Source: an uncultured bacterium
Lineage (GTDB): Bacteria > Cyanobacteriota > Vampirovibrionia > Gastranaerophilales > Gastranaerophilaceae
Length of the DNA: 64,000 bases
NCBI GenBank assembly: GCA_902780525.1
Contig: CACZFL010000001.1
Span: 62,001 to 126,000, forward strand
Direction: 5' to 3'
Made by a program: the position numbers and the translations under genes
The notes under the pieces: model-generated
Told to the model about the DNA's origin: nothing
Seen by the model: only the letters and a program-made list of their open reading frames with translations
The model's database searches: none
Shown here: one piece after another, positions 1 to 64,000 of the stretch
Position numbering within the stretch: position 1 is the stretch's first letter
How the letters are laid out: every line of letters starts with the position of its first letter

Positions 1-252
1 CAGATTATGAACAAACTCTGCTACATAGAAGCCTGTATTGATTTTGCTGATGTACCGTCAGGTTCAAAAGAAATAATCCACACATTGAAAGAAAAATTCC
101 ATATCGCTCAAAACCACGAAACAAATACTGATAACGTGTATAGCAGCGTTGATGACGTTTTGTTACAAACTTCCAATGAAAATATGGAATACGAAACCGT
201 AGTACACAAGGCTTTTAGCGAAGAGCCAAAAGAGGAGCAGCAGAATGGGTAA
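1..252 (+). CDS. Unrecognised protein ahead of gmk, possibly cut by left edge
   Basis: I do not recognise a family. The reading frame is open to the left edge (two sense codons precede the first ATG at 7), so this is either the 3' part of a longer gene or a complete 81-residue protein. It is hydrophilic, with an acidic, glutamine-rich tail ending KEEQQNG. Its stop codon (250-252) lies inside the gmk start region, giving an 8-base overlap, and the GAGGAG ribosome site of gmk sits in its last codons, so the two are probably translationally coupled. yicC and remA often precede gmk in bacteria, but the visible residues match neither. Confidence 0.5.
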   Translation, partial: QIMNKLCYIEACIDFADVPSGSKEIIHTLKEKFHIAQNHETNTDNVYSSVDDVLLQTSNENMEYETVVHKAFSEEPKEEQQNG

Positions 253-790
253 ATTATTTGTAATATCAGGTTCATCAGGAGTCGGTAAAGGCACTGTAAT
301 AAACGAATTTCTGCGCAGACATCCTAAGTTCAGACTCTCAATTTCTTGCACAACACGAGGAATGCGTGATGGTGAAGAATACGGAATTAATTATTTCTTT
401 CTTTCAAAAGAAGAGTTTAAAAACTGCATTGAAAATAATGAGTTTCTTGAATGGGCAGAATTTTCCGGGAATTATTACGGCACAAAAAAAGAATTTGTTG
501 ATGAATGCCTTGCGAAAGGTGAAAATCTGATTTTAGAAATTGACACAAAAGGCGCTCTGAACGTAAAGAAAATTATGCCTGAAGCTACGCTGATATTTAT
601 TGCTCCGCCATCGATTGAGGAGCTTGAAGCTCGCCTCAGAGGAAGACACACGGAAACGGAAGAGGCAATCCAAAAACGTCTCGCATCAATAAAATCAGAG
701 ATAGAAAATTCAAAAAAATATGATTACGTAGTCGTAAATGATACCGTTGAAAATGCAGTCAAACGGATTGAAGAAATAACGGAAGCTTAA
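245..790 (+). CDS. gmk: Guanylate kinase
   Basis: Phosphorylates GMP to GDP with ATP in cytosolic purine nucleotide synthesis. The 181 residues are close to the usual length for the family. The P-loop GSSGVGKG is at residues 9-16. It is followed by the GMP-binding segment (SCTTRGMRDGEEYGINYFF) and the lid region with RLRGRHTE. The ATG at 245 overlaps the upstream gene by 8 bases and has a GAGGAG ribosome site about 8 bases before it. The gene ends 4 bases from the 3' end of the convergent uvrA, so the two transcripts must meet here. Function is secure from the motifs. Confidence 0.96.
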   Translation: MGKLFVISGSSGVGKGTVINEFLRRHPKFRLSISCTTRGMRDGEEYGINYFFLSKEEFKNCIENNEFLEWAEFSGNYYGTKKEFVDECLAKGENLILEIDTKGALNVKKIMPEATLIFIAPPSIEELEARLRGRHTETEEAIQKRLASIKSEIENSKKYDYVVVNDTVENAVKRIEEITEA

Positions 791-794
791 CCAT

Positions 795-3623
795 TTATTT
801 ATCCTTAAAATACTGTTTTAGATACTGCCCCGTATATGATTTTGGATTTTTTGAAACCTCTTTCGGAGTTCCGCATGCAACAACTTCTCCGCCGGCTTCA
901 CCGCCTTCCGGTCCGAGGTCGATTACATAATCTGCAATCTTAATTAAGTCCAAATTATGTTCAATGATTAAAATAGTATTTCCGTTATCCGCAAGCTGCT
1001 GGATAATTTTAATCAGCTTATCCAAATCATACCAGTGCAGACCTGTTGTCGGTTCATCAAGAAGGTAAAGCGTTTTTCCTGTTGCACGTTTATTGAGTTC
1101 GGAAGCAAGTTTAATTCTTTGAGCCTCACCGCCCGAAAGGGTTGTTGCGCTCTGTCCGAGTTTAATATAATCCAGACCGACATCATTTAGGGTTTTGAGT
1201 TTGTTTGCTATCTGCGGAATGTTTTCAAAGAACTCATAAGCCTCTTTTACACTCATCTCTAATACATCAGATATTGTTTTGCCTTTATACTTAACTTCAA
1301 GAGTTTCGTTATTGTATCTTTTACCTTTACAAACATCACATTTGACATAAACATCAGAAAGGAAATTCATTTCAATTTTAAGCAAACCGTCACCCTGGCA
1401 GGCTTCACATCTTCCGCCTTTTACGTTAAAACTAAACCGTCCGGGCTTATACCCCCTCATTTTTGCCTCATTAGTTTTTGCATAGAGTTCACGAATAGGC
1501 GTAAATACATCCGTATAGGTCGCAGGGTTTGACCTTGGTGTTCTGCCGATTGGCGACTGGTCAATATCAATAATCTTATCAAGGTTTTCAAAACCTAAAA
1601 TCTCATCAACTCCCTGAGGTTTAGGTTTATTTTTACGCAGCTTGTGCACAGCATACTCGTAAATCAGGTCCTGCATAAGAGTTGATTTACCTGAACCTGA
1701 AACACCGGTCAGTACAACAATTTTACCCAGCGGAATATCAATATCAATATTTTTTAAATTATTCCTGAAGGCATTTCGCACCTGAAGGAAAGCTCCATTT
1801 CCTTCTCTCGTTTTCTTAGGAACAGGAATATTCCATTCACCTGACAGATACTTACCCGTAATGGAGTTTTCTGAGTTAATAATATCATTAACACCTCCCT
1901 GAGCAATTACGGTACCGCCATTTACCCCTGCTTTCGGACCTATATCTACAATATAATCAGCATTTCTTATTGTATCTTCATCATGTTCTACAACAATAAG
2001 TGAGTTGCCCATATTTCTGAGTTTTAACAGTGTCTTTATAAGCCTGTCATTATCTCTCTGGTGGAGACCGATTGATGGTTCGTCAAGAACATACAACACA
2101 CCTGAAAGACCGCTTCCTATCTGAGTTGCAAGTCTTATTCTCTGAGCTTCGCCGCCTGACAAAGTTCCTGAAGCCCGTGCAAGATTAAGATAACTCAAAC
2201 CGACATCACAGAGAAATTTAAGCCTTGCCCGAAGCTCATCAATTATCTGTTTACCGATTTTCATCTGAAAATCAGAAAGAGTTACATAAAGGTCAGATAC
2301 AAACTCCAACGCTTTATCTATCGGCATAAGGCAAAACTCATGAATATTAATCCCGTTAATTTTTACTGCAAGCGGGAATGGTTTGAGCCTTGCGCCGCCG
2401 CACTCTTCACACGGGGTTGTAACCATATATTTTTCAATTTCCGCTTTCCAGTATTCGCTTTCAATATTATAATGCTTCATCAAAAACGGGATCACGCCGA
2501 CAAATTTCTGCAGGTTATTTCTGTACCTGTGCGAACCAAACTCCCTTATTCTCATAGGAATTCTGTCTTCTGAACCGTATAAAATTATATTTTGATGTTC
2601 CGGTGGCATATCTTTAAACGGAATATCGTAATCCATCCTGTATGCAACCCTAACAGCAGCCAAAACATCATCATAATAAGATGTTGCAGATTTACTCCAG
2701 GGATATATAGCCCCTTCATTTATTGATTTACTCTTATCTGGAACAACCAAATCAGGGTCAATTTTAAAATCAACTCCCAAGCCGTCACACTTCGGACAAG
2801 CCCCGTATGGAGCATTAAACGAGAATATTCTCGGAGTCAGTTCTTCAAAACTCAGACTACAATCGGGGCAGGCAAGCTTCTCGCTGTATATAATTTCCTC
2901 CTGTCCAACGACATCTATATTTGTAACACCATCTGCTTTTTTTAAGGCTATCTGAACTGAGTCTGCTATTCTTGATTTGGCTTCAGATTTCACCACAACA
3001 CGGTCAATTACAACAGAAATTATATGCGCTTTGGTTTTCGCTAATTTTATTTCATCTTCATCGAGATTAAAAATCTCACCATCAACCTTAACCCTTACAA
3101 ATCCTTCCTGACGCAACTCCTCAAACAAAGATGCAAATTCACCTTTTTTACCTTTAACAATCGGAGCAAGAATCTGGATTTTAGTTCCTTCAGGAAGTTT
3201 TAAAATGCTTCCCACAATCTCATCAATAGTCTGAGGTTTAATAGGTTTTCCGCACTTAGGACAAAACGGAGTACCTATTCTTGCATACAAAAGTCTTAAA
3301 TAATCATATATTTCCGTGACCGTTCCGACAGTTGAACGCGGATTATTACTTGTAGATTTCTGGTCAATAGAGATTGCAGGCGTAAGTCCGTCAATATAAT
3401 CGACATCGGGCTTGTCCATCTGTCCCAGAAATTGGCGTGCATAAGTAGAAAGGCTTTCAATATATCTTCTCTGACCTTCCGCAAAAATAGTGTCAAACGC
3501 AAGCGAACTTTTACCCGAACCTGAAACCCCCGTAAAAACAACCAATTCATTTTTCGGAATCTCAAGTGATACATTTCTGAGGTTATGTTCCCTCGCTCCC
3601 TTTATAGTAATTTTGTCTGTCAT
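795..3623 (-). CDS. uvrA: Excinuclease ABC subunit A (UvrA)
   Basis: Damage-recognition ATPase of nucleotide excision repair, acting with UvrB and UvrC. At 942 residues it is the normal UvrA length. Two ABC modules are visible: Walker [10 protein letters not shown] near residue 32 and GVSGSGKST in the second half. Each has an LSGGEAQRI signature. CxxC zinc modules are present (CPKCGKP, CPDC...[16 protein letters not shown]...CDVCKG). The ATG at 3623 has no ribosome site. Instead a TATAAT ends exactly 6 bases upstream, so the mRNA is probably leaderless. The gene stands alone, convergent with gmk and 35 bases downstream of the spoIID-like gene. Confidence 0.97.
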
Positions 3624-3629
3624 AAAAAT

Positions 3630-3635
3630 ATTATA
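3630..3635 (-). promoter_or_regulatory. -10 element for leaderless uvrA
   Basis: On the minus strand TATAAT (preceded by TGTAA) is followed by ATTTTT and then the uvrA ATG. A start site 6-7 bases past the hexamer would fall on the ATG itself. There is no Shine-Dalgarno sequence. Confidence 0.6.
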
Positions 3636-3658
3636 TTACAGTATAAAATAAAATTGTA

Positions 3659-4525
3659 TTAATCTTTTAATCTTGCAAATTTTGTATTAGCGTAAAAATA
3701 TTTCAGAATCTGATACCCATTGTACCCTCTTTTAGCAAGGTTATTTGCGCCATACTGACTCATGCCTACACCATGTCCGTTTTTTTTAATCCCGTCATCA
3801 AACGAAGGAACAGATTTTATAAACGGCAAATCCGTCAGCCAAACCTGACTGGCTGTTCTTGTCTGACCGCCTGCCGATGCGGAGTAATAAGCAGGAACAA
3901 TTTTTCCCTGGCATACAAGAACTATTCCTTCTGTTTCACTCACTGCCTGATTTGTTCTCACTGTTTCTGCCGAAGCTCCGCCATAAGCCTGATCTTCAGG
4001 AGTATCTTTTAAATCATATCCGTATTTACCCCTTTTGCCCATATTCGCAAGAGCATAACTTCTCGCTGCAATTGCCTGTGCCTTATGCGCTTCTATTTCC
4101 CAACCCGAAGGCATTTCGGAAGGAACAACTCCCTGTATATAATCTTCAAGAGGTAAATCATTCATTACAGTTAAAGAGCCGCCATCATTTATAACCTTAA
4201 AATGACCTCTGTACCACTTACGCTTAACACTTACAAAACCATCTTCTTCAGGTTTTATAACAATTTGATTTGTTTTTATTTTTCTGTACTGACCGTCTAT
4301 TTTTATAGCAATCATATCATGTTTGTAGGGTTTAAGCTCATATCCTTTCATCTTATCCATAACATAGAGAAGTTTGTTTGTTCTAACATCAATTATTTCA
4401 GCAGAAGTTGAGGCACCAATAAATGTTCTGCCAACATGAGTCTGTAGCCCGATTTTTATGGCATAACAAGGCATTGCCATAAAAATATATATAAACAGTA
4501 AAATGAATACTCTTCTCATCCCCAT
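3659..4525 (-). CDS. SpoIID/LytB-domain protein, probable secreted peptidoglycan lytic enzyme or modifier
   Basis: Belongs to the SpoIID/LytB (Stage II sporulation D) family. In spore formers SpoIID is a lytic transglycosylase acting on denuded glycan; in non-sporulating bacteria the family is linked to cell-wall remodelling and separation. An N-terminal hydrophobic signal (RRVFILLFIYIFMAMPCYA) predicts export. The family core is clear: LEDYIQGVVPSEMPSGW, KAQAIAARSYALANM, YYSASAGGQT and the C-terminal HGVGMSQYGAN. A GTG at 4540 could add five residues, but TATAAT spans 4532-4537, so that extension would be promoter. I prefer ATG 4525, which lies exactly 6 bases past the hexamer. No sporulation genes are nearby. 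Confidence 0.88.
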   Translation of the reverse strand: MGMRRVFILLFIYIFMAMPCYAIKIGLQTHVGRTFIGASTSAEIIDVRTNKLLYVMDKMKGYELKPYKHDMIAIKIDGQYRKIKTNQIVIKPEEDGFVSVKRKWYRGHFKVINDGGSLTVMNDLPLEDYIQGVVPSEMPSGWEIEAHKAQAIAARSYALANMGKRGKYGYDLKDTPEDQAYGGASAETVRTNQAVSETEGIVLVCQGKIVPAYYSASAGGQTRTASQVWLTDLPFIKSVPSFDDGIKKNGHGVGMSQYGANNLAKRGYNGYQILKYFYANTKFARLKD

Positions 4526-4531
4526 AAGAGT

Positions 4532-4537
4532 ATTATA
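4532..4537 (-). promoter_or_regulatory. -10 element for leaderless spoIID-like gene
   Basis: On the minus strand TATAAT is followed by ACTCTT and then ATG (4525). There is no ribosome-binding site between them. Confidence 0.55.
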
Positions 4538-4548
4538 CACTAAAAACT

Positions 4549-5625
4549 TTAAACATTTTCATCTTCATTTTTCGGTTCAATAGCCTGGGGTTTTGTTTTA
4601 ATACTTATGAAACTCAGAACAAGCATGATTATTATAAGAACTGCAATATAAAGAAAATAATTCCCTAAAGTTCCGGTAAAATATGTAGCAATAGCTCCGC
4701 CACCTATGGCACAAAGAGTTAAGACAGCAACTGTTTTCTTTTGAGATAAACCTGCGTTAAGAAGCTTGTGGTGAATATGTTCCGCATCAGCAACAAAAGG
4801 TGATTTCCCTTTAAGAATTCTTCTTATACTTGAAAAAGTTATATCAATAATCGGTACAGCCAAAACAAGGAACGGAAGTAATACAGCCAACGCAGCACCC
4901 TTCATGACACCCGCTATAGATAAAGTCGCAAGCAAAAATCCTGAAAACAGAGCACCTGAATCACCCATAAATATTTTTGCAGGATTAAAATTGTAAGTTA
5001 AGAATGCGAGCATAGAGCCGGCAAGAATAAACGCAATTAAAGCCGTTACCGAAGGATTAGGACTCATTGCCGCAGCTATCAGAGCAAGTGTTATTGAGCT
5101 TACCGTAATAACGGAGCCTGCAAGTCCGTCAACTCCGTCAATAAAATTAACAGCGTTCGAGATTCCAGCTATCCACAAAACAGTTATCGGGTATGAAAGA
5201 AGTCCAAGTTTTAGCGGTTCGCCGCCAAAAGGATTGAAAATCGTATCAATCTGCACACCCAAAAGATAAACTATTGTTGCAATTGTAAGCTGTATAAATA
5301 ACTTAAATTTTGCATTAAGATTATAAACATCATCTACCAGCCCCAGCAAAAACATCAGCGAACCACCGAGAAGGATTCCTGAAAGCAGGCTTCCGTATGG
5401 ATAATAGCTTAACAGAACCAGCACAAAGAATGTCAGCATTGCGCTTATCCAAATTGCAACACCACCCAGTCTTGAAACGGGAGTCTTATGAATTTTTCTT
5501 TCGTTAGGCAAATCCACCAGTCCTTCTCGCTGAGAAAACTCTATTACCATAGGCACAACAAAAACACCTATCAGATAAGATATAAAAGCTCCTATTATAT
5601 GTGCATGTGTTAGTTTGATTATCAT
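4549..5625 (-). CDS. wecA: Undecaprenyl-phosphate GlcNAc-1-phosphate transferase (WecA/TagO/MraY family)
   Basis: Integral membrane enzyme that loads a sugar-1-phosphate onto undecaprenyl phosphate, the first step of O-antigen, capsule or other surface polysaccharide synthesis. The 358 residues hold about ten or eleven hydrophobic helices. Family motifs in order: DLPNERKIHKTPVSRLGG near residue 38, LGLVDDVYNLNAKFK (metal-binding Asp pair), NAVNFIDGVDGLAG, FMGDSGALFSGF, and the C-terminal HIHH carbohydrate-recognition motif after FVADAE. HIHH favours WecA/TagO over MraY, because MraY has a different loop and normally sits in the mur cluster. The sugar substrate cannot be read from sequence. 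Confidence 0.9.
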   Translation of the reverse strand: MIIKLTHAHIIGAFISYLIGVFVVPMVIEFSQREGLVDLPNERKIHKTPVSRLGGVAIWISAMLTFFVLVLLSYYPYGSLLSGILLGGSLMFLLGLVDDVYNLNAKFKLFIQLTIATIVYLLGVQIDTIFNPFGGEPLKLGLLSYPITVLWIAGISNAVNFIDGVDGLAGSVITVSSITLALIAAAMSPNPSVTALIAFILAGSMLAFLTYNFNPAKIFMGDSGALFSGFLLATLSIAGVMKGAALAVLLPFLVLAVPIIDITFSSIRRILKGKSPFVADAEHIHHKLLNAGLSQKKTVAVLTLCAIGGGAIATYFTGTLGNYFLYIAVLIIIMLVLSFISIKTKPQAIEPKNEDENV

Positions 5626-5666
5626 TTTTTAAATCCGTTTACTACTAACATATTTTATTACAAACA

Positions 5667-5703
5667 AAAAAAGAGAGAAATTAAAATTATTTCTCTCTTT
5701 TTT
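5667..5703 (-). terminator. Rho-independent terminator after glyA
   Basis: Perfect 15-bp inverted repeat (arms 5667-5681 and 5689-5703, 7-base loop). Its outer part is A/T, so it ends in a U-run on either strand. It lies just past the glyA stop and before wecA. Confidence 0.8.
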
Positions 5704-5729
5704 ATAACCTGTGTTTTATATATTTACCA

Positions 5730-6965
5730 CTAGTACAGCGGATACTTTTTGCAAAGCTTAAGAGAATCTTGTCTTAAAGAATCTAAAACTGCGTCATTAT
5801 CAGAATTTTTGATAGCTTCCGCAATGATTCTTGCAACTTCCTTCATATCGTCTTCTTTAAATCCTCTTGTTGTCATAGCTGCAGCACCAAGTCTGATACC
5901 TGATGTTACAAACGGACTTTGCGGGTCGTTCGGAACAGTGTTTTTATTTGCAGTGATACCGACTCTTTCAAGGACATTTGCCATATCTTTACCGGTTTTA
6001 CCTGTTTTTCTGAGGTCAAGCGTCATAAGATGGTTTTCTGTCATACCGCCAACAATATCAAGACCGTTTTCAAGCAGTCCTTGAGCCATAGCCTTAGCGT
6101 TTGCAACAACTTGTTTTGCGTATTCTTTAAATGAAGGTTGAAGTGCTTCTTTCAAAGCAACCGCTTTACCTGCAATAATGTGTTCTAAAGGTCCGCCCTG
6201 AATACCCGGGAATACAGCTTTATCAATTGCTGCAGCGTATTCTTCGTCACACATAATTATACCGCCTCTCGGACCTCTCAGAGTTTTATGTGTTGTTGTT
6301 GTAACAATCTGAGCATAACCCGCAGGAGAAGGATGAACACCGCCTGCTATAAGACCTGCAATATGAGCAATGTCAGCCATCAAAATTGCGCCAACTTCGT
6401 CAGCAATTTCTCTGAAGCGTTTAAAATCAATAACTTTAGAGTAGTTACTTGCACCGCAGATTATAAGTTTCGGTTTGCACTCAAGAGCCAATTCTCTTAC
6501 ATTATCGTAATCAATACATCCGTTACTGTCGATACCATACTGAGTTACATTAAAATACATTCCTGAAAAATTAACCGGTGATCCGTGGCTTAAATGCCCG
6601 CCGTTTGATAAGTCCATGCTCAATACACTGTCGCCCGGTTTAAGAAGCGCAAAAAACACCGCCATATTCGCCTGAGCGCCGGAATGAGGCTGAACATTTG
6701 CGTGATCCATATGAAAAAGTTCACACGCTCTTTTTTGTGCAAGTTCTTCAATCTTATCAATAACTTCACACCCGTTGTAATAACGTTTGTGCGGTTTACC
6801 TTCTGCATACTTATTTGTTAAAACACTTCCGCAAGCCTGCATAACAGCACGTGAAGTAAAGTTTTCACTCGCAATAAGTTCTATTGTATTCTGTTGTCTT
6901 TCAAGCTCTTCATCAATATAAGATGCAACCTCATTATCAATCTCTCTTACTTTGTTTAAATCCAT
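5730..6965 (-). CDS. glyA: Serine hydroxymethyltransferase
   Basis: PLP enzyme that interconverts serine and glycine while charging tetrahydrofolate with a one-carbon unit. Recognised by [23 protein letters not shown], the [14 protein letters not shown] segment, [12 protein letters not shown], and the PLP-lysine motif [14 protein letters not shown]. An ATG at 6980 is in frame, but GGGAGG (6971-6976) lies between it and the ATG at 6965. The ribosome site therefore fixes the start at 6965, giving 411 residues. A promoter with TTTACT, 17 bases, TATAAT is just upstream, and a strong terminator follows, so the gene is probably monocistronic. Confidence 0.97.
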
Positions 6966-6991
6966 ATTTTCCTCCCTCATAACTATATTCC

Positions 6992-7051
6992 ATTATATTT
7001 TATATTACCTACTAAGTAAATTTTTGTTACATAATGATAACTTAGTAACAA
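6992..7051 (-). promoter_or_regulatory. glyA promoter with upstream inverted repeat
   Basis: On the minus strand TTTACT (7015-7020), a 17-base spacer and TATAAT (6992-6997) precede glyA. Just upstream an inverted repeat TTGTTAC / GTAACAA (7024-7030 and 7045-7051, 14 bases between) lies between glyA and the divergent gene at 7095. It could be a regulator site for either gene. Confidence 0.5.
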
Positions 7052-7094
7052 TTTTTATTTTTACCTGTTTTTAGAACTGTATAAGGAATAGAAA

Positions 7095-8306
7095 ATGAAA
7101 ATTCAGGCAATATCAAACAAATTTTACAATCACAATACCATTAGACACAATGAAGCAGAAAAGAATTCAAAAAATAGTACATCTCCTCTTGTTTCATACC
7201 CCGCTAACTACTATACAACATCGTTCAAGGGACTAAACCTTACCAAAATGTACGACGAATACAACTGGTATATTAAACATGACAATATACCTGCCATCAA
7301 GTCTTTTTTAAAAATAACTGCTCCAAAAGAAGAAATGGATGCATTTTTAACACACATTCTGAATACAAAAGACAGAAGTTACGAATTTATTGAAAGTATT
7401 ACATCTCTTCCCAGAGAAAACGTGGCTATATTCAAACAACTTATTGAAAAAGTCGGTCAAAACTCAAAAAACACAATGCCTTTCATGTACGACAGCCCTT
7501 ATAATCAGGCTTACACAAACTATATTAAAGAAAAATATGACCACAGTTGTGTTATTGACCTTCTGAAAATTAGACCTGACTGGAGTGAAGATGTATTAAT
7601 AAAAAAATACCAAAGTAAATTCGGAAATACTGATTTTAAAATCGGTAAAATTCCAAAACACATTCCAAAAGAACATTTAGAAAAAATCCTGCCGTACATT
7701 AAATCCAAAGCCGATATTGGTGTTAAAAAAAGAAAAAATATAGAAGATTTGGTTATCGACGGAAGAACTTATCAATTCCTTTACTTCACGGAAGGAAAAT
7801 CAAGCAAAAATGTATTCAGAGTAATAATACCTGCACTTTCTAAAAAATACATAATTAAATTCGACGACCCGGCTAAACGAAGTCTGGACAGTGAGTTCTC
7901 AATCGGAACCTTAGCTAAAATTGACGGATATTTAACTCTAAACGGCAGCAGAAATAGTGCTCCTCTGTGTTATTATGACCATCAAAATAATTTCTCTATA
8001 TACAAGTACATTGAACATTCTCACGTAGATGAACCCACAAATGACCTGAATATCATAAAAAAACACTTACCTGATTTTAAAGCACTGGGGTTGGATTACA
8101 ACGACACGGTAGGATATAAAAACTTATTCAAGCTAAATAAAGACTCAATTGATACTTACAGATATATGGACGGATTTGATGAGGCTTTGAATAAGAATGA
8201 ATGGATATCTGTTGATAACGACCACGTTACTTACAACAACTGTCTGCAACCTGCAGTTAGCGGTTATCACAAAACACTGCCTAACGCAATGGGAATGTTT
8301 TTCTAG
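7095..8306 (+). CDS. FKG-signature protein of unknown function, possible degenerate kinase-like C-terminal fold
   Basis: No family recognised. The 403-residue protein begins MKIQAI and carries TTSFKG near residue 45 after a serine/asparagine-rich stretch. The same kind of N-terminus occurs on several other proteins in this window. The first half is helical. The second half has features loosely like a protein- or small-molecule-kinase fold: a beta-strand lysine in KKYIIKFD, a hinge-like stretch around NNFSIYKYIEH, then LGLDYNDT and ISVDNDHV. Canonical HRD and DFG motifs are missing, so this is only a suggestion. A ribosome site (AGGAA) precedes ATG 7095. It is divergent from glyA. Confidence 0.75.
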   Translation: MKIQAISNKFYNHNTIRHNEAEKNSKNSTSPLVSYPANYYTTSFKGLNLTKMYDEYNWYIKHDNIPAIKSFLKITAPKEEMDAFLTHILNTKDRSYEFIESITSLPRENVAIFKQLIEKVGQNSKNTMPFMYDSPYNQAYTNYIKEKYDHSCVIDLLKIRPDWSEDVLIKKYQSKFGNTDFKIGKIPKHIPKEHLEKILPYIKSKADIGVKKRKNIEDLVIDGRTYQFLYFTEGKSSKNVFRVIIPALSKKYIIKFDDPAKRSLDSEFSIGTLAKIDGYLTLNGSRNSAPLCYYDHQNNFSIYKYIEHSHVDEPTNDLNIIKKHLPDFKALGLDYNDTVGYKNLFKLNKDSIDTYRYMDGFDEALNKNEWISVDNDHVTYNNCLQPAVSGYHKTLPNAMGMFF

Positions 8307-8332
8307 GGGTTAATAAAAATACACAAAAAGCA

Positions 8333-8965
8333 TTAGCCTGTTTTATCAACAAGCTCTTCTTTCCACTTTATAAACCATTCTACTAAAGGTTTGACTTCAC
8401 CAAACTCTATCCCGAAAATTTTGGCATTTTTTTCATTAATTAATGTGGAATAATCAAGATTATACGCCATTACATCCGGTGATAATTCCGTATTCCCGGA
8501 TTTTTGCTTTGAGACTTTATTCTGAACTTTATCTATCACACCTGAATAGTTCAATCCTTCATACGCACAAAAAGGAATATTAAGTTCTTTTTCTTCACGG
8601 TTAACAAATGTCAAAAGTCCGAATATCCTGCAAATAAGTCCTCTGTTATCATATACGGAACATTCATTATTTATAAGAAATGGGCAATCATATAAAAATT
8701 TTTCCTGCGGATTTTCACAATTATGTTTTTGTTTTTCTATAATAATTTTGTCAACATTGCCCAGCACCTGTTGTTGAATATCCGGTGCAAGTGCAAGCAA
8801 ACCCTGATATATATGTTCAAATTCTATGCGTGAATATGGGAACCTTGCCTGTCTGCAGCATTTTGCACATCCTTTTTTACAACATATATAAGTCTTTTGA
8901 GCTTCAAAAATTTGTTGTATTTTTACGTTTATATAATCTAGGTATATAAGATAGTTTTTTAGCAT
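8333..8965 (-). CDS. YkgJ-family cysteine-cluster protein
   Basis: Contains the YkgJ-type cysteine cluster (putative zinc- or iron-chelating domain): CCKKGCAKCCRQ near residue 28, then CPFLINNECSVYDNRGLICRIFG around residues 105-130. The family is widespread but its function is not settled; metal binding is inferred from the cysteines. I chose ATG 8965 over the TTG at 8971 because TAAAAT with an upstream TGG ends exactly 6 bases before the ATG, implying a leaderless message. It sits between the 7095 gene (convergent) and clpC (same strand) with no operon partner. Confidence 0.82.
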   Translation of the reverse strand: MLKNYLIYLDYINVKIQQIFEAQKTYICCKKGCAKCCRQARFPYSRIEFEHIYQGLLALAPDIQQQVLGNVDKIIIEKQKHNCENPQEKFLYDCPFLINNECSVYDNRGLICRIFGLLTFVNREEKELNIPFCAYEGLNYSGVIDKVQNKVSKQKSGNTELSPDVMAYNLDYSTLINEKNAKIFGIEFGEVKPLVEWFIKWKEELVDKTG

Positions 8966-8971
8966 AAGCAA

Positions 8972-8980
8972 ATTTTACCA
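8972..8980 (-). promoter_or_regulatory. Extended -10 for leaderless ykgJ-like gene
   Basis: On the minus strand TGG-TAAAAT is followed by TTGCTT and then ATG (8965). No ribosome-binding site is present. Confidence 0.55.
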
Positions 8981-9037
8981 TAAAATGGCGGGCAGATATA
9001 TAATTAACACCTGCCCGCTCAAACTACTAAATATATT

Positions 9038-11557
9038 TTATACTTTAACCGGTTCTTCTTTTGCGTGACCTTCTTTTCTTTCAAAAACAAGTTTTTCCTT
9101 GCCTTCGCCTTCGGAAGTATCAAGCTTCAAAAGAATTGTATCACCCGGTTGATAAGCATTACCTAAGATTTCTTCAGCAAGCTGGTCTTCAATCTTTCTC
9201 TGAATAAGTCTTCTGAGAGGTCTTGCACCATAAGCTTCATTATAACCGTCTTTTGCAAGATAGTCCTTAACCTCGTCAGTAACTTCGATTGAAAGTTCTC
9301 GTTCTGATAATCTCTTGAACAGGTCTTTCATCATCAAATCAACGATTTGTCTGATTTCTTCCTTGCTCAGGTGAGAGAATACGATAATATCATCAATACG
9401 GTTCAGGAATTCAGGTCTGAATGCCTTTTTAAGTTCTTCGTTAACAGTATCTTTGAGTTTTTCGTATTTATCTTTCTTAGCATCATCTGATGAAGCAGAG
9501 AAACCAAGTTTACCCTGAGTTGTAATCATACTTGCACCAACGTTTGATGTCATAATTATGATTGTGTTTTTGAAGTTAATATGCTTGCCCTTAGCGTCTG
9601 TTAAACGTCCGTCATCAAGGATTTGAAGGAGGATGTTGAATACATCAGGGTGAGCTTTTTCGATTTCATCAAAAAGAATAACCGAATAAGGTTTCTTTCT
9701 GACAAGCTCTGACATGTGTCCGCCATCATCATAACCTACATAGCCAGGAGGTGAACCGATAAGTTTTGCGGTAGAATGTTTTTCCATAAACTCTGACATA
9801 TCTACACGAATCATATTATCTTCACTACCAAATACTGCTTCTGCTAAAGCTTTTGCAAGTTCAGTTTTACCGACACCTGTAGGACCTGAGAAAATAAAAC
9901 TTCCGATTGGTCTGTTTGGTGATTTTAAACCGACTCTTGCACGTCTGATTGCTTTAGATATTGCAATAACAGCATCAGATTGACCGATAACTCTTGCGTG
10001 AAGAGTATCTTCTAATCTCATCAATCTTTCTGATTCACCTTCAGTTAACTTAGTAACAGGAACACCTGTCATTGTTGCAATAACCTGAGCTACATCGTCT
10101 TCCGTAACGGTAGGTTTATTTGCATCATTTTTTTTGCGCCATTCTTCAGAAACTTCTCTGATTTTATCCTTCATATTAGCTTCATCATCTCTGAGAGCAG
10201 ATGCTCTTTCAAACTCCTGATTACTGATTGCCTCAGCTTTTTCTTTCATAATAGCTTTAAGCTCTTTATCAAGTTCTTTTCCTTCAGGAGAAAGAGTGCA
10301 AACTTTTAATCTTACTTTCGAAGATGCTTCGTCAATTACGTCAATAGCTTTATCCGGCAAAAATCTGTCATTAATATATTTACTTGATAATTTTGCTGCC
10401 GCAACGATTGCATCATCAGAAATATTCAGATTATGGTGTTCTTCATATTTTGATTTCAAACCTCTTATAATTTCTATTGTTTCTTCAATAGAAGGTTCCT
10501 CAATAATTACAGGCTGGAAACGTCTTTCAAGAGCAGAGTCCTTTTCAACGTATTTTCTGTACTCATCAGAAGTTGTTGCACCGATAACCTGAAGTTCACC
10601 TCTCGAAAGAGCCGGTTTAAGAATGTTAGCTGCATCAATTGCACCTTCGGCAGCACCTGCTCCAATAAGAGTGTGCATTTCATCGATTACCAGAATAACA
10701 TTCCCTGCTTGTCTGATTTCGTCCATAATTTTCTTAAGACGTTCTTCAAACTCACCTCTGTATTTTGTACCTGCAATAAGCAAGCCCATATCAAGCTGAA
10801 TAATTTTCTTATCTTCCAAAATATCAGGGACTTCGTTATTTACGATTCTGATTGCAAGACCTTCTGCAACTGCGGTTTTACCAACACCGGGTTCACCGAG
10901 AAGTACTGGGTTATTTTTTGTTCTTCTTGCAAGAATCTGTATAACACGTTCAATTTCTTTTTCTCTTCCGACAACAGGATCTAATCTCTGTTCCGAAGCA
11001 GCAAGAGTTAAATCCGTACCGTATTCATCAAGACTTGGAGTTTTCACCTTGCTAATTGAAGAAGATGATGAAGAAGATGATGAACCTGAACCACCGCCAA
11101 CACCTGAACCTGCGGTTGGTTTGGAATCACCAAGCATCTTAACTACATTACTTCTTACTTTATTCAGGTCAACACCCAAATTTTCAAGGACACGTGCTGC
11201 AACACCTTCTCCTTCACGGATTAAACCGAGAAGCAGGTGTTCTGTTCCGATATAGTTATGACCTAATTGCCTTGCTTCATCCCAAGACAATTCCAAAACT
11301 CTTTTTGCTCTTGGGGTAAAAGGGATTTCAACAGCTACAAAGCCAGAGCCTCTGCCTATAATTTTTTCAACTTCAACTCTTGCATCTTTAAGGTTTACAC
11401 CCATAGACTTAAGTGTTTTTGCGGCAATCCCCGTTCCTTCGCCGATTAAACCCAATAAAACCTGTTCAGTGCCGACAAAATTGTGGCCAAGCCTTCTGGC
11501 TTCTTCCTGCGCAAGCATAATGACCTTAATCGCCTTTTCTGTAAAACGTTCGAACAT
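9038..11557 (-). CDS. clpC: ATP-dependent Clp protease ATP-binding subunit ClpC
   Basis: Hexameric AAA+ unfoldase that feeds substrates to ClpP. At 839 residues it has the ClpC layout. Two N-terminal Clp repeats are seen ([22 protein letters not shown] and [22 protein letters not shown]). A glycine/serine-rich linker near residues 150-170 includes an unusual run of nine serines. AAA-1 has Walker [14 protein letters not shown]-like middle segment ([21 protein letters not shown]) follows. AAA-2 has GPTGVGKTE and [13 protein letters not shown]. The UVR motif separates ClpC from ClpB. A GAGGAA ribosome site precedes the ATG. The poly-Ser linker is longer than I expect in the family. Confidence 0.96.
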
Positions 11558-11676
11558 TAATAAAATTCCTCTTCTATAAATACGTATTTTCTATGTTAAT
11601 TTTACTAAAAATACCCGAAAATATCAAGTGGGGGAAGGTAAATGACAAAGAGATATTTTAGATTAATTTTTCATAA

Positions 11677-11712
11677 CAAAAAAAGGCAGTTTGTAAATGT
11701 ACAAACTGCCTT
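11677..11712 (-). terminator. Rho-independent terminator for the GT39 gene
   Basis: Perfect 13-bp stem (11683-11695 with 11700-11712, loop AATG) followed on the minus strand by a run of seven U (from 11677-11683). It lies 16 bases past the stop of the glycosyltransferase gene. Confidence 0.85.
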
Positions 11713-11727
11713 CATTAATTTTTTTAA

Positions 11728-13209
11728 TTATTTTTCAGGTTGCACAATATAATAATAAACCGTATATTCTCTTGGCTGATTAAAAGCATTTGTGAGTGTA
11801 AACCTGTATTCTACCGGCTCAAACGAGAAGTCTTCAGGCAATTCCGGATACGCTTTTCTTAAATGAGTTTCCAGTTCACCTATGGTTCTGTCAATAAAGA
11901 ACGCACCGGATTTTTTAAAATCATCTTCATTTATCCATGGTGAAGGATAACCAAATGTATCTAAAAGACAAACAAGTTTATCATCATTATTATAAATCAC
12001 AAGCGGTAAAGTCCATTCGATATACCCGCCAACATACTTCATAGGAGTACCTGTTTGTTCTTCCCAGATAGTTTTTATATCACCATAAACCTGCGGAACA
12101 GGATATCTGCTTCTGTAATTTTTTTCTACTGCAAGCAAAGTTCCTAACGCAATAAAAGTAACTGTCATTGCAAACAATGCCATATATAAGAAAAAGTTAA
12201 AATCTTTTTTCTCTATTTTGCAGGGGAAGAAATAGAAAAGCATTATACCTATCATATACCAAAACTCAAAACCCCATCTCGGGCGCATCGTTCCGCCTTC
12301 AAAAATCCCCATAATCAAATGAATTAAAAGCGGTGCAAAACCTAAAAGCAAAAAGAACCAAAGGTCTTGCTTATTATCTATTTCGCGAATTTTAATCGGC
12401 TGCTTGCTTACAAGCATAAAGAAAAAGTACAGTACCACCGAGCCCAAGATTGCAGCAATTTGCATAACTATAAACATCAAAGGCGCAGTAATATGTGCTA
12501 ACCAGGTTGAAGATGAAAGTTCACCGTCAAAATACATTAACGGGAAAAAGTCATATCTGATTAACCACAAAAGATGAGGTAAAAAGATCAGAAAAGCAAT
12601 CAAAACCGACCAATAAAATTTTGGACTTTTATAAACTTCCCGCTTAAACATCAATGCCCACAAAGCCATTGGTATAAGCGTTAATGCAGATTGATACTTA
12701 TTGAGGAAACAAATTCCGGTAATTATACCGAGCATCGTCCAAGTTCCCCAGCCACCTTTATTCATACACTTATAAAAGTAGTATGTTAAAAACGGAAGCA
12801 ATCCTAAAAGAATTACATCTGGGTTAAATCCGTAATAACCCGTTACATAGGTATAACACCAGCATCCTTCAAGCAGAATAACAGATAAATATGACTTGGT
12901 TTCATCCAGAAAACATCTTGCAAGTTTATAAATGTAAACAGCACCAAAAATTATAAAAGCCTGACTTAACAAGTATATCGAAAAATCTGTTTTAAAAACA
13001 GTATAAGTAATATATGTCAGCCAGCCTGCAAGCGGAGGATGTTTCGGAGTTCCGAAGTCCTGCAGCGAACCCCAGTAGATTCCTTCCAGAGAATCCGTAG
13101 GCAAAACCGTTCTTATAAGTCCCACGCACGACCATACAACCAAATGTATTATAAGACATGCTACAAACCACTTTCTTTCATATGAAAGTTCTTTCAAAAA
13201 TTTTAACAT
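11728..13209 (-). CDS. GT39-family membrane glycosyltransferase (ArnT/PMT-like)
   Basis: Polytopic membrane protein of 493 residues resembling dolichyl/undecaprenyl-phosphate-sugar mannosyl- or aminoarabinose-transferases. The first extracytoplasmic loop has the acidic pair in TDSLEGIYWG near residue 40, followed by FGTPKHPPLAGW, the PMT_2 arrangement. About eleven or twelve hydrophobic helices follow, and the last 120 residues form a soluble extracytoplasmic domain. It likely transfers a lipid-linked sugar to an envelope acceptor (lipid A, protein or polysaccharide); the acceptor is unknown. It follows the SH3-like secreted protein by 38 bases on the same strand, so they may be co-transcribed. 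AGGAA precedes the start. Confidence 0.82.
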   Translation of the reverse strand: MLKFLKELSYERKWFVACLIIHLVVWSCVGLIRTVLPTDSLEGIYWGSLQDFGTPKHPPLAGWLTYITYTVFKTDFSIYLLSQAFIIFGAVYIYKLARCFLDETKSYLSVILLEGCWCYTYVTGYYGFNPDVILLGLLPFLTYYFYKCMNKGGWGTWTMLGIITGICFLNKYQSALTLIPMALWALMFKREVYKSPKFYWSVLIAFLIFLPHLLWLIRYDFFPLMYFDGELSSSTWLAHITAPLMFIVMQIAAILGSVVLYFFFMLVSKQPIKIREIDNKQDLWFFLLLGFAPLLIHLIMGIFEGGTMRPRWGFEFWYMIGIMLFYFFPCKIEKKDFNFFLYMALFAMTVTFIALGTLLAVEKNYRSRYPVPQVYGDIKTIWEEQTGTPMKYVGGYIEWTLPLVIYNNDDKLVCLLDTFGYPSPWINEDDFKKSGAFFIDRTIGELETHLRKAYPELPEDFSFEPVEYRFTLTNAFNQPREYTVYYYIVQPEK

Positions 13210-13247
13210 TATACTTCCTAACTATTCTAACTAAAATTTATTTTTTT

Positions 13248-13874
13248 TCACTTTATATTCGGGAAGGCATATATAACCCCATTATCGCCTCTCCAACGCA
13301 TAAATCCGGTCTTTGGCATTTTATCCAAATCCATAACTGAAACCAAAGCCCAGTTACCTGATAACTTTGTCAGCTTTATTGTTTTTACATAATTGATTTT
13401 TGCAACACTCTGAGCCGTATCATCTGCTTTCGAGTGAAGAATGTCAACAGAATCCGGCGCATCTTTGAACAATCTTAAACCATATTTTCTGCCGTACATA
13501 TTATAAAAATTAATCCACGGCAAAAACTGAAATCTGTCCTCAGTCATTACCCAGCCTTTTGCACCTGTGCGTTTATCATAAATTATCTCTACCCAGTTAT
13601 CATCACCAATATCTGAAACATAAATCAAGCCAAGCTTTCTTTCGTTTAGAAGCAGAGCAAAAACTCCGCTCGGCATTGTTTCAGGATCATATGAAAACTT
13701 AAACTCTTTAACAACTGCCGAATTCACATCCGGCTGGGCATATATTTTCAATTCTTTTCCGGTCTGATAAACACCTAAGGCACTTTTTGGAACAGCATTT
13801 GTATAAAACGGCATTGTATCTGCAAAAACCGGCAGTATGAATAACATTGCCATTATTATTAAAAACTTTTTCAT
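13248..13874 (-). CDS. Secreted SH3-like protein of unknown function
   Basis: A 208-residue protein with a clear cleavable signal (KKFLIIMAMLFILPVFADT). The mature part resembles bacterial SH3 folds: LKIYAQPDVNSAVVKEFKF early and WVEIIYDKRTGAKGWV in the middle are typical strand-turn patterns, with a second possible repeat at residues 150-200. Such domains usually bind peptidoglycan or peptides, but no catalytic domain is attached. GAGGGAAG precedes the ATG and a TAAAAT hexamer lies upstream. It is probably first in a two-gene unit with the GT39 transferase. No closer family is recognised. Confidence 0.72.
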   Translation of the reverse strand: MKKFLIIMAMLFILPVFADTMPFYTNAVPKSALGVYQTGKELKIYAQPDVNSAVVKEFKFSYDPETMPSGVFALLLNERKLGLIYVSDIGDDNWVEIIYDKRTGAKGWVMTEDRFQFLPWINFYNMYGRKYGLRLFKDAPDSVDILHSKADDTAQSVAKINYVKTIKLTKLSGNWALVSVMDLDKMPKTGFMRWRGDNGVIYAFPNIK

Positions 13875-13939
13875 ATTTTCTTCCCTCTAAAGATATTTTA
13901 CATTCTACATAACGAAAACTCAATACAGGATGTTCATTA

Positions 13940-13948
13940 TGGTATAAT
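13940..13948 (+). promoter_or_regulatory. Extended -10 promoter of coaD
   Basis: TGG-TATAAT with no convincing -35, followed by a roughly 15-base leader carrying an AAGGAAA ribosome site before the coaD ATG at 13970. Unlike the leaderless genes in this window, this transcript has room for a ribosome site. Confidence 0.6.
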
Positions 13949-13969
13949 AAAAGAAAAAAGGAAATTAAT

Positions 13970-14449
13970 ATGACAATTGCTGTTTATGCAGGAAGTTTTG
14001 ACCCGTTTACACTCGGTCATCTGGATATTTTGAAAAGAAGCTGTGCAATCTTTGATAAGGTTCTGATTGGAGTTGCCTACAATCCCGAGAAAACCTGCCT
14101 TTTACTTCCGGAAGAAAGAGTGGAAATAATCAAACTATGTACTAAAGATTTTGCAGGAATTGAAGTATTTTCCTATGAATACTTAACCGTTGATTTTGCA
14201 AAGGAACACAACGCAGCTGTTCTTATAAGAGGATTAAGAGATTCTGCCGATTTTGATTATGAAAACCAGCTTGCACAAATTAACCAATCGATTAACAGTA
14301 ATGTCCAAACTATTTTCTTAGCATCAAAACCTGAGCACAGCTTTATATCATCCTCTGCTGTTCGTGAACTTATATCTCACAAATGCGACTTATCAGGTTT
14401 TGTTCCGGGAAAAGCAAAAAAATATTTATACAAAAAGTTTAATTACTGA
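13970..14449 (+). CDS. coaD: Phosphopantetheine adenylyltransferase
   Basis: Penultimate step of coenzyme A synthesis: ATP plus 4'-phosphopantetheine gives dephospho-CoA. The 159 residues are the standard length. Nucleotidyltransferase motifs are intact: AGSFDPFTLGHLDIL with the (H/T)xGH core near residue 18, RGLRDSADFDYE near residue 88, and the C-terminal SSSAVREL. Its last 7 bases overlap the 3' end of the convergent cheA gene, so antisense transcription over the ends is expected. Confidence 0.97.
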   Translation: MTIAVYAGSFDPFTLGHLDILKRSCAIFDKVLIGVAYNPEKTCLLLPEERVEIIKLCTKDFAGIEVFSYEYLTVDFAKEHNAAVLIRGLRDSADFDYENQLAQINQSINSNVQTIFLASKPEHSFISSSAVRELISHKCDLSGFVPGKAKKYLYKKFNY

Positions 14450-17400
14450 TGATACTTGGTTAATAATGCTTTAACCTGTTCGGTAAATTCTTCCTGGTTA
14501 AAGTTCTCTTTACAAATATAATAATCCACATTCATGTTATTAAGTTTTTCCATTGCAACACTTTTTGATATTGAACTCATAATAATAATCGGAATATCGG
14601 CATACATTTCGTCGGTTTTCAGCATGTTAATAAACTGATATCCGTCAACCTGCGGCATTGTTAAATCCGTGATTATCAAATCATAATGATTCATTTTTAA
14701 TTTTATAACAGCTTCTTCCGCTTCCGCCACTACATCAACAACATATCCTGAGTTAAGCAAAATGTTCTTAATCATTGTACGGGTTGTAATTGAATCATCA
14801 AGTATCAGAATTCGCTTGTACGAGAGCACATCAGCAGGTAAAAGCAGAGGTGCAGACGAAGTATTAACGGCCTTATTGAAATCGTAATGAAGGATATCCT
14901 GCATATTCAGAATTAAACACAACTCACCGGAAGCCAGGTTTGTTATTCCTGAAATATTTTTAACCTTGTAAAGAGGTGCAGAGAGTTTTTTCTGTAAAAT
15001 ATCCTGGTCGCCTAAAAGTTTATCTACAACAAGACCAACTGTTTTTTCGTCAGATTCAATAATAAGAATAGTTTCTTTTTCGCCTCTTGGCTCTGATTCC
15101 ATACCTAAAATATCCGACATATAATACAATGGTATGATATTTCCGTTATAAACGATTGAGCGGATACCATTATTTGTTTTTATCTCATTCTGTTTTTTTA
15201 CAATAAAGGTTGTAATAAATTGTATCGGAATTGCAAATGTTTGTTTTGAAATTGTAACAAGGAATACTCTCAATGTTGTGAGTGTTACAGGAATTTCAAT
15301 ATGAACACAGCTTCCTTTTCCAAACTCGGATATTACTTTTACCTTTCCGTTAAGCTGAGAGATTTTTGTTTTTACAACATCTAACCCGATACCACGCCCT
15401 GAAATACTGGTAATTGAATCGCCTGTTGTAAATCCGGGCCAGAAAATGATGTTCATTATGGCTTCATCACTCATGCCGGCAATATCTTCTTTTGTTAAGA
15501 AACCCCTTGAAACAGCTCTGTCTTTGATTTTTTCGAGGTTAAATCCGCGTCCGTCATCTGCTACATCAATTATAACCTTGTTGTCATCTTGCCTTGCAGA
15601 AAGCATAATTTTGCCGACTGCATTTTTCCCGGCAGAAATACGTTCATCACGTGATTCAATACCGTGGTCTATTGCGTTTCTCAATATATGAATAAGCGGG
15701 GTTTTTATTTCTTCAATAATCTTTTTATCTGCGCAGGTGTCTTTACCTTCAATTTCAAAATCAATATCCTTACCCTTTTCTGCGGCAATATCACGAACCA
15801 TTCTTGTAAAAGAGTTAAATACCGTTGATATAGGAAGTACACGGATATTTTTAACCATTGATTCCATCTCATCAATGATTAACCTCATTTTTATATCATC
15901 CTCTTTTGAGGAACGGTACAATGTATTCAAATCATATATTGTTCTTGAAACATTCTGGGTGATATCGGAAAGAAGTGAAAATACCTGTTTAACAAACGCA
16001 GACGTATACTGCTCGGAATTTTGAGACTGGAGATATTTGCGGTTGTAATATCTAAGATAGTTTGACGTTTTTAGCAAATCCTTCTGGCAATTTTCGTTTG
16101 CATTTTTGATTGAATCTATTTTTTCAAGATTTTTTTCTGTTTTAATTTTCGTAATAATAAGTTCGCCAAGCTGGTTTACAAGCAAATCCAGCTTTTGTGC
16201 GTTTACGTGAAGGGTTTTTATCTCCGTTGAAGATGAAGATTTATTCGTCGTGCTTGTCTGAGTTGATAACGTTTTTATCTCAGTAACCCCCGAATCTTTT
16301 TTATAATTGAGCTCCAGAAGCTGTTTCATAATTTCCAGCTGCTGTACGATTAAGTCACTGTCGAGGTTTTCATTTGGCGAAGCACAATACTCAATACCGC
16401 TTTTAAGTGTCTGAACCATTTGTTCTTCAAGCTGAACAGAGTTTTCTTCAATAAACACAAGAATTTCAAGTATTGCATTTAGGATTTCAAGAATACTTGA
16501 ATCATCAACATCTTCTTTTAATTTTATAATATCGTCTTTTATTTCTGATGTATAAACACTGCTTCCCTGAAGCATAGATATTTTTTCCGCAACATCAAAA
16601 AACGAAAATCCTGAAGACTCCGTTTGAATACATGAAGTTGTAAATTTTGCGGCTGCGGAACTAAGTTCATTACGCAATTCCAATATCTCGCTTACGGTAA
16701 GAGTACTTGTCCCGCTCATAACCAAATCCAGTTTTGTTATTAGATTCTCAAGAGAGGATTTGACTTCAAACATATCAGAGTCTTTAAAATAATTGTATAT
16801 TTTCTGAACTTCTTCTTTTAGAAGCACAATGTCCTGAGATTCTTCTTCGGGTACAATACCGTCAATAATTACAAAGCAATTATTAAAACTTAAATTTATG
16901 TCCTCTTGGTATGCAGAAAGATTTTTTGAAGGATTTTGACTTTCAGCTTCAATACTCATTGCTTTGTCAAAGCTGGGAATATTAAACTCCGAAATATCTA
17001 TACCGGGAATATCAAGTCCCGGAATATCCAAACCGGGGATTTCCAGCCCCGGGATATTAACGCCCTGTGACGGATTTTGAGAATCAGCCGGGGTTGAAAC
17101 ACTATCATTTAATTCAACGTCAGTAATAAATTCCAGATTTTCCATTATAGATTTGTAATTTTCATCTGTAATCTCCCTGCCGTTTTTGATTGATTCCTGT
17201 ATATAACCTGAAACAAGCTCCAGGGACTTTGACATGAGGGAAATATAACGATACTCCAGTTTGAGTTTTTCTTCTTTTACAGCATCAAAAATATCTTCCA
17301 TTTTATGGATAATCATCTGGATATCGTTATATCCGATCATTCTGACAGCACCTTTCAAGCTGTGCAAATCCCTGTAAACGCCATTAATAAGTTCCTTGTT

Positions 17401-17523
17401 TGCAGGGGTTTTTTCCAAAGCATAAAGACTGTTAAATATTCTGTCAACAATCTCTTCGCTTTCAGTCTGAAAGATTTGCATTAATTCTTTATTATCGTTA
17501 TTATCGTTATCCAAAAAGTCCAT
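14443..17523 (-). CDS. cheA: Hybrid chemotaxis-type histidine kinase CheA with C-terminal receiver
   Basis: Kinase core of a chemosensory array, 1026 residues. Order: HPt domain with phospho-His54 in RDLHSLKGAV; a linker with a pentapeptide repeat (about 157-176); a long helical region; a P3-like dimerisation segment; HATPase with HILRNAIDHGIE and DVADDGRGFN; a CheW-like domain; and a receiver at about 905-1026 with LDDS and ITDLTMPQ. The fused receiver makes it a CheA-CheY hybrid, as in cyanobacterial pilus-type systems and Wsp-type systems, where WspE has this form. The MCP gene is 37 bases upstream on the same strand. No cheR, cheB or flagellar gene is in the window. Confidence 0.93.
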   Translation of the reverse strand: MDFLDNDNNDNKELMQIFQTESEEIVDRIFNSLYALEKTPANKELINGVYRDLHSLKGAVRMIGYNDIQMIIHKMEDIFDAVKEEKLKLEYRYISLMSKSLELVSGYIQESIKNGREITDENYKSIMENLEFITDVELNDSVSTPADSQNPSQGVNIPGLEIPGLDIPGLDIPGIDISEFNIPSFDKAMSIEAESQNPSKNLSAYQEDINLSFNNCFVIIDGIVPEEESQDIVLLKEEVQKIYNYFKDSDMFEVKSSLENLITKLDLVMSGTSTLTVSEILELRNELSSAAAKFTTSCIQTESSGFSFFDVAEKISMLQGSSVYTSEIKDDIIKLKEDVDDSSILEILNAILEILVFIEENSVQLEEQMVQTLKSGIEYCASPNENLDSDLIVQQLEIMKQLLELNYKKDSGVTEIKTLSTQTSTTNKSSSSTEIKTLHVNAQKLDLLVNQLGELIITKIKTEKNLEKIDSIKNANENCQKDLLKTSNYLRYYNRKYLQSQNSEQYTSAFVKQVFSLLSDITQNVSRTIYDLNTLYRSSKEDDIKMRLIIDEMESMVKNIRVLPISTVFNSFTRMVRDIAAEKGKDIDFEIEGKDTCADKKIIEEIKTPLIHILRNAIDHGIESRDERISAGKNAVGKIMLSARQDDNKVIIDVADDGRGFNLEKIKDRAVSRGFLTKEDIAGMSDEAIMNIIFWPGFTTGDSITSISGRGIGLDVVKTKISQLNGKVKVISEFGKGSCVHIEIPVTLTTLRVFLVTISKQTFAIPIQFITTFIVKKQNEIKTNNGIRSIVYNGNIIPLYYMSDILGMESEPRGEKETILIIESDEKTVGLVVDKLLGDQDILQKKLSAPLYKVKNISGITNLASGELCLILNMQDILHYDFNKAVNTSSAPLLLPADVLSYKRILILDDSITTRTMIKNILLNSGYVVDVVAEAEEAVIKLKMNHYDLIITDLTMPQVDGYQFINMLKTDEMYADIPIIIMSSISKSVAMEKLNNMNVDYYICKENFNQEEFTEQVKALLTKYHQ
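16996..17055 (-). repeat. In-frame 15-bp tandem repeat in cheA linker
   Basis: Four tandem copies of a 15-base unit encode IPGLE, IPGLD, IPGLD, IPGID (residues about 157-176), followed by weaker IxEFNIPSF copies. It lies in the flexible linker after the HPt domain, so its copy number may vary without harming the kinase. Confidence 0.8.
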
Positions 17524-17560
17524 ATTTATCTTGACAATTTATAAATACCAACAGTAAAAC

Positions 17561-18640
17561 TTATACACTTTCATCAATTGATTTTTTTATGTCATTAGAA
17601 AGTATATTGAGTTCTGATACTTTTTCTGCGTGACCGCTTAATGACTGCATAAAATCAGAAGAAACGGCTGACATTTCTTCGTCGATACTGCCAAGACGTT
17701 CTATTATATCATTCTGCTTCTGTGCATTTTTATTAATTGATTCCAAAGATTCGAGCGTTTCTTTTATCATAACAAGCAGGGTTTCCGAATCAGAAGAAAG
17801 CGAATTAATATCTTTTACAACCGCTTCAATCTCTTTTGTACCTTCTTCTGTAGCCATAACTGTTGAGTTAGTTGTGTATTGAATATTGCTTGTTAAAGAA
17901 GTGATTTTTGTAATTGCCTGTTTTGATTCATCTGCAAGTTTTCTGATTTCACCTGCAACAACAGCAAAACCTTTACCATGTTCACCTGCTCTTGCTGCTT
18001 CAACTGCGGCATTTAATGCCAGCATGTTGGTCTGCTCTGCGATATCATCAACGACGCTGATTGTACTTCCGATTTGTTGTGAATGTTCGGAAAGTTCAAG
18101 AATAAGCTCAGCTATCATCTGGATTTTTTGTCTCAGAACAAGCATTTTCTCAGCATTTGCAGAAATAAAATCGTGTTCTTTCTGAGAAAAATTAATCGAT
18201 TGATTAATCTGTCTTTCAGTATTCTTCGACAGTGCAACAGTATCGTCAGAAACTGTTTTCAGTTTATCCAATAAGGTTGAGAGCGTTTTACTGCTTGAAG
18301 ATATTGTTTCAAATTTTTGTTTTTGCGAATTAGCTGACTCGACAACCTTATCCGTAGTCTCTGAAATAGACTCTGTCTGTGCAGCCAGAACCTTTGCCAG
18401 TGCACGCAAAAACCATTGTCTTAAAATAACGTAAAGTATAACGTTCAGTAATATAATAGCAATTATAAACATAAACGTATAGTCGCTCGGAACATTGTTA
18501 AATTTTGCAAAAGCAATAAACAAAATACATGTAACAATAAAAATTCCAGAGTCCATAAGGCACTTTATATTAAATTTCTGCTTAAGACCATTATTCCATT
18601 CACTACTCACTTCTTCTCTCCTATATCTTTTTTTTAACAT
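17561..18640 (-). CDS. Methyl-accepting chemotaxis protein without a periplasmic sensor
   Basis: A 359-residue receptor. Two hydrophobic helices (about 30-47 and 56-74) are separated by only eight or nine residues, so there is essentially no periplasmic ligand domain. The cytoplasmic signalling hairpin follows, with the MCP tip [20 protein letters not shown] and [13 protein letters not shown]. Any stimulus must be sensed in the membrane, in the cytoplasm or through a partner. It is divergent from the REC-GGDEF gene (55 bases apart) and upstream of cheA on the same strand. The classical MCP methylation sites cannot be confirmed by eye. Confidence 0.92.
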
Positions 18641-18695
18641 TTATTATATAATTATCTTATACTAAAATTCAGAAAATTGGAATATATTAATTACA

Positions 18696-20159
18696 ATGAG
18701 CGTTAAAATTTTACTGGTAGAAGATAGCGAATCGCAGCTGGAATTTTTAAGAGAAGGGCTGACAAAGAATGGATTTCTTGTTGAAACGGCAAGAAATGGA
18801 GCTGAGGGCTACAAAAAACTTTTTGAATATGCTCCCGACCTTGTTCTTTCTGATATTATGATGCCTGCAATTGACGGATATCAGTTATGCCGACTCATAA
18901 AAAACAAGGAAGAAACAAAAAAAATACCTGTAATATTGTTAACAATTTTAGATAAGAAAATTGACGGTTTTTGGGGTAAAAAAGCAGGGGCACAGTTATT
19001 TTTGTCTAAATCCATTGATATTGATGAACTGGTCAAAAATATCAATGCTACTATAAGAAGATATCCCGTAACCGAAGAATACAAAGCAGAAATTTCAAAA
19101 CAGGCAGATTCAGATAACTCTGCCCACTCACAGTTGAATATAATACTTAATGATTTGCTTCTTAAATCTGTTTTTGCAAATGAATTCCGTAATTTGAGTG
19201 ACTTTATGAACTACGAAAGGGTCCTGGTAGAAAAACTTTTTTCTCTCCTGAGTTCTTTTGTTGAATACAGCGTTGCCGGAATATTTTTTGCTTCACCGGA
19301 TGATTTTTCGGAAAATATTTTATATCTGGATACATTGGGCAGAAACTTATCAAAAAATTTACTTTCAGACATTCAGTACGATTTCTTCAGAAAATTAGAA
19401 GAAATCAAAGCTATTAGAGATAACAAGTTTGAAGTTGTAAGAATCCTTCTCGGAAAGGAAATGGAATACAACTTTAACGACATGAAATCAAAAATTATCA
19501 TTCCGCTTGTTTTTGACAAAAAGCTTATTGGCGGAATATGTTTTTATACCCGTTCAGAAACAGACTACGCGTCTTTCAGGTACTTTGACATAATGATTAG
19601 CGAGCTGCTTGCAATCTTTAAAATGAAATACCAATATACAGAAAAAGAGTTTATGTCAGTCCTTGACGGCTTAACGGGTCTATACAACAGACGTCAGTTT
19701 GAACTAGGTATAGAGCAGGAATTCAACCGTACAAAACGCCACCCGGCCGATTTCAGCCTTGCAATCCTGGATATCGACTTCTTTAAAAAAGTTAACGATA
19801 CATACGGCCACCAATACGGAGATTACGTACTGAAAACCGTTGCAGACCTTATGAAATCCTCTTTCAGAAAAACAGATTTGCTATATAGGTACGGCGGTGA
19901 AGAACTTGTTATGATAATGCCTGAAACAAACGTAGAAGGTGCAATAATCCCAGTTCAGCGTTTACGTCGCTCTGTTGAAGAATACAATTTTGAATACAAC
20001 GGTGTAAAAGCCAAAGTTACGGTAAGTATCGGTTTAACCATGAATTACGGTGAATTTAAAAGTGCTACAGAACTTTTAAAATCTGCAGATGAATCACTGT
20101 ACCGTGCAAAAGAAGAAGGAAGAAACAGAGTTATTATATACGAAGGGAAAAATGAATGA
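18696..20159 (+). CDS. Response-regulator diguanylate cyclase (REC-GGDEF)
   Basis: Makes cyclic-di-GMP from two GTP. Residues 1-125 form a receiver domain (ED at 9-10, phospho-acceptor D53 in LSDIMMPAID, K105). Residues about 150-315 form a GAF-like middle region with weak similarity only. The GGDEF domain runs from about 320, with LDGLTGLYNRR and the active-site GGEEL at 400-404. The inhibitory I-site RxxD is intact at 391-394, exactly five residues before GGEEL, so product feedback is expected. Gene order with MCP, CheA-REC and CheW suggests CheA phosphorylates this regulator, as WspE does WspR. The stop overlaps the next start (ATGA). Confidence 0.94.
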   Translation: MSVKILLVEDSESQLEFLREGLTKNGFLVETARNGAEGYKKLFEYAPDLVLSDIMMPAIDGYQLCRLIKNKEETKKIPVILLTILDKKIDGFWGKKAGAQLFLSKSIDIDELVKNINATIRRYPVTEEYKAEISKQADSDNSAHSQLNIILNDLLLKSVFANEFRNLSDFMNYERVLVEKLFSLLSSFVEYSVAGIFFASPDDFSENILYLDTLGRNLSKNLLSDIQYDFFRKLEEIKAIRDNKFEVVRILLGKEMEYNFNDMKSKIIIPLVFDKKLIGGICFYTRSETDYASFRYFDIMISELLAIFKMKYQYTEKEFMSVLDGLTGLYNRRQFELGIEQEFNRTKRHPADFSLAILDIDFFKKVNDTYGHQYGDYVLKTVADLMKSSFRKTDLLYRYGGEELVMIMPETNVEGAIIPVQRLRRSVEEYNFEYNGVKAKVTVSIGLTMNYGEFKSATELLKSADESLYRAKEEGRNRVIIYEGKNE

Positions 20160-21166
20160 TTGCCAGCGAAAACTACATAGAACAAAACAAAAATAATCAT
20201 TTGTATTTTCTGCTCGGAAACAGCAAGTACGCCGTAAATACTGCTAACGTACTTGAAATAATGAAACTTCCCGCTCTGGATTATCCGCAAAAATTACCGA
20301 ATAATATCATCGGACTTCTTAAGTACAATAACTTTGTAATTAATATAATAGATATCAGGTTTTATCTTGATATAGAAGTTACCAAATACGATATTAATAA
20401 CGAGCTGCTGATTGTAAAAACAGATGAAACAATTTTTGGCATCATAACAGATAAAGTCATAGGAATTATTCCTCTGGAATCCTCTAATATTGACACAATC
20501 CCGTTTGTTGATAACAAAACAATTATTGATTCAATTTATAAACAAAATCAGGAAACTGCTTTTATTATTAACATTTACTCTATTGAAAACCGACTGAAAC
20601 AGACTATTAAATCTCTTGATATTGATATTCCGTCGCTGTTCCCGTCAGACAAAGCTTCTCAGGATATAATGAGACAGAGAACACAAGCAATTGCCGCAAA
20701 ATCAAAATTTTCCATTATAAGCGGTGAATTACACGCAAAAAGAAAGCTTATTTCTTTTAATCTTAATGACGATATGTATTGTATTCCGCTCGATTATGTA
20801 AAAGAAGTTATAAAAGATACAAACGTAACAAATATTCCGGGAACACCTGATTTTATCGAAGGAATTATAAATCTGCGCGGTGACTACACAACCGTCTTAA
20901 ACCTGAAAAAATTTATGAACATCAAACAAACAGAAAAGCAGTATGAAACAGACAAAAAACCTGCTATTATCGTGAGATACAATGATATTAATATCGCATT
21001 TTTAATAGACAAAATTAATGAACTGTTTGACTTTCCGGAGGATAAAATTAAGGATACGGGAGACGGATATTATTCCAGCGAGTTTATACTGAATGACATC
21101 CCTTACACAATTATTAATGTTGAAAAAATATTTACTGACAAAAAAATTGTTATAACTGACATGTAA
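20156..21166 (+). CDS. Double CheW-domain adaptor protein
   Basis: A 336-residue protein with two CheW-like domains. The first is at about residues 14-150 (YFLLGNSKYAVNTANVLEIMKLP then NNIIGLLKYNNFVINIIDI). The second is at about 195-330 (LISFNLNDDMYCIPLDYVKEVI then FIEGIINLRGDYTTVLNL). CheW domains couple receptors to CheA in the array. No receiver is attached, so it is not CheV. It is translationally coupled to the REC-GGDEF gene by a 4-base ATGA overlap, placing both in one operon, and it is the only CheW-type adaptor gene visible. Confidence 0.88.
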   Translation: MIASENYIEQNKNNHLYFLLGNSKYAVNTANVLEIMKLPALDYPQKLPNNIIGLLKYNNFVINIIDIRFYLDIEVTKYDINNELLIVKTDETIFGIITDKVIGIIPLESSNIDTIPFVDNKTIIDSIYKQNQETAFIINIYSIENRLKQTIKSLDIDIPSLFPSDKASQDIMRQRTQAIAAKSKFSIISGELHAKRKLISFNLNDDMYCIPLDYVKEVIKDTNVTNIPGTPDFIEGIINLRGDYTTVLNLKKFMNIKQTEKQYETDKKPAIIVRYNDINIAFLIDKINELFDFPEDKIKDTGDGYYSSEFILNDIPYTIINVEKIFTDKKIVITDM

Positions 21167-21221
21167 TATCAAAAATAACATCAACTCCGATAAATAATGT
21201 ATAGTTAGAAACTGCAAATTA

Positions 21222-21230
21222 TGATACAAT
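21222..21230 (+). promoter_or_regulatory. Extended -10 for leaderless 21237 gene
   Basis: TGA-TACAAT is followed by ACAAAT and then ATG (21237). The in-frame upstream codon at 21222 is TGA, so no earlier start is available, and there is no ribosome-binding site. Confidence 0.55.
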
Positions 21231-21236
21231 ACAAAT

Positions 21237-23654
21237 ATGGAGCGTTATAAGAAGAGAACAATTGCATTGTGCCTTGCATCATTACTGACAGTCGTCGGTT
21301 CTTTTGGTGCGGGAAATTATAACAATACTCTTATGGAATTGAAAGTAAACGTTGGCTCCGGAGGATTTGTCAGTCTGACTGCATTTACCCAAAAACCTTA
21401 TGATACCCAGATAAAAACAAATAAGATTGATGAAAATACTTATGTTTTAACGTTAAAAGACACCAATAACTCTGCCCCCGCTCCTGAAATAAGAAATTAC
21501 GATAACATTGAAAGTATTCAAATCTCAACGTATCCATACACAACCGAATCAGACGGCTGCACAAGAATCGTTGTAAAAACAAAAGGTGAGCCTGTTTTAA
21601 GTGCGTCTCCGGCTCTGTTTATAACAGATAACACTCAGTTCTCTTCGCAAGAACAATATGAAAACGATACCGATGATGAAATAGAAGAAGAGGAGGAGGA
21701 AGAAAATCTTGATACGGCAACAGAAAATGAAATACTTGAAAATAATCAAGAAATAAATCCGGCTCCCGCTGAAAATACTCCACAAGCATTCACTCCTCCC
21801 GATTACTCATCAAAAACGCCGATTGGCCCTTCGGAATATATGACGGTTCTCATATGCGGCTCTATTTTGTTACTGCTGATAGGATTTATTTTTATGTTCA
21901 GCAAAGACAAAATGGCATCCGTTGTCGGCAAACAGGATGATTTCGATGTTGATAACAAAGATAATAAACAAAGCAAAACAAAAAAACTTAAATCTACAAT
22001 AAACAAGCTCGATAAGACGTTTCCGGGTAAAAAAACTTTCGCAGATTTATCATACTCACCAAACAATGAAGAAGAAAACAATTTACAGGAAAATACAAAT
22101 GAAGCACAAGAACAAGAAGAAGTGCAGACAGTTGTAGATTTGGATATCCTTTTTCAGGAATCACAAAAACCAATAACAGAAACTTCTGAGAAAGAAGAAG
22201 ACAATGATGATTTAGCTGACCTTTTAAACTCTTTCATGACTGAAATTCCTACAGAAGAGAATAAAAACGAAGATACGGCAGAAGAAGAACAAGAAACTTT
22301 TGATGAAGAATTATATAACAGAGTGATTAATAGCATAAATCTGAAATTTTCAAATGAGGACATAAACAAAATAAATACTCTTATGCAGCTTGAACTTAGC
22401 TCAGAAACCATTGAAAATATAAAAAATTATGTCACTACACCTGTTAAAAAAGAACGATCAAGAGAACAAGTACTGGCAGATTTAATATCTACATACTCAA
22501 TAAAACAAAATATAACATTTTCACATGAAGATGTAGTAGCAATACAAAAGCTTATGAGCGTAGAGCTCGGCCCCGATTTTACTAAAGATTTTTCAACTAA
22601 CCCGGCAAGGACAAAAATCGTAGAAAAAGAAATAAAAGAACGCACAGGGAAAAACCCTCACAGGACTTCAAAAGTAATTACGCTTAGCGTCAAAGATATG
22701 CTTCCTGATTTATCAAAAGAACTTGAAAAGCAAAAAGGAAAAAGCATAAAATACGAAGCAAAGGCGAATACGGTTTATTTCAGCGAAGGTTATGAATATA
22801 AAAAATTACATGTACCCAATAGTTTGTCGGTAATTTCAGCAGATAAAAACGAAAACGAATATAAACCGTCATACGAAGCTCCGATAGTTGAAACAGGTTA
22901 TGAAGTGCCTACTCTTACAATACAGGGTGACTTACCTGACTTAGCCGATGCAAAAGCTAATCCGGAAAAATATGTACATAAAAAGGAAAAACAAACCGTC
23001 GATGAAAATGCACTGCTAAAAAGCATCGCAAATGTAACATTTAAGCCTTTTTATGAAGATACAGACAGTAAGACAAATCCCTTTGATGATTTTGAATCCG
23101 ATGACTATAATGAAAACGAAATAAAGGAAGAACCGGCTGTTGTTGAGATAAATACAAGAATAAATAATCCTGTCAAAGAAAATCAAATTATAAAAGAAAT
23201 AAGAAATGATAAAAATGCCCAAAAATTATTAGAGCTGATAGAAGCACAAAAAACAGAAAGAGAACATAAAAAACAAGTTGCAGAGGACTCTGCATTATTC
23301 AAAAAAGAACTTGAAGCGGCGGTAGAAAAAAATAAAAAACAAGCAGAAAAAGAAAATAAAACACCAAAATTATACAATTATAACGGTGCTGACGTTGAAC
23401 TTATCAAAGCTGTAAAATGTACTGAAAACAGTGAATGTAAAATTATACATTCCAATAACAAATATATTATCTTAGGTAATATTAATAATAAAGATGTCAT
23501 CCTTAAAGAATACACTGATTTAAAAAACAGTAATATGTATGTAAGGCTTAATGATAAGTTTGACAAAACAAAATATCTTGTCAAAGTCGGCTTAAACAAA
23601 TTTTTAATACAGATTACGAATGACAACATGGAGTTTGTAATGGATTTATGCTAA
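21237..23654 (+). CDS. Large envelope protein with FimV/HubP-like layout, function unknown
   Basis: 805 residues with no recognised family. An N-terminal hydrophobic segment (IALCLASLLTVVGSFGAG) is followed by an extracytoplasmic beta-rich domain to about residue 125, which loosely resembles an AMIN-type domain. An acidic Glu/Asp-rich linker comes next, then one transmembrane helix at about 202-222. About 580 highly charged, repetitive cytoplasmic residues follow, ending in a compact C-terminal domain. Periplasmic domain, single helix and long acidic cytoplasmic tail is the plan of FimV/HubP polar organisers and TspA proteins, but I see no LysM. The position behind the chemosensory operon fits a polar or pilus role. 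The lipoprotein gene overlaps its end by 7 bases. Confidence 0.7.
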   Translation: MERYKKRTIALCLASLLTVVGSFGAGNYNNTLMELKVNVGSGGFVSLTAFTQKPYDTQIKTNKIDENTYVLTLKDTNNSAPAPEIRNYDNIESIQISTYPYTTESDGCTRIVVKTKGEPVLSASPALFITDNTQFSSQEQYENDTDDEIEEEEEEENLDTATENEILENNQEINPAPAENTPQAFTPPDYSSKTPIGPSEYMTVLICGSILLLLIGFIFMFSKDKMASVVGKQDDFDVDNKDNKQSKTKKLKSTINKLDKTFPGKKTFADLSYSPNNEEENNLQENTNEAQEQEEVQTVVDLDILFQESQKPITETSEKEEDNDDLADLLNSFMTEIPTEENKNEDTAEEEQETFDEELYNRVINSINLKFSNEDINKINTLMQLELSSETIENIKNYVTTPVKKERSREQVLADLISTYSIKQNITFSHEDVVAIQKLMSVELGPDFTKDFSTNPARTKIVEKEIKERTGKNPHRTSKVITLSVKDMLPDLSKELEKQKGKSIKYEAKANTVYFSEGYEYKKLHVPNSLSVISADKNENEYKPSYEAPIVETGYEVPTLTIQGDLPDLADAKANPEKYVHKKEKQTVDENALLKSIANVTFKPFYEDTDSKTNPFDDFESDDYNENEIKEEPAVVEINTRINNPVKENQIIKEIRNDKNAQKLLELIEAQKTEREHKKQVAEDSALFKKELEAAVEKNKKQAEKENKTPKLYNYNGADVELIKAVKCTENSECKIIHSNNKYIILGNINNKDVILKEYTDLKNSNMYVRLNDKFDKTKYLVKVGLNKFLIQITNDNMEFVMDLC

Positions 23655-24661
23655 AACGCTTCTTTCTTCTGCTTCTTATCCCTTTTATAATTTGCGCCTG
23701 CACGAGGAATAACACTGAAGAAATCAGCTTTTCTTCTTGGGGTTCTATAACTGAAACAAGCATTATAAATAAATTAATAGACAATTACGAGAAAGAAAAC
23801 CCAAATGTAAAAATAAATTTTATACACATCCCGCAGAATTATTTTCAGAAAATACACCTTTTATTTGCCTCCTCAACAGCCCCGGATGTAATCTTTATAA
23901 ACAATCTTTACCTGCCTGTCTATGCTTCTCAACTTGAAGATTTAAGCCGGATAGAAAATCTCGCGGATTTTTATCCACAGTCACTTAATGCACTGAAATA
24001 CAACGGCAGGCTGTATGCAATCCCAAGAGATATTTCAAACTTCGTATTTTATTACAATAAAAATATAACAGGAAATATAAACCCTGACTGGACATTTGAA
24101 GACTTTGAGAGATTAATAAAATTAACTTCTGACAAAAAACACTACGGAATAAGCTACGAACGTGATATATATTGGGCATCACCCTACACTCTAACTCTTG
24201 GTTTTGATAAAGGAATTGATTTTTATAAAAAGCTTGAAGGGAAATATGCCCCGACTCCGGCACAAGTGGGAAGTTCAACTCAGGCGCAAATGTTCCTTGA
24301 CGGTAAACTGGGACTATATTTATCCGGAAGGTGGATGTTTCCTAAAATAAGCGCAACAGCAAAATTTCCATATGGTATAGTAACATTCCCAGGAACGATA
24401 ACATCAGACGCATCCGGCTGGGCAATTTCCAAAAACTCAAAACACAAAAAAGAGGCTGAAAAATTTGTCAGATACCTATCTTCAAAAGAAAGCATTGACT
24501 ATTTCACAGACTCTGGTTTAATTGTTCCCGCAAGAATCGATTCCTCAAAAAAGATTAAAGAACAAGCTTTTCTTGATGCTATACAAAAATCCATTCCTAA
24601 CAATACAGATAAAAACTTCAACAAAACGAGAGACGAACTTAATAAAAAGTTGTTTAAATAA
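23648..24661 (+). CDS. ABC-type sugar-binding lipoprotein (family 1 solute-binding protein)
   Basis: Extracytoplasmic solute-binding protein of the MalE/UgpB cluster, 337 residues. The signal peptide ends in a lipobox-like IICAC (Cys18), so it is probably lipid-anchored. Typical features are FSSWGS, YEKENPNVKINFIHIP, APDVIFINNLYL, the ligand-site region ALKYNGRLYAIPRD, and GWAISKNSKHKKEAEKFVRYL near the end. The start overlaps the upstream gene by 7 bases, so they are coupled. No permease or ATPase adjoins it; the only candidate partner in the window is the MalG-like permease at 32407. The substrate is probably a sugar or oligosaccharide but is not determined. Confidence 0.85.
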   Translation: MLKRFFLLLLIPFIICACTRNNTEEISFSSWGSITETSIINKLIDNYEKENPNVKINFIHIPQNYFQKIHLLFASSTAPDVIFINNLYLPVYASQLEDLSRIENLADFYPQSLNALKYNGRLYAIPRDISNFVFYYNKNITGNINPDWTFEDFERLIKLTSDKKHYGISYERDIYWASPYTLTLGFDKGIDFYKKLEGKYAPTPAQVGSSTQAQMFLDGKLGLYLSGRWMFPKISATAKFPYGIVTFPGTITSDASGWAISKNSKHKKEAEKFVRYLSSKESIDYFTDSGLIVPARIDSSKKIKEQAFLDAIQKSIPNNTDKNFNKTRDELNKKLFK

Positions 24662-24723
24662 AGAACAATCCCCCTTACTACGTTCTTCAGCTTAAAGTTA
24701 TAAATGTTTGATAATAAAAGAAT

Positions 24724-24945
24724 AATGCCCCTTTCGGAAGAGAAACAAAAGGAGCAAGGCTAATTATTATGAAGAAAAGATTTTGGTTTTTTAGAAGTAA
24801 GCCGAACACACACAATGCCTAATCATACTTTTTGGGTCGACAATCCGACAATATCACTCGCTGCCTTCGACTTACATTATTATTTTAACATTTTGCCCTA
24901 TCGTTCTTAAGCTACTGCGGAAGTAATACTAAAGGATTATTTCTT
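24724..24945 (-). ncRNA. Candidate structured RNA, about 200 nt, unidentified
   Basis: This is the main content of the 553-base gap between the binding-protein gene and 25215. On the minus strand the stretch ends in a terminator-like hairpin (TGCTCCTTT / AAAGGGGCA, 24726-24734 with 24748-24756, one wobble) followed by the U-rich TTATTCTTTTATT. Inside, GTAAGTCGAA pairs with TTCGGCTTAC (24797-24806 with 24866-24875, 9 of 10). The ends can pair through GAAGAAA and TTTCTTC. A promoter-like direct-repeat box lies just upstream at 24961-24976. A long hairpin of this size could be a 6S-like RNA, but I cannot identify it. There is no good open frame. Confidence 0.35.
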
Positions 24946-24959
24946 CACATATATAAAAT

Positions 24960-24977
24960 TGTTACAAAAATTTACAT
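24960..24977. promoter_or_regulatory. TTTACA direct-repeat box, copy C
   Basis: GTTACA and TTTACA at 24961-24966 and 24971-24976, a 10-bp period. The core matches the boxes at 57636-57651 and 62122-62137. By orientation it would serve a minus-strand transcript running toward 24700. A related pair with an 11-bp period is at 25103-25119. Confidence 0.4.
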
Positions 24978-25170
24978 AAATTCTGTATTCCATTTTTTAG
25001 ATTTCAGATGTATTTCTTACGATTATTACGTTTTTTATTACAAATCATGTAAAAAACCAAGACATACATTCCTTTTGCGGAAAAAACAATCATAAATTCG
25101 TCTTTACATTCTCTTTACAATTGAGAAAAAGAAGGCAATTTTTGTTTTGACGTGCTTTTAAATATATATG

Positions 25171-25191
25171 TAAGTTGTTATAATCAACTTA
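25171..25191 (+). promoter_or_regulatory. Extended -10 promoter inside an inverted repeat, upstream of 25215
   Basis: TGT-TATAAT (25176-25184) sits in the centre of a perfect 7-bp inverted repeat, TAAGTTG / CAACTTA (25171-25177 and 25185-25191). A repressor bound here would block the promoter. There is no clear -35 at 17 bases. Confidence 0.5.
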
Positions 25192-25214
25192 GGTAGAATA
25201 TGTGTAAATAGCGT

Positions 25215-26885
25215 ATGATTAACAAAATCAGTGTAGAAAACAGTACCGCTGGTATAAATAGCAGCATAACCCGTCAACAAAAAGAAGGGACAAAAAACCC
25301 AAACTTTAAAGGTCTTGGTGCAATTGCGCTTGCCGGTATTCAGAAATGTGAACAGGTGCCAATGATAAACGTAGCAGTCATTGACATGCTTTCTGCTATT
25401 TTACCGAGAACAATTGTTGAATCTATGACAAACTGGTTTGCAGGTTTTGAAGCGTTCAGACGTGAATCTTCAGGCTTAATCGTAAACTGTTTGATTCCAA
25501 GTTTTATAACACTGGGTATCGCAAAATGCTTAAACCCTGCTTTCTTGCCTAAAGGTGTTAATATGTCAAGAAGCTGGGCCAGTATTGACATGATACAGAA
25601 AGCTTCCGAATACTATGAAGGAGCTTCTTCAAAAGATAAGGTCAAAGAATCTCTAAAGAAACTTATCGAAAATATCGAAGGAGTTGATGGTGACAAGCAT
25701 GTTAAATTTTCAGAGGTTCTGAAAGATGATATTGATGGATACGCAAAACAACTCGCAGATATTTCAAGAAAAGATATCAAAAACTCAGATATGAGAAAAG
25801 AAGTCGGAAAGATTACCGATGAAATAATTAAAAGAACAAAAGTTTCGGAAAATATTACGGTTGAAAAAATTAACGCACAGTCAGTAAATTCCATGCTGGA
25901 AGATTCTGTTAAATATTTCCGCGAGTTCCAGAGAACTGACGGAAAAATGAGCATTGAAGAATTTGCCAAAATTAACAAAAAATTTGTCAGAACAAAAAGC
26001 CTTTTAGGTTTAGCAGTTGTTCTTCCGCTTGCTGCTTCAATGCAATATATTAACCGCTGGATTACCGGAAAAGTTTCCGGAACAAAAGGTGCTCCTATTT
26101 ATGATGATTTTGCTAAAGGTCAGGAAAATATTGAAGAAAATCCAAAAGCAAAAGAAGGTTTATTAAAACAGAAATTAATCTCAATATCTTCAATGCTTGC
26201 AGTATCATTATTGTCATTAACCAAAATGCCAAATATGAAAATGCTTGACTTCAAAGGCATGTTCCCTACAATGGACCAGGCAAGAATCATATCAACAACA
26301 ACATTTGCTTCACGTATGGCTGCTGCGGATGATAAAAACGAACTTGCAGAAGCCACCGTAAGAGATATTGCAACCTTTGCAAGTTTGTACTACCTTGGTG
26401 ATGTTGCTGCAAAAGGTGCTGCAACAATCATTCAAAACAAAACCGGAGTAAAACTTCTTAATGATATGAAACCTCTTGAAGGTAATGAAGGACTGTGGAA
26501 AAGGTTTAAACATTGGATGAAAGATGTTAACGTCAAGTCATCAAACGAAGTAGTAAGCAAAACCGAAGAAGCTCTAAAAGGAGTAAAACCAACAAAAGAA
26601 CAGGCTGAAATTATTGAAAAAGAGCTTAAAAAAGCTGTTAACTACCGTTCTTATTGCCAAGTAACAAACTTAGGTGTATCATTAGCTTTACTAGGGTTAA
26701 TAATACCTATATTCACTCGTCGAAAAACAAAACGCAAACATGAGCAGGCACTAAAACTTGCTCAGGAACAAAATAATACACAAACCGAAAACAAACAAAA
26801 TGAAGAAAAAGTAACTCCGCTAAACGTTCAGTATTCAAAGCTGACGGCGGGCTTCAGAGCTGAAAACAAACAAAAAACAGCTTAA
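25215..26885 (+). CDS. FKG-signature membrane protein of unknown function (paralogue of 26902)
   Basis: 556 residues, no family recognised. It begins MINKISVEN and has NPNFKGLGAIA near residue 35. Five or so hydrophobic stretches are visible (for example VNCLIPSFITLGIA, LLGLAVVLPLAASM, ISISSMLAVSLLSL, VSLALLGLIIPIF), separated by charged helical segments; the C-terminal tail is lysine- and glutamine-rich. It aligns by eye with the next gene over FKGMFPTMDQARII...ASRMAAADDKNEL and YYLGDVAAKGAA, so the two arose by tandem duplication. The two genes are 16 bases apart and probably co-transcribed from the promoter at 25179. No clear ribosome site precedes the ATG. Confidence 0.78.
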   Translation: MINKISVENSTAGINSSITRQQKEGTKNPNFKGLGAIALAGIQKCEQVPMINVAVIDMLSAILPRTIVESMTNWFAGFEAFRRESSGLIVNCLIPSFITLGIAKCLNPAFLPKGVNMSRSWASIDMIQKASEYYEGASSKDKVKESLKKLIENIEGVDGDKHVKFSEVLKDDIDGYAKQLADISRKDIKNSDMRKEVGKITDEIIKRTKVSENITVEKINAQSVNSMLEDSVKYFREFQRTDGKMSIEEFAKINKKFVRTKSLLGLAVVLPLAASMQYINRWITGKVSGTKGAPIYDDFAKGQENIEENPKAKEGLLKQKLISISSMLAVSLLSLTKMPNMKMLDFKGMFPTMDQARIISTTTFASRMAAADDKNELAEATVRDIATFASLYYLGDVAAKGAATIIQNKTGVKLLNDMKPLEGNEGLWKRFKHWMKDVNVKSSNEVVSKTEEALKGVKPTKEQAEIIEKELKKAVNYRSYCQVTNLGVSLALLGLIIPIFTRRKTKRKHEQALKLAQEQNNTQTENKQNEEKVTPLNVQYSKLTAGFRAENKQKTA

Positions 26886-26901
26886 TCACAGCAGGAAATA
26901 T

Positions 26902-28548
26902 ATGCAAGTACAACCAATTAAACAACAAAATATCGATACATCACGGCAGCTTAGCCACAAAGGGGCTGCTGATGTAACATTGCGCTATCTTGCAACAAAC
27001 CAGGCAATCGGTGCAAACCTTATGGACTTCTGCTCTATGGTTGCTCCGAGAACAATTAACGATGGTATCAAACGCGGACCGGCTGCCGGTATGGAAACAG
27101 GACGCCGTGAAATTATGGGTACGGTAAATGACTCCTGCGTAGGCCTATTTGGTGCTGCTGCTGGTGCTGCTATTGCAGGCTCATTAACAAAGAAATATGA
27201 AACAAAAGTAAACAAAATATTTACTGCACCGGATACCCTTCATATACTGGCTGATAACAAAGCAAAACAGTTAGAAAACAACAAAACACAAATCGAATAC
27301 ATTAAAGAAACTTTAAGACACGCTAAAGGCTACAACCCTACACATGCAGAAGCTGATAATGACGGATTTGTTAAATTGTCAGAAAAAACAATTGACACTG
27401 TTGCAAAATATTATGATGAACTCTTGAATAAAAAAGCTGATTTCAGCAAATGGACAAGCTCAAAAGCCGACAGATCACGTACGGTTATGATGAATGAAAT
27501 TATCGCAGATATAGGTGCAGGTTCTGATTTTATTCTGGAATCTTCAGACAACAAAATTCAAAGCAAAACAAATCTAAAATCATTGCTAAACGATATATTT
27601 ATCGTTTCGGAATCTTTTAACAGCGAAAAAGTTAAAAATGCATTCTCCGAACAAATACAATCAGGTAAGGCTGCCGCAGAGAACAAATTCATAAAAGGCT
27701 TGGATAAATTTATGAAAACGAGAGCAGGAATGGGTTTTGCTGCATCTTGTGCAATAGGATTATCTGTTCAGCCGATTAACATGTATCTGACAAAATTAAA
27801 AACAGGGCAGGATGGTTTTGTCGGAGTTGAAGGACGCTCTAAAGACAACAGCACAGGCTTCTTTGGTTTAAAAGCCCTGAGCAGCGTTGCTTTCTTTAGC
27901 ATGATTCTTTCTACACTTAATATAAATCCGGTTAAATTTACACCGAAAAAGTTTATGGACAAAATGTCTTTCTCGGGTAAAATGCCTACAATTAACCAAT
28001 TAAAAGGTATCTATGGTATAACAATTATTTCAAGAATCTTCTCAGCACGTGATAAAGACGAACTTAGAGAAGTATTAACAAAAGATACACTCGGATACTT
28101 AAGCTGGCTCGTTTTAGGTGATTTTGTAAACAGAATTACCGCCTCTGCTTTTGACAACGACAAATGCAAAGTTGTTAACTACAAAAAAGATACAGAAAAC
28201 AGCGGTTATTTTAAGAAAATATTCTATGCTAATTTAAAAACAAGAGATGAAGTTCTTGTTAAAACTCTTGCCGACCAGGGTATTTCAACAACAAAAGAAC
28301 AAGACGGCAAAGTGATATCTAAGACCTTCAAAGAAATGCTTAACGATTTGAACGGAATCAAAGACGAAGCAGTTAAAACTGCAACTAAGAAACGTTTGAA
28401 AGTTCTCAACAGAGCACAATTATCAGGCTACTTATTCTCAGGACTTGTTCTCGGTCTCGGTATCCCGAACCTGAATATTTACATCACAAACAAACTTGAT
28501 GCAAAGAGAAAAGCTGAGGCTGCTCAAAAACAGGCACTTGAATCTTAA
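26902..28548 (+). CDS. Membrane protein of unknown function, paralogue of 25215
   Basis: 548 residues. It begins MQVQPI, with LSHKGAADV near residue 20 in the place of the FKG tripeptide. Shared with its neighbour are an early RTIxxG segment (APRTINDGIKRG), FSGKMPTINQLKGIYG followed by SRIFSARDKDELREVL, and a WLVLGDFVNRITASAF helix. Alanine/glycine-rich hydrophobic helices occur near residues 85-95 (LFGAAAGAAIAGSL) and near the C-terminus (LSGYLFSGLVLGLGIPNL). Function is unknown; neither protein shows catalytic motifs I recognise. AGGAA precedes the start. Its 3' end overlaps the small minus-strand gene at 28545 by 4 bases. Confidence 0.78.
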   Translation: MQVQPIKQQNIDTSRQLSHKGAADVTLRYLATNQAIGANLMDFCSMVAPRTINDGIKRGPAAGMETGRREIMGTVNDSCVGLFGAAAGAAIAGSLTKKYETKVNKIFTAPDTLHILADNKAKQLENNKTQIEYIKETLRHAKGYNPTHAEADNDGFVKLSEKTIDTVAKYYDELLNKKADFSKWTSSKADRSRTVMMNEIIADIGAGSDFILESSDNKIQSKTNLKSLLNDIFIVSESFNSEKVKNAFSEQIQSGKAAAENKFIKGLDKFMKTRAGMGFAASCAIGLSVQPINMYLTKLKTGQDGFVGVEGRSKDNSTGFFGLKALSSVAFFSMILSTLNINPVKFTPKKFMDKMSFSGKMPTINQLKGIYGITIISRIFSARDKDELREVLTKDTLGYLSWLVLGDFVNRITASAFDNDKCKVVNYKKDTENSGYFKKIFYANLKTRDEVLVKTLADQGISTTKEQDGKVISKTFKEMLNDLNGIKDEAVKTATKKRLKVLNRAQLSGYLFSGLVLGLGIPNLNIYITNKLDAKRKAEAAQKQALES

Positions 28549-28691
28549 ATCCAGCCTAAGTCGTCAAGCCAGGAAAACGGTTGTGCATTCTCAGACTGTG
28601 TCATGGGGTTTGTGCAGTAACAATCACCGTATTCTTTTGCCGACTCGGATTCATAATCTGTAACTGTTGTCATTTGTTCGTAATCAGTCAT
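28545..28691 (-). CDS. Small acidic 48-residue protein, unknown function
   Basis: A short frame below the usual gene-calling cutoff but with a strong ribosome site (AAAAGGAG, 5 bases before the ATG). The product starts MTDYEQMTTVTDYESES, with two TDYE repeats. It contains a CYC pair near the middle and ends AQPFSWLDDLGWI. It is strongly acidic with an aromatic C-terminus and has no signal peptide or membrane helix. It fills most of the gap between 26902 and typA and is convergent with the former. A RiPP precursor is conceivable, but no maturation enzyme is nearby; a small regulatory protein is equally possible. Confidence 0.55.
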   Translation of the reverse strand: MTDYEQMTTVTDYESESAKEYGDCYCTNPMTQSENAQPFSWLDDLGWI

Positions 28692-28856
28692 TTTTTCTCC
28701 TTTTATGTTTTTATGCTTTGAATATTATTTAATAAAAATTTTCCAAAAGTCATTTTTTACTTTATATATTGAATTCAAGTTTTTAGCGATTACAATATAA
28801 GTGTAATATTAACACTAGATGTTTAATCGCAATTTACTTTTTACAGGAAAATTAAA

Positions 28857-30647
28857 ATGACTAAGAATATTCGAAATATAGCAATTATTGCTCACGTTGA
28901 CCACGGTAAAACGACGCTTGTAGACTGTATGCTCAAACAAAGCGGCGTTTTCAGAGAAGGTCAGCAGGTTCAGGAAAGAGTTCTGGACAGTAATGACTTG
29001 GAAAGAGAAAGAGGAATTACTATTCTTTCAAAAAATATTTCAATCAACTATAAAGGTGTAAAAATTAACGTTGTTGACACCCCCGGTCACGCAGACTTCG
29101 GTGGCGAGGTAGAACGTGTTTTGGGTATGGTTGACGGTGCTTTGTTAATTGTTGACGCAGCAGAAGGCCCGATGCCTCAGACAAGATTCGTTTTATCAAA
29201 AGCATTGGAGCTTGGAATAAAAATTATTGTTGTTATAAATAAAATAGATAAGCCAGCTGCTGACCCGGACGGAGCTTTGGACAAAGTATTTGACTTATTT
29301 ACAGAGCTTACTGACAGAGAAGATTTAATCGACTTCCCTTACATTTATGCAAGCAGCTTAAACGGATTTGCAATCAAAAATCTTGATGATGAAAAAAAAG
29401 ATATGGTTCCTCTGTTAGATTGTATTTTAGCTAACATCCAGGAGCCGGAAGGTGATGCAACAAAGCCGTTCCAGTTCAGAGCAACGACTCTCGACTATAA
29501 TGAATACGTAGGCAGAATAGTTATCGGACGTGTAGTTAACGGTGTTGTTCATTCACAAGACCTGGTTGCCTGGGTTGATGCAGAAGAAGAAGTCAGCAAA
29601 GGTAAAATTACAAAACTTTTCGGATTCAAAGACCTCGGAAGAGTTGAAATACAAGAAGCTGAAGCAGGGGATATTGTTGGTATTGCAGGTTTTTCCGATA
29701 TTCAAATCGGTGAAACTCTTTGCGATATGAATAACATTAATCCGCTTCCGCTTATTAAAGTTGATGAACCGACACTTCAAATGAATTTTTCAGTAAATGA
29801 CAGCCCATACGCAGGTCAGGAAGGTAAGTTCGTAACATCAAGACAGCTGAGGAAAAGACTATATGACGAACTTGAAAAGAATGTAAGCCTTCGAGTTGAA
29901 GACACTGATTCAACCGACTGCTTTAAAGTTTCAGGCAGAGGCGAACTCCACTTGGGAATTTTAATTGAAACAATGCGTCGTGAAGGATATGAATTCCAGG
30001 TTTCAAAACCGGAAGTTATTTATAAGACCATTAACGGTGAACAATATGAACCGTTTGAAGATTTGCTGATTGATGTACCGGAAGAATACGCAGGTAGTGC
30101 AATTGACAGACTTTCAGGCAGAAAAGCCATAATGAACTCTATGACTAACGCAAACGGAAGAACTGTTCTTAAATTTTCTATCCCTGCAAGAGGCCTAATC
30201 GGTTTCCGTTCTGAGTTTATCCGTATGACAAGAGGTGAAGGTATTATGTACCATACCTTTGACGAATATAAGCCTTACGCAGGCGATATCCCGAAACAGC
30301 GCAGCGGTTCAATACTTGCTCACGAACAGGGCGAAGCTATTCCATACGCTCTCGCTCAATTCGAGGACAGAGGTGTGTTCTTCGTAACTCCGCATACAAA
30401 AGTTTACAGAGGGATGATAATCGGTGAAGGCAACAGACCTCAGGATATCGTTGTAAACATCTGCAAAACAAAAAAACTTACCAATATGAGAAGCTCTACT
30501 GCTGATGTTATGGTAACACTCCAAGCTCACAAAGAGCTTACGCTTGAAGAATGCCTTGAATACATCGGTGATGACGAACTCGTTGAAGTTACCCCAGAAA
30601 ACGTCAGAATGAGAAAACAAAACCTCGTTAAATTCGGCAGCATCTAG
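28857..30647 (+). CDS. typA: Ribosome-associated GTPase TypA/BipA
   Basis: Translational GTPase of the EF-G/LepA superfamily that helps late 50S assembly and stress adaptation. 596 residues, normal length. G motifs: AHVDHGKTT (residues 12-20), RERGITI, DTPGHADFGGEVERV and NKIDKPAADP. The BipA-specific C-terminal part contains GRGELHLGILIETMRREGYEFQVSKPEVIYK and the RGLIGFRSEF loop. AGGA precedes the ATG. The stop codon TAG shares its last base with a GGGGTAAAT repeat copy. No close operon partner. Confidence 0.97.
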   Translation: MTKNIRNIAIIAHVDHGKTTLVDCMLKQSGVFREGQQVQERVLDSNDLERERGITILSKNISINYKGVKINVVDTPGHADFGGEVERVLGMVDGALLIVDAAEGPMPQTRFVLSKALELGIKIIVVINKIDKPAADPDGALDKVFDLFTELTDREDLIDFPYIYASSLNGFAIKNLDDEKKDMVPLLDCILANIQEPEGDATKPFQFRATTLDYNEYVGRIVIGRVVNGVVHSQDLVAWVDAEEEVSKGKITKLFGFKDLGRVEIQEAEAGDIVGIAGFSDIQIGETLCDMNNINPLPLIKVDEPTLQMNFSVNDSPYAGQEGKFVTSRQLRKRLYDELEKNVSLRVEDTDSTDCFKVSGRGELHLGILIETMRREGYEFQVSKPEVIYKTINGEQYEPFEDLLIDVPEEYAGSAIDRLSGRKAIMNSMTNANGRTVLKFSIPARGLIGFRSEFIRMTRGEGIMYHTFDEYKPYAGDIPKQRSGSILAHEQGEAIPYALAQFEDRGVFFVTPHTKVYRGMIIGEGNRPQDIVVNICKTKKLTNMRSSTADVMVTLQAHKELTLEECLEYIGDDELVEVTPENVRMRKQNLVKFGSI

Positions 30648-30815
30648 GGGTAAATGGGTAAATATATATAAAGTTCTTACATTTTACAGAAAAGAAGCAA
30701 AAAACTTTCCATAAGCCGTCGGCAGGAATAAAATAAGTACATTTTTGATAAAATCTGTCTGTCCCGCCTCTTGAACAAAAATACAAGTTGGTTGAGATAG
30801 AATTAATAAAGTTTG

Positions 30816-30845
30816 TGCCGAAAATGATAAATATCATTTTCGGCA
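30816..30845. other. Perfect 14-bp palindrome downstream of typA
   Basis: Arms 30816-30829 and 30832-30845 (TGCCGAAAATGATA and its complement) with two bases between. It would fold well in RNA but lacks a U-run on either side, so it may be a Rho-independent terminator variant, an RNA-stability hairpin or a protein site. Nothing else is seen in 30664-30880. Confidence 0.5.
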
Positions 30846-30886
30846 TTGTGGCACAACAAGCATTGGTTATAATCTCTTGTCGGACA

Positions 30887-30915
30887 TTGAAAAATAGAAC
30901 AACATGGTTTATAAT
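30887..30915 (+). promoter_or_regulatory. Near-consensus promoter of the antisense RNA
   Basis: TTGAAA (30887-30892), a 17-base spacer and TATAAT (30910-30915), with expected start near 30922. It is among the best sigma-70 promoters in the window, yet no plus-strand protein gene follows it. Confidence 0.65.
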
Positions 30916-30971
30916 AAAAAAGCAATCAGGCTTTAGATTAATTGGTACTTAATCTAAATTTTAACTCCTGA
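30916..30971 (-). terminator. Terminator of the small hydrophobic peptide mRNA
   Basis: On the minus strand, a 10-bp stem (30932-30941 with 30949-30958) is extended by TCAGG / CCTGA (30926-30930 with 30967-30971). Next comes TTGC and then six U (30916-30921). It starts 7 bases past the peptide stop codon. Confidence 0.6.
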
Positions 30972-31028
30972 GTGTTGTTCAAATAAGAACTAGCACGGCT
31001 ATGATAAGTATTAGTGCTAGTTCTTTTA
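30922..31028 (+). ncRNA. Putative antisense RNA, type I antitoxin-like
   Basis: Predicted RNA of about 107 nt, from the promoter at 30887-30915 to a terminator hairpin with a 12-bp stem (30985-30996 with 31014-31025) that runs into UUUUAAUUU. A second hairpin (30932-30958) is near its 5' end. The RNA is complementary to the last half of the hydrophobic peptide frame and to its whole 3' untranslated region. This is the convergent 3'-overlap layout of txpA/RatA and bsrG/SR4. No protein frame with a ribosome site is present on this strand. Confidence 0.5.
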
Positions 31029-31074
31029 ATTTACAACTATGTAAAATTAAATAAATTAACAGTAATTTTATCAT
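30979..31074 (-). CDS. 31-residue hydrophobic peptide, type I toxin-like
   Basis: The peptide starts MIKLLLIYLILHSC, has a short basic/acidic KLKE, and ends LALILIIAVLVLI: almost entirely membrane-seeking, like TisB, Ibs or ShoB peptides in style though not in sequence. A textbook ribosome site AAAGGAGG lies 8 bases before the ATG. The 86-base leader can fold so that the site is masked. An opposing RNA overlaps the 3' half. It is too short for standard gene callers. Overexpression toxicity is inferred from layout only. The stop is TGA at 30979-30981. Confidence 0.5.
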   Translation of the reverse strand: MIKLLLIYLILHSCKLKELALILIIAVLVLI

Positions 31075-31195
31075 AAGCACGACCTCCTTTCCTTGAACAT
31101 TAGTCCAAATTTTCAGTTTGTCCTCAAGGATTAAGGTTTGCTTAGGAGTGCCTGACAGCCAAGTTTATTATAATATACATTAAATGTTTACAAAT
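31075..31195 (-). promoter_or_regulatory. Promoter and self-pairing leader of the hydrophobic peptide
   Basis: TATAAT at 31167-31172 with a weak TTTGTA 16 bases upstream gives a start near 31160. In the 86-base leader the 5' GCACTCCT (31144-31151) can pair with AGGAGGTCGTGC (31077-31088), which holds the ribosome site. TCCTTGA (31124-31130) also pairs with TCAAGGA (31090-31096). Full-length mRNA would thus be poorly translated, as in known type I toxins. Confidence 0.45.
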
Positions 31196-31202
31196 ACTTT
31201 AT

Positions 31203-32351
31203 TTAATGTATTTGCATATTTCCAATCATGTAGAATGAACCGCAAATAATGTTCAGCTTATCAGGTGTTGGGGTAAATGTAACTTCACTGTATTTTTCAG
31301 CTTTATAAGAACAAGCGCTTTTTAGTTCTTCATAACTGCATGCATCAGGGTAATTAAACTCATTCAAATAAATCTCATCGCCTTCTCTGAACAATATTTC
31401 CATCATTTTTTTGTAGTCTTTTCTCCTTAGCGCACCAAAAACAAATCTTCGTTTTTCACTCGGATAATACATATCGAGATTATCCCTCAATGCCTGAACA
31501 CCGTTTGGATTGTGACACGCATCAATTATAAGGTTTTTATCTTTTATAAAATCAAACCGACAGGGATGTTGAACTTTTTTCAAACCCTCTACAATAGTTT
31601 CTTCTGTTATTTCAGGGAAAAGATAATTTACAGCAGTAATAACAAGCGCAAGATTATCTGTTTGATGAGAGCCTTTGAGAGTAAGTGCATCAATATATTC
31701 CTGTTTAACAAACGGTGACACCAGAATAAACATAGAGTTACATTCATCTGCTTTATCTCTTATCACCTCATATCCCATACTTGTTATAACAGTGCAATTC
31801 GGCTTAATTATCCCTGCTTTTTCGTAAGCTATTTTATCCTTTGTATCGCCTAACCTATCTGTATGATCAAGGTCAATTTGAGTAATAATTGAACAAAGGT
31901 TTTGTTTAATAACATTTGTTGCATCTAATCTGCCTCCAAGCCCTGTTTCAATTATTGCTACATTTACCCCCTGTTCTTTAAAATACATAAACATCATTAC
32001 AGTAAGGATTTCAAACTCGGTTAAATGTATGCCAAGACTCGTTATTTGTTCTACATAATTTGCAAAATCATCTTTTGATATACATTTACCCCCGACTTTT
32101 ATGCGCTCTGTATATTCCCATATATGAGGACTTGTATAAAGACCTGTCTTATACCCTGCCTCACGCAAAATACTATCCAGCATTGCACAGACAGAACCTT
32201 TGCCGTTTGTTCCCGCAACATGGATACATTTTAAATCATCCTGAGGATTGCCGAGCTTTGCAAGGGCCTCTGATATTCTATCAAGTCCCAAATCTATATA
32301 AAAATTATCCTTACTTGTTATTATCTCAATAGCATTCTCATAACTTATCAT
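31203..32351 (-). CDS. folC: Dihydrofolate synthase / folylpolyglutamate synthase
   Basis: Adds glutamate to dihydropteroate and reduced folates in the cytosol. 382 residues, a little shorter than the usual 420. Mur-ligase-type ATP site VAGTNGKGSVCAML near residue 47. YTSPHIWEYTERI, ETGLGGRLDATN and the DLDHTDRLGDT stretch match FolC. The C-terminal domain has DACHNPNGVQAL and FGALRRKDYKKMM. AGGA precedes the ATG at 32351. Two GGGGTAAAT copies (minus strand) lie within the coding sequence. The gene stands alone and is followed on the same strand by the small hydrophobic peptide locus. Confidence 0.94.
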   Translation of the reverse strand: MISYENAIEIITSKDNFYIDLGLDRISEALAKLGNPQDDLKCIHVAGTNGKGSVCAMLDSILREAGYKTGLYTSPHIWEYTERIKVGGKCISKDDFANYVEQITSLGIHLTEFEILTVMMFMYFKEQGVNVAIIETGLGGRLDATNVIKQNLCSIITQIDLDHTDRLGDTKDKIAYEKAGIIKPNCTVITSMGYEVIRDKADECNSMFILVSPFVKQEYIDALTLKGSHQTDNLALVITAVNYLFPEITEETIVEGLKKVQHPCRFDFIKDKNLIIDACHNPNGVQALRDNLDMYYPSEKRRFVFGALRRKDYKKMMEILFREGDEIYLNEFNYPDACSYEELKSACSYKAEKYSEVTFTPTPDKLNIICGSFYMIGNMQIH

Positions 32352-32391
32352 AATTTAATCCTATAACAATCTTCCAATAAAATCTATTTAC

Positions 32392-32400
32392 TGATAAAAT
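32392..32400 (+). promoter_or_regulatory. Extended -10 for leaderless ABC permease gene
   Basis: TGA-TAAAAT is followed by TAACTT and then ATG (32407). There is no ribosome-binding site between the hexamer and the start. Confidence 0.55.
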
Positions 32401-32406
32401 TAACTT

Positions 32407-33213
32407 ATGAAGAAGGCGTTTTTATATTTTGTATTAATATTACTTGCTCTGTCAATGCTCATACCGTTTTTTATGATGTTTTTGATATCGCTTAGCGGTC
32501 AGGAAAATATTTTTACGGATTACAAAAATATAAATCTTTCTTTTTGCGCCTACAAAAACGTATTCCGCTCAATACCGGTTGTTAAATACTTTTTAAACAG
32601 CCTTATTGTTGCCCTCTGCACCACAGTCGGTCAGGTCGCAATATCTGCTCTTGCAGGATACGGATTTGCAAGAGCAAGTTTTAGGGGTAAAGACATTTTA
32701 TTCTTTATCTTTATCCTTACAATGATGGTACCTTCTCAGGTAAACATCGTACCTTTATTTTATCTTATGAGTAAGCTCGGCTGGATAAATACTTATCAGG
32801 CACTAATAGTTCCCGGGCTTTTCGGCGGATTCGGAGTGTTCTTCATGCGTCAGTATTTTATGAGTTTTTCGCGAGAGCTTGAAGAAGCATCAACATTAGA
32901 CGGCTGCAACATTTGGCAAACATTCTTTAAAATAGCTCTTCCGTGTGCAATCCCTGCAATTGCAACTTTGAGTATTTTTACATTTGTCACAACCTGGAAC
33001 AGTTTTATGTGGCCTTTAATAGTTACAAATACTGAGAGCATGCGCACTCTTGCAGTCGGATTAACCATATTTAAAGGCACATTCAGAGAAGTTACACTTT
33101 GGGGCGAACTTATGGCATGCTCCAGCATCTGCTCAATACCCGTTATTCTTGTATTTATCACAGGCAAAAAATACCTTATAAACAACCCGCTTGACGGCGC
33201 CGTCAAAGGCTAG
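32407..33213 (+). CDS. Orphan ABC sugar permease, MalG/UgpE type
   Basis: Inner-membrane permease subunit of a carbohydrate importer, 268 residues with six predicted helices. The EAA loop that docks on the ATPase is clear: EEASTLDGCNIWQTFFKIALP near residues 158-178. YFLNSLIVA, QVAISALAGYGFARA and the C-terminal PVILVFITGKKYL are typical of MalG. Its MalF-type partner and ATPase are not in the window, and the only binding protein is at 23648. The gene stands alone between folC (divergent) and a convergent glycosyltransferase-like gene. Confidence 0.88.
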   Translation: MKKAFLYFVLILLALSMLIPFFMMFLISLSGQENIFTDYKNINLSFCAYKNVFRSIPVVKYFLNSLIVALCTTVGQVAISALAGYGFARASFRGKDILFFIFILTMMVPSQVNIVPLFYLMSKLGWINTYQALIVPGLFGGFGVFFMRQYFMSFSRELEEASTLDGCNIWQTFFKIALPCAIPAIATLSIFTFVTTWNSFMWPLIVTNTESMRTLAVGLTIFKGTFREVTLWGELMACSSICSIPVILVFITGKKYLINNPLDGAVKG

Positions 33214-33230
33214 AGAACATATATTTACCC

Positions 33231-33953
33231 CTACCCCCAATATTTGTCGAGCCATTTGGTCGGTTTAATGTAACGGAAGCCCATTTTGCCGAAGTATCCT
33301 TTGTACGCCTGTTCAGGAGTAGGCTTTCCGTGGAAAATAAGAATTTTTGCTTCCTCAGGATCTCTGGGAACTTTGAACCAACATAGCGGAAACTTATGCA
33401 AACATTGACGCTTAAAGCTTACAACCCAGTCTTTCGGCCAATATTTGAGCAAGCCTTTTCTGTCCATTTCATAAGACAAAAATGCCTGTTCGTTTTTGTA
33501 TCTTTCTCTTATTGTCAAACCCTCTTTGTAGAAATTTTCAATAATATCAGGGTGTTTACCGACTTCAAAACGAAAAACTGATGAGTTTCCTATTATATCA
33601 CGTGGGAAATCATAATCTTTTGAGATTAAAAAGCTGCCTTCAACCTCAAAGAAAGGATCAAGAGAGCTTCTTATAATAATATCCAAATCTAGGAATAAGG
33701 CTGTTCCCGTGAGATCCGATAGCGGATTTGCAAACAAGCCAAGCTTTTTCCACATTCTGTCAGGAATCCCCTCGTCGTTGAGTTCAGGAAGCGGCCTAAT
33801 CTCAACACCTTCAACTATACCTTCCGCATTATCCGTAAAACAGACAAATCTGTGCGGCAACGTTAAATTCTTCTCAACCATTTTATATAGCTTGTTTACG
33901 TACTCAGGACCAAATTTTGTACCCCATTTGATGCAAATAACATTTCTATCCAT
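33231..33953 (-). CDS. Glycosyltransferase-like protein with DLD motif
   Basis: 240 residues resembling nucleotide-sugar glycosyltransferases of the GT8/capsule-synthesis kind. It starts VICIKWGTKFGPEYVNKLYKM, then has HRFVCFTDNAEGI, the metal-binding candidate TALFLDLDIII near residue 95, and FHGKPTPEQA near the C-terminus. The exact family, donor and acceptor are unknown. A GGGAG ribosome site precedes the ATG at 33953. Its upstream region carries the GGGGTAAAT tandem repeats (33992-34040), and another copy overlaps its stop region. Confidence 0.68.
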   Translation of the reverse strand: MDRNVICIKWGTKFGPEYVNKLYKMVEKNLTLPHRFVCFTDNAEGIVEGVEIRPLPELNDEGIPDRMWKKLGLFANPLSDLTGTALFLDLDIIIRSSLDPFFEVEGSFLISKDYDFPRDIIGNSSVFRFEVGKHPDIIENFYKEGLTIRERYKNEQAFLSYEMDRKGLLKYWPKDWVVSFKRQCLHKFPLCWFKVPRDPEEAKILIFHGKPTPEQAYKGYFGKMGFRYIKPTKWLDKYWG

Positions 33954-33991
33954 AATTTATACTCCCTTATATGTTTAGAATACCATAAAAA

Positions 33992-34040
33992 GGGGGTAAA
34001 TTAAAGGGGTAAATAAGAGGGGTAAATTAAAGGGGCAAAT
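33992..34040 (+). repeat. Four tandem 13-bp units of the GGGGTAAAT repeat
   Basis: Units at 33993, 34006, 34019 and 34032 with a 13-bp period: three exact GGGGTAAAT and one GGGGCAAAT, each followed by TAA, AAG or AAA. It lies in the 157-base gap upstream of the 33231 gene. The rest of the gap, 34041-34110, shows nothing clear. Confidence 0.9.
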
Positions 34041-34110
34041 AAAAGTAAAAGCGATAATTAAAAAAATTACCGCTAAATTATGTGTGTGTATTATATTATA
34101 GATTTTATAT

Positions 34111-34377
34111 TTAAGCTAATGTATTCAAATGTTTTTCTGTATCAGCCTGGACAGGGTCGTTATCTCTGATCATGCTGAACGTTCTATACAATTTGTACCC
34201 AAGAGCTGTAAGTGGATTGGTGTTTAAGGCATCAGCTTTTTGAGCAACTTCTTTATTTTGTTGGAACTTTACTGAAGCATTTGGATCTCTTAACATCAGA
34301 ATTGCATTTTCCGTAGCAACACTTCTATTGCCTGTTATTTCTTTAAAAATTATATTAGATATATTATTAACTCTCAT
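34111..34377 (-). CDS. Small protein with MRVNNI N-terminus, unknown function
   Basis: 88 residues, no family recognised. It begins MRVNNISNIIFKEITGN, matching the M-[KQR]-[IV]-[NQ]-x-I start seen on other proteins here, with FKE in place of FKG. The rest is soluble and helical, without signal peptide or membrane segment. It has a GGAGG ribosome site 9 bases before the ATG and the best promoter in the window, so it is probably expressed strongly or under regulation. It lies 3' of rnc on the same strand but has its own promoter. Confidence 0.7.
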   Translation of the reverse strand: MRVNNISNIIFKEITGNRSVATENAILMLRDPNASVKFQQNKEVAQKADALNTNPLTALGYKLYRTFSMIRDNDPVQADTEKHLNTLA

Positions 34378-34410
34378 TTGTTGTCACCTCCGTGAACCTT
34401 GATTTGTATT

Positions 34411-34472
34411 AAGTGTTTAATTAACACTTCATTTAACATTTTCATTATGATACATATTGATAAAAATGTCAA
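34411..34472 (-). promoter_or_regulatory. Consensus-like promoter and leader hairpin of the 34111 gene
   Basis: On the minus strand TTGACA (34467-34472), a 17-base spacer and CATAAT (34444-34449). In the leader, AAGTGTT and AACACTT (34411-34417 and 34423-34429) form a 7-bp stem with a 5-base loop. It may be an operator or an RNA hairpin. The remainder of the gap to rnc (34473-34611) shows no terminator that I trust. Confidence 0.65.
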
Positions 34473-34611
34473 GAGGGATTTTTAAGATTTGTAAACAAGA
34501 CCAAAACGGTTGATATTTCTGGTTAAATCGATTAAGTGTAAAAATTACCCTTGTTGTGGTGATGTACACCTTTGATTTTTTATTAAAAAGCATGCCCAAT
34601 TTTTTATCATT

Positions 34612-35289
34612 TTATTCGTTTATAATACCCAAAGCCTTACAGGCTTCATACGCACACTGCTGTTCAGCCTCTTTTTTTGACTTTCCGCATGCCTTAGCTA
34701 TAACATTAGAGTCCCAGATAACTTCAACACAAAAATTCGGTTTGTGCGCCGGCCCTGTTACAGAAACCACATTGTACTCCGGACGGGTCTTGTTAATCCC
34801 CTGTGTATGCTGCTGTAATATGTCTTTGGCATTGTATTTGACAAAATGTTTATCAATATCATCGGCATAAATAACTATATTTTCTTTTATAAATTTTTCA
34901 ATCTCATCACGCTTTCCGCTCAGATAACAGGCACCCAAAACGGCTTCCAGCGAGCATGCTATATTTGACTCACGTTTTCTTCCGCCTTGTTTTTCTTCCG
35001 AAGGTCCGAGAATTATTTTTTTATCCAGACCAATTGTAACCGCAACTTTTGCCAGTATTGCGTCAGAAACGAGTATTGAACGAATTTTCGACAACTCACC
35101 CTCTGCAGACAAAGGGTACATTTCATACAGAACTTTCGATGTAAAAAGCTTCAAAACAGAGTCACCAAAAAACTCAAGACGCTCATAGTTTTCCAGGTCA
35201 GACAAGTTATTTTCCTTTGTATAAGAAGGATGCGTTAAAGCTGTCTTAACAAGCTTTTCGTCACATTTTTCCAAAAGTTCATCAAGCAT
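34612..35289 (-). CDS. rnc: Ribonuclease III
   Basis: Double-stranded RNA endonuclease for rRNA and mRNA processing. 225 residues. The catalytic signature ERLEFFGDSVLKLF is near residues 36-49 and the second acidic site VLGACYLSG near residue 113. The C-terminal double-stranded RNA-binding domain is at about 150-222 (YNVVSVTGPAHKPNFCVEVI then ACGKSKKEAEQQCAYEAC). The start abuts the cdsA stop (adjacent bases), so the genes are translated in series within the pyrH-frr-cdsA-rnc run. Confidence 0.96.
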   Translation of the reverse strand: MLDELLEKCDEKLVKTALTHPSYTKENNLSDLENYERLEFFGDSVLKLFTSKVLYEMYPLSAEGELSKIRSILVSDAILAKVAVTIGLDKKIILGPSEEKQGGRKRESNIACSLEAVLGACYLSGKRDEIEKFIKENIVIYADDIDKHFVKYNAKDILQQHTQGINKTRPEYNVVSVTGPAHKPNFCVEVIWDSNVIAKACGKSKKEAEQQCAYEACKALGIINE

Positions 35290-36168
35290 TTAGAATAGTC
35301 CTTTTAATACGTCGATAAAATTGTTGCATACAAAAAATTGCAAATAATAATACACAACAGGAATTGTCAAAATATAGCTGTCTGTTCTGTCTAAGAAACC
35401 ACCATGCCCGGGAATTATATCGCTAGAATCCTTTACGCCTGCATCTCTTTTTATCATTGATTCACATAAATCACCTATCTGAGCAAAACCTGCTATCAAA
35501 ACACCCATAATAAGCGAGTGATACCATTCCATCTGCATAAAATATCCAACCAACATACAAAACGCAATGCCCATTAAAGAACCGCCAATAGCACCTTCAA
35601 CTGTTTTATTCGGGCTTATAACTTCTGCCAGCTTGTGCTTGCCGAATAATATACCGGAATAATAACAGAATGAATCTGTAAGAGTAACTGCCAAAAGCAT
35701 TATAAGGCAGTACAAAGCACCTTCTGATGAAATATTATGTTTAACAAGTCCGTTAAATACCGGCTCACAGCATCCTATATCACGAAGCAGCAACAAGTGG
35801 AGTGGAAACCAGCCGCAATAAACGAAACCTAATATTGTTGTAGCAACGTTTGCTATATATGGCTGTTTCCCTCTAAATAACACCCACATAAACGCCATAA
35901 ACGTTGATAGCGTAATTGCTATCGGCAATAAATCCATTCTGTCAAAGTATGCAATCAGCGCAAATATAAGGCTTGATATTATAATTATTTTATAGCTGGG
36001 TAAAAATCCCTTGTTTTTTAGTATTTGGGTATATTCTTTAGAACCGAGTACAACAATTACAAGGCAAAGCAGTGTTAACGGTATTCCGCCGGCAATCATT
36101 GCAAACAGTGCTGCAATTCCAATACCGAATCCTGATATTATTCTTATTATACTCTTTGGTAAAGCCAT
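35290..36168 (-). CDS. cdsA: Phosphatidate cytidylyltransferase
   Basis: Membrane enzyme that makes CDP-diacylglycerol from phosphatidic acid and CTP, the branch point of phospholipid synthesis. 292 residues with about eight hydrophobic helices. Family motifs near the C-terminus are SPNKTVEGAIGG, QIGDLCESMIKRDAGVKDSSDIIPGHGGFLDR (in parts) and DRTDSYILT, which hold the metal-binding acidic residues. The start overlaps the frr stop by one base, so they are coupled. Confidence 0.94.
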   Translation of the reverse strand: MALPKSIIRIISGFGIGIAALFAMIAGGIPLTLLCLVIVVLGSKEYTQILKNKGFLPSYKIIIISSLIFALIAYFDRMDLLPIAITLSTFMAFMWVLFRGKQPYIANVATTILGFVYCGWFPLHLLLLRDIGCCEPVFNGLVKHNISSEGALYCLIMLLAVTLTDSFCYYSGILFGKHKLAEVISPNKTVEGAIGGSLMGIAFCMLVGYFMQMEWYHSLIMGVLIAGFAQIGDLCESMIKRDAGVKDSSDIIPGHGGFLDRTDSYILTIPVVYYYLQFFVCNNFIDVLKGLF

Positions 36169-36734
36169 TATACCGTCATAACCTCTTTTTCTTTTTCCGA
36201 AACAAGTGAATCAACAATTCCTACATACTTGTCAGTAATCTTTTGGATTTGGTCCTGATTATCCTTTACGGCATCTTCCGGAAGATTTTCATCTTTTTCA
36301 ATTTTCTTCAGAGAATCAACCATATCACGTCTTACATTTCTGATTGCAACTTTTGTATCTTCACCAAACTTTTTAACATCTTTTACAGTTTCTCTTCTTC
36401 TTTCCTCAGTAAGCGGAGGGAAGTTTAAGCGAACACAAGTTCCGTCATTGTTTGGCGCAACTCCGAGTTCTGCTTTTATAACAGCTTTTTCAACCTCTTT
36501 TAATATACTCTTATCAAAAGGTGTAATAACAAGCGTTGTACCTTCAGATACCTGAACCTGAGCCATTTGTCTGATAGGAGTCGGAGCTCCGTAGTATTCT
36601 ACAATAACTTTATCTAAAATTGCCGGATTAGCCCTTCCGGTGCGGACAGATGCAAAATCTTTTTTTAACTGTCCTATAGCTTTTTCCATTTTTTCTTCGC
36701 CGAATAAAAACATTTCATCAAGAGCGTCTGACAT
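36168..36734 (-). CDS. frr: Ribosome recycling factor
   Basis: Splits post-termination ribosomes together with EF-G. 188 residues, standard length. Key segments: KDFASVRTGRANPAILDKV near residue 27, YYGAPTPIRQMAQVQVSEG, LNFPPLTEERRRETVKDVKK and DLVKEDE-like NLPEDAVKDNQDQIQKITD. It follows pyrH by 28 bases, and a TCCTTT-complement ribosome site (AAAGGAG) precedes the ATG. The pyrH-frr-cdsA order is common in bacteria. Confidence 0.96.
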   Translation of the reverse strand: MSDALDEMFLFGEEKMEKAIGQLKKDFASVRTGRANPAILDKVIVEYYGAPTPIRQMAQVQVSEGTTLVITPFDKSILKEVEKAVIKAELGVAPNNDGTCVRLNFPPLTEERRRETVKDVKKFGEDTKVAIRNVRRDMVDSLKKIEKDENLPEDAVKDNQDQIQKITDKYVGIVDSLVSEKEKEVMTV

Positions 36735-36762
36735 AATTTTCTCCTTTATAATAAATCTATTT

Positions 36763-37482
36763 TTAACTGATATATGTACCTACCTGTTCACCGTTTTGAA
36801 TTTTAACAAGACTACCTTGTGCTTTAAAATCAAATACGATAATAGGAATACCATTTTGCTTGCAAAGAGCGCAGGCTGCTGTGTCCATAACTTTCAAATC
36901 TTTATGGATGATATCATCGTAAGTTATTGTTTTAAGCATTTTAGCATCCGGGTTAGTTTTCGGATCGTCTGAATAAACACCGTCAACACCGTTTTTCGCC
37001 ATCAGCATAATGTCTGCTCCTACTTCTGAAGCCCTTAGAGCTGACGCTGTGTCAGTTGTAAAGAACGGATTACCTGTTCCTGCCGCAAAAATAACAACAC
37101 GACCTTTTTCCAGATGTCTTACGGCTTTATGTCTGTAATACGGTTCAGCAATCTGATTCATAGCAATTGCCGTCATAACACGACACTCCACTTCAATCTT
37201 CTTTAATGCGCACTGAAGACAAACTGCGTTCATTACAGTTGCAAGCATGCCGACATAATCACCTGATGCCTGGTCCATGCCTAATCTTGCGCTGTTTTTC
37301 ATACCTCTGAAAATATTACCGCCACCGACAACAACCGCAATTTCAACTCCTCTTTCATATATAGAACGAATCTCATCCGCAATCATTTCAACCGGTTTTG
37401 GATCAATACCAAATTGCTGGTCGCCAAGCAGAGCTTCTCCGCTTATTTTCAGCAACACGCGTTTATATTTATTATTTGCCAT
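36763..37482 (-). CDS. pyrH: UMP kinase
   Basis: Phosphorylates UMP to UDP, a hexameric enzyme of the amino-acid-kinase fold. 239 residues, normal. Motifs: RVLLKISGEALLGDQQFGI at the N-terminus, VVVGGGNIFRG near residue 53, DYVGMLATVMNAVCLQ, and AAGTGNPFFTTDTASALRA, then KNGVDGVYSDDPKTNPDAK. GAGG precedes the ATG. First gene of the run leading to frr, cdsA and rnc; 60 bases separate it from nagA upstream. Confidence 0.97.
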   Translation of the reverse strand: MANNKYKRVLLKISGEALLGDQQFGIDPKPVEMIADEIRSIYERGVEIAVVVGGGNIFRGMKNSARLGMDQASGDYVGMLATVMNAVCLQCALKKIEVECRVMTAIAMNQIAEPYYRHKAVRHLEKGRVVIFAAGTGNPFFTTDTASALRASEVGADIMLMAKNGVDGVYSDDPKTNPDAKMLKTITYDDIIHKDLKVMDTAACALCKQNGIPIIVFDFKAQGSLVKIQNGEQVGTYIS

Positions 37483-37542
37483 TAGTTACCTCGTTTTATT
37501 CTATCGTATTAAAAAACAACTGTTTTGTAAAGCCAATTTGTT

Positions 37543-38439
37543 TTACATGCTTATTTTTACAAGATTAAAATCCTTGTCCCACAGAAGTTCGCCTTTAGGT
37601 TCAATTTCGTGGTATGTATAAATATTTTCAATATATTTAGGATTAAACAACCCTTTATTACCAAGCGTCTTAACAATATCAGGAATCAGATTTGTACTTC
37701 CTGCAAGCGTTCCTGTTGCTGAACGTGCAGATACACCGTCATAAAAAATTTCGGAATCTGCGAAAACAGCTTTTCTTTGAGTACTGTACGTTATAGGAAG
37801 TGCATCGCTTATAAGAAGAATTTTGTCTTCAGGTTTTGTTTTAAACAAAAGTTTTAAAGCATCGTCGTTTACATGAACACCGTCAGCAATTACTTCAGTA
37901 TAAACACTGTCATCAAGAATTGCGGATAAAGCCGTCGAGTCCTCTTTGTGAGATATTCCCGTCATAGCATTATACATGTGCGTTACACCATCAGGCTTTT
38001 TATCACCTTCAGCCCAACCTACACAATGTCCTGCCTGAACTTTTATACCCTTATTTTTTAAATAAGAAATTAACCCTTCATCAAGCTCAGGCGCAAGGGT
38101 AACGATTTTGATAAAATCATCTTCAAGCTTTTGATAATTTTCCACAGTCAAAGATAAAAAATGTTCGGGATTATGAATACCTTTTTTCAGAGGGTTAAGA
38201 AAAATACCTTCAAGATGTACCCCAAGAATAGCTTTACTTCTCTCTGCTGCTTTTTTTATTACACCAATTTGTCTTTTTGTATTTTCGACAGTATCAGTAA
38301 CAAGCGTCGGGAAAAATCCTGCAATACCAATCTCAAGAAGTTTTTTTGCAAGTTCAAGGATTTCATCAACCCCTGCCTTATTAAAATCAACTCCGTACGC
38401 TCCGTGAAAATGCTGTTCTATTATTGGTAATGTTTTCAT
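37543..38439 (-). CDS. nagA: N-acetylglucosamine-6-phosphate deacetylase-like protein, short form
   Basis: Deacetylates GlcNAc-6-phosphate in amino-sugar and peptidoglycan recycling. 298 residues instead of about 380: the barrel is present but the N- and C-terminal strands of the small beta-sandwich are missing. Barrel motifs are intact: EQHFHGAYG, VHLEGIFLNPLKKGIHNPEHF, GHCVGWAEGDKKPDGVTHMYNAM, EVIADGVHVN and LISDAL. Metal ligands and the catalytic Asp thus seem conserved. Its start overlaps the murE stop by one base, tying it to cell-wall synthesis. Activity of the short form is an inference. Confidence 0.85.
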   Translation of the reverse strand: MKTLPIIEQHFHGAYGVDFNKAGVDEILELAKKLLEIGIAGFFPTLVTDTVENTKRQIGVIKKAAERSKAILGVHLEGIFLNPLKKGIHNPEHFLSLTVENYQKLEDDFIKIVTLAPELDEGLISYLKNKGIKVQAGHCVGWAEGDKKPDGVTHMYNAMTGISHKEDSTALSAILDDSVYTEVIADGVHVNDDALKLLFKTKPEDKILLISDALPITYSTQRKAVFADSEIFYDGVSARSATGTLAGSTNLIPDIVKTLGNKGLFNPKYIENIYTYHEIEPKGELLWDKDFNLVKISM

Positions 38440-39902
38440 TAAACACCTTCAAAGATTTCTCTTACTTTTTCTCTGTCGTCAAAATGAATAGTCTTATCAG
38501 CAAGAATTTGATAATCCTCATGACCTTTACCGGCAACAACAACTACGTCATTAATATTTGCAATCTTGCTTGCTTCTTTTATGGCAAGTTCTCTGTCCGG
38601 TTCGACAATCACATTGTTGACGCTTTTTAAGCCTGCCAGAATATCTGTAATTATCTGCTGAGGGTCTTCCGAACGCGGATTATCGCTTGTCACAATAACC
38701 TTATCTGCTAGCTGTTCTGCAATTGCACCCATTTTCGGACGTTTTGTAGCATCTCTGTCACCGCCGCAACCGAATACACATATTAACTTGCCGCCTTCGG
38801 GTGTTATCTCTCTTGCCGCTTTTAACACGTTTTCCAAACCATCCGGAGTATGAGCGTAGTCAACTATTACAGTCGGCTTGTTTACTACAGTTTCGAATCT
38901 GCCTGCAACACCCTTTATTGTTTCTAATACTTTTATTGAGTTTTCAATATCAAAACCTTGAGCCAGAGCCACGGTTAATGCTGCGAGAACATTATAAACA
39001 GAGAACATTCCGTTCATAACAAGTTTTACGTCATATTTTTTACCCTGAACATCACAGATGAATGATGCACCGGACTCATCAAACTTCACATTACACGCCC
39101 TTACATCAGCAGGCATATTTATACCGTATGTATATACATTGACCTTTGGAGAAATTACCTGTAAAAATTGAGAAGCATAGGAATCATCAGAATTAATAAC
39201 AGCAAAATCATCTGAATATAAATTCTCAAACAACTTTGCTTTTGCCCTGAAGTAATTTTGCATTGTGATATGAAAATCAAGGTGGTCTTGTGTTAAATTT
39301 GTCAAAACAGCACCGTTAAATTCCGCATAATCAACCCTGTGCTGTGCAAGCGCATGTGAACTTACCTCCATTACAACATTCGGAATTGATTTTTCAACAA
39401 TTTCATCAAAAAGTTCCTGAAGCTCGGGAGCTTGTGGTGTTGTATGTTTTGCATCATGATAATCATCGTCTGAAAACAATTTGTTTCCTAAAGTACCAAT
39501 TAATGCACATTTTTTATTTTCTGCTTCAAACAATTTTTGAATAAGATGAGTTACTGTAGTTTTACCATTAGTACCGGTTACGCCTATAAGATTCAGTTTC
39601 TTTGATGGTGAAGAATAAAATATATCAGAAAGCTGTGCAAGTGCCTGCTGTGTATCACTTACAACTATTTGAGGAACATCAAGATTTAATACTCTTTCAA
39701 CAACACATAAACAAGCACCGTTTGATACTGCTTCTTCAGCATATTCATGACCGTCAACGTGTTCTCCTGTTAAGCACACAAACACATCATCCGGTTTTGT
39801 TTTTTTTGAGTTATAAGAAATTCCTTCAATATCGCTATAAAAACCTTCGATTCCTATCAAATCAATGTGTTCAAGATTATCAATTATTGTTCTGAGTCTC
39901 AT
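38439..39902 (-). CDS. murE: UDP-MurNAc-L-Ala-D-Glu:meso-diaminopimelate ligase
   Basis: Adds the third stem residue to the peptidoglycan precursor. Mur-ligase ATP motif GVTGTNGKTTVTHL, the carbamylated-lysine region (FRAKAKLFENL), HTPDGLENVL and the specificity motif DNPRSEDP. DNPR indicates meso-diaminopimelate rather than lysine. A TTG at 39926 is in frame, but an AAGGAGA ribosome site lies between it and the ATG at 39902, so I take 39902 (487 residues). The start is 16 bases past the ftsI stop; ftsI-murE is the classical dcw order. Confidence 0.96.
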   Translation of the reverse strand: MRLRTIIDNLEHIDLIGIEGFYSDIEGISYNSKKTKPDDVFVCLTGEHVDGHEYAEEAVSNGACLCVVERVLNLDVPQIVVSDTQQALAQLSDIFYSSPSKKLNLIGVTGTNGKTTVTHLIQKLFEAENKKCALIGTLGNKLFSDDDYHDAKHTTPQAPELQELFDEIVEKSIPNVVMEVSSHALAQHRVDYAEFNGAVLTNLTQDHLDFHITMQNYFRAKAKLFENLYSDDFAVINSDDSYASQFLQVISPKVNVYTYGINMPADVRACNVKFDESGASFICDVQGKKYDVKLVMNGMFSVYNVLAALTVALAQGFDIENSIKVLETIKGVAGRFETVVNKPTVIVDYAHTPDGLENVLKAAREITPEGGKLICVFGCGGDRDATKRPKMGAIAEQLADKVIVTSDNPRSEDPQQIITDILAGLKSVNNVIVEPDRELAIKEASKIANINDVVVVAGKGHEDYQILADKTIHFDDREKVREIFEGV

Positions 39903-39918
39903 ATTATCTCCTTTTTTA

Positions 39919-41664
39919 TTATTCAAACTTATCCGGCTGCAAATTTAATATTCTGGCAATTTGTGTTGAAATTTCCTTAAATATAGGTGCAGCAACTGTA
40001 TTACCCCAAATTTCTCCACCCTGAGCAGAGTCAACTATTACATAAATCAAAACCTGAGGGTCGGTAGAAGGCATATATCCTACTATAGATGTATAGAGCT
40101 TGTTTGTGTAACCTGCACCGTTTTCCTTTGGTTTAATTGATGTTCCGGTCTTTGCCGCTATATTGTAATTTGGATTCTTTATCGGTGATTTTCCTCTGTT
40201 AATACTTTCCGTTAACAACTCCGTAACCACCCTTGCATGTTCAGGTGACATTACCTGAACTCTCTCTATTTTTTCTGCTTCTTCTTCAGGAGAATATTTG
40301 ATAACGTGCGGAGTAACCCTTACTCCGTCATTAGCAAGTGCTGAAACCGCAGAAACCATCTGTATTGCTGTAACAGAGGAACCGTATCCGTAACCCATTG
40401 TTGCATGGTCAGAAGCGTCCCATCTGCTCGGATTTTTCAGCAAGCCGACAGATTCTGCAGGAAGGTCAATACCTGTTTTTTCTCCAAAGCCGAATTTTTT
40501 AAGCATATCATAATATTCATGTCTGCCCATCATCTGTGCAATAACAACAGAAGCAACGTTACTTGAGTGTTCAAACAAATAAACCAGATCAATCATACCC
40601 GGATTTGGATGGCGGGCATAGTCATAGTTTTTGATTGTCCACCAGCCTACTTTAATTTTACCTGTGTCATTTATCCTTGAATAACGGTTTATTTTTCCAA
40701 GCTCTATTGCCGATGCTACAGTTATTGTCTTGAATGTTGAGCCCGGAGGGAAAACATCGGTTAACGTCCAGTTTTTTATCTGAAAACTTGTTGCCTGTTT
40801 AAAATTATTCGGATCAAAATAGGGGTAGACAGCATATGCCAAAATCTCACCATTTCTGGGATTCATAACAATTACGGCACCCCTTTGCGCATTGAATTTC
40901 TGAATGGCTTTCATAAGTTCTTTTTCGCAAACGTGCTGTACGGCAGCATCAATAGTAAGAGTAACATCTTTTCCTTTTACAGGTTTTGTTGCCGCAACAG
41001 GGTCCGTAGTAATGTTATATATAACTTTTCCTTTTGGTGTCATCTCATATGTTGCTGTTTTTTCAACACTTTCCAGCTTATTTGCAGCCGTAAGTTCTAC
41101 TCCCGACGCAACATCCGCATCAAAATTGTAATACCCCAGAACATGAGCAGCAAGAGTACCCTGAGGATATGTTCTTATGCTCTTTTTATCCATAGGAATT
41201 TCTCTCAGGTTAAGCTTTGCAATCTGGTCTTTTGTATGTCTGTCAACGTTTTTCTTTAATGCAACCATTGAAGTGTTTCGTCTGAGTTTTTCCGTAAGAT
41301 CATATTGAGAAACCTTCAATATCGGAGCAAGTTTTTTGGCGAGCTCTTCAGGTTCGTGTACATAGTCGGCACGACGTGCAAAAATATCATAATAAACTGT
41401 ATCAGTAGCGAGTTTTATACCATTTCTGTCATAAATGTCTCCACGCATAACAAAAGCACTTGCTCTGCGCTGATTTTTTGCTTTTACTCTGAAATGTCTT
41501 GTGTCTAAAATCTGAATACAGAAAAGATACACAATAAATCCCAGTATTGCAATAAGAAACAGCAGCTGAAAAATTGTTAATCTGCGTTTGAACAAAGTAT
41601 TTTTTATATTTTTTTGCAGTACCGCATTTTTTATATTTCTTTGACTGTTATTATAGCTCCCCAT
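39919..41664 (-). CDS. ftsI: Division-type penicillin-binding protein (FtsI/PBP2 family transpeptidase)
   Basis: Septal peptidoglycan transpeptidase. An N-terminal membrane anchor (LTIFQLLFLIAILGFIVYLF) follows a basic cytoplasmic tail. The non-catalytic PBP-dimer domain (RGDIYDRNGIKLATD) leads into the transpeptidase domain, with active-site PGSTFKT (SxxK), SSNVAS (SxN) and AAKTGTS (KTG). There is no PASTA repeat. I take ATG 41664: TGG-TATTAT ends 6 bases upstream, while the in-frame TTG at 41682 lies upstream of that hexamer. The product would be 581 residues. murE follows on the same strand. Confidence 0.93.
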   Translation of the reverse strand: MGSYNNSQRNIKNAVLQKNIKNTLFKRRLTIFQLLFLIAILGFIVYLFCIQILDTRHFRVKAKNQRRASAFVMRGDIYDRNGIKLATDTVYYDIFARRADYVHEPEELAKKLAPILKVSQYDLTEKLRRNTSMVALKKNVDRHTKDQIAKLNLREIPMDKKSIRTYPQGTLAAHVLGYYNFDADVASGVELTAANKLESVEKTATYEMTPKGKVIYNITTDPVAATKPVKGKDVTLTIDAAVQHVCEKELMKAIQKFNAQRGAVIVMNPRNGEILAYAVYPYFDPNNFKQATSFQIKNWTLTDVFPPGSTFKTITVASAIELGKINRYSRINDTGKIKVGWWTIKNYDYARHPNPGMIDLVYLFEHSSNVASVVIAQMMGRHEYYDMLKKFGFGEKTGIDLPAESVGLLKNPSRWDASDHATMGYGYGSSVTAIQMVSAVSALANDGVRVTPHVIKYSPEEEAEKIERVQVMSPEHARVVTELLTESINRGKSPIKNPNYNIAAKTGTSIKPKENGAGYTNKLYTSIVGYMPSTDPQVLIYVIVDSAQGGEIWGNTVAAPIFKEISTQIARILNLQPDKFE

Positions 41665-41670
41665 AGTTAA

Positions 41671-41679
41671 ATAATACCA
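41671..41679 (-). promoter_or_regulatory. Extended -10 for leaderless ftsI
   Basis: On the minus strand TGG-TATTAT is followed by TTAACT and then ATG (41664). No Shine-Dalgarno sequence is present. Confidence 0.55.
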
Positions 41680-41713
41680 CAACTAACAGTAAAGGTTAAT
41701 AAGTAAATATTAT

Positions 41714-42547
41714 TTAATATAATCCGTACAGATCTCTTGCATTAAAGTAAAGCAGATTATTTACAAGGTCTTCGTCATCAAAATAAGAGCTTATTTTTAC
41801 CTTAAAATTATCAAGATTTTTTCTGTACAGCTCGTTTGCGTGATTAAATTCGCCTATCGGAGCATCCGAAGCCCATAAAATACGGTTTGTAAAATCTCCC
41901 TTTGATGTATTTTTTAAAGCTTCTATAAGCGCTATTACATCCGTCATATCTCCTGTACCAAGGTCAATCCATGAAGCGTCGCAGTAGAGCGTTGCATTTT
42001 CTTCTTCTATTGAGCTTAACATTATTTTTATCGCCTCAATATGTGTATCCTTCTGCCCGGTGGAAAGATGTCCCAAAATTATCGGAACATCAGGAAACTG
42101 CTTAGCCTTTTCATAAACAAGGGCAGGAGAAGAAAATTTGGATTTTATATTGCCTGAATGGAACAAACAAGGTTTTTTGAACTCCCTTGCAAGCTCAAGA
42201 TACTTGTCATACTTAGGTGAAGAAGCAGGAAGCTTTTCACATTCGGGATGAAATTTTAACCCGATAAACTGTGGATATTCTGTTAACAAATAACGCATAG
42301 TTCTGTTATTTAATGATTTGTCAACTTGGCAAACAGCTAGCGGTAAAAACTTTTTGTATTTTTTTGCAACTCTTAGCATATCAAGATTACAATCAAGTTC
42401 ACTCTTATAATAAACGCTTTCAATACCTTCAAGATTAGAACAAATTGCATAATCAATACTGTCACCGAAAATTTCCAAAACCTGTTCGGGAGAATAACTT
42501 CCCCAAGGAGTGCCCAAACCGTAATGCGTGTGCGAATCAATAATCAA
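41714..42547 (-). CDS. Amidohydrolase-superfamily metal-dependent hydrolase
   Basis: 277 residues of the TIM-barrel amidohydrolase type (amidohydrolase-2 / TatD-like). The N-terminal metal motif IDSHTHYG is followed by FIGLKFHPECEKLP, CLFHSGNIK, PIILGHLST and ILWASDAPIGEF, giving the expected His, His, His, Asp set. The substrate is unknown. It sits 6 bases after radA, so the two are probably co-transcribed, though no functional link to recombination is known. No ribosome site stands out before the ATG. Confidence 0.8.
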   Translation of the reverse strand: MIIDSHTHYGLGTPWGSYSPEQVLEIFGDSIDYAICSNLEGIESVYYKSELDCNLDMLRVAKKYKKFLPLAVCQVDKSLNNRTMRYLLTEYPQFIGLKFHPECEKLPASSPKYDKYLELAREFKKPCLFHSGNIKSKFSSPALVYEKAKQFPDVPIILGHLSTGQKDTHIEAIKIMLSSIEEENATLYCDASWIDLGTGDMTDVIALIEALKNTSKGDFTNRILWASDAPIGEFNHANELYRKNLDNFKVKISSYFDDEDLVNNLLYFNARDLYGLY

Positions 42548-42553
42548 AACGCT

Positions 42554-43930
42554 TTACTCCTTTACCGCACGAACTCCGCGGGTTATTGCTTCCAATATTC
42601 GTTTGACTTTAACTACCTCTATTCCGTCAAATTTTTCCTGTACATCATTAGCCTCTGGGATGATTATGCGTTTAAATCCGAGTTTTTGCGCCTCATTAAT
42701 ACGTTTTTCAATATGATTAACGGCTCTTACCTCGCCTGACAAACCAAGCTCACCGACAACAGCAGTTGACTGGTCAAACACAACATCACGAACACAGGTA
42801 ACAATGGCAAGCGCAATTCCCAAGTCTGCAGCAGGCTCGTTGACATCAATTCCGCCAATTACGTTAACATAAACATCCTGTTTTGAAAGATTTAAGCCTA
42901 TCCTTTTTTCAAGCACAGCTAGAATTTGAAGAACTCTTCCCGTATCAACACCGTTTGCTACCCGCCTTGGCGCTGGATAAGGAGTTGTTCCGACAAGCGC
43001 CTGAATCTCTACCAACAGAGGTCTTGTCCCTTCACTTGTTACAATTATTGTACTTCCCGGAGTCTGAGTTTGGTTGTATTCTTTTAAAAACAACTCACTC
43101 GGATTAATAACCTCAGTTAAACCCTTTGAACCCATCTCAAAAATCCCGACCTCTGAGGTATTACCAAAACGGTTTTTTACGGAACGCAAAATTCTGTAGG
43201 ACTTATATTTATCTCCCTCAAATTGTATGACCGCATCAACCATATGCTCCAAAACTTTTGGACCTGCAATATTTCCCTCTTTGGTAACATGACCTATTAC
43301 TATGATTGATATGTTTTGAGTCTTTGCAATCTGCATGAGCGAATTGCAACATTCCCTAATCTGAGAAACACTGCCCGCAGAACTTTGTATCATTGAGGTA
43401 TAAATAGCCTGAATACTGTCTATAATTACCAAATCCAGTTTCATTTCTTCAATGTGTTTTTTTATAAGTTCAAGATTTGTCTGGGGGTAAATATATAAAT
43501 TATCCGATTTTACACCCAGTCTTTCGGCACGAAGTTTAACCTGACTTGCGGATTCTTCAGCAGATACATAAAAAACTTTTTTATCCTGCCTGCATAACTC
43601 GCCTGATGTCTGCAACAGTATAGTTGATTTACCGATTCCGGGGTCACCTGCCAGTAAAACTAGTGAGCCCTGAACAATCCCGCCGCCAAGAACTCTGTCA
43701 AACTCCGAGATATTAGTTGAAAAACGAATTTCTGTATTCATCTCTATTTCAGAGAGCTTTCTCGGAGGAGCTGAATCCAAAACTTCAGGAACCTGTTCTT
43801 TTTTTATGCCTGAACTTTCAACTTCTTCAACAAAAGAACCCCAGGTTCCGCACTCCGGGCATTTTCCCAAATATCCGGCTGTTTCATATCCGCAATTTTG
43901 ACATACATATTTTGATTTAATTTTTGCCAT
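42554..43930 (-). CDS. radA: DNA repair protein RadA
   Basis: RecA-like ATPase that helps branch migration during recombination. 458 residues. Zinc finger CQNCGYETAGYLGKCPECG near the N-terminus, Walker A GDPGIGKST, the RadA-specific KNRFG motif in SVKNRFGNTSEVGIFEM, and a C-terminal Lon-like domain with GGIDVNEPAADLGIALAI. I start at ATG 43930 (MAKIKSKYV, as in other RadA proteins); an ATG three codons upstream at 43939 is possible. A weak hairpin (about 43941-43979) lies just before the start, after the LysM gene. Confidence 0.95.
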   Translation of the reverse strand: MAKIKSKYVCQNCGYETAGYLGKCPECGTWGSFVEEVESSGIKKEQVPEVLDSAPPRKLSEIEMNTEIRFSTNISEFDRVLGGGIVQGSLVLLAGDPGIGKSTILLQTSGELCRQDKKVFYVSAEESASQVKLRAERLGVKSDNLYIYPQTNLELIKKHIEEMKLDLVIIDSIQAIYTSMIQSSAGSVSQIRECCNSLMQIAKTQNISIIVIGHVTKEGNIAGPKVLEHMVDAVIQFEGDKYKSYRILRSVKNRFGNTSEVGIFEMGSKGLTEVINPSELFLKEYNQTQTPGSTIIVTSEGTRPLLVEIQALVGTTPYPAPRRVANGVDTGRVLQILAVLEKRIGLNLSKQDVYVNVIGGIDVNEPAADLGIALAIVTCVRDVVFDQSTAVVGELGLSGEVRAVNHIEKRINEAQKLGFKRIIIPEANDVQEKFDGIEVVKVKRILEAITRGVRAVKE

Positions 43931-44000
43931 TTTTACCATAAAGAAAGATTTGACAATAATGCCAAACCTTTTTCTTTCATTACACCTTACACCTTTTTAC

Positions 44001-44552
44001 CTATTTATTAACAGGAATTATAAGCTTTTGACCGATTGATAAAGCATTTGGATTAGCCATTTTATTAGCTTCCTGAATAAGGTTTACTTTATTCATGTCA
44101 AAAGAACCATAAAATCTTATAACGATACTTTCTAAAGTATCACCTTCTCTGACTGTATATTCTTGTTTTGTCACAGTAGGAGCTGCTGCAGGTTTTGAAG
44201 CATCTGCCGGAATAAATCCGAATTTAGCATTTTCCTGAGCTGCCGGTTTAACTTTCGGTACAGCATCCTCTTTTGGAGTAGAAATATTTATCAGGATGCT
44301 TAAAAATGTTGTTATTAAAAGTGTTATGATAACACCTGCGATTAAACCTACAACAAAATAAACCTGAGGAGCTTTTTCGGTTCTCTGCTGCTTAATACCG
44401 AAGTTCTGCCACAATGCATCAATTTCACGACGATTGCTTTGGCGTCTGTAAAAATCTTCGCCCTGATGCTCCATATTGTAGCGATTCAGAGCCTCCATCA
44501 TTGCAACTTTTTCTCTTGTAATGTTTGATCTTCTAAGTGTTGTGCTTTTCAT
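44001..44552 (-). CDS. Membrane-anchored LysM-domain protein
   Basis: 183 residues. A charged cytoplasmic N-terminus (about 1-65) leads to one transmembrane helix (YFVVGLIAGVIITLLITTFL), an alanine/lysine-rich spacer, and a C-terminal LysM domain (YTVREGDTLESIVIRFYG, ending LSIGQKLIIPVNK). LysM binds glycan chains of peptidoglycan, so this protein likely tethers the inner membrane to the wall; what it does there is unknown. The AGGGG ribosome site is strong. It stands alone between radA and xerD on the same strand. Confidence 0.85.
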   Translation of the reverse strand: MKSTTLRRSNITREKVAMMEALNRYNMEHQGEDFYRRQSNRREIDALWQNFGIKQQRTEKAPQVYFVVGLIAGVIITLLITTFLSILINISTPKEDAVPKVKPAAQENAKFGFIPADASKPAAAPTVTKQEYTVREGDTLESIVIRFYGSFDMNKVNLIQEANKMANPNALSIGQKLIIPVNK

Positions 44553-44643
44553 AACCCCTCACAGCTTTATTGCATCCGTTGATGCCTTTACATATAAAAA
44601 TTATCATAAAACAATATACCGTGCAAATTTGTAACAGAATATA

Positions 44644-45501
44644 TTAAGAATTGTTAATAGAAAAATACACTTCTTTAAGCCTTTTTTTGCTTATATGTGT
44701 ATAAAGCTGGGTTGTTGAAACATCACTATGCCCGAGTAGTTCCTGTACAATCCTCAAATCGGCACCGTTTTCGAGAAGATGAGTAGCAAAACTGTGCCTC
44801 AATGTATGCGGTGAAATATTTTTATGAATCTTTTTTCCCTGTTCGTGTATAAAAGTATATACATCCTGCCTTGTAATCATTCTTCCGTTTTCACAAATCA
44901 GCAGACGTTTCGTATTCAGGTTATATTTTTTTATAACTAACTCTCTTTGCGGCAAATATTCTTTCACAACTCTTTTTGCAGTTTCTCCGATGGGTATAAT
45001 CCTTTCTTTTGAACCCTTGCCGAAGCATCTTACATATTTTGAAGCAAGATCAATATCGTTAACTTTTAAATTTACTAGTTCTGATACACGAAGCCCGCAG
45101 CTGTATAAAAGTTCTATTATTACATGTTCAAGCGGAGTCAGGTTGCTGCGAAGCATATCTTCAACATCTTTTACGGTGATTACCTTCGGAAGTCTTTGTG
45201 GAACTTTTGGCTGTTCAAGTGTTGAAGCAGGATTTTTTTCTAAGATTCCGACTGATGTTACCCATTTAAAAAAACCTCTTATTGATGCAACTTTTCTTAT
45301 TATGCTTGTTGGTGCGTATTTTTTTTCTCTTAGTGTTCTGACATAAGTATTAATCATAAGTCTGTCTACAGAGTTGATGTCATCAACTTCCGTATAATCC
45401 GAAAAACTTTCCAGGTCACGTCTGTACGCATCAAGTGTATTTTGGGACAGTCCTTTTTCAAGCTCTAAATATTCAAGATATTCACCGATTATTTGATACA
45501 A
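44644..45501 (-). CDS. xerD: Tyrosine recombinase XerD-type
   Basis: Site-specific recombinase for chromosome dimer resolution at dif. 285 residues, no extra domains, as for Xer proteins. N-terminal SAM-like fold (YLEYLELEKGLSQNTLDAYR) and catalytic set: Arg in YSCGLRVSELVNL, Lys in GKGSKERIIPI, HTLRHSFATHLLE, GHSDVSTTQ and Tyr in LYTHI. The start is TTG 45501 with GAGG about 10 bases upstream; no later Met fits. It could equally be the XerC partner. No second recombinase or dif site was identified. Confidence 0.9.
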   Translation of the reverse strand: MYQIIGEYLEYLELEKGLSQNTLDAYRRDLESFSDYTEVDDINSVDRLMINTYVRTLREKKYAPTSIIRKVASIRGFFKWVTSVGILEKNPASTLEQPKVPQRLPKVITVKDVEDMLRSNLTPLEHVIIELLYSCGLRVSELVNLKVNDIDLASKYVRCFGKGSKERIIPIGETAKRVVKEYLPQRELVIKKYNLNTKRLLICENGRMITRQDVYTFIHEQGKKIHKNISPHTLRHSFATHLLENGADLRIVQELLGHSDVSTTQLYTHISKKRLKEVYFSINNS

Positions 45502-45536
45502 AGCCTTTATTCCTCAATCAGATTATACACTATTTT

Positions 45537-45549
45537 TCACATGATGTGA
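45537..45549. promoter_or_regulatory. Palindrome between xerD and 45573
   Basis: TCACAT-G-ATGTGA, a 13-base palindrome directly upstream of a TATACT hexamer for the 45573 gene. It resembles the GTGATAT-type palindrome at emrB (53115-53129). Confidence 0.4.
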
Positions 45550-45572
45550 TATACTTTTTTTAAGGAGAATAT

Positions 45573-46172
45573 ATGTTTAAAAAGTTTCTGATTACGTTAT
45601 GTTTTTTAATTCCACTCGGTGTTTATGCAAATTATAATGATGTTTACGTTGCTGATATTCAGTATGACTGGATTAACAAGTCTGAGCTTGAAAAAGATGC
45701 AATGATAAGTGAAATCCATGACATTATGTTTGCAACAGGATTGAATAAAAGACATGATTTAAAAAGTCTGTTCAAAGATAAGCTCAAAGACAAAAACCAC
45801 ACTGATAACTATATAGCTGCGTCAGCAGGATACAAAGAATACAGGGGTAATAAAATTTCGGCTTTTTATTATAAAAAAATGCAAAATCCTTTCATGTATG
45901 CTTTACAGGGAAAAGAAGATACTTCAACAGCTTTTTATTATGACGTTATGGGCAATTTAAGATACGTTGATTTCATTAACGGAGATTACCCGGATTATCC
46001 GTATTATGCAATACAGTACCGCATCAGCGGTACACCGGTGAGTGCTGTTTATTATATATCCGAAGATTGCCAGTATCTGTACAAGCCAAACGGAGAGTTT
46101 GAAGGGGTCTGGTATAAACATAATTTGTATAACAAAAGCAACAAAATTATTTTAACAAGAACGACTTATTAA
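45573..46172 (+). CDS. Secreted tyrosine-rich protein of unknown function
   Basis: 199 residues with a cleavable signal peptide (FKKFLITLCFLIPLGVYA). The mature protein is rich in tyrosine and aromatic repeats (AFYYKKMQNPFMYAL, AFYYDVMGNLRYVDF, YPYYAIQYRISGTPVSAVYY), which suggests beta-strand repeats in the second half, like short YD-type or MORN-like repeats. No catalytic motif and no family recognised. AAGGAG lies 6 bases before the ATG. pncC follows 14 bases downstream and may be in the same transcript. Confidence 0.72.
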   Translation: MFKKFLITLCFLIPLGVYANYNDVYVADIQYDWINKSELEKDAMISEIHDIMFATGLNKRHDLKSLFKDKLKDKNHTDNYIAASAGYKEYRGNKISAFYYKKMQNPFMYALQGKEDTSTAFYYDVMGNLRYVDFINGDYPDYPYYAIQYRISGTPVSAVYYISEDCQYLYKPNGEFEGVWYKHNLYNKSNKIILTRTTY

Positions 46173-46186
46173 AACAGGTATTAATA

Positions 46187-46669
46187 ATGACAACAACAAA
46201 TGAAGAAATTGCAAAAATATTAATCGAAAAAAATTTAAAAGTTGCAACAACTGAGTCCTGCACAGGGGGGCTTTTAAGTTCAAAGCTGACGGATATCAGC
46301 GGAAGTTCGGCATTTATTCATCTTAACCTTGTTACATACGCTAATGAAGCCAAACACAAAATGCTTGGCGTAAGAAACGAAACTCTTGAAAACTTTGGAG
46401 CCGTATCGGAGGAATGTGCTTACGAAATGGCAAGCGGGCTTATGAAACTGACAGGCGCAGATATTTGTATCTCGACGACAGGAATTGCCGGTCCGACAGG
46501 AGGAACGCCGGAAAAACCAGTTGGGTTAATGTATTCCACTATTTGCACAAGAGAAAGGGCAATAACTTTTGAAACTCGCTTTCATCCGGAAATTCCAAGG
46601 GTGGAAATGAAGGAAATGTTCGCTCAGGCTGTACTTGAAAAACTCTACAAATTTTTATCAGCAAATTGA
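46187..46669 (+). CDS. pncC: Nicotinamide-nucleotide amidohydrolase (CinA C-terminal family)
   Basis: Deamidates nicotinamide mononucleotide to nicotinate mononucleotide, recycling the NMN made by DNA ligase. 160 residues, the stand-alone CinA-C domain without the N-terminal MoaB-like part. Signatures: VATTESCTGGLLSSKLTDISGSS near the N-terminus (catalytic Ser/Thr region), NLVTYANEAKHKMLGV, FGAVSEECAYEMASG and STTGIAGPTGGTPEKPVGL. Function is known for the family; here it is inferred by motif. Confidence 0.94.
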   Translation: MTTTNEEIAKILIEKNLKVATTESCTGGLLSSKLTDISGSSAFIHLNLVTYANEAKHKMLGVRNETLENFGAVSEECAYEMASGLMKLTGADICISTTGIAGPTGGTPEKPVGLMYSTICTRERAITFETRFHPEIPRVEMKEMFAQAVLEKLYKFLSAN

Positions 46670-46732
46670 TGTACATATTTTTTTTCTGTGAGAAAATAAA
46701 GATACGAATTAAATAAGCAGGGAACTTTTTTA

Positions 46733-47119
46733 ATGCAAGTTAATCGTATACAAACTCACAATAATACCTTTGGGGCTAAGTTAAAAGTTATTAATAAAGA
46801 CTTTAGCAAAAAGTTTTTTGCTGATTTGCAAAAAAAAGCAGATAATATTGGTTCACAACATGATGTAATAGAACTAAAATATACTGACTTTCAGGATATA
46901 AAAGAAAATATTTGTTTCGGGCGAAAAAACATCCTTGAAAAAAATATAAAAAGAATTTCGGACACATTTCACGGCAGATACATTCCGGTAGGTGATGAAT
47001 ACGGTACAGACCATTATGAAACCAGGCTCACTTCAGATAAATATATTGATTTGTGGAAGATGGAAGAAGATGCCGCAAGCAAATATCTGTATATCTTAAG
47101 TAGAAAATATATATTATAA
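46733..47119 (+). CDS. Small protein with MQVNRI/FGA N-terminus, unknown function
   Basis: 128 residues, no family recognised. It begins MQVNRIQTHNNTFGAKLKV, matching the N-terminal signature (M-[KQR]-[IV]-[NQ]-x-I followed by F-x-G/A) shared by several proteins here. The rest is soluble, lysine-rich and without membrane segments. An AGGGA ribosome site lies about 10 bases before the ATG. It lies between pncC and tatD and does not overlap either. Confidence 0.68.
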   Translation: MQVNRIQTHNNTFGAKLKVINKDFSKKFFADLQKKADNIGSQHDVIELKYTDFQDIKENICFGRKNILEKNIKRISDTFHGRYIPVGDEYGTDHYETRLTSDKYIDLWKMEEDAASKYLYILSRKYIL

Positions 47120-47145
47120 ATCATCAATTTCAAAATTTGTTTACA

Positions 47146-47154
47146 TGATATAAT
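47146..47154 (+). promoter_or_regulatory. Extended -10 for leaderless tatD
   Basis: TGA-TATAAT is followed by CTAGTTT (7 bases) and then ATG (47162). There is no ribosome-binding site. Confidence 0.55.
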
Positions 47155-47161
47155 CTAGTTT

Positions 47162-47986
47162 ATGAAAGACTATTTGATAGATACACACGCTCATATTGAT
47201 ATGGAAGTCGGAGTAAACGAAGGGGTAAATGAAGGGGTAAATGAAGGGGTAAATAACGAGGTTGAAGAGACTACCCTTAATGATGTTATCAGAGAAATGA
47301 ATGAACATGGGGTAAAAAAAGCTATTATTCCTGCGGTAGAAATCTCAACACAAGATAAAGTTGTTGAACTTGCGAACTCTGACGAAAACATATTCGGAAT
47401 GGTTGGATTATTTCCTTCTGAAGCAAAAACTTATACCCATGAATTTGAAGAAAAGATGGAAACCATTGCAAAAAACAACAAAAAAATCGTTGCAGTTGGT
47501 GAAATCGGGCTTGATTACTACTGGGATAAATCTTTTGTAGATAAACAAAAAGATGTTTTCATAAAACAAATTAAAATGGCTCAGCGCCTTAATTTACCCA
47601 TAGTAGTACATGATAGAGAAGCCCACAAAGATTGTTTTGATATTTTAAAAGAAAACAAAGCTGAGAATGTTCTTTTTCACTGTTTTTCAGGAAGCGTTGA
47701 GTTTATGAAAGAATGCGTACGAGAAGGCTGGTATATAGCGCTTGGCGGCGTAGTTACATTCAAAAATGCAGTTAAAATGAAAGAGGTTGCTCGTGAAGTC
47801 CCGCTTGATAAACTTGTTCTTGAAACGGATTCACCTTATCTTACTCCTGTACCGTTCAGAGGCAAACAAAATAAGCCTGCATATGTAAAATACGTTGCGG
47901 AAGAAATTGCAAAAATCAGAGAATTGCCGTATGAAGAGCTGGCAGATATTACTACAACAAATGCGGAAAGGTTTTTTGGGATTTGA
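47162..47986 (+). CDS. tatD: TatD-family metal-dependent deoxyribonuclease, with repeat insertion
   Basis: TIM-barrel nuclease/hydrolase, 274 residues. Metal-site motifs: LIDTHAHIDM at the start, VAVGEIGLDYYWDKS, LPIVVHDREAHKD, NVLFHCFSGS and LVLETDSPYLTPVPFRGK. After DM the usual short loop is expanded by four VNEG-type units (residues about 17-33) encoded by the GGGGTAAAT repeat. The insertion is near the active-site face, and its effect is unknown. The stop overlaps the TTG start of tlyA by 4 bases, so they are coupled. Confidence 0.93.
   Translation: MKDYLIDTHAHIDMEVGVNEGVNEGVNEGVNNEVEETTLNDVIREMNEHGVKKAIIPAVEISTQDKVVELANSDENIFGMVGLFPSEAKTYTHEFEEKMETIAKNNKKIVAVGEIGLDYYWDKSFVDKQKDVFIKQIKMAQRLNLPIVVHDREAHKDCFDILKENKAENVLFHCFSGSVEFMKECVREGWYIALGGVVTFKNAVKMKEVAREVPLDKLVLETDSPYLTPVPFRGKQNKPAYVKYVAEEIAKIRELPYEELADITTTNAERFFGI
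47210..47254 (+). repeat. In-frame 12-bp GGGGTAAAT tandem repeat inside tatD
   Basis: Exact GGGGTAAAT at 47222, 47234 and 47246 (12-bp period, spacer GAA), plus a degenerate GGAGTAAAC at 47210. The period is a multiple of three, so the frame is kept and the repeat encodes GVNE units. Confidence 0.92.
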
Positions 47987-48792
47987 AAAAAGAAAGATTA
48001 GATAAAATTTTGGTCGATTTAGGCTTTTTTGAGAATAAAAGCAAAGCCTCAGCCGCTATTTTAGCCGGAAACGTAATGATTGGAACTGAAGTCATAACAA
48101 AAGCCGGATATCAGATTGACCCTTCAAAAGATTACGATTTTAAGGTTAAAACTATGCCATACGTATCCAGAGGCGGATTTAAACTTAAAAAAGCTCTTGA
48201 TGCGTTTAATTTTTCACCGAAAGACAGAATATGTTTTGACGCAGGAGCTTCAACAGGAGGTTTTACCGATTGTCTGCTTCAAAACGGAGCTAAATTTGTT
48301 TACGCAGTTGACGTAGGTTACGGTCAGCTTGACTGGAAAATAAGAAGCTCAGAAAAAGTTAAAACGATAGAAAAAACAAACCTTAAAATCTGCTCATTTG
48401 AAGATATTTACTCTGAAGGGGAGCCCGTTGCGGATTTGCTCGTTTCTGATTTGTCGTTTATATCACTCACAAAAGTCTTACCAAACCTTAAAACACTTTT
48501 ATCCAAAGACGGACACGAAATGATTTGCCTCATTAAACCGCAGTTTGAAGCAGGAAAAGAACTCGTGGAAAAAGGCGGAGTTGTGAGAGATAAAAACACT
48601 CATAAAACAGTTATTGAAAACGTTATTAACTGCATTCACGAACTGGATTACGTTATAAAAGGGCTGACATATTCCTCAATAAAAGGTCCGGCAGGAAACA
48701 TTGAATATCTGGTTTGGTTCTCAACCACAGGTGAGGAGATAAAAACAGACATTGAAAAAGTCGTTCTATCTGCCCACCAAAATCTTAATTAA
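47983..48792 (+). CDS. tlyA: TlyA-type rRNA 2'-O-methyltransferase
   Basis: S4 RNA-binding domain (RLDKILVDLGFFENKSKASAAI) followed by an FtsJ-like methyltransferase domain (SRGGFKLKKALDAF, DAGASTGGFTDCLL, then AVDVGYGQLDWKIRS). 269 residues, as for TlyA, which 2'-O-methylates 16S and sometimes 23S rRNA; older annotations call it hemolysin. It starts with TTG overlapping the tatD stop (TTGA), so translation is coupled. It overlaps the convergent glutaredoxin gene by 4 bases at the 3' end. Confidence 0.92.
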   Translation: MKKERLDKILVDLGFFENKSKASAAILAGNVMIGTEVITKAGYQIDPSKDYDFKVKTMPYVSRGGFKLKKALDAFNFSPKDRICFDAGASTGGFTDCLLQNGAKFVYAVDVGYGQLDWKIRSSEKVKTIEKTNLKICSFEDIYSEGEPVADLLVSDLSFISLTKVLPNLKTLLSKDGHEMICLIKPQFEAGKELVEKGGVVRDKNTHKTVIENVINCIHELDYVIKGLTYSSIKGPAGNIEYLVWFSTTGEEIKTDIEKVVLSAHQNLN

Positions 48793-49019
48793 ACAACCGT
48801 TTTTAAATATTCAATAATATCAAGTGATTCGTACATCTGAACATTTCTTTCTTTATCAACCAAAAACGGTACCTGACGTTTTCCGCCTAAAGTAATTAAA
48901 GTATCTTCATTTTGCTTATCAGCTATATCGATTTTATTCAGAGAAATACCTTTTTCTTCCGCAAATGCAAGAACTTTCTTGCAATAAGGACAAGTTTCCA
49001 TAATATACAAATCAAACAT
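48789..49019 (-). CDS. Glutaredoxin
   Basis: 76-residue thiol oxidoreductase. The dithiol site CPYC is at residues 10-13 (METCPYCKKVLAFAEE), the cis-proline motif at RQVPFLVD and the glutathione-binding region at YESLDIIEYL. It reduces protein or glutathione disulfides; the electron donor in this organism is not known. A GGAGG ribosome site precedes the ATG. Convergent with tlyA, overlapping by 4 bases. Confidence 0.9.
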   Translation of the reverse strand: MFDLYIMETCPYCKKVLAFAEEKGISLNKIDIADKQNEDTLITLGGKRQVPFLVDKERNVQMYESLDIIEYLKTVV

Positions 49020-49086
49020 TTTAACCTCCGTTTTTTATACTTAATCAATATAAATATATTAGTTTATTATAACATCAGCCAACGGT

Positions 49087-49350
49087 CTAATTTTTAATAA
49101 ACAAACCTTTTACCTTTTTGTATATCTGTTTTAGCATACTAAATGGTGCCGTGAGCGGAGCAAATATAATCTGTAAAAGGACAAGATTTCTTATTGTATT
49201 ATCATCTCCTGCAATATTTTTTAGCTCTTCAAGCATTGAGTTAAATTCTTCGTCCGTTTTCTGCGTCAGAAGATAGTGCAATCTGCACATAGAATAAGTT
49301 ATACAAACTACAAGATAGCTTATTAATATTTTTTTCCCTATCACATCCAT
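49087..49350 (-). CDS. Small membrane protein of unknown function
   Basis: 87 residues. The hydrophobic N-terminus (KKILISYLVVCITYSMCRL) and a second hydrophobic stretch (IRNLVLLQIIFAPLTAPF) flank an acidic segment (about 32-50), with a basic C-terminal tail. No family recognised. The ATG at 49350 is exactly 6 bases past TGG-TATAAT, so it is probably leaderless. Divergent from the MlaA-hydrolase gene (87 bases between starts), which raises the possibility of shared control. Confidence 0.65.
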   Translation of the reverse strand: MDVIGKKILISYLVVCITYSMCRLHYLLTQKTDEEFNSMLEELKNIAGDDNTIRNLVLLQIIFAPLTAPFSMLKQIYKKVKGLFIKN

Positions 49351-49356
49351 AACAAT

Positions 49357-49365
49357 ATTATACCA
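49357..49365 (-). promoter_or_regulatory. Extended -10 for leaderless 49350 gene
   Basis: On the minus strand TGG-TATAAT is followed by ATTGTT and then ATG (49350). No ribosome-binding site is present. Confidence 0.6.
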
Positions 49366-49437
49366 CCTCTTTACCCCTCTGTATAATAAAAATATTTCTT
49401 CTTAAAAGCTAAATTATAAGCGTAAGGAGAAAATATT

Positions 49438-51546
49438 TTGAAACAAAAAATTATATCGCTGTTTTTGGTTTTTGTATTAATTTTCAGCCCTGTTTCGGCA
49501 GACTTCGTTTCCGACACTTCATCAAATAATATTCAAGCGGTTGAAACTTCAGAATGTGATAAATACCCTGATTACGCAAAAATGTACACAGGGAACGACA
49601 AACACGAAAAATTTAACAGAAAAATGTTTAATCTTAACTCTAAACTAAACAAATTTATAGCTAAACCAGTTCATATAATATGGTCCTCATTACTTCCCGA
49701 ATGTTGTATTAACAGAATCCGTGACGCTTACAATAATATTGATTACCCCAAAAGACTTGCCAGCTGTATTATGCAAAAAGACGGAGAAGGAGTAAAGAAA
49801 GAAACCGTCAGGTTTTTGACAAACTCAACAATCGGATTGGGAGGTCTTTTTGACCCTGCCGATAAAATATTCAAGATAAAACCCACCAACGAAAACATGG
49901 AGCAGGCTTTGTGCAAATGCAAAATAGGTTCAGGTTCGTATCTTGTTATGCCCTGCCTGAACTCCTGCACGCCACGTTCACTTTGCGGAAGAGTACTCGA
50001 AGCTGCCCTTGACCCCTCTGTTTATCTTGCCTCACCGATTACCTCAATAATAAAATTCGGACTTTTGGTTAACAGGACTTCTTACATGCAGCCGCTTGCG
50101 AACATGATAGAAACGACCTTTGCAGACCCTTATGACATACACAAAAAACTTTTCGGGATAGAAAACTATATACGAAACTCAAACTATGACAGGCAAGAAC
50201 TTCTGAGAGAAGAAAAACAGCTTGTTGAAGAAGGACACCCTGAACTTGCAGAAGAACTTATCGCCGAGCTTGGCGAGGGGAGAGTAAATAATAATCCGCA
50301 AAAAGATAATATAAAAGAAGGAGAGAACATTATGACACAAGGACAATTTTCAGGAGGAGCCGCTGATTTATCTGATATTTTACCGCTTGCTACAGCTATT
50401 AAACCCGATATTGTAATTACCGACTACAAATCTCAAACACCTGTAATTGATTCAATGAAAACAGCTCTTTTTGAGGATAACACAATAAACAAATCTATAT
50501 GGAATGAGCTTTCTCTCTGGAACAGAAGTTTTGCAAGACGAGTCAAAACGGGTTCGGTTGTGGTTGCAGAAGGCAGAGAACCTTACAGGTTTAAATACAT
50601 TTTGCAAAAAGATAAAAATGCACCCTTAATGATATTTTATCCCTCAATTGGTGAAGGAGCGGGAAATCATCATTCGTTAGTATTTGCAAAAATGTTTTAT
50701 GATGCAGGGTATTCTGTTGTAATGCAGGGAAGTCATTTTCACTGGGAATTTGTAAAATCCATGCCGGAAGGCTTTGCGCCCGGGATTCCGTCTGCGGATT
50801 CAGAATATATAAGGCAAGTCAGTCTAAAAATCCTTGAAAATTTAGAAGAAAAATATAATTACAAACCTAAGAAAAAAATTATCGTCGGAACATCTTTCGG
50901 AGCCGTATGTTCCCTCTTTGTTGCTGAAAAAGAAAGCCAAAATAACACGCTTTCCGTTAACCAATATGTTGCAATATCACCTCCGATAGAACTAAAGTAC
51001 GCCCTTTTACAGCTTGATAAAAACGGCGAAGAGTTTGATAAAAACTCCGCAGAAGTTAAAAACAAAACCGCACTTACAGCTGCAAAAATCCTTCAGGTTT
51101 ACGAACTGAAAAATGAAAAAAATTTTCATATCGATTCATTGCCGTTTACGGATGAAGAAGCAAAACTAATAACAACATTCATTATGAGGCAAAAATTATC
51201 CGACATAATATATACAATTGAACACGGAGAACAAAACAAAGTCGGTATTTACAAAATGATAAACAATATGAGTTTTCAGGATTATACAGAAAAATACTTG
51301 GGCTTATCCATTGATGACGAATGTAAACACGCTTCACTATACGCACTGACTGAATATTTATCAAATAACAACAATTATCATATCTACGAATCCATTGATG
51401 ATTATCTTTTAAACGAAAAACAAATATTAAAACTAAAAAGTATAGCAGGAGAAAAGCTTACCTGCGTAAACTGTGGTTCTCATCTTGGGTTTTTATACAA
51501 AAAAGAATTTCTTGATGAGTTCAAAAAATTTATATTTAAAAGCTAA
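49438..51546 (+). CDS. MlaA (VacJ)-domain protein fused to an alpha/beta-hydrolase
   Basis: 702 residues in two parts. After a signal peptide (KIISLFLVFVLIFSPVSA, no lipobox Cys), residues about 50-255 match MlaA: HEKFNRKMFNLNSKLNKFIAK, NNIDYPKRLASCIM and VRFLTNSTIGLGGLFDPADK. MlaA removes misplaced phospholipids from the outer membrane. Residues about 340-702 look like an alpha/beta-hydrolase with nucleophile elbow GTSFGA (Ser486). The pairing suggests a lipid-acting enzyme fused to an outer-membrane lipid channel. Start is TTG 49438 with AAGGAG. A second ribosome site and ATG occur at the junction. It overlaps the convergent emrB by 4 bases. Confidence 0.82.
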   Translation: MKQKIISLFLVFVLIFSPVSADFVSDTSSNNIQAVETSECDKYPDYAKMYTGNDKHEKFNRKMFNLNSKLNKFIAKPVHIIWSSLLPECCINRIRDAYNNIDYPKRLASCIMQKDGEGVKKETVRFLTNSTIGLGGLFDPADKIFKIKPTNENMEQALCKCKIGSGSYLVMPCLNSCTPRSLCGRVLEAALDPSVYLASPITSIIKFGLLVNRTSYMQPLANMIETTFADPYDIHKKLFGIENYIRNSNYDRQELLREEKQLVEEGHPELAEELIAELGEGRVNNNPQKDNIKEGENIMTQGQFSGGAADLSDILPLATAIKPDIVITDYKSQTPVIDSMKTALFEDNTINKSIWNELSLWNRSFARRVKTGSVVVAEGREPYRFKYILQKDKNAPLMIFYPSIGEGAGNHHSLVFAKMFYDAGYSVVMQGSHFHWEFVKSMPEGFAPGIPSADSEYIRQVSLKILENLEEKYNYKPKKKIIVGTSFGAVCSLFVAEKESQNNTLSVNQYVAISPPIELKYALLQLDKNGEEFDKNSAEVKNKTALTAAKILQVYELKNEKNFHIDSLPFTDEEAKLITTFIMRQKLSDIIYTIEHGEQNKVGIYKMINNMSFQDYTEKYLGLSIDDECKHASLYALTEYLSNNNNYHIYESIDDYLLNEKQILKLKSIAGEKLTCVNCGSHLGFLYKKEFLDEFKKFIFKS
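50318..50334 (+). promoter_or_regulatory. Internal ribosome site and ATG at the MlaA-hydrolase junction
   Basis: AAGGAG (50318-50323), 8 bases, then ATG (50332-50334), in frame at codon 299. This is ideal spacing and lies exactly between the two domains, so the hydrolase may also be made alone, without a signal peptide. Confidence 0.5.
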
Positions 51547-53093
51547 ACATCTTCTTCTTTTTTAATATTATCAAGCAGGAAAAGAAGCGGTATAATGGCA
51601 ACAGCTGCGATTGCAAACACTCTGAAAGCATCAATAAATGCACAGAGAGTTGCCTGCTGAAGTAAAAGTCTGTTTATAACACCTTTTGCCATATGTGTTG
51701 CAGTGATAGGGTCATAGTTTGTAATAAAAGCACCTGCATAAGTCTGTACTCTTTCAACAAAGTTTGCAGATGTATCCGTCAAATGTTGAATGAGCATAAA
51801 CTGATGTTTTTGCGCTCCTCGTGTAATAAGCGTTGCAACAATTGATGTACCGAAAGCACCACCGATATTTTTTAGCAAGTTTTGAAGTCCCGTTGCATTA
51901 GTCATCTGGTCGTTTCTCAACGTCGCCATTGACAAAGTAATAATCGGAATCATTGCCAGACCTAATCCCAAACCGAATAAAAAGTTCGGGAACATAATAC
52001 TCATTGTTGAGATTTGAAGGTTTAAATTACCAAGCATCATACAACCGGTGGCGATACAGGATAAACCAAACGCAACAAGGACTCTTCCGTCAAACTTGTT
52101 TGCAAAAGATCCGTATAATACTGTTGCAGACAGTGCTCCCAAGCCTCTGGGCATCATTGAAAGTCCGCTTTTGTAGGCGTCATATCCCATCAAAGACTGT
52201 AAAAATTGCGGTAAAATAGCAACAGAGGCAAGCAAAACCGCCTGCATTACAATTTGTACCAATGTTCCTACCAGATAGTTTTTATCCCTGAATATTGATA
52301 AGTCAACCAGCGAATCTTTATTTTTGAGCTGAGATATTAAAAACAAAACAGCCGAAATGACCGAAAATAGTGACAACCAGCAAATCCACGGAGCATTAAA
52401 CCAATCAGCATTATTACCTTTATCAAGAACAACCTGCAAAGATATCAGCCAGGCACTTAAAAATAAAAATCCCGGAAAATCGTGTTTAACATTTTCCTGT
52501 TTCTTTGCATAATCAGGATCAAAAATAAACATATCTGTAAGAACCCACGCTAAAATACCGATAGGAATGTTAATATAATAAATGTATGGCCAAGTCCAGT
52601 TATCTGTAATCCATCCGCCGATAACAGGACCTAAAATTGGGGCAAGGACAATAATCATACCAAACATTGCCATAGCTTTTCCGCGTTCGGTTGGTTTAAA
52701 ATTTTCAAGCAGAATAGCCTGAGATATAGGTAAAATACCACCGCCTCCAAACCCTTGCAAAATACGGAATGCAACCATTTGTCCCATTGTCTGAGCCATA
52801 CCGCAAAGCAAAGATGCTATTGTAAACATTATGATACTGGCAATGAAAAAAGTTTTTCTCCCCATAACTTTACTGAACCAGTCAACCATAGGAATAACGA
52901 TACCGCTTGCGATAAGGTAACTTGTCAGAATCCACATTGATTCATCTCTTGAAACAGAGAAACTTCCTGCCATATGAGGAAGTGCTACGTTTGCAATTGT
53001 TGCATCAAGTACAAACATGAATGCAGCAGTCATTGTAGGCAAGCATGCAAGCCAAGGGTTTACATTTTCGTAATCTTTATTTTCGTCAGCCAT
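51543..53093 (-). CDS. EmrB/QacA-type drug efflux transporter (DHA2, 14 helices)
   Basis: Major facilitator proton antiporter, 516 residues with about 14 hydrophobic helices. Family marks: FVLDATIANVALPHMAGSF in helix 1, SKVMGRKTFFIAS (motif A), RILQGFGGGGILPISQ, and motif C GMIIVLAPILGPVIGGWI. EmrB normally works with the EmrA adaptor and an outer-membrane channel, neither of which is in the window. A palindrome at 53115-53129 covers its promoter region, suggesting control by a TetR- or MarR-type repressor encoded elsewhere. Confidence 0.92.
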   Translation of the reverse strand: MADENKDYENVNPWLACLPTMTAAFMFVLDATIANVALPHMAGSFSVSRDESMWILTSYLIASGIVIPMVDWFSKVMGRKTFFIASIIMFTIASLLCGMAQTMGQMVAFRILQGFGGGGILPISQAILLENFKPTERGKAMAMFGMIIVLAPILGPVIGGWITDNWTWPYIYYINIPIGILAWVLTDMFIFDPDYAKKQENVKHDFPGFLFLSAWLISLQVVLDKGNNADWFNAPWICWLSLFSVISAVLFLISQLKNKDSLVDLSIFRDKNYLVGTLVQIVMQAVLLASVAILPQFLQSLMGYDAYKSGLSMMPRGLGALSATVLYGSFANKFDGRVLVAFGLSCIATGCMMLGNLNLQISTMSIMFPNFLFGLGLGLAMIPIITLSMATLRNDQMTNATGLQNLLKNIGGAFGTSIVATLITRGAQKHQFMLIQHLTDTSANFVERVQTYAGAFITNYDPITATHMAKGVINRLLLQQATLCAFIDAFRVFAIAAVAIIPLLFLLDNIKKEEDV

Positions 53094-53114
53094 TTTTATC
53101 CCGTATTTATCTAC

Positions 53115-53129
53115 GTGATATCATATCAC
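53115..53129 (-). promoter_or_regulatory. Putative operator of the emrB-type gene
   Basis: Perfect palindrome GTGATAT-C-ATATCAC (7-base arms), 22 bases before the exporter ATG. On the minus strand it contains TATGAT, a possible -10, so binding would block transcription. Confidence 0.5.
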
Positions 53130-53141
53130 AAAAATAAATGT

Positions 53142-53987
53142 TTAATATGACGCATAAGAACCAATAATTCTCATACCTTTTGCGTGCGGGGTTAAATCAT
53201 TTATCAGATTTTTGATTATTTCATCTTCTTTATGTCCGTCAAAATCAATAAATACAGCCTGCTCTTTGTCTGCTCCGCTAACCATTTTTGAGTTAATCTG
53301 GGTGATGTTAACGTGATATTTTACAAACATCTGCGCAATATCAAGAAGAGCACCCTGGCGGTCAGCCAAAAAGAGAACAATACTTGTTTTGTCGTGTCCT
53401 GTCGATTTGGTATTAGCGTCCCCGATTACAATAAACCTTCTGTTATTAATCTTAAAATCTTCTATATGCTCTTTTAAAATATTCAGATTATAAAGCTCTG
53501 CCGTCTTCGGAGTACCTATTATTGAATAGGTTAAATTATAGTTATTAAGCATCCTTGCAGAGTCATCCATACTTTCTGCAATTACGACATTGAGTTGTCT
53601 CGGCATTTCTTCTCTTATAAATTTTTTACATTTAGCAAGAGCATTCGGGTTTGCAATCAGCCCCGTAACACTGTAAAACTCGGTTGTTTTTGATAATATA
53701 CAATCATTAACAGGGATTATTGTTTCTGCAAGAATCTGGATGTTTTGATTTTTTGTAGTAATTAAATTATCAACTGTTTCGCGGATGATTCCTTTGTATG
53801 TTGTTTCAACAGGAAGAACCGCAATTGCATTTGAGTTTTCGTCAACATACTCAATACACTCTTTTATTCCGTTTAATGAACGCTGATACATAAACAAATC
53901 ATATTTTTTAAACAGTTTATCCTTTGCTATTTCGGAATAAGAACCGCCCATCCCAAGGCAAATTACTTCATTAAAATCTTCAAACAT
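53142..53987 (-). CDS. pheA: Prephenate dehydratase-like protein with ACT domain, atypical active site
   Basis: Resembles PheA, which turns prephenate into phenylpyruvate for phenylalanine synthesis: LGMGGSYSEIA at the start, AVLPVETTYKGIIRETVDNL, and a C-terminal ACT domain (TSIVLFLADRQGALLDIAQMFVK in parts). The diagnostic TRF motif, whose Thr is catalytic, reads NNRRF here, and the usual ENS is ETT. Dehydratase activity is therefore doubtful. An upstream ATG at 54041 is in frame, but a promoter (TTGTTA, 17, TATAAT) and a GGGAG ribosome site lie between it and ATG 53987, which I take (281 residues). Confidence 0.78.
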   Translation of the reverse strand: MFEDFNEVICLGMGGSYSEIAKDKLFKKYDLFMYQRSLNGIKECIEYVDENSNAIAVLPVETTYKGIIRETVDNLITTKNQNIQILAETIIPVNDCILSKTTEFYSVTGLIANPNALAKCKKFIREEMPRQLNVVIAESMDDSARMLNNYNLTYSIIGTPKTAELYNLNILKEHIEDFKINNRRFIVIGDANTKSTGHDKTSIVLFLADRQGALLDIAQMFVKYHVNITQINSKMVSGADKEQAVFIDFDGHKEDEIIKNLINDLTPHAKGMRIIGSYASY

Positions 53988-54051
53988 CTCCTGATTATCT
54001 CCCTTTGTGACAATTATATCTTGAACATACAAAGATAACAATTCTATTTAT

Positions 54052-55533
54052 TTATGCAGAAGGAGTCATTTCTTCAAGAACTTTGTCAAAGACACTCTGC
54101 CAATTACCGAAAGTTCTCTGGCGGAATAATTTAACACTTTCATACCATCTGCATTTACTTATATCATCTCCCCAACGCCAATCAACATTATATGGGAGCA
54201 TTACCCAGCACGGAATTCTCATCGCACCTGCAAGGTGAACAAGCGAGGTGTCATTACAAATAACCAAATCCAGATTCCTGAGTGCTGCAGCTGTTTGTGA
54301 AAAATCTATCAAATCTTTCCCTATATCAATAACATTATCCAGCTTGCTTACATCTTCCGAACCTTCAAATGTCTGGAAAGAATAAAACTGAGTATTTTCG
54401 ACTTTTGTTAATTGGTTAAAAAGTTCGGCAGGAATTACTCTGTCTTTGTCAAACGTTGCATTCCCTCTCCATTTAATACCAATTTTTATTTTTTCGGTGT
54501 CAAAATATTTTTTGCGATACTCTTCAACCATATCCATATCCGGAACAATATATCCTTCTCTGTACGCAAATATATCTTCACCTTTCAAGCCAAGTAAGTA
54601 AGGCAGACTTAAAAGAGAAACGTGAAGGTCAACATCGAGTTCCTCATCATGAATAAACGTATAAGCCAGTTTGTCTATACCCAAATGCTCATTTAGCTTA
54701 AACAAAGGTTCAAGCTCTTTATGGCAAATATAGGTAAGCTTTTTACATTTTTTCGCAAGAAGCGGTAAATACCTTGCATACATAATAGCATCGCCGTACC
54801 CTGCTTCATAATATACAAGAATATTTTTGTTCTTTATTTTCCCGCCCTGCCAGAAATTATCCTCACGGATTTTATTCGGCAGTGTTTTATTTTGTGACAT
54901 AAAAGCAATTTTTTTGGAAAGACGATGTTCAAACAACGGAAAACCTTTTTCGTACATATTTGCTTTAAAATAGTCTTTTGCAAGAAAGAAAGCGGTTTCA
55001 TCATCTTTTGGTCTTAATTTATAACAAATCTCCATTGCAGAAACAGCGTCTTTTGAGCGCCCTTCCTCGCCGTATATGTTTGAAACATTAGACCAACCGT
55101 CATATGACATCGGATTTATGTGCAGTGCCTTTTCATAATATTTTAATGCCTTTTTGTTATTATGAACTGTTTTAAAAGCAAATGCCAAATCAAAAAGCAA
55201 TAAAAAATTATTTGGATATAAAGTTTTTACAACATCTTCTTTCTCAACAATACCCTCATAATCACCACATCTTATATAAGCCTGAAACAGGGTTTCATAG
55301 AAATACTCGCTTTGCTTAATACTTATTGCCTTCAATATATAGTCAACGGCAAGTTTAGGCTCACCTTTCTGAAGTTTTAGAACTCCCATAAGGTTGTACG
55401 CTTCCGCATTCTCAGTATCAAGCTTTAATGCTTCTCTATACAGGCTTTCCGCATCATCAAGTTCTTCATTTCGATGACGTTCAAACCCTGCTTTTATCAA
55501 TGCATCAATATTTTCTTTTTTTAGTCCCTGCAT
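54052..55533 (-). CDS. TPR protein with GT9-like glycosyltransferase domain
   Basis: 493 residues. The N-terminal half has several tetratricopeptide repeats (for example ALKLDTENAEAYNLMGVLKL and YEKALHINPMSYDGWSNVSN). The C-terminal half resembles the heptosyltransferase-like domain found in many TPR proteins: ILVYYEAGYGDAIMYARYLP, then VICNDTSLVHLAGAM and PCWVMLPYNVDWRWGD. Such proteins may glycosylate proteins or polysaccharides, or may be non-catalytic; the donor is unknown. GGAGAG precedes the ATG. It lies upstream of the pheA-like gene on the same strand, 64 bases from its chosen start, with pheA having its own promoter. Confidence 0.82.
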   Translation of the reverse strand: MQGLKKENIDALIKAGFERHRNEELDDAESLYREALKLDTENAEAYNLMGVLKLQKGEPKLAVDYILKAISIKQSEYFYETLFQAYIRCGDYEGIVEKEDVVKTLYPNNFLLLFDLAFAFKTVHNNKKALKYYEKALHINPMSYDGWSNVSNIYGEEGRSKDAVSAMEICYKLRPKDDETAFFLAKDYFKANMYEKGFPLFEHRLSKKIAFMSQNKTLPNKIREDNFWQGGKIKNKNILVYYEAGYGDAIMYARYLPLLAKKCKKLTYICHKELEPLFKLNEHLGIDKLAYTFIHDEELDVDLHVSLLSLPYLLGLKGEDIFAYREGYIVPDMDMVEEYRKKYFDTEKIKIGIKWRGNATFDKDRVIPAELFNQLTKVENTQFYSFQTFEGSEDVSKLDNVIDIGKDLIDFSQTAAALRNLDLVICNDTSLVHLAGAMRIPCWVMLPYNVDWRWGDDISKCRWYESVKLFRQRTFGNWQSVFDKVLEEMTPSA

Positions 55534-55602
55534 TATCTGCTCTCCGATGTTTCTTTTTAATTATTTTACTAAATAAATCATTTTTATACCAGTATTAATA
55601 AT

Positions 55603-56241
55603 TTACGGTTCGGATGCCGCCAGACAAACAATATCGCTTATTCCTTTTTTCTTAAGTGCGGAAATCATCTCTTCAAAAGTCGAGCCTGTTGTACAAATGT
55701 CATCCAGTAATAAAACAGGTAAATGTAAATCTTTTTCTTTATTAACTTCAAATGCATTTTCAAGATTCTTCATTCTTTCCTGTCTAGATAATTTATACTG
55801 TGGTTTTGTATCTTTAATACGCTTTATCAGTTCAAAATTCGGAGTAAAACCCGAAAGTCTGCATAACTCTTCCGCAACAAGTTCCATGTGATTGTATTTT
55901 CTTTTTTTGACCCTGTTTTTGTGCAACGGAACCGGAACAACCTGAAAGTTTTTGCTAATATTCAATTTCTCAAAATATTCATACATAAATTTTGCAAGAT
56001 AATATGCCAATTCTTTTTGCTTGTGGTATTTCAGACCCCTGATGAGTTTTTGCAAATTTTTATCATACACCCCACAAACAAACACATTCACTCCGTCAAT
56101 AACCCTGCTTGCTCTTATGTCCGCATAAGAAAGCTCATCAAAACAGTCAGGACACATTTTAAGAGAATACTTTGACTTTCCGCAAAAATAGCACTTTTTT
56201 CTGTATATAAGGTCTAAAAGTGATTCAAAAATCTTTTTCAT
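55603..56241 (-). CDS. comF: ComF-family phosphoribosyltransferase-like protein
   Basis: Needed for natural transformation in competent bacteria, where it acts with the ComFA helicase, although many non-competent species carry it. The N-terminal zinc finger CYFCGKSKYSLKMCPDC is followed by VPVPLHKNRVKKRKYNHME, KDTKPQYKLSRQERMKNLENAF and the PRPP-binding loop VLLLDDICTTGST. I start at ATG 56241 (212 residues). The in-frame extension to 56313 crosses the terminator of the upstream gene, while TGG-TATAAT ends 6 bases before 56241, so the mRNA is probably leaderless. Confidence 0.92.
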   Translation of the reverse strand: MKKIFESLLDLIYRKKCYFCGKSKYSLKMCPDCFDELSYADIRASRVIDGVNVFVCGVYDKNLQKLIRGLKYHKQKELAYYLAKFMYEYFEKLNISKNFQVVPVPLHKNRVKKRKYNHMELVAEELCRLSGFTPNFELIKRIKDTKPQYKLSRQERMKNLENAFEVNKEKDLHLPVLLLDDICTTGSTFEEMISALKKKGISDIVCLAASEP

Positions 56242-56247
56242 AAAACT

Positions 56248-56256
56248 ATTATACCA
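56248..56256 (-). promoter_or_regulatory. Extended -10 for leaderless comF
   Basis: On the minus strand TGG-TATAAT is followed by AGTTTT and then ATG (56241). It begins directly at the end of the upstream terminator, a very compact arrangement. Confidence 0.6.
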
Positions 56257-56281
56257 AATAAAAAGCCCCTTTTTCGGGGGC
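56256..56281 (-). terminator. Rho-independent terminator of the 56320 gene
   Basis: On the minus strand GCCCC, a 7-base loop and GGGGC (56277-56281 with 56265-56269), followed by TTTTTATTT. It starts 38 bases past the stop codon. Confidence 0.75.
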
Positions 56282-56319
56282 AATTTTATACAAAACAAAA
56301 TAGTAGTAATCAAATTTTA

Positions 56320-57549
56320 TTATACTGTTCCGATAATTGAACCGACAGGTATTTTTGCTGCAATCCTGTCAACGAACACATCTTTTTTAAATTGTTCTAT
56401 TGCTTTTTCATTCTTTTTGACAAAATCAATAAATCCGAAAGAACCTTCTGTATATGTGTTCTCACCTTGTACAATTTTAACAAGCTTATCACCTTCAAAG
56501 AAGCATCTTGTTCCTCTTACGATTTCTTCGTCACATTTTTGAACAGCAAGACCGTCAACTAAAACACCCTTTTTGTTTAACCAGCTGCCTGTCTTGTTAA
56601 CAAGTTCTCCGGTAAAAATTTCTTCTGATGTTGACGGAGTATATTGTTTTACAGCTTCACTGGTTTTGTCAAACTGTTCCAGAGTTCTTAATGACTTCAA
56701 TTCCGGTGCTTCGCCATATTTTTTCATAACCAAATTTAGCGTATTATCGCCATATTGATTTGAAAACCTTATGTTTACAACGTCTTTTAACACTGTTTTA
56801 TCTGCTTCTTCGGCATTTTTACCAAGTTCTTCCGCAATCTTTTTAAATCTTTCCAGGGTTTTTGCATCAGATGTTTCTGCCCCTGCGTTTGTAAGACGAG
56901 CCAATACATCCTCATCTTTCTTCATAAGCGCACTTACAACTTTTGTAACTTGACCGTCTTTGATGAAAACTGTATAACTATCCTCAGGAGTTGTGATTTG
57001 GAAACTCTGAAGAGCTGATACTTCAGGATTAAACGCTTGTTTTGATTCTGATACTGCCCGTTGAATACCATATTCATTCACGCCCGGTTGTATTTTTTTA
57101 CCGGCAAATGTTGTTGTTTTGTTAGGTACCATAAGTTTTATTTCACCATTACCGTTCTTTACTGCGGTCATTTTTTGCAAAACAGTATTAACTGTTTTGT
57201 TATCAGTTTTTCCGGTAAATTTTTTCAGTGCTTTCTCGAGATAACCGGATTTATGACCTCTGAACAGAGCATAAGCACCTGCACCAAGTAATGTAAGAGC
57301 CAAGGCGCCCTGAGCAAAGTTTGAACCGCCTTCCTGTTCTTCCGGCTGAGAAACAACCGTTTGTTGTACAGAATTTTGATTATTTTCAGCAACATTATTT
57401 ATATTCTGTACACCTGCTGCACTTCCTGTAGTGCCTTTAAAATTAATATTTGGAGAATTTGCCGCCATTAAGAAGTATGGATTTGACATTAAAGCGTTAT
57501 AGTCATAGCCGCCAAAATAACCCAAATTGTAGTTTGGTGATGAAGTCAT
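56320..57549 (-). CDS. FKG-signature protein with one membrane helix, unknown function
   Basis: 409 residues, no family recognised. The N-terminus is glycine/tyrosine/asparagine-rich (NYNLGYFGGYDYNAL), with INFKGTTG near residue 36. A Gln/Asn/Val-rich flexible stretch, a hydrophobic helix (ALALTLLGAGAYALF, about 81-95) and a soluble domain of about 300 residues follow. The 61630 protein has the same order (FRG, low-complexity linker, helix) on a smaller scale and shares its upstream DNA element. AGG lies 7 bases before the ATG. It has its own promoter and terminator. Confidence 0.78.
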   Translation of the reverse strand: MTSSPNYNLGYFGGYDYNALMSNPYFLMAANSPNINFKGTTGSAAGVQNINNVAENNQNSVQQTVVSQPEEQEGGSNFAQGALALTLLGAGAYALFRGHKSGYLEKALKKFTGKTDNKTVNTVLQKMTAVKNGNGEIKLMVPNKTTTFAGKKIQPGVNEYGIQRAVSESKQAFNPEVSALQSFQITTPEDSYTVFIKDGQVTKVVSALMKKDEDVLARLTNAGAETSDAKTLERFKKIAEELGKNAEEADKTVLKDVVNIRFSNQYGDNTLNLVMKKYGEAPELKSLRTLEQFDKTSEAVKQYTPSTSEEIFTGELVNKTGSWLNKKGVLVDGLAVQKCDEEIVRGTRCFFEGDKLVKIVQGENTYTEGSFGFIDFVKKNEKAIEQFKKDVFVDRIAAKIPVGSIIGTV

Positions 57550-57611
57550 AAATACCTGCCTTTCAAATAACCTTATTTTCCCTTATATACATGAAGTCTT
57601 TCAATGTTTTT

Positions 57612-57663
57612 AAATTGACTTTTTAAACACATTTGTTTACAAAAGTTTACATTATGGTTTTCT
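57612..57663 (-). promoter_or_regulatory. Shared upstream element, copy A (TTTACA direct repeats)
   Basis: Contains TTTACA at 57636-57641 and 57646-57651 (10-bp period). Over 57630-57663 it matches 62116-62150 at about 30 of 35 positions, and a looser match continues toward the gene. It lies about 60-115 bases upstream of the 56320 gene's ATG. Because efp diverges here, it could also act on efp. Confidence 0.6.
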
Positions 57664-57748
57664 GCGTTTTACAAAATTATTGCACTTGCTCTATGTCTAT
57701 GTTAGTATCAAGGAAAATAGCAGAATATTATATTTATAAGGAGTTACT

Positions 57749-58306
57749 ATGATTTCAGTAAACGATTTAAAGAATGGCTTAACTTTGGAGTTAGATAACG
57801 GTCTGTGGACTGTTGTTGAATTCCTGCACGTAAAACCCGGAAAAGGCGCAGCTTTCGTAAGAACAAAGCTCAAAAACGTAGAATCGGGTAACGTTGTTGA
57901 AAAAACTTTCAGAGCAGGTGAAAAAGTTGCAAAGGCTATGCTTGACCGCAGAGAAATGCAATATTTATATAAGGAAGGCGCTGACTACGTTATGATGGAT
58001 AACGAAACTTATGAACAAATTCAGGTAACTGAAGACCAGGTCGGCGACGGTAAAAAATACCTTAAAGAAAATATGATTGTTCAGATTCTTAAACATGATA
58101 CAAGAATTATCGGTGTCGATATTCCTGCTCACGTTGAACTTCAGGTTGTTGATACACCTCCTGCAGAAAAGGGAAACACAGCACAGGGCGGTACAAAACC
58201 TGCTACTCTTGAAACAGGCGCAGTAGTAAACGTTCCGTTCTTCGTATCTAACGGGGATATGATTAGAGTTGATACCAGAACAAATGAATATTTAGACAGA
58301 TGTTAG
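57749..58306 (+). CDS. efp: Translation elongation factor P
   Basis: Relieves ribosome stalling at polyproline. 185 residues, three beta-barrel domains. The N-terminal KOW-like domain carries the loop LHVKPGKGAAFVRTKLKN, with the modifiable Lys in PGKGA as in E. coli-type EF-P; no modification enzyme is in view. The C-terminal domain ends with GDMIRVDTRTNEYLDRC, typical of EF-P. AAGGAG precedes the ATG. efp-accB-accC form a same-strand run, an order seen in many cyanobacteria and Firmicutes. Confidence 0.97.
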   Translation: MISVNDLKNGLTLELDNGLWTVVEFLHVKPGKGAAFVRTKLKNVESGNVVEKTFRAGEKVAKAMLDRREMQYLYKEGADYVMMDNETYEQIQVTEDQVGDGKKYLKENMIVQILKHDTRIIGVDIPAHVELQVVDTPPAEKGNTAQGGTKPATLETGAVVNVPFFVSNGDMIRVDTRTNEYLDRC

Positions 58307-58324
58307 TTAAAATAGGTGAATAAA

Positions 58325-58780
58325 ATGGATTTAAAACCGGAATACATAGAAAAATTAGCAAAAATTATTACAAATAACGGTCTGACAGAAATCTCATTAG
58401 AAGACGGCGACCAGGCAATCACGATAAGAAAAGATTTACCTGAAGTAGTAGTCGGAACTCCTGCACCTGTTGCAGCAGCTCCTTCAACTTCCACAGCTCA
58501 GCCTGTCGCACAAAATACGGAAGAAAAAGCCGAGCCAGAAGTTCAGGGGAAAGCAATTACTTCTCCTATGGTAGGCACCTTCTATTCAGCATCAGCACCT
58601 GATGCGGCACCGTTTGTTGAAATTGGTTCCGAAGTTGCCGTAGGCGACGTTGTTTGTATTATTGAAGCAATGAAACTTATGAATGAAATCAAGTCTGAAC
58701 AAGCCGGCAAAATTATTAAAATTTGCGTTAAAAACGGTGACCCAGTTGAGTTCGGACAAGTTCTGATGTATGTAGAATAA
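58325..58780 (+). CDS. accB: Biotin carboxyl carrier protein of acetyl-CoA carboxylase
   Basis: Carries the biotin that accC carboxylates for malonyl-CoA synthesis. The N-terminal domain (LKPEYIEKLAKIITNNGLTEISLE) is followed by an Ala/Pro/Thr-rich flexible linker (about 45-75) and the biotinyl domain, with the lysine motif EAMKLMNEI. A GTG at 58316 is in frame, but it overlaps the AGGTG ribosome site of the ATG at 58325, which I take (151 residues). It begins 18 bases past the efp stop, so the two are probably co-transcribed. Confidence 0.96.
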   Translation: MDLKPEYIEKLAKIITNNGLTEISLEDGDQAITIRKDLPEVVVGTPAPVAAAPSTSTAQPVAQNTEEKAEPEVQGKAITSPMVGTFYSASAPDAAPFVEIGSEVAVGDVVCIIEAMKLMNEIKSEQAGKIIKICVKNGDPVEFGQVLMYVE

Positions 58781-58785
58781 AATAC

Positions 58786-58896
58786 GGTAGCCGGAGTAAA
58801 GCTGCGGTACGGCGTTGCGAAACAGCACCGGGAGGTAGCGGGACTCTGCGATGCCGTCGTAACAGTCTTTGTTTGGATAGGCAGTTACGATAGTTA
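58786..58896 (+). other. GC-rich structured element between accB and accC, unidentified
   Basis: This 136-base gap is clearly richer in G+C than its surroundings. ACGGCGTTGC (58809-58818) pairs with GCGATGCCGT (58848-58857) with two wobbles. CGTAAC (58858-58863) pairs directly after with GTTACG (58884-58889), giving two adjacent hairpins. There is no open frame, no tRNA features and no U-run. It could be an RNA regulator in the acc operon, a processing site or an inserted palindromic element. Confidence 0.5.
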
Positions 58897-58916
58897 ATAA
58901 GGGATAATTTGAGAAA

Positions 58917-60272
58917 ATGTTTAAACGAGTATTAATAGCAAACAGAGGAGAAATAGCGGTCAGAGTAATAAGAGCTTGTCGTGAGCTTGGAATACCTACC
59001 GTAGCAATATATTCACAGGCAGATGCAGAATCTTTGCACGTAAGACTTGCAACTGACGCATTCTGTATAGGACCTGCACCAAGCAGCCAAAGTTATCTGA
59101 ACATCCCAACAATAATTTCGACAGCATTAATGATGGGTTGTGATGCAATTCATCCGGGGTACGGATTCTTATCAGAAAGAGCTGAATTTGCTGAAATCTG
59201 CGAAATGTACAATATCAAGTTTATCGGTCCTACTGCAGCAGCGATGCGTAAAATGGGTGACAAAGCAACCGCACGAAAAACAATGATTGATAATAATGTT
59301 CCCGTTACACCAGGGACAGGCATTGTCAGAACTCCTCAGGAAGTTATCGATTTTGCTCACAAAGTAGGTTATCCTATTATACTTAAAGCCACAGCCGGCG
59401 GCGGCGGAAAAGGAATGAGAGTTGTAAGAAGTGATGAAGAAATGGAATCAAACTTCAACTTATGCCGTCAGGAAGCAGAAAACTTCTTTGGTAACCCTGA
59501 TGTTTATGCGGAAAAATTCCTTGAGAATCCAAGACATATTGAAGTACAGATTCTTGGTGACTCTTTTGGTAATGTTATTCACTTAGGCGAAAGAGATTGT
59601 TCTATCCAAAGACGACACCAGAAATTGCTGGAAGAAGCTCCTTCTCCTGCAATTGACGAAGAAACACGTAAAGAGATGGGCGCTGCAGCTGTAAGAGCTG
59701 CCAAGGCTATAAATTATGAAGGAGCAGGAACATGTGAGTTCCTTCTTGACCATGACGGAAAATGGTATTTTATGGAAATGAATACCCGAGTACAGGTTGA
59801 ACACTGTGTTACTGAGATGATTTCTCAGGTTGATATTGTTCGTGAGCAAATCCTCGTTGCATCAGGCGAAAAACTCGGTTATACGCAAGATGATATCAGG
59901 TTAAGAGGACATGCTATCGAATGTCGTATAAATGCAGAAGATCCTGAACACGATTTTATGCCTTGTCCGGGAATCGTTGACGGTTATTTTGCTCCGGGCG
60001 GATTCGGAATAAGAGTTGATTCTCACGTTTATCCCGGATATTCAATTCCGCCATATTACGATTCTATGCTCGGCAAACTTATCTGCTGGGGTGAAAACAG
60101 AGTTCAGGCAAGAAGAAGAATGTATCAGGCTTTAAAAGAATATGTTATAACAGGTGTTAAAACTACAATCCCGTTCCATCAGGAAATAATTGAAGATGAA
60201 GTTTTTTCAAGCGGAAAATTTAACACAGGATTTATTGAAGATTTTTACAAAAGACGAGAAAAAGAAGGGTAA
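58917..60272 (+). CDS. accC: Biotin carboxylase subunit of acetyl-CoA carboxylase
   Basis: ATP-grasp enzyme that carboxylates biotin on AccB. 451 residues, standard. N-terminal [25 protein letters not shown]-grasp glycine loop [13 protein letters not shown] near residue 160, catalytic region [17 protein letters not shown], and [13 protein letters not shown]. It shares an operon with accB across the 136-base structured gap. A weak GGGA lies about 13 bases before the ATG, so translation may depend on the leader structure. Confidence 0.97.
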
Positions 60273-60283
60273 GGCAAAGTACT

Positions 60284-61546
60284 ATGCTTGATATTAAATT
60301 AATAAGAGAAAATCCGGAAAAGATTAATGAACTTTTAAAAAGAAGAAATCCGGAATTATCTATTGATAAAGTATTGGAGATAGATGCAGAAAGAAGAAGA
60401 ATTCAGACTCAGGCTGATGAACTTCGTGCAAAAAGGAAAACCGAATCACAAAAAATCGGTATGATGAAAAAGAACGGTGAAAACACTGACGCACTTCAGG
60501 AAGAAATCAGAGCATTAGGTGATGAAGTTAAAGCGTTAGAAGAAAAACAGGTTGATTTAGATAATGCCCAGAGAGATTTACTTCTTCATATTCCGAATAT
60601 TCCTGACGAAACAACACCTATTGGTCAGTCGGAAGATGATAACCCGACAATCAAAACCTGGGGTGAACCTACAAAGTTTGGATTTGAACCGCTTGCGCAT
60701 TGGGATTTATGCGAAAAACATAATATTGTTGACTTTGAGCGTGGTGTTAAGCTTTCTCAGTCGAGATTTACATTATACAGAGGTAAAGGTGCAAGACTGG
60801 AAAGAGCAATTATCCAGTTCTTCTTGGATTTGCACACAGAAGAACACGGATACGAAGAAATTCTACCTCCGTTTATGGCAAACGCAGCAACGATGACAGG
60901 TACAGGTCAGTTGCCGAAGTTTGCGGAAGATATGTACAAGTGTGTTGATGAAGATTTGTATCTGATTCCGACAGCAGAAGTTCCGGTTACAAACATTTAT
61001 TCAGGTGAAATCTTAAGTGAGGATGATTTACCTAAATATATGACAGCTTACACTCCTTGTTTTCGTCGTGAAGCAGGCTCTGCAGGAAAAGACACAAGAG
61101 GCTTAATCAGAGTTCACCAGTTTAACAAAGTTGAAATGGTAAAACTTACAACTCCTGAAACAAGTAAAGAAGAACACGAAAAACTTACTCAGAACGCGGA
61201 AAGATGTCTTGAACTTTTGGGGCTTCCTTACAGAAGAGTTGCTCTTTGTACGGCAGATATAGGCTTCAGTGCAAACAAATGTTTCGATTTAGAAGTTTGG
61301 TTACCTTCTTATAACACATATAAAGAGATCTCAAGTTGTTCTAACTTTGGTGATTATCAGGCTCGCAGAGCAAATATCAGATACCGTGACAAAGAAGGCA
61401 AAATCAGATTTGTACACACTCTTAACGGTTCAGGTCTTGCAGTCGGCAGAACTTTTGCCGCTATAATAGAAAACTTCCAGCAGGAAGACGGCTCAATTAT
61501 CATTCCTGAAGTATTAAGAAAATACACAGGTTTTGACAGAATATAA
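60284..61546 (+). CDS. serS: Seryl-tRNA synthetase
   Basis: Class II synthetase, 420 residues. The N-terminal tRNA-binding coiled coil spans about 25-100 ([20 protein letters not shown] and a Lys/Glu-rich hairpin). The catalytic core has motif 2 [24 protein letters not shown] and motif 3 [18 protein letters not shown] (in parts), plus the [11 protein letters not shown] segment. AAGGG/AAGG lies before the ATG, 11 bases past accC, so it probably belongs to the same transcript. A strong hairpin terminator follows. Confidence 0.97.
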
Positions 61547-61579
61547 AATAAACGCAATAAGGAATTAAGAAATAGCGAA

Positions 61580-61607
61580 GGCGGTTTTTACAAAAGTAAA
61601 AACCGCC
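61580..61607 (+). terminator. Terminator between serS and the 61630 gene
   Basis: Perfect 12-bp stem (61580-61591 with 61596-61607, loop AAAA). It lies between two convergent genes. The U-run is weak on the plus strand and absent on the minus strand, so it may serve both. Confidence 0.7.
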
Positions 61608-61629
61608 CTACTAATTCTTTTTCATATTC

Positions 61630-62040
61630 CTATTTCTTTTCTGAAAAATATTTTACAACTTTGTCATAGCAATTTTCTTTAACATATTTACAAGCCTTGT
61701 GACAAGGTTCTGTAACTACATCAGCATATTCTTTAAATTTTCCGTCACTAACTTTACCTGCCCAATTATGTTTATGAGCAAAACCTAACAAACCTACAAC
61801 CGCTGCTGCTCCGACCAAAGTTCCCAAAACAACCGCAGTCGTTGATGTTTCTTTTTTCTGTTCGCCTGAACCTCTGAAACAAACTGTATCCTGTTTCAGT
61901 TCTTTATCAACCGTAAAAATTGAATCCTGATTATTTCTTGCGCCCACACCACCGGTTGTTTCCTGTCTTGCTGATTCCGGTTTTCTGTCAGCAACTCCGC
62001 CGGTTGTTTCTCCGCCACGAAAAGCTACATTTGTTATCAT
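61630..62040 (-). CDS. FRG-signature small membrane protein, unknown function
   Basis: 136 residues from ATG 62040, chosen because GGAGG lies 5 bases before it; the in-frame start at 62064 has none. It begins MITNVAFRGGETTGGVADR and repeats both ETTGGV and FRG within the first 70 residues. A low-complexity linker leads to one hydrophobic helix (TTAVVLGTLVGAAAVVGLLGF, about 75-94), then a C-terminal region with paired cysteines (EPCHKACKYVKENC). Layout and upstream element match the 56320 protein. No family recognised. Confidence 0.72.
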   Translation of the reverse strand: MITNVAFRGGETTGGVADRKPESARQETTGGVGARNNQDSIFTVDKELKQDTVCFRGSGEQKKETSTTAVVLGTLVGAAAVVGLLGFAHKHNWAGKVSDGKFKEYADVVTEPCHKACKYVKENCYDKVVKYFSEKK

Positions 62041-62096
62041 ACAAACCTCCAAAGAGTTTTCCACACATCTATATCATGAAAAACATTTTGTTTTGG

Positions 62097-62150
62097 AAAT
62101 TTGCTTTTTTTAAAACATTTCGTTACAAAACTTTACATTAAGGCTTTTCT
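62097..62150 (-). promoter_or_regulatory. Shared upstream element, copy B (TTTACA direct repeats)
   Basis: GTTACA (62122-62127) and TTTACA (62132-62137), 10-bp period, about 60-110 bases upstream of the 61630 gene's ATG. It overlaps the last codons of the PilZ gene. Similar over more than 50 bases to the element at 57612-57663. Confidence 0.6.
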
Positions 62151-62768
62151 TCTCTCTTCGAGCTGTTTTTGGAAACATACCTGAGAAATATAATCCAAAT
62201 CTGACTGCGAAATATCATCAAACCTGAAAGAAGCTTTTTTTACCTGGTCTTCTTCATCACTTCGTATATATAGTGCACTCACATCAATAGTTTTTTGAGG
62301 GAAAAATAACAAGATTCTTACATCTTTTGGGAAGGCAAAATCTTTATCAAGCTCTACCCTCACACCGTTTGCAGAAATATCATACGTCACAGCTGAATAC
62401 TGTATCTTTTTACCATCAGATTCAAACTCTATAGTTACGTCTTCCTGAAGTTTCACTCTAAAGTACTCCCTTTTTTGCTGATATTCCATATCAGCTGGCT
62501 TTTCCATTGAAAATAGCATATAAGGGGGTTCTTCCTCAATCTTTTTTAATATTGTTTTTGTTTTGTATAAACCATTATCACAGGCAATACCTAGGCTGAC
62601 TTCCTGCGGTATTTTTATATCGGGAATTTCTTCTGTTTTTATACAGGCAAGCAGCTCTCGTTCGGTTATTAAACGCACTGCTGCTTTTATACAATGAGCA
62701 AAATCATTATTATCTTTGTACGTAATTTTAACATAATTAATATTTTCGGTATTCAGATTAAATTTCAT
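62133..62768 (-). CDS. PilZ-domain protein, probable cyclic-di-GMP receptor
   Basis: 211 residues. The N-terminal beta-rich region (about 1-95) resembles the YcgR-type accessory domain. The C-terminal PilZ domain (about 100-200) has the ligand motifs QKREYFRV, with the arginines before the barrel, and DISANGVRV, the D/N-x-S-x-x-G motif. Binding of cyclic-di-GMP is therefore likely, giving a possible output for the diguanylate cyclase at 18696. Its ATG overlaps the stop of the upstream small secreted protein (ATGA), so they form an operon. Confidence 0.88.
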   Translation of the reverse strand: MKFNLNTENINYVKITYKDNNDFAHCIKAAVRLITERELLACIKTEEIPDIKIPQEVSLGIACDNGLYKTKTILKKIEEEPPYMLFSMEKPADMEYQQKREYFRVKLQEDVTIEFESDGKKIQYSAVTYDISANGVRVELDKDFAFPKDVRILLFFPQKTIDVSALYIRSDEEDQVKKASFRFDDISQSDLDYISQVCFQKQLEERRKALM

Positions 62769-62965
62769 TTTACTTTTATCAACCTTCCGTTAATAACTTT
62801 ATAAACTCCGATTTTTTTGCCTTTTTTATCCAGCTGTACATATTCTCCTCCGCGTGTTTTTTTAAATACACCTTCCGGAAGATTGTTAACCTTTTTTGTT
62901 GTCAGCTCCGCACACACCGGTAATGCTATAACAAAAAATAGAAAGATAACCCAAAGCTTTTTCAT
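62765..62965 (-). CDS. Small secreted protein of unknown function
   Basis: 66 residues. Signal peptide KKLWVIFLFFVIALPVCAE leaves a mature basic peptide of about 45 residues (GVFKKTRGGEYVQLDKKGKK, ending NGRLIKVK), which looks like a small beta-hairpin repeat module. No family recognised. The ATG at 62965 lies exactly 6 bases past TGT-TATAAT and lacks a ribosome site, so it is probably leaderless. It is coupled by ATGA overlap to the PilZ gene, so the two share one promoter. Confidence 0.7.
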   Translation of the reverse strand: MKKLWVIFLFFVIALPVCAELTTKKVNNLPEGVFKKTRGGEYVQLDKKGKKIGVYKVINGRLIKVK

Positions 62966-62971
62966 AGTGAT

Positions 62972-62980
62972 ATTATAACA
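62972..62980 (-). promoter_or_regulatory. Extended -10 for leaderless 62965 gene and PilZ operon
   Basis: On the minus strand TGT-TATAAT is followed by ATCACT and then ATG (62965). No ribosome-binding site is present. Confidence 0.6.
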
Positions 62981-63011
62981 TATTTTGAGCGTGTAATACT
63001 ATTATTTGTAA

Positions 63012-63017
63012 TATAAT
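63012..63017 (+). promoter_or_regulatory. -10 element for leaderless HAD gene
   Basis: TATAAT preceded by TGTAA, as at uvrA, followed by ATTTAAT (7 bases) and then ATG (63025). No ribosome-binding site is present. Confidence 0.55.
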
Positions 63018-63024
63018 ATTTAAT

Positions 63025-63717
63025 ATGAAGGGTATTATTTTTGATTTTAACGGCACATTATTTTGGGATTCACAATTGCACTACGATGCTTGGAGAGAGT
63101 ATTCTGCGCTTCTTCGGGAAACACCTTTTACAAATGAAGAAATGCGTGACAGGATGTTCGGCCACACAAATTCCGATATTATAGAATATCTTATCGGGAA
63201 AAAACCGTCGCAGGAAATAGTTGATAAGTACGGAAAAGAAAAAGAAGCTGTTTATCGCAAGCGTTGTCTTTCCGAGCCTGAGACATTCAAACTTGCTCCG
63301 GGAGCTGTTGAACTCTTAGATTATCTTAAAGAAAAAAACATACCAAGAACCATTGCAACAATGTCGGAATGGGATAATGTTGAATTTTATATAAAAGAAT
63401 TTCAACTTGAAAAATGGTTTGATATTGATAAAATTGTATTTTCAGACGGCACCATTCCCGGAAAACCTGCACCTGATATTTTTCTGATTGCAGCAGGAAA
63501 AATCGGACTGAAACCAGAAGAATGTATTGTTATAGAAGATGCCATAGCGGGGATCAACTCCGCGAAAAGTGCCGGTATAGGTAAAATAATTGCAATAGCT
63601 TCACTTGAGCCTATTGAGTTTTATCAGAATATGACAGGAATAGATAGGATAATCAAACACTTTAATGAGTTTGATAAAAGTCTTTTAGCTATGCCTTCTG
63701 AGATTCTTCAGTCTTAG
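63025..63717 (+). CDS. HAD-superfamily phosphatase or phosphomutase (beta-phosphoglucomutase-like)
   Basis: 230 residues. HAD motif I is FDFNGTLFWDS: the nucleophile Asp is present, with Asn in the place of the second catalytic Asp seen in DxD phosphatases, a common variant in this subfamily. A helical cap follows (about 17-85), then motif II region TIATMSEWDN, Lys in GKPAPDIF, and motif IV VIEDAIAGINSAKSAG. The substrate is probably a sugar phosphate but is not determined. Its last 29 bases overlap the convergent glycine-rich gene. Confidence 0.83.
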   Translation: MKGIIFDFNGTLFWDSQLHYDAWREYSALLRETPFTNEEMRDRMFGHTNSDIIEYLIGKKPSQEIVDKYGKEKEAVYRKRCLSEPETFKLAPGAVELLDYLKEKNIPRTIATMSEWDNVEFYIKEFQLEKWFDIDKIVFSDGTIPGKPAPDIFLIAAGKIGLKPEECIVIEDAIAGINSAKSAGIGKIIAIASLEPIEFYQNMTGIDRIIKHFNEFDKSLLAMPSEILQS

Positions 63718-64000
63718 TTTTTGATTTTTTGTGGAAAATATTATTCCAAAGATTCTTAACTCCTTTTGCTACTGCAGAAACACCTTTCCCAATGCCTTTG
63801 AATAATGCAGGCATAAGTGGAAACGCTGCCATTCCGACGGCATATCCTGTGCCAAAACCAAAACCGCCTCCAAAACCACCGAAACCAAAACCGAAACAGC
63901 TGTTCATAAACATTCCTGGCCCGCAACAACAATATCCCGGATAATATGTACTCGAAAACATTGTTTTACCGTTCACGTTTACTGTAGTGTTATATACGTC
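63689..64000 (-). CDS. Glycine/phenylalanine-rich membrane-associated protein, cut by right edge
   Basis: The frame stays open to the right edge, so the N-terminus is missing; a GTG at 63976 is an unlikely start. The visible part has a Cys/Gly-rich stretch (YYPGYCCCGPGMFMNSC), a Gly-Phe repeat block (FGFGFGGFGGGFGFGTG), a hydrophobic segment (AVGMAAFPLMPALF), and a basic tail (KKSKTKTEESQKA). Such sequences occur in surface or self-assembling proteins, but no family is recognised. It overlaps the 3' end of the HAD gene by 29 bases. Confidence 0.6.
   Translation of the reverse strand, partial: DVYNTTVNVNGKTMFSSTYYPGYCCCGPGMFMNSCFGFGFGGFGGGFGFGTGYAVGMAAFPLMPALFKGIGKGVSAVAKGVKNLWNNIFHKKSKTKTEESQKA

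Follow-up and report, generated by a model that had tools for sequence, protein, structure and literature searches.

A probable type I toxin-antitoxin module between typA and folC of a Gastranaerophilales genome, from a family that appears to be undescribed

What is the function of a short, hydrophobic reading frame that lies between typA (28857-30647, plus strand) and folC (32351-31203, minus strand) and faces a near-consensus promoter on the opposite strand? The question was raised by a preliminary description of the window, a 64,000 nt stretch of contig CACZFL010000001.1 from an uncultured bacterium of the Gastranaerophilaceae, to which all coordinates refer. We consider it highly probable that this intergenic unit is a type I toxin-antitoxin module and a member of an apparently undescribed family in Gastranaerophilales. 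Comparative sequence evidence shows the coding frame of the peptide, the fold of the mRNA, both RNA ends, and promoter and terminator of the antisense RNA; transcription, toxicity, silencing, degradation and the step in which the mRNA opens are inferred.

Alignment with the empty site of a relative (G511) places the unit approximately at 30857-31215 (~350-355 bp, no strand assigned). The predicted toxin mRNA (RNAI, ~245 nt, 30915-31160, minus strand) is delimited by the covariance model R1 and by its fold, and would be transcribed from a promoter consisting of a TATAAT -10 box (31167-31172) and, at a spacing of 15 nt, a weak -35 box TTGTAA (31188-31193). The mRNA starts with two segments recognized by covariation and by a comparison of own with other loci, a (31150-31160, partner a') and b (ACTCCTAA, 31142-31149, partner b'). 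They are followed by a leader hairpin (helix 3, 31083-31137), whose outer part is predicted to mask the ribosome binding site and whose apical loop contains a conserved CUNNAAA. As the preliminary description had stated, the ribosome binding site AAAGGAGG (31083-31090) is located 8 nt upstream of the ATG of a 31-residue hydrophobic ORF (MIKLLLIYLILHSCKLKELALILIIAVLVLI, 31074-30979), which is the predicted toxin and is supported by frame conservation and synonymous bias. A 12-bp hairpin, AAGAACTAGCAC...GTGCTAGTTCTT (30985-31025), overlaps the end of the ORF, and TTTTAATTT follows it on the plus strand. Further downstream in the mRNA come b' (30963-30970), a variable 3' hairpin of 10 bp with a 7-nt loop (helix 7, 30932-30958, no strand assigned) and, at the 3' end, a' (30922-30931) with a U run after it, b' and a' being defined by covariation. 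A simple terminator scan (loop of at most 8 nt, T run directly after the stem) listed neither hairpin.

On the plus strand, a' becomes the 5' end of RNAII, the predicted antisense antitoxin RNA (~107 nt, 30922-31029), which was assigned from promoter, terminator signature and fold. Its promoter, TTGAAA-17-TATAAT (30887-30915), is present as previously described, scores 11/12 and is the top promoter-like site in the 2.2 kb scanned. Folding of RNAI (31160-30916, minus strand), which had been proposed as a check, gave a stable structure (-70.8 kcal/mol, z = -6.1); for the plus-strand RNA (30922-31032) the corresponding values were -30.1 kcal/mol and z = -4.2. The R1 match at 30915-31160 has a score of 230.9 bits, and since the window locus sits in the seed of R1, independent support comes from the other loci.

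When 383 family genomes were searched at the DNA level, some ten clear homologues turned up outside the typA-folC context, and a search with the peptide recovered several of the same sites. The homologues share one plan. Segments a and b at the 5' end are followed by a leader, a ribosome site and a short hydrophobic ORF whose end lies in a hairpin; next come b' and a', separated by a variable hairpin, and a U-rich stretch, and a TTGAAA-TATAAT promoter reads in the opposite direction. Their leaders carry a conserved CACxxACTxxAAAT element. Because relatives keep every part, the anatomy seen in the window is more than a chance arrangement. Two covariance models were built from the homologues, R1 and then the broader R2. 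R1 had matches in 72 of the 383 family genomes (21 of 41 genera) and R2 in 101 of 289 genomes of the class (27 of 89 genera), these genome counts being lower bounds because only a handful of candidates were scored per genome. Together the two models yielded more than 115 related loci. Conservation of the peptide frame and of the ribosome site in relatives, on which the preliminary description had staked its interpretation, was found in more than 100 loci, as was that of the antisense promoter, the terminator of the antisense RNA and the mRNA ends, so that the interpretation withstood this check.

All matches fall within the order to which the window belongs, and the named records among them are Candidatus Gastranaerophilales. 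A phylum-wide draw of 386 genomes, the order itself included, gave matches only in that order. When 84,980 named species were scanned with a DNA pattern, the matches listed included Pelosinus, Pedobacter and Clostridia, none of which passed the covariance model; those listed that did pass it were Gastranaerophilales/Melainabacteria or unnamed bacteria, many of them from the rumen. Four pattern matches in viral contigs failed the model and were rejected. One record titled Heliobacteriaceae (JAIRZW010000125.1), which contains three units, seems to be a Gastranaerophilales genome under a wrong label. Three loci (L019 and L021, where the RNA lies immediately ahead of 961 and 1501, respectively, and L376:2346-2581) hold a third relative that is more distant; it has the same a-b / b'-hairpin-a' plan and an antisense promoter, but its peptide is of the MSDFNLSIFLILLILCILKTVLIPKNKNR type and its ORF-end hairpin is a different one. 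As the models barely reach this type, our counts probably underestimate the size of the family.

The mRNA appears to be closed end to end. RNAfold alone produced the closed 5'-3' topology in the homologue seeds. Among 111 distinct sequences, 88.3% of the cells were paired as against 65.7 +/- 0.4% in shuffled controls, and 50 of 53 pairs had two-sided compensatory changes, although it must be noted that the alignment was fitted to the structure of the model, so these counts lean towards that structure and include related sequences. When the alignment was slid, pairing dropped to 39-52%. For the same two reasons, fitting and relatedness, a model-free test was added. In 90% of the 131 loci, the first 24 nt paired better with the last 70 nt of the same locus than with the cross-locus mean; the own partner was superior in 91% for a:a' and in 98% for b:b'. 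Two-sided changes were found in all ten pairs of helix 1 (a:a') and in all eight pairs of helix 2 (b:b'), and the variable 3' hairpin (helix 7) is divergent in sequence, yet it is paired in 90% of the cells. The preference of the ends for their own partners thus indicates that, as judged from sequence comparison, RNAI is closed by a:a' and b:b' in a three-way junction.

This result changes one element of the preliminary description, which had let the 5' GCACTCCT pair with the region of the ribosome site. We found no support for that pairing: the predicted partner is the 3' end of the mRNA, with covariation, and the ribosome site would be masked by leader bases other than the 5' GCACTCC. In silico, the median unpaired fraction of the ribosome site was 0.24 over the loci, and the value of 0.41 in the window corresponds to partial masking. 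Removal of the 3' end left the masking unchanged (median unpaired 0.24 vs 0.23), so the end pairing itself does not seem to mask the ribosome site as it does in aapA, and the in-silico truncation does not support an aapA-like unmasking by 3' trimming. The apical element of the leader (~31100-31125, minus strand, and its equivalents; approximately C-x-R-A-CUNNAAA-U-Y-x-G) is among the best conserved non-coding stretches, and the pairing scheme does not explain it. It is possibly a protein-binding or ribosome-standby site.

Which RNA the individual helices serve can be judged from wobble pairs. An RNA helix tolerates G-U, and the opposite strand reads the same bases as A-C. Read on the RNAI strand, the G-U:A-C ratios were 95:20 and 75:9 in the two end helices and 94:45 in the leader helix, and this excess of G-U indicates that these helices are kept for the mRNA strand. 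In the ORF-end hairpin the bias is reversed (14:64 on RNAI), which argues that this hairpin is kept for the plus-strand, antisense RNA. The balanced ratio of the variable 3' hairpin (46:48) is what is expected for a piece common to both RNAs. After the ORF-end hairpin there are on average 5.1 T among 8 positions on the antisense strand as against 2.6 on the mRNA strand, and a run of at least four T/U follows it in 67% vs 3% of the cases. Codon constraint could contribute to both the wobble and the U-tract numbers, though chance would twice have to place it on the side of the antisense strand. The presence of the 12-bp hairpin had been noted before; it is this comparative evidence, wobble bias and T tract, that identifies it as the likely terminator of the antisense RNA.

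The promoters are asymmetric. The RNAII promoter matches the consensus in at least 10 of 12 positions in all 107 distinct loci (mean 10.9 vs 7.7 in shuffled sequences), and the family-wide mean for the RNAI promoter is 9.1/12 vs 7.8. An antitoxin that is produced in excess would be expected to have the stronger promoter. Promoter and terminator signature delimit a predicted plus-strand RNA of the ~107 nt given in the preliminary description, and the median predicted length of RNAII in the family is ~97 nt. It is complementary to the 3' half of the mRNA and leaves the ribosome site uncovered.

A ribosome-site-like sequence with an ORF of 15-45 amino acids is present in all 131 loci. The ORFs have a mean length of 25 amino acids, are on average 71% hydrophobic and in 98% of the loci reach a hydropathy peak above 1.6, the hydrophobicity figures being somewhat inflated because the automatic choice of ORFs favoured hydrophobic frames. 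Among the codon differences between similar pairs, 43% are synonymous in the frame of the peptide vs 21% and 6% in the other frames, and the pattern of substitutions indicates that the frame is under purifying selection. There are 116 different peptides among the 131 loci, mostly of 19-38 amino acids with a single hydrophobic span. The type found in the window has 31-34 residues (MIKLMLI..KELALILII.VLVL), a second subfamily 19-25 (M.FSITEKALIIILLIIALK), and deeper forms in another family of the order have 35-38. Two further peptides of the family are MVINTEELAIILLILLVLK and MDFSITEKALVLILLIILALKSK.

The genomic surroundings of the units vary. The 253 neighbour proteins form 132 clusters, all four orientations occur, and the units are often arranged in tandem arrays. 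Of the relatives in which typA and folC are likewise paired, G511 is the closest (the end of typA is 97.6% and folC 90% identical to the window), and it lacks the unit (~355 bp) at this site; the unit thus comes and goes. Three tandem pairs (L150, L159 and L189) have nearly identical leaders and very different ORFs, with leader and ORF identities of 0.99 vs 0.50 in L189 and 0.92 vs 0.44 in L150. Such pairs suggest exchange of the ORF between copies. Seemingly, the stretch coding for the peptide has been exchanged, or evolves fast, within an RNA frame that is conserved.

It has to be considered whether the same anatomy could belong to a small membrane peptide which is not toxic, for example a regulator of stress or of a transporter, with a cis-antisense RNA controlling the dosage of the peptide. 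Every feature that we measured fits tight antisense control of such a peptide. However, presence or absence in close relatives, tandem copies, unrelated contexts and 116 different peptides in 131 loci would be unusual for a housekeeping regulator and are usual for type I systems, and we regard this explanation as unlikely. Much less likely still is a structured, MITE-like mobile element with a and a' as terminal inverted repeats, in which peptide and promoters are incidental. The terminal complementarity, the scattered copies and the empty site in G511 would suit such an element, but a/a' and b/b' covary with their wobble pairs confined to a single strand, a requirement of an RNA but not of a DNA repeat, purifying selection acts on the frame, no target-site duplication was obvious by eye at the empty site, and intact ends with a broken ORF or a lost promoter were not seen among the 131 loci. 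On the strand-biased covariation the DNA-repeat explanation was rejected. A leader peptide or attenuator sensing branched-chain amino acids, to which a Leu/Ile/Val-rich ORF ending within a hairpin might point, hardly deserves consideration, as the neighbours are unrelated and in all orientations with no common downstream gene (which rules out control of a fixed downstream gene as a general explanation), the next gene downstream in the window is the convergent typA, and U tract and wobble bias of the hairpin belong to the other strand.

If the unit is a type I toxin-antitoxin module, the following mechanism can be proposed. RNAI would encode a single-span hydrophobic toxin of 31 residues, and newly made RNAI would be closed and inert, with a-b paired to b'-hairpin-a' and the local leader hairpin masking the ribosome site. 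RNAII would start at the outer edge of the 3' pairing segment of the mRNA and stop at the hairpin within the 3' end of the ORF. Being more strongly transcribed, it would bind the 3' half of the mRNA, probably displacing the mRNA's own 5' end, and the RNAI-RNAII duplex would be cut and degraded. On loss of RNAII, RNAI would accumulate, open or be processed, and the peptide would enter the membrane.

From the pairing of a with a' and b with b' it follows that RNAII carries a and b, like the 5' end of the mRNA. As it begins with sequence a, it would compete with the mRNA 5' end for one docking site in the 3' part. We tentatively suggest, as a possibility that is rather less probable than the module itself, that this constitutes a conserved RNA switch. 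The antitoxin would imitate the 5' end of the mRNA, and strand displacement would proceed from the 3' end with the ribosome site untouched. The b'-hairpin-a' piece followed by U appeared in all 108 local folds, for which the control is uninformative, b' being G-rich. It is possible that a local 3' hairpin ends transcription of RNAI at a time when the long-range fold has not yet formed; a local partner dedicated to a' finds only weak support, the own sequence being better than the cross-locus one in 58%.

It is instructive to compare the unit with known type I systems. The full-length mRNA of hok also folds back 5'-3'. This is where the likeness to hok/Sok lies; the peptide is different, no mok-like overlapping frame was recognised here, and the antisense RNA covers the 3' half of the mRNA instead of the leader. 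The hok/Sok fold-back has been compared with that of aapA, whose mRNA has a 5'-3' long-distance interaction, a fold conserved across loci and several chromosomal copies, and carries at its 3' end an anti-ribosome-site element, so that 3' trimming opens the mRNA (PMC6733600). With aapA/IsoA of Helicobacter pylori the unit shares a closed full-length mRNA of conserved fold, the occurrence in several copies on a chromosome, a small predicted toxin and a predicted cis antisense RNA. Here, in contrast, the leader provides a local mask, which removal of the 3' end does not open in silico, and the Rfam, Pfam and NCBIfam searches detected no sequence similarity.

The preliminary description had likened the convergent 3' overlap to txpA/RatA and bsrG/SR4, and this likeness holds: there is a small predicted membrane peptide, the antisense RNA would pair at the 3' side, and RNAII (30922-31029) leaves the ribosome site (31083-31090) uncovered (PMC6562991 for the two known systems). 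In bsrG the ribosome site lies in a local mask, which is extended by binding of SR4 (PMC6562991). The unit differs from both in the covarying closed three-way junction and in an RNAII that starts there and ends inside the ORF, and the curated-family searches (Pfam, NCBIfam and Rfam) gave no match that would join it to them.

By the account given in the Microcystis report of 2025, the type I systems known before it were confined to Proteobacteria, Firmicutes and Tenericutes (PMC12390103). That report describes the first cyanobacterial one, in Microcystis aeruginosa: the toxin MsoT1 has 63 amino acids and two predicted membrane helices, and the antisense RNA msoA1 (56/83 nt) pairs with the end of the toxin reading frame and with the 3' UTR (PMC12390103). 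The earlier suggestion that the unit would be new in its lineage is consistent with this. Both systems occur in Cyanobacteria in the broad sense and direct their antisense RNA, which in the unit is a predicted one, to this 3' part of the mRNA, whereas the peptides found here, of 15-45 amino acids and mostly of 19-38 with one hydrophobic span, are set apart from MsoT1 by description.

Very short hydrophobic peptides are known from the enterobacterial systems Ibs/Sib, TisB/IstR-1, ZorO/OrzO and TimP/TimR. Their RNA layout differs from that of the unit. Repeated loci are a point of likeness with Ibs/Sib and Zor/Orz, and a masked ribosome site with TimP, in whose transcript it is also masked (PMC11228461).

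That no named family could be recognised, as the preliminary description had it, agrees with our searches. Rfam gave no match at gathering and E-value thresholds, and Pfam/NCBIfam only meaningless sub-threshold matches. Plasmids and phages contained no match to the 31-residue peptide (tblastn) or to the locus (blastn). Nothing on type I systems in Melainabacteria was found in the literature searched, and the papers naming Gastranaerophilales together with toxin-antitoxin had, by title and abstract, other subjects.

If our interpretation is true, these loci represent a large, independently structured type I family in a non-photosynthetic sister lineage of Cyanobacteria that inhabits the guts of animals. 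The natural variants (more than 100 distinct RNAs and 116 peptides) would be enough to compare mRNA closure, antisense specificity and the requirements of the peptide. The covariance model can be used for annotation, and wobble bias can tell from the sequence alone which strand a hairpin serves.

Two observations concern the DNA next to the unit. The intergenic stretch between typA and the unit (30649-30810) is similar to two places in a congener (G128); it is single-copy here and mostly missing from G511. Beside it, at 30819-30846, there is a near-perfect hairpin (CCGAAAATGATAAATATCATTTTCGG), which is kept in G511 and is probably the common terminator of the convergent typA and folC genes.
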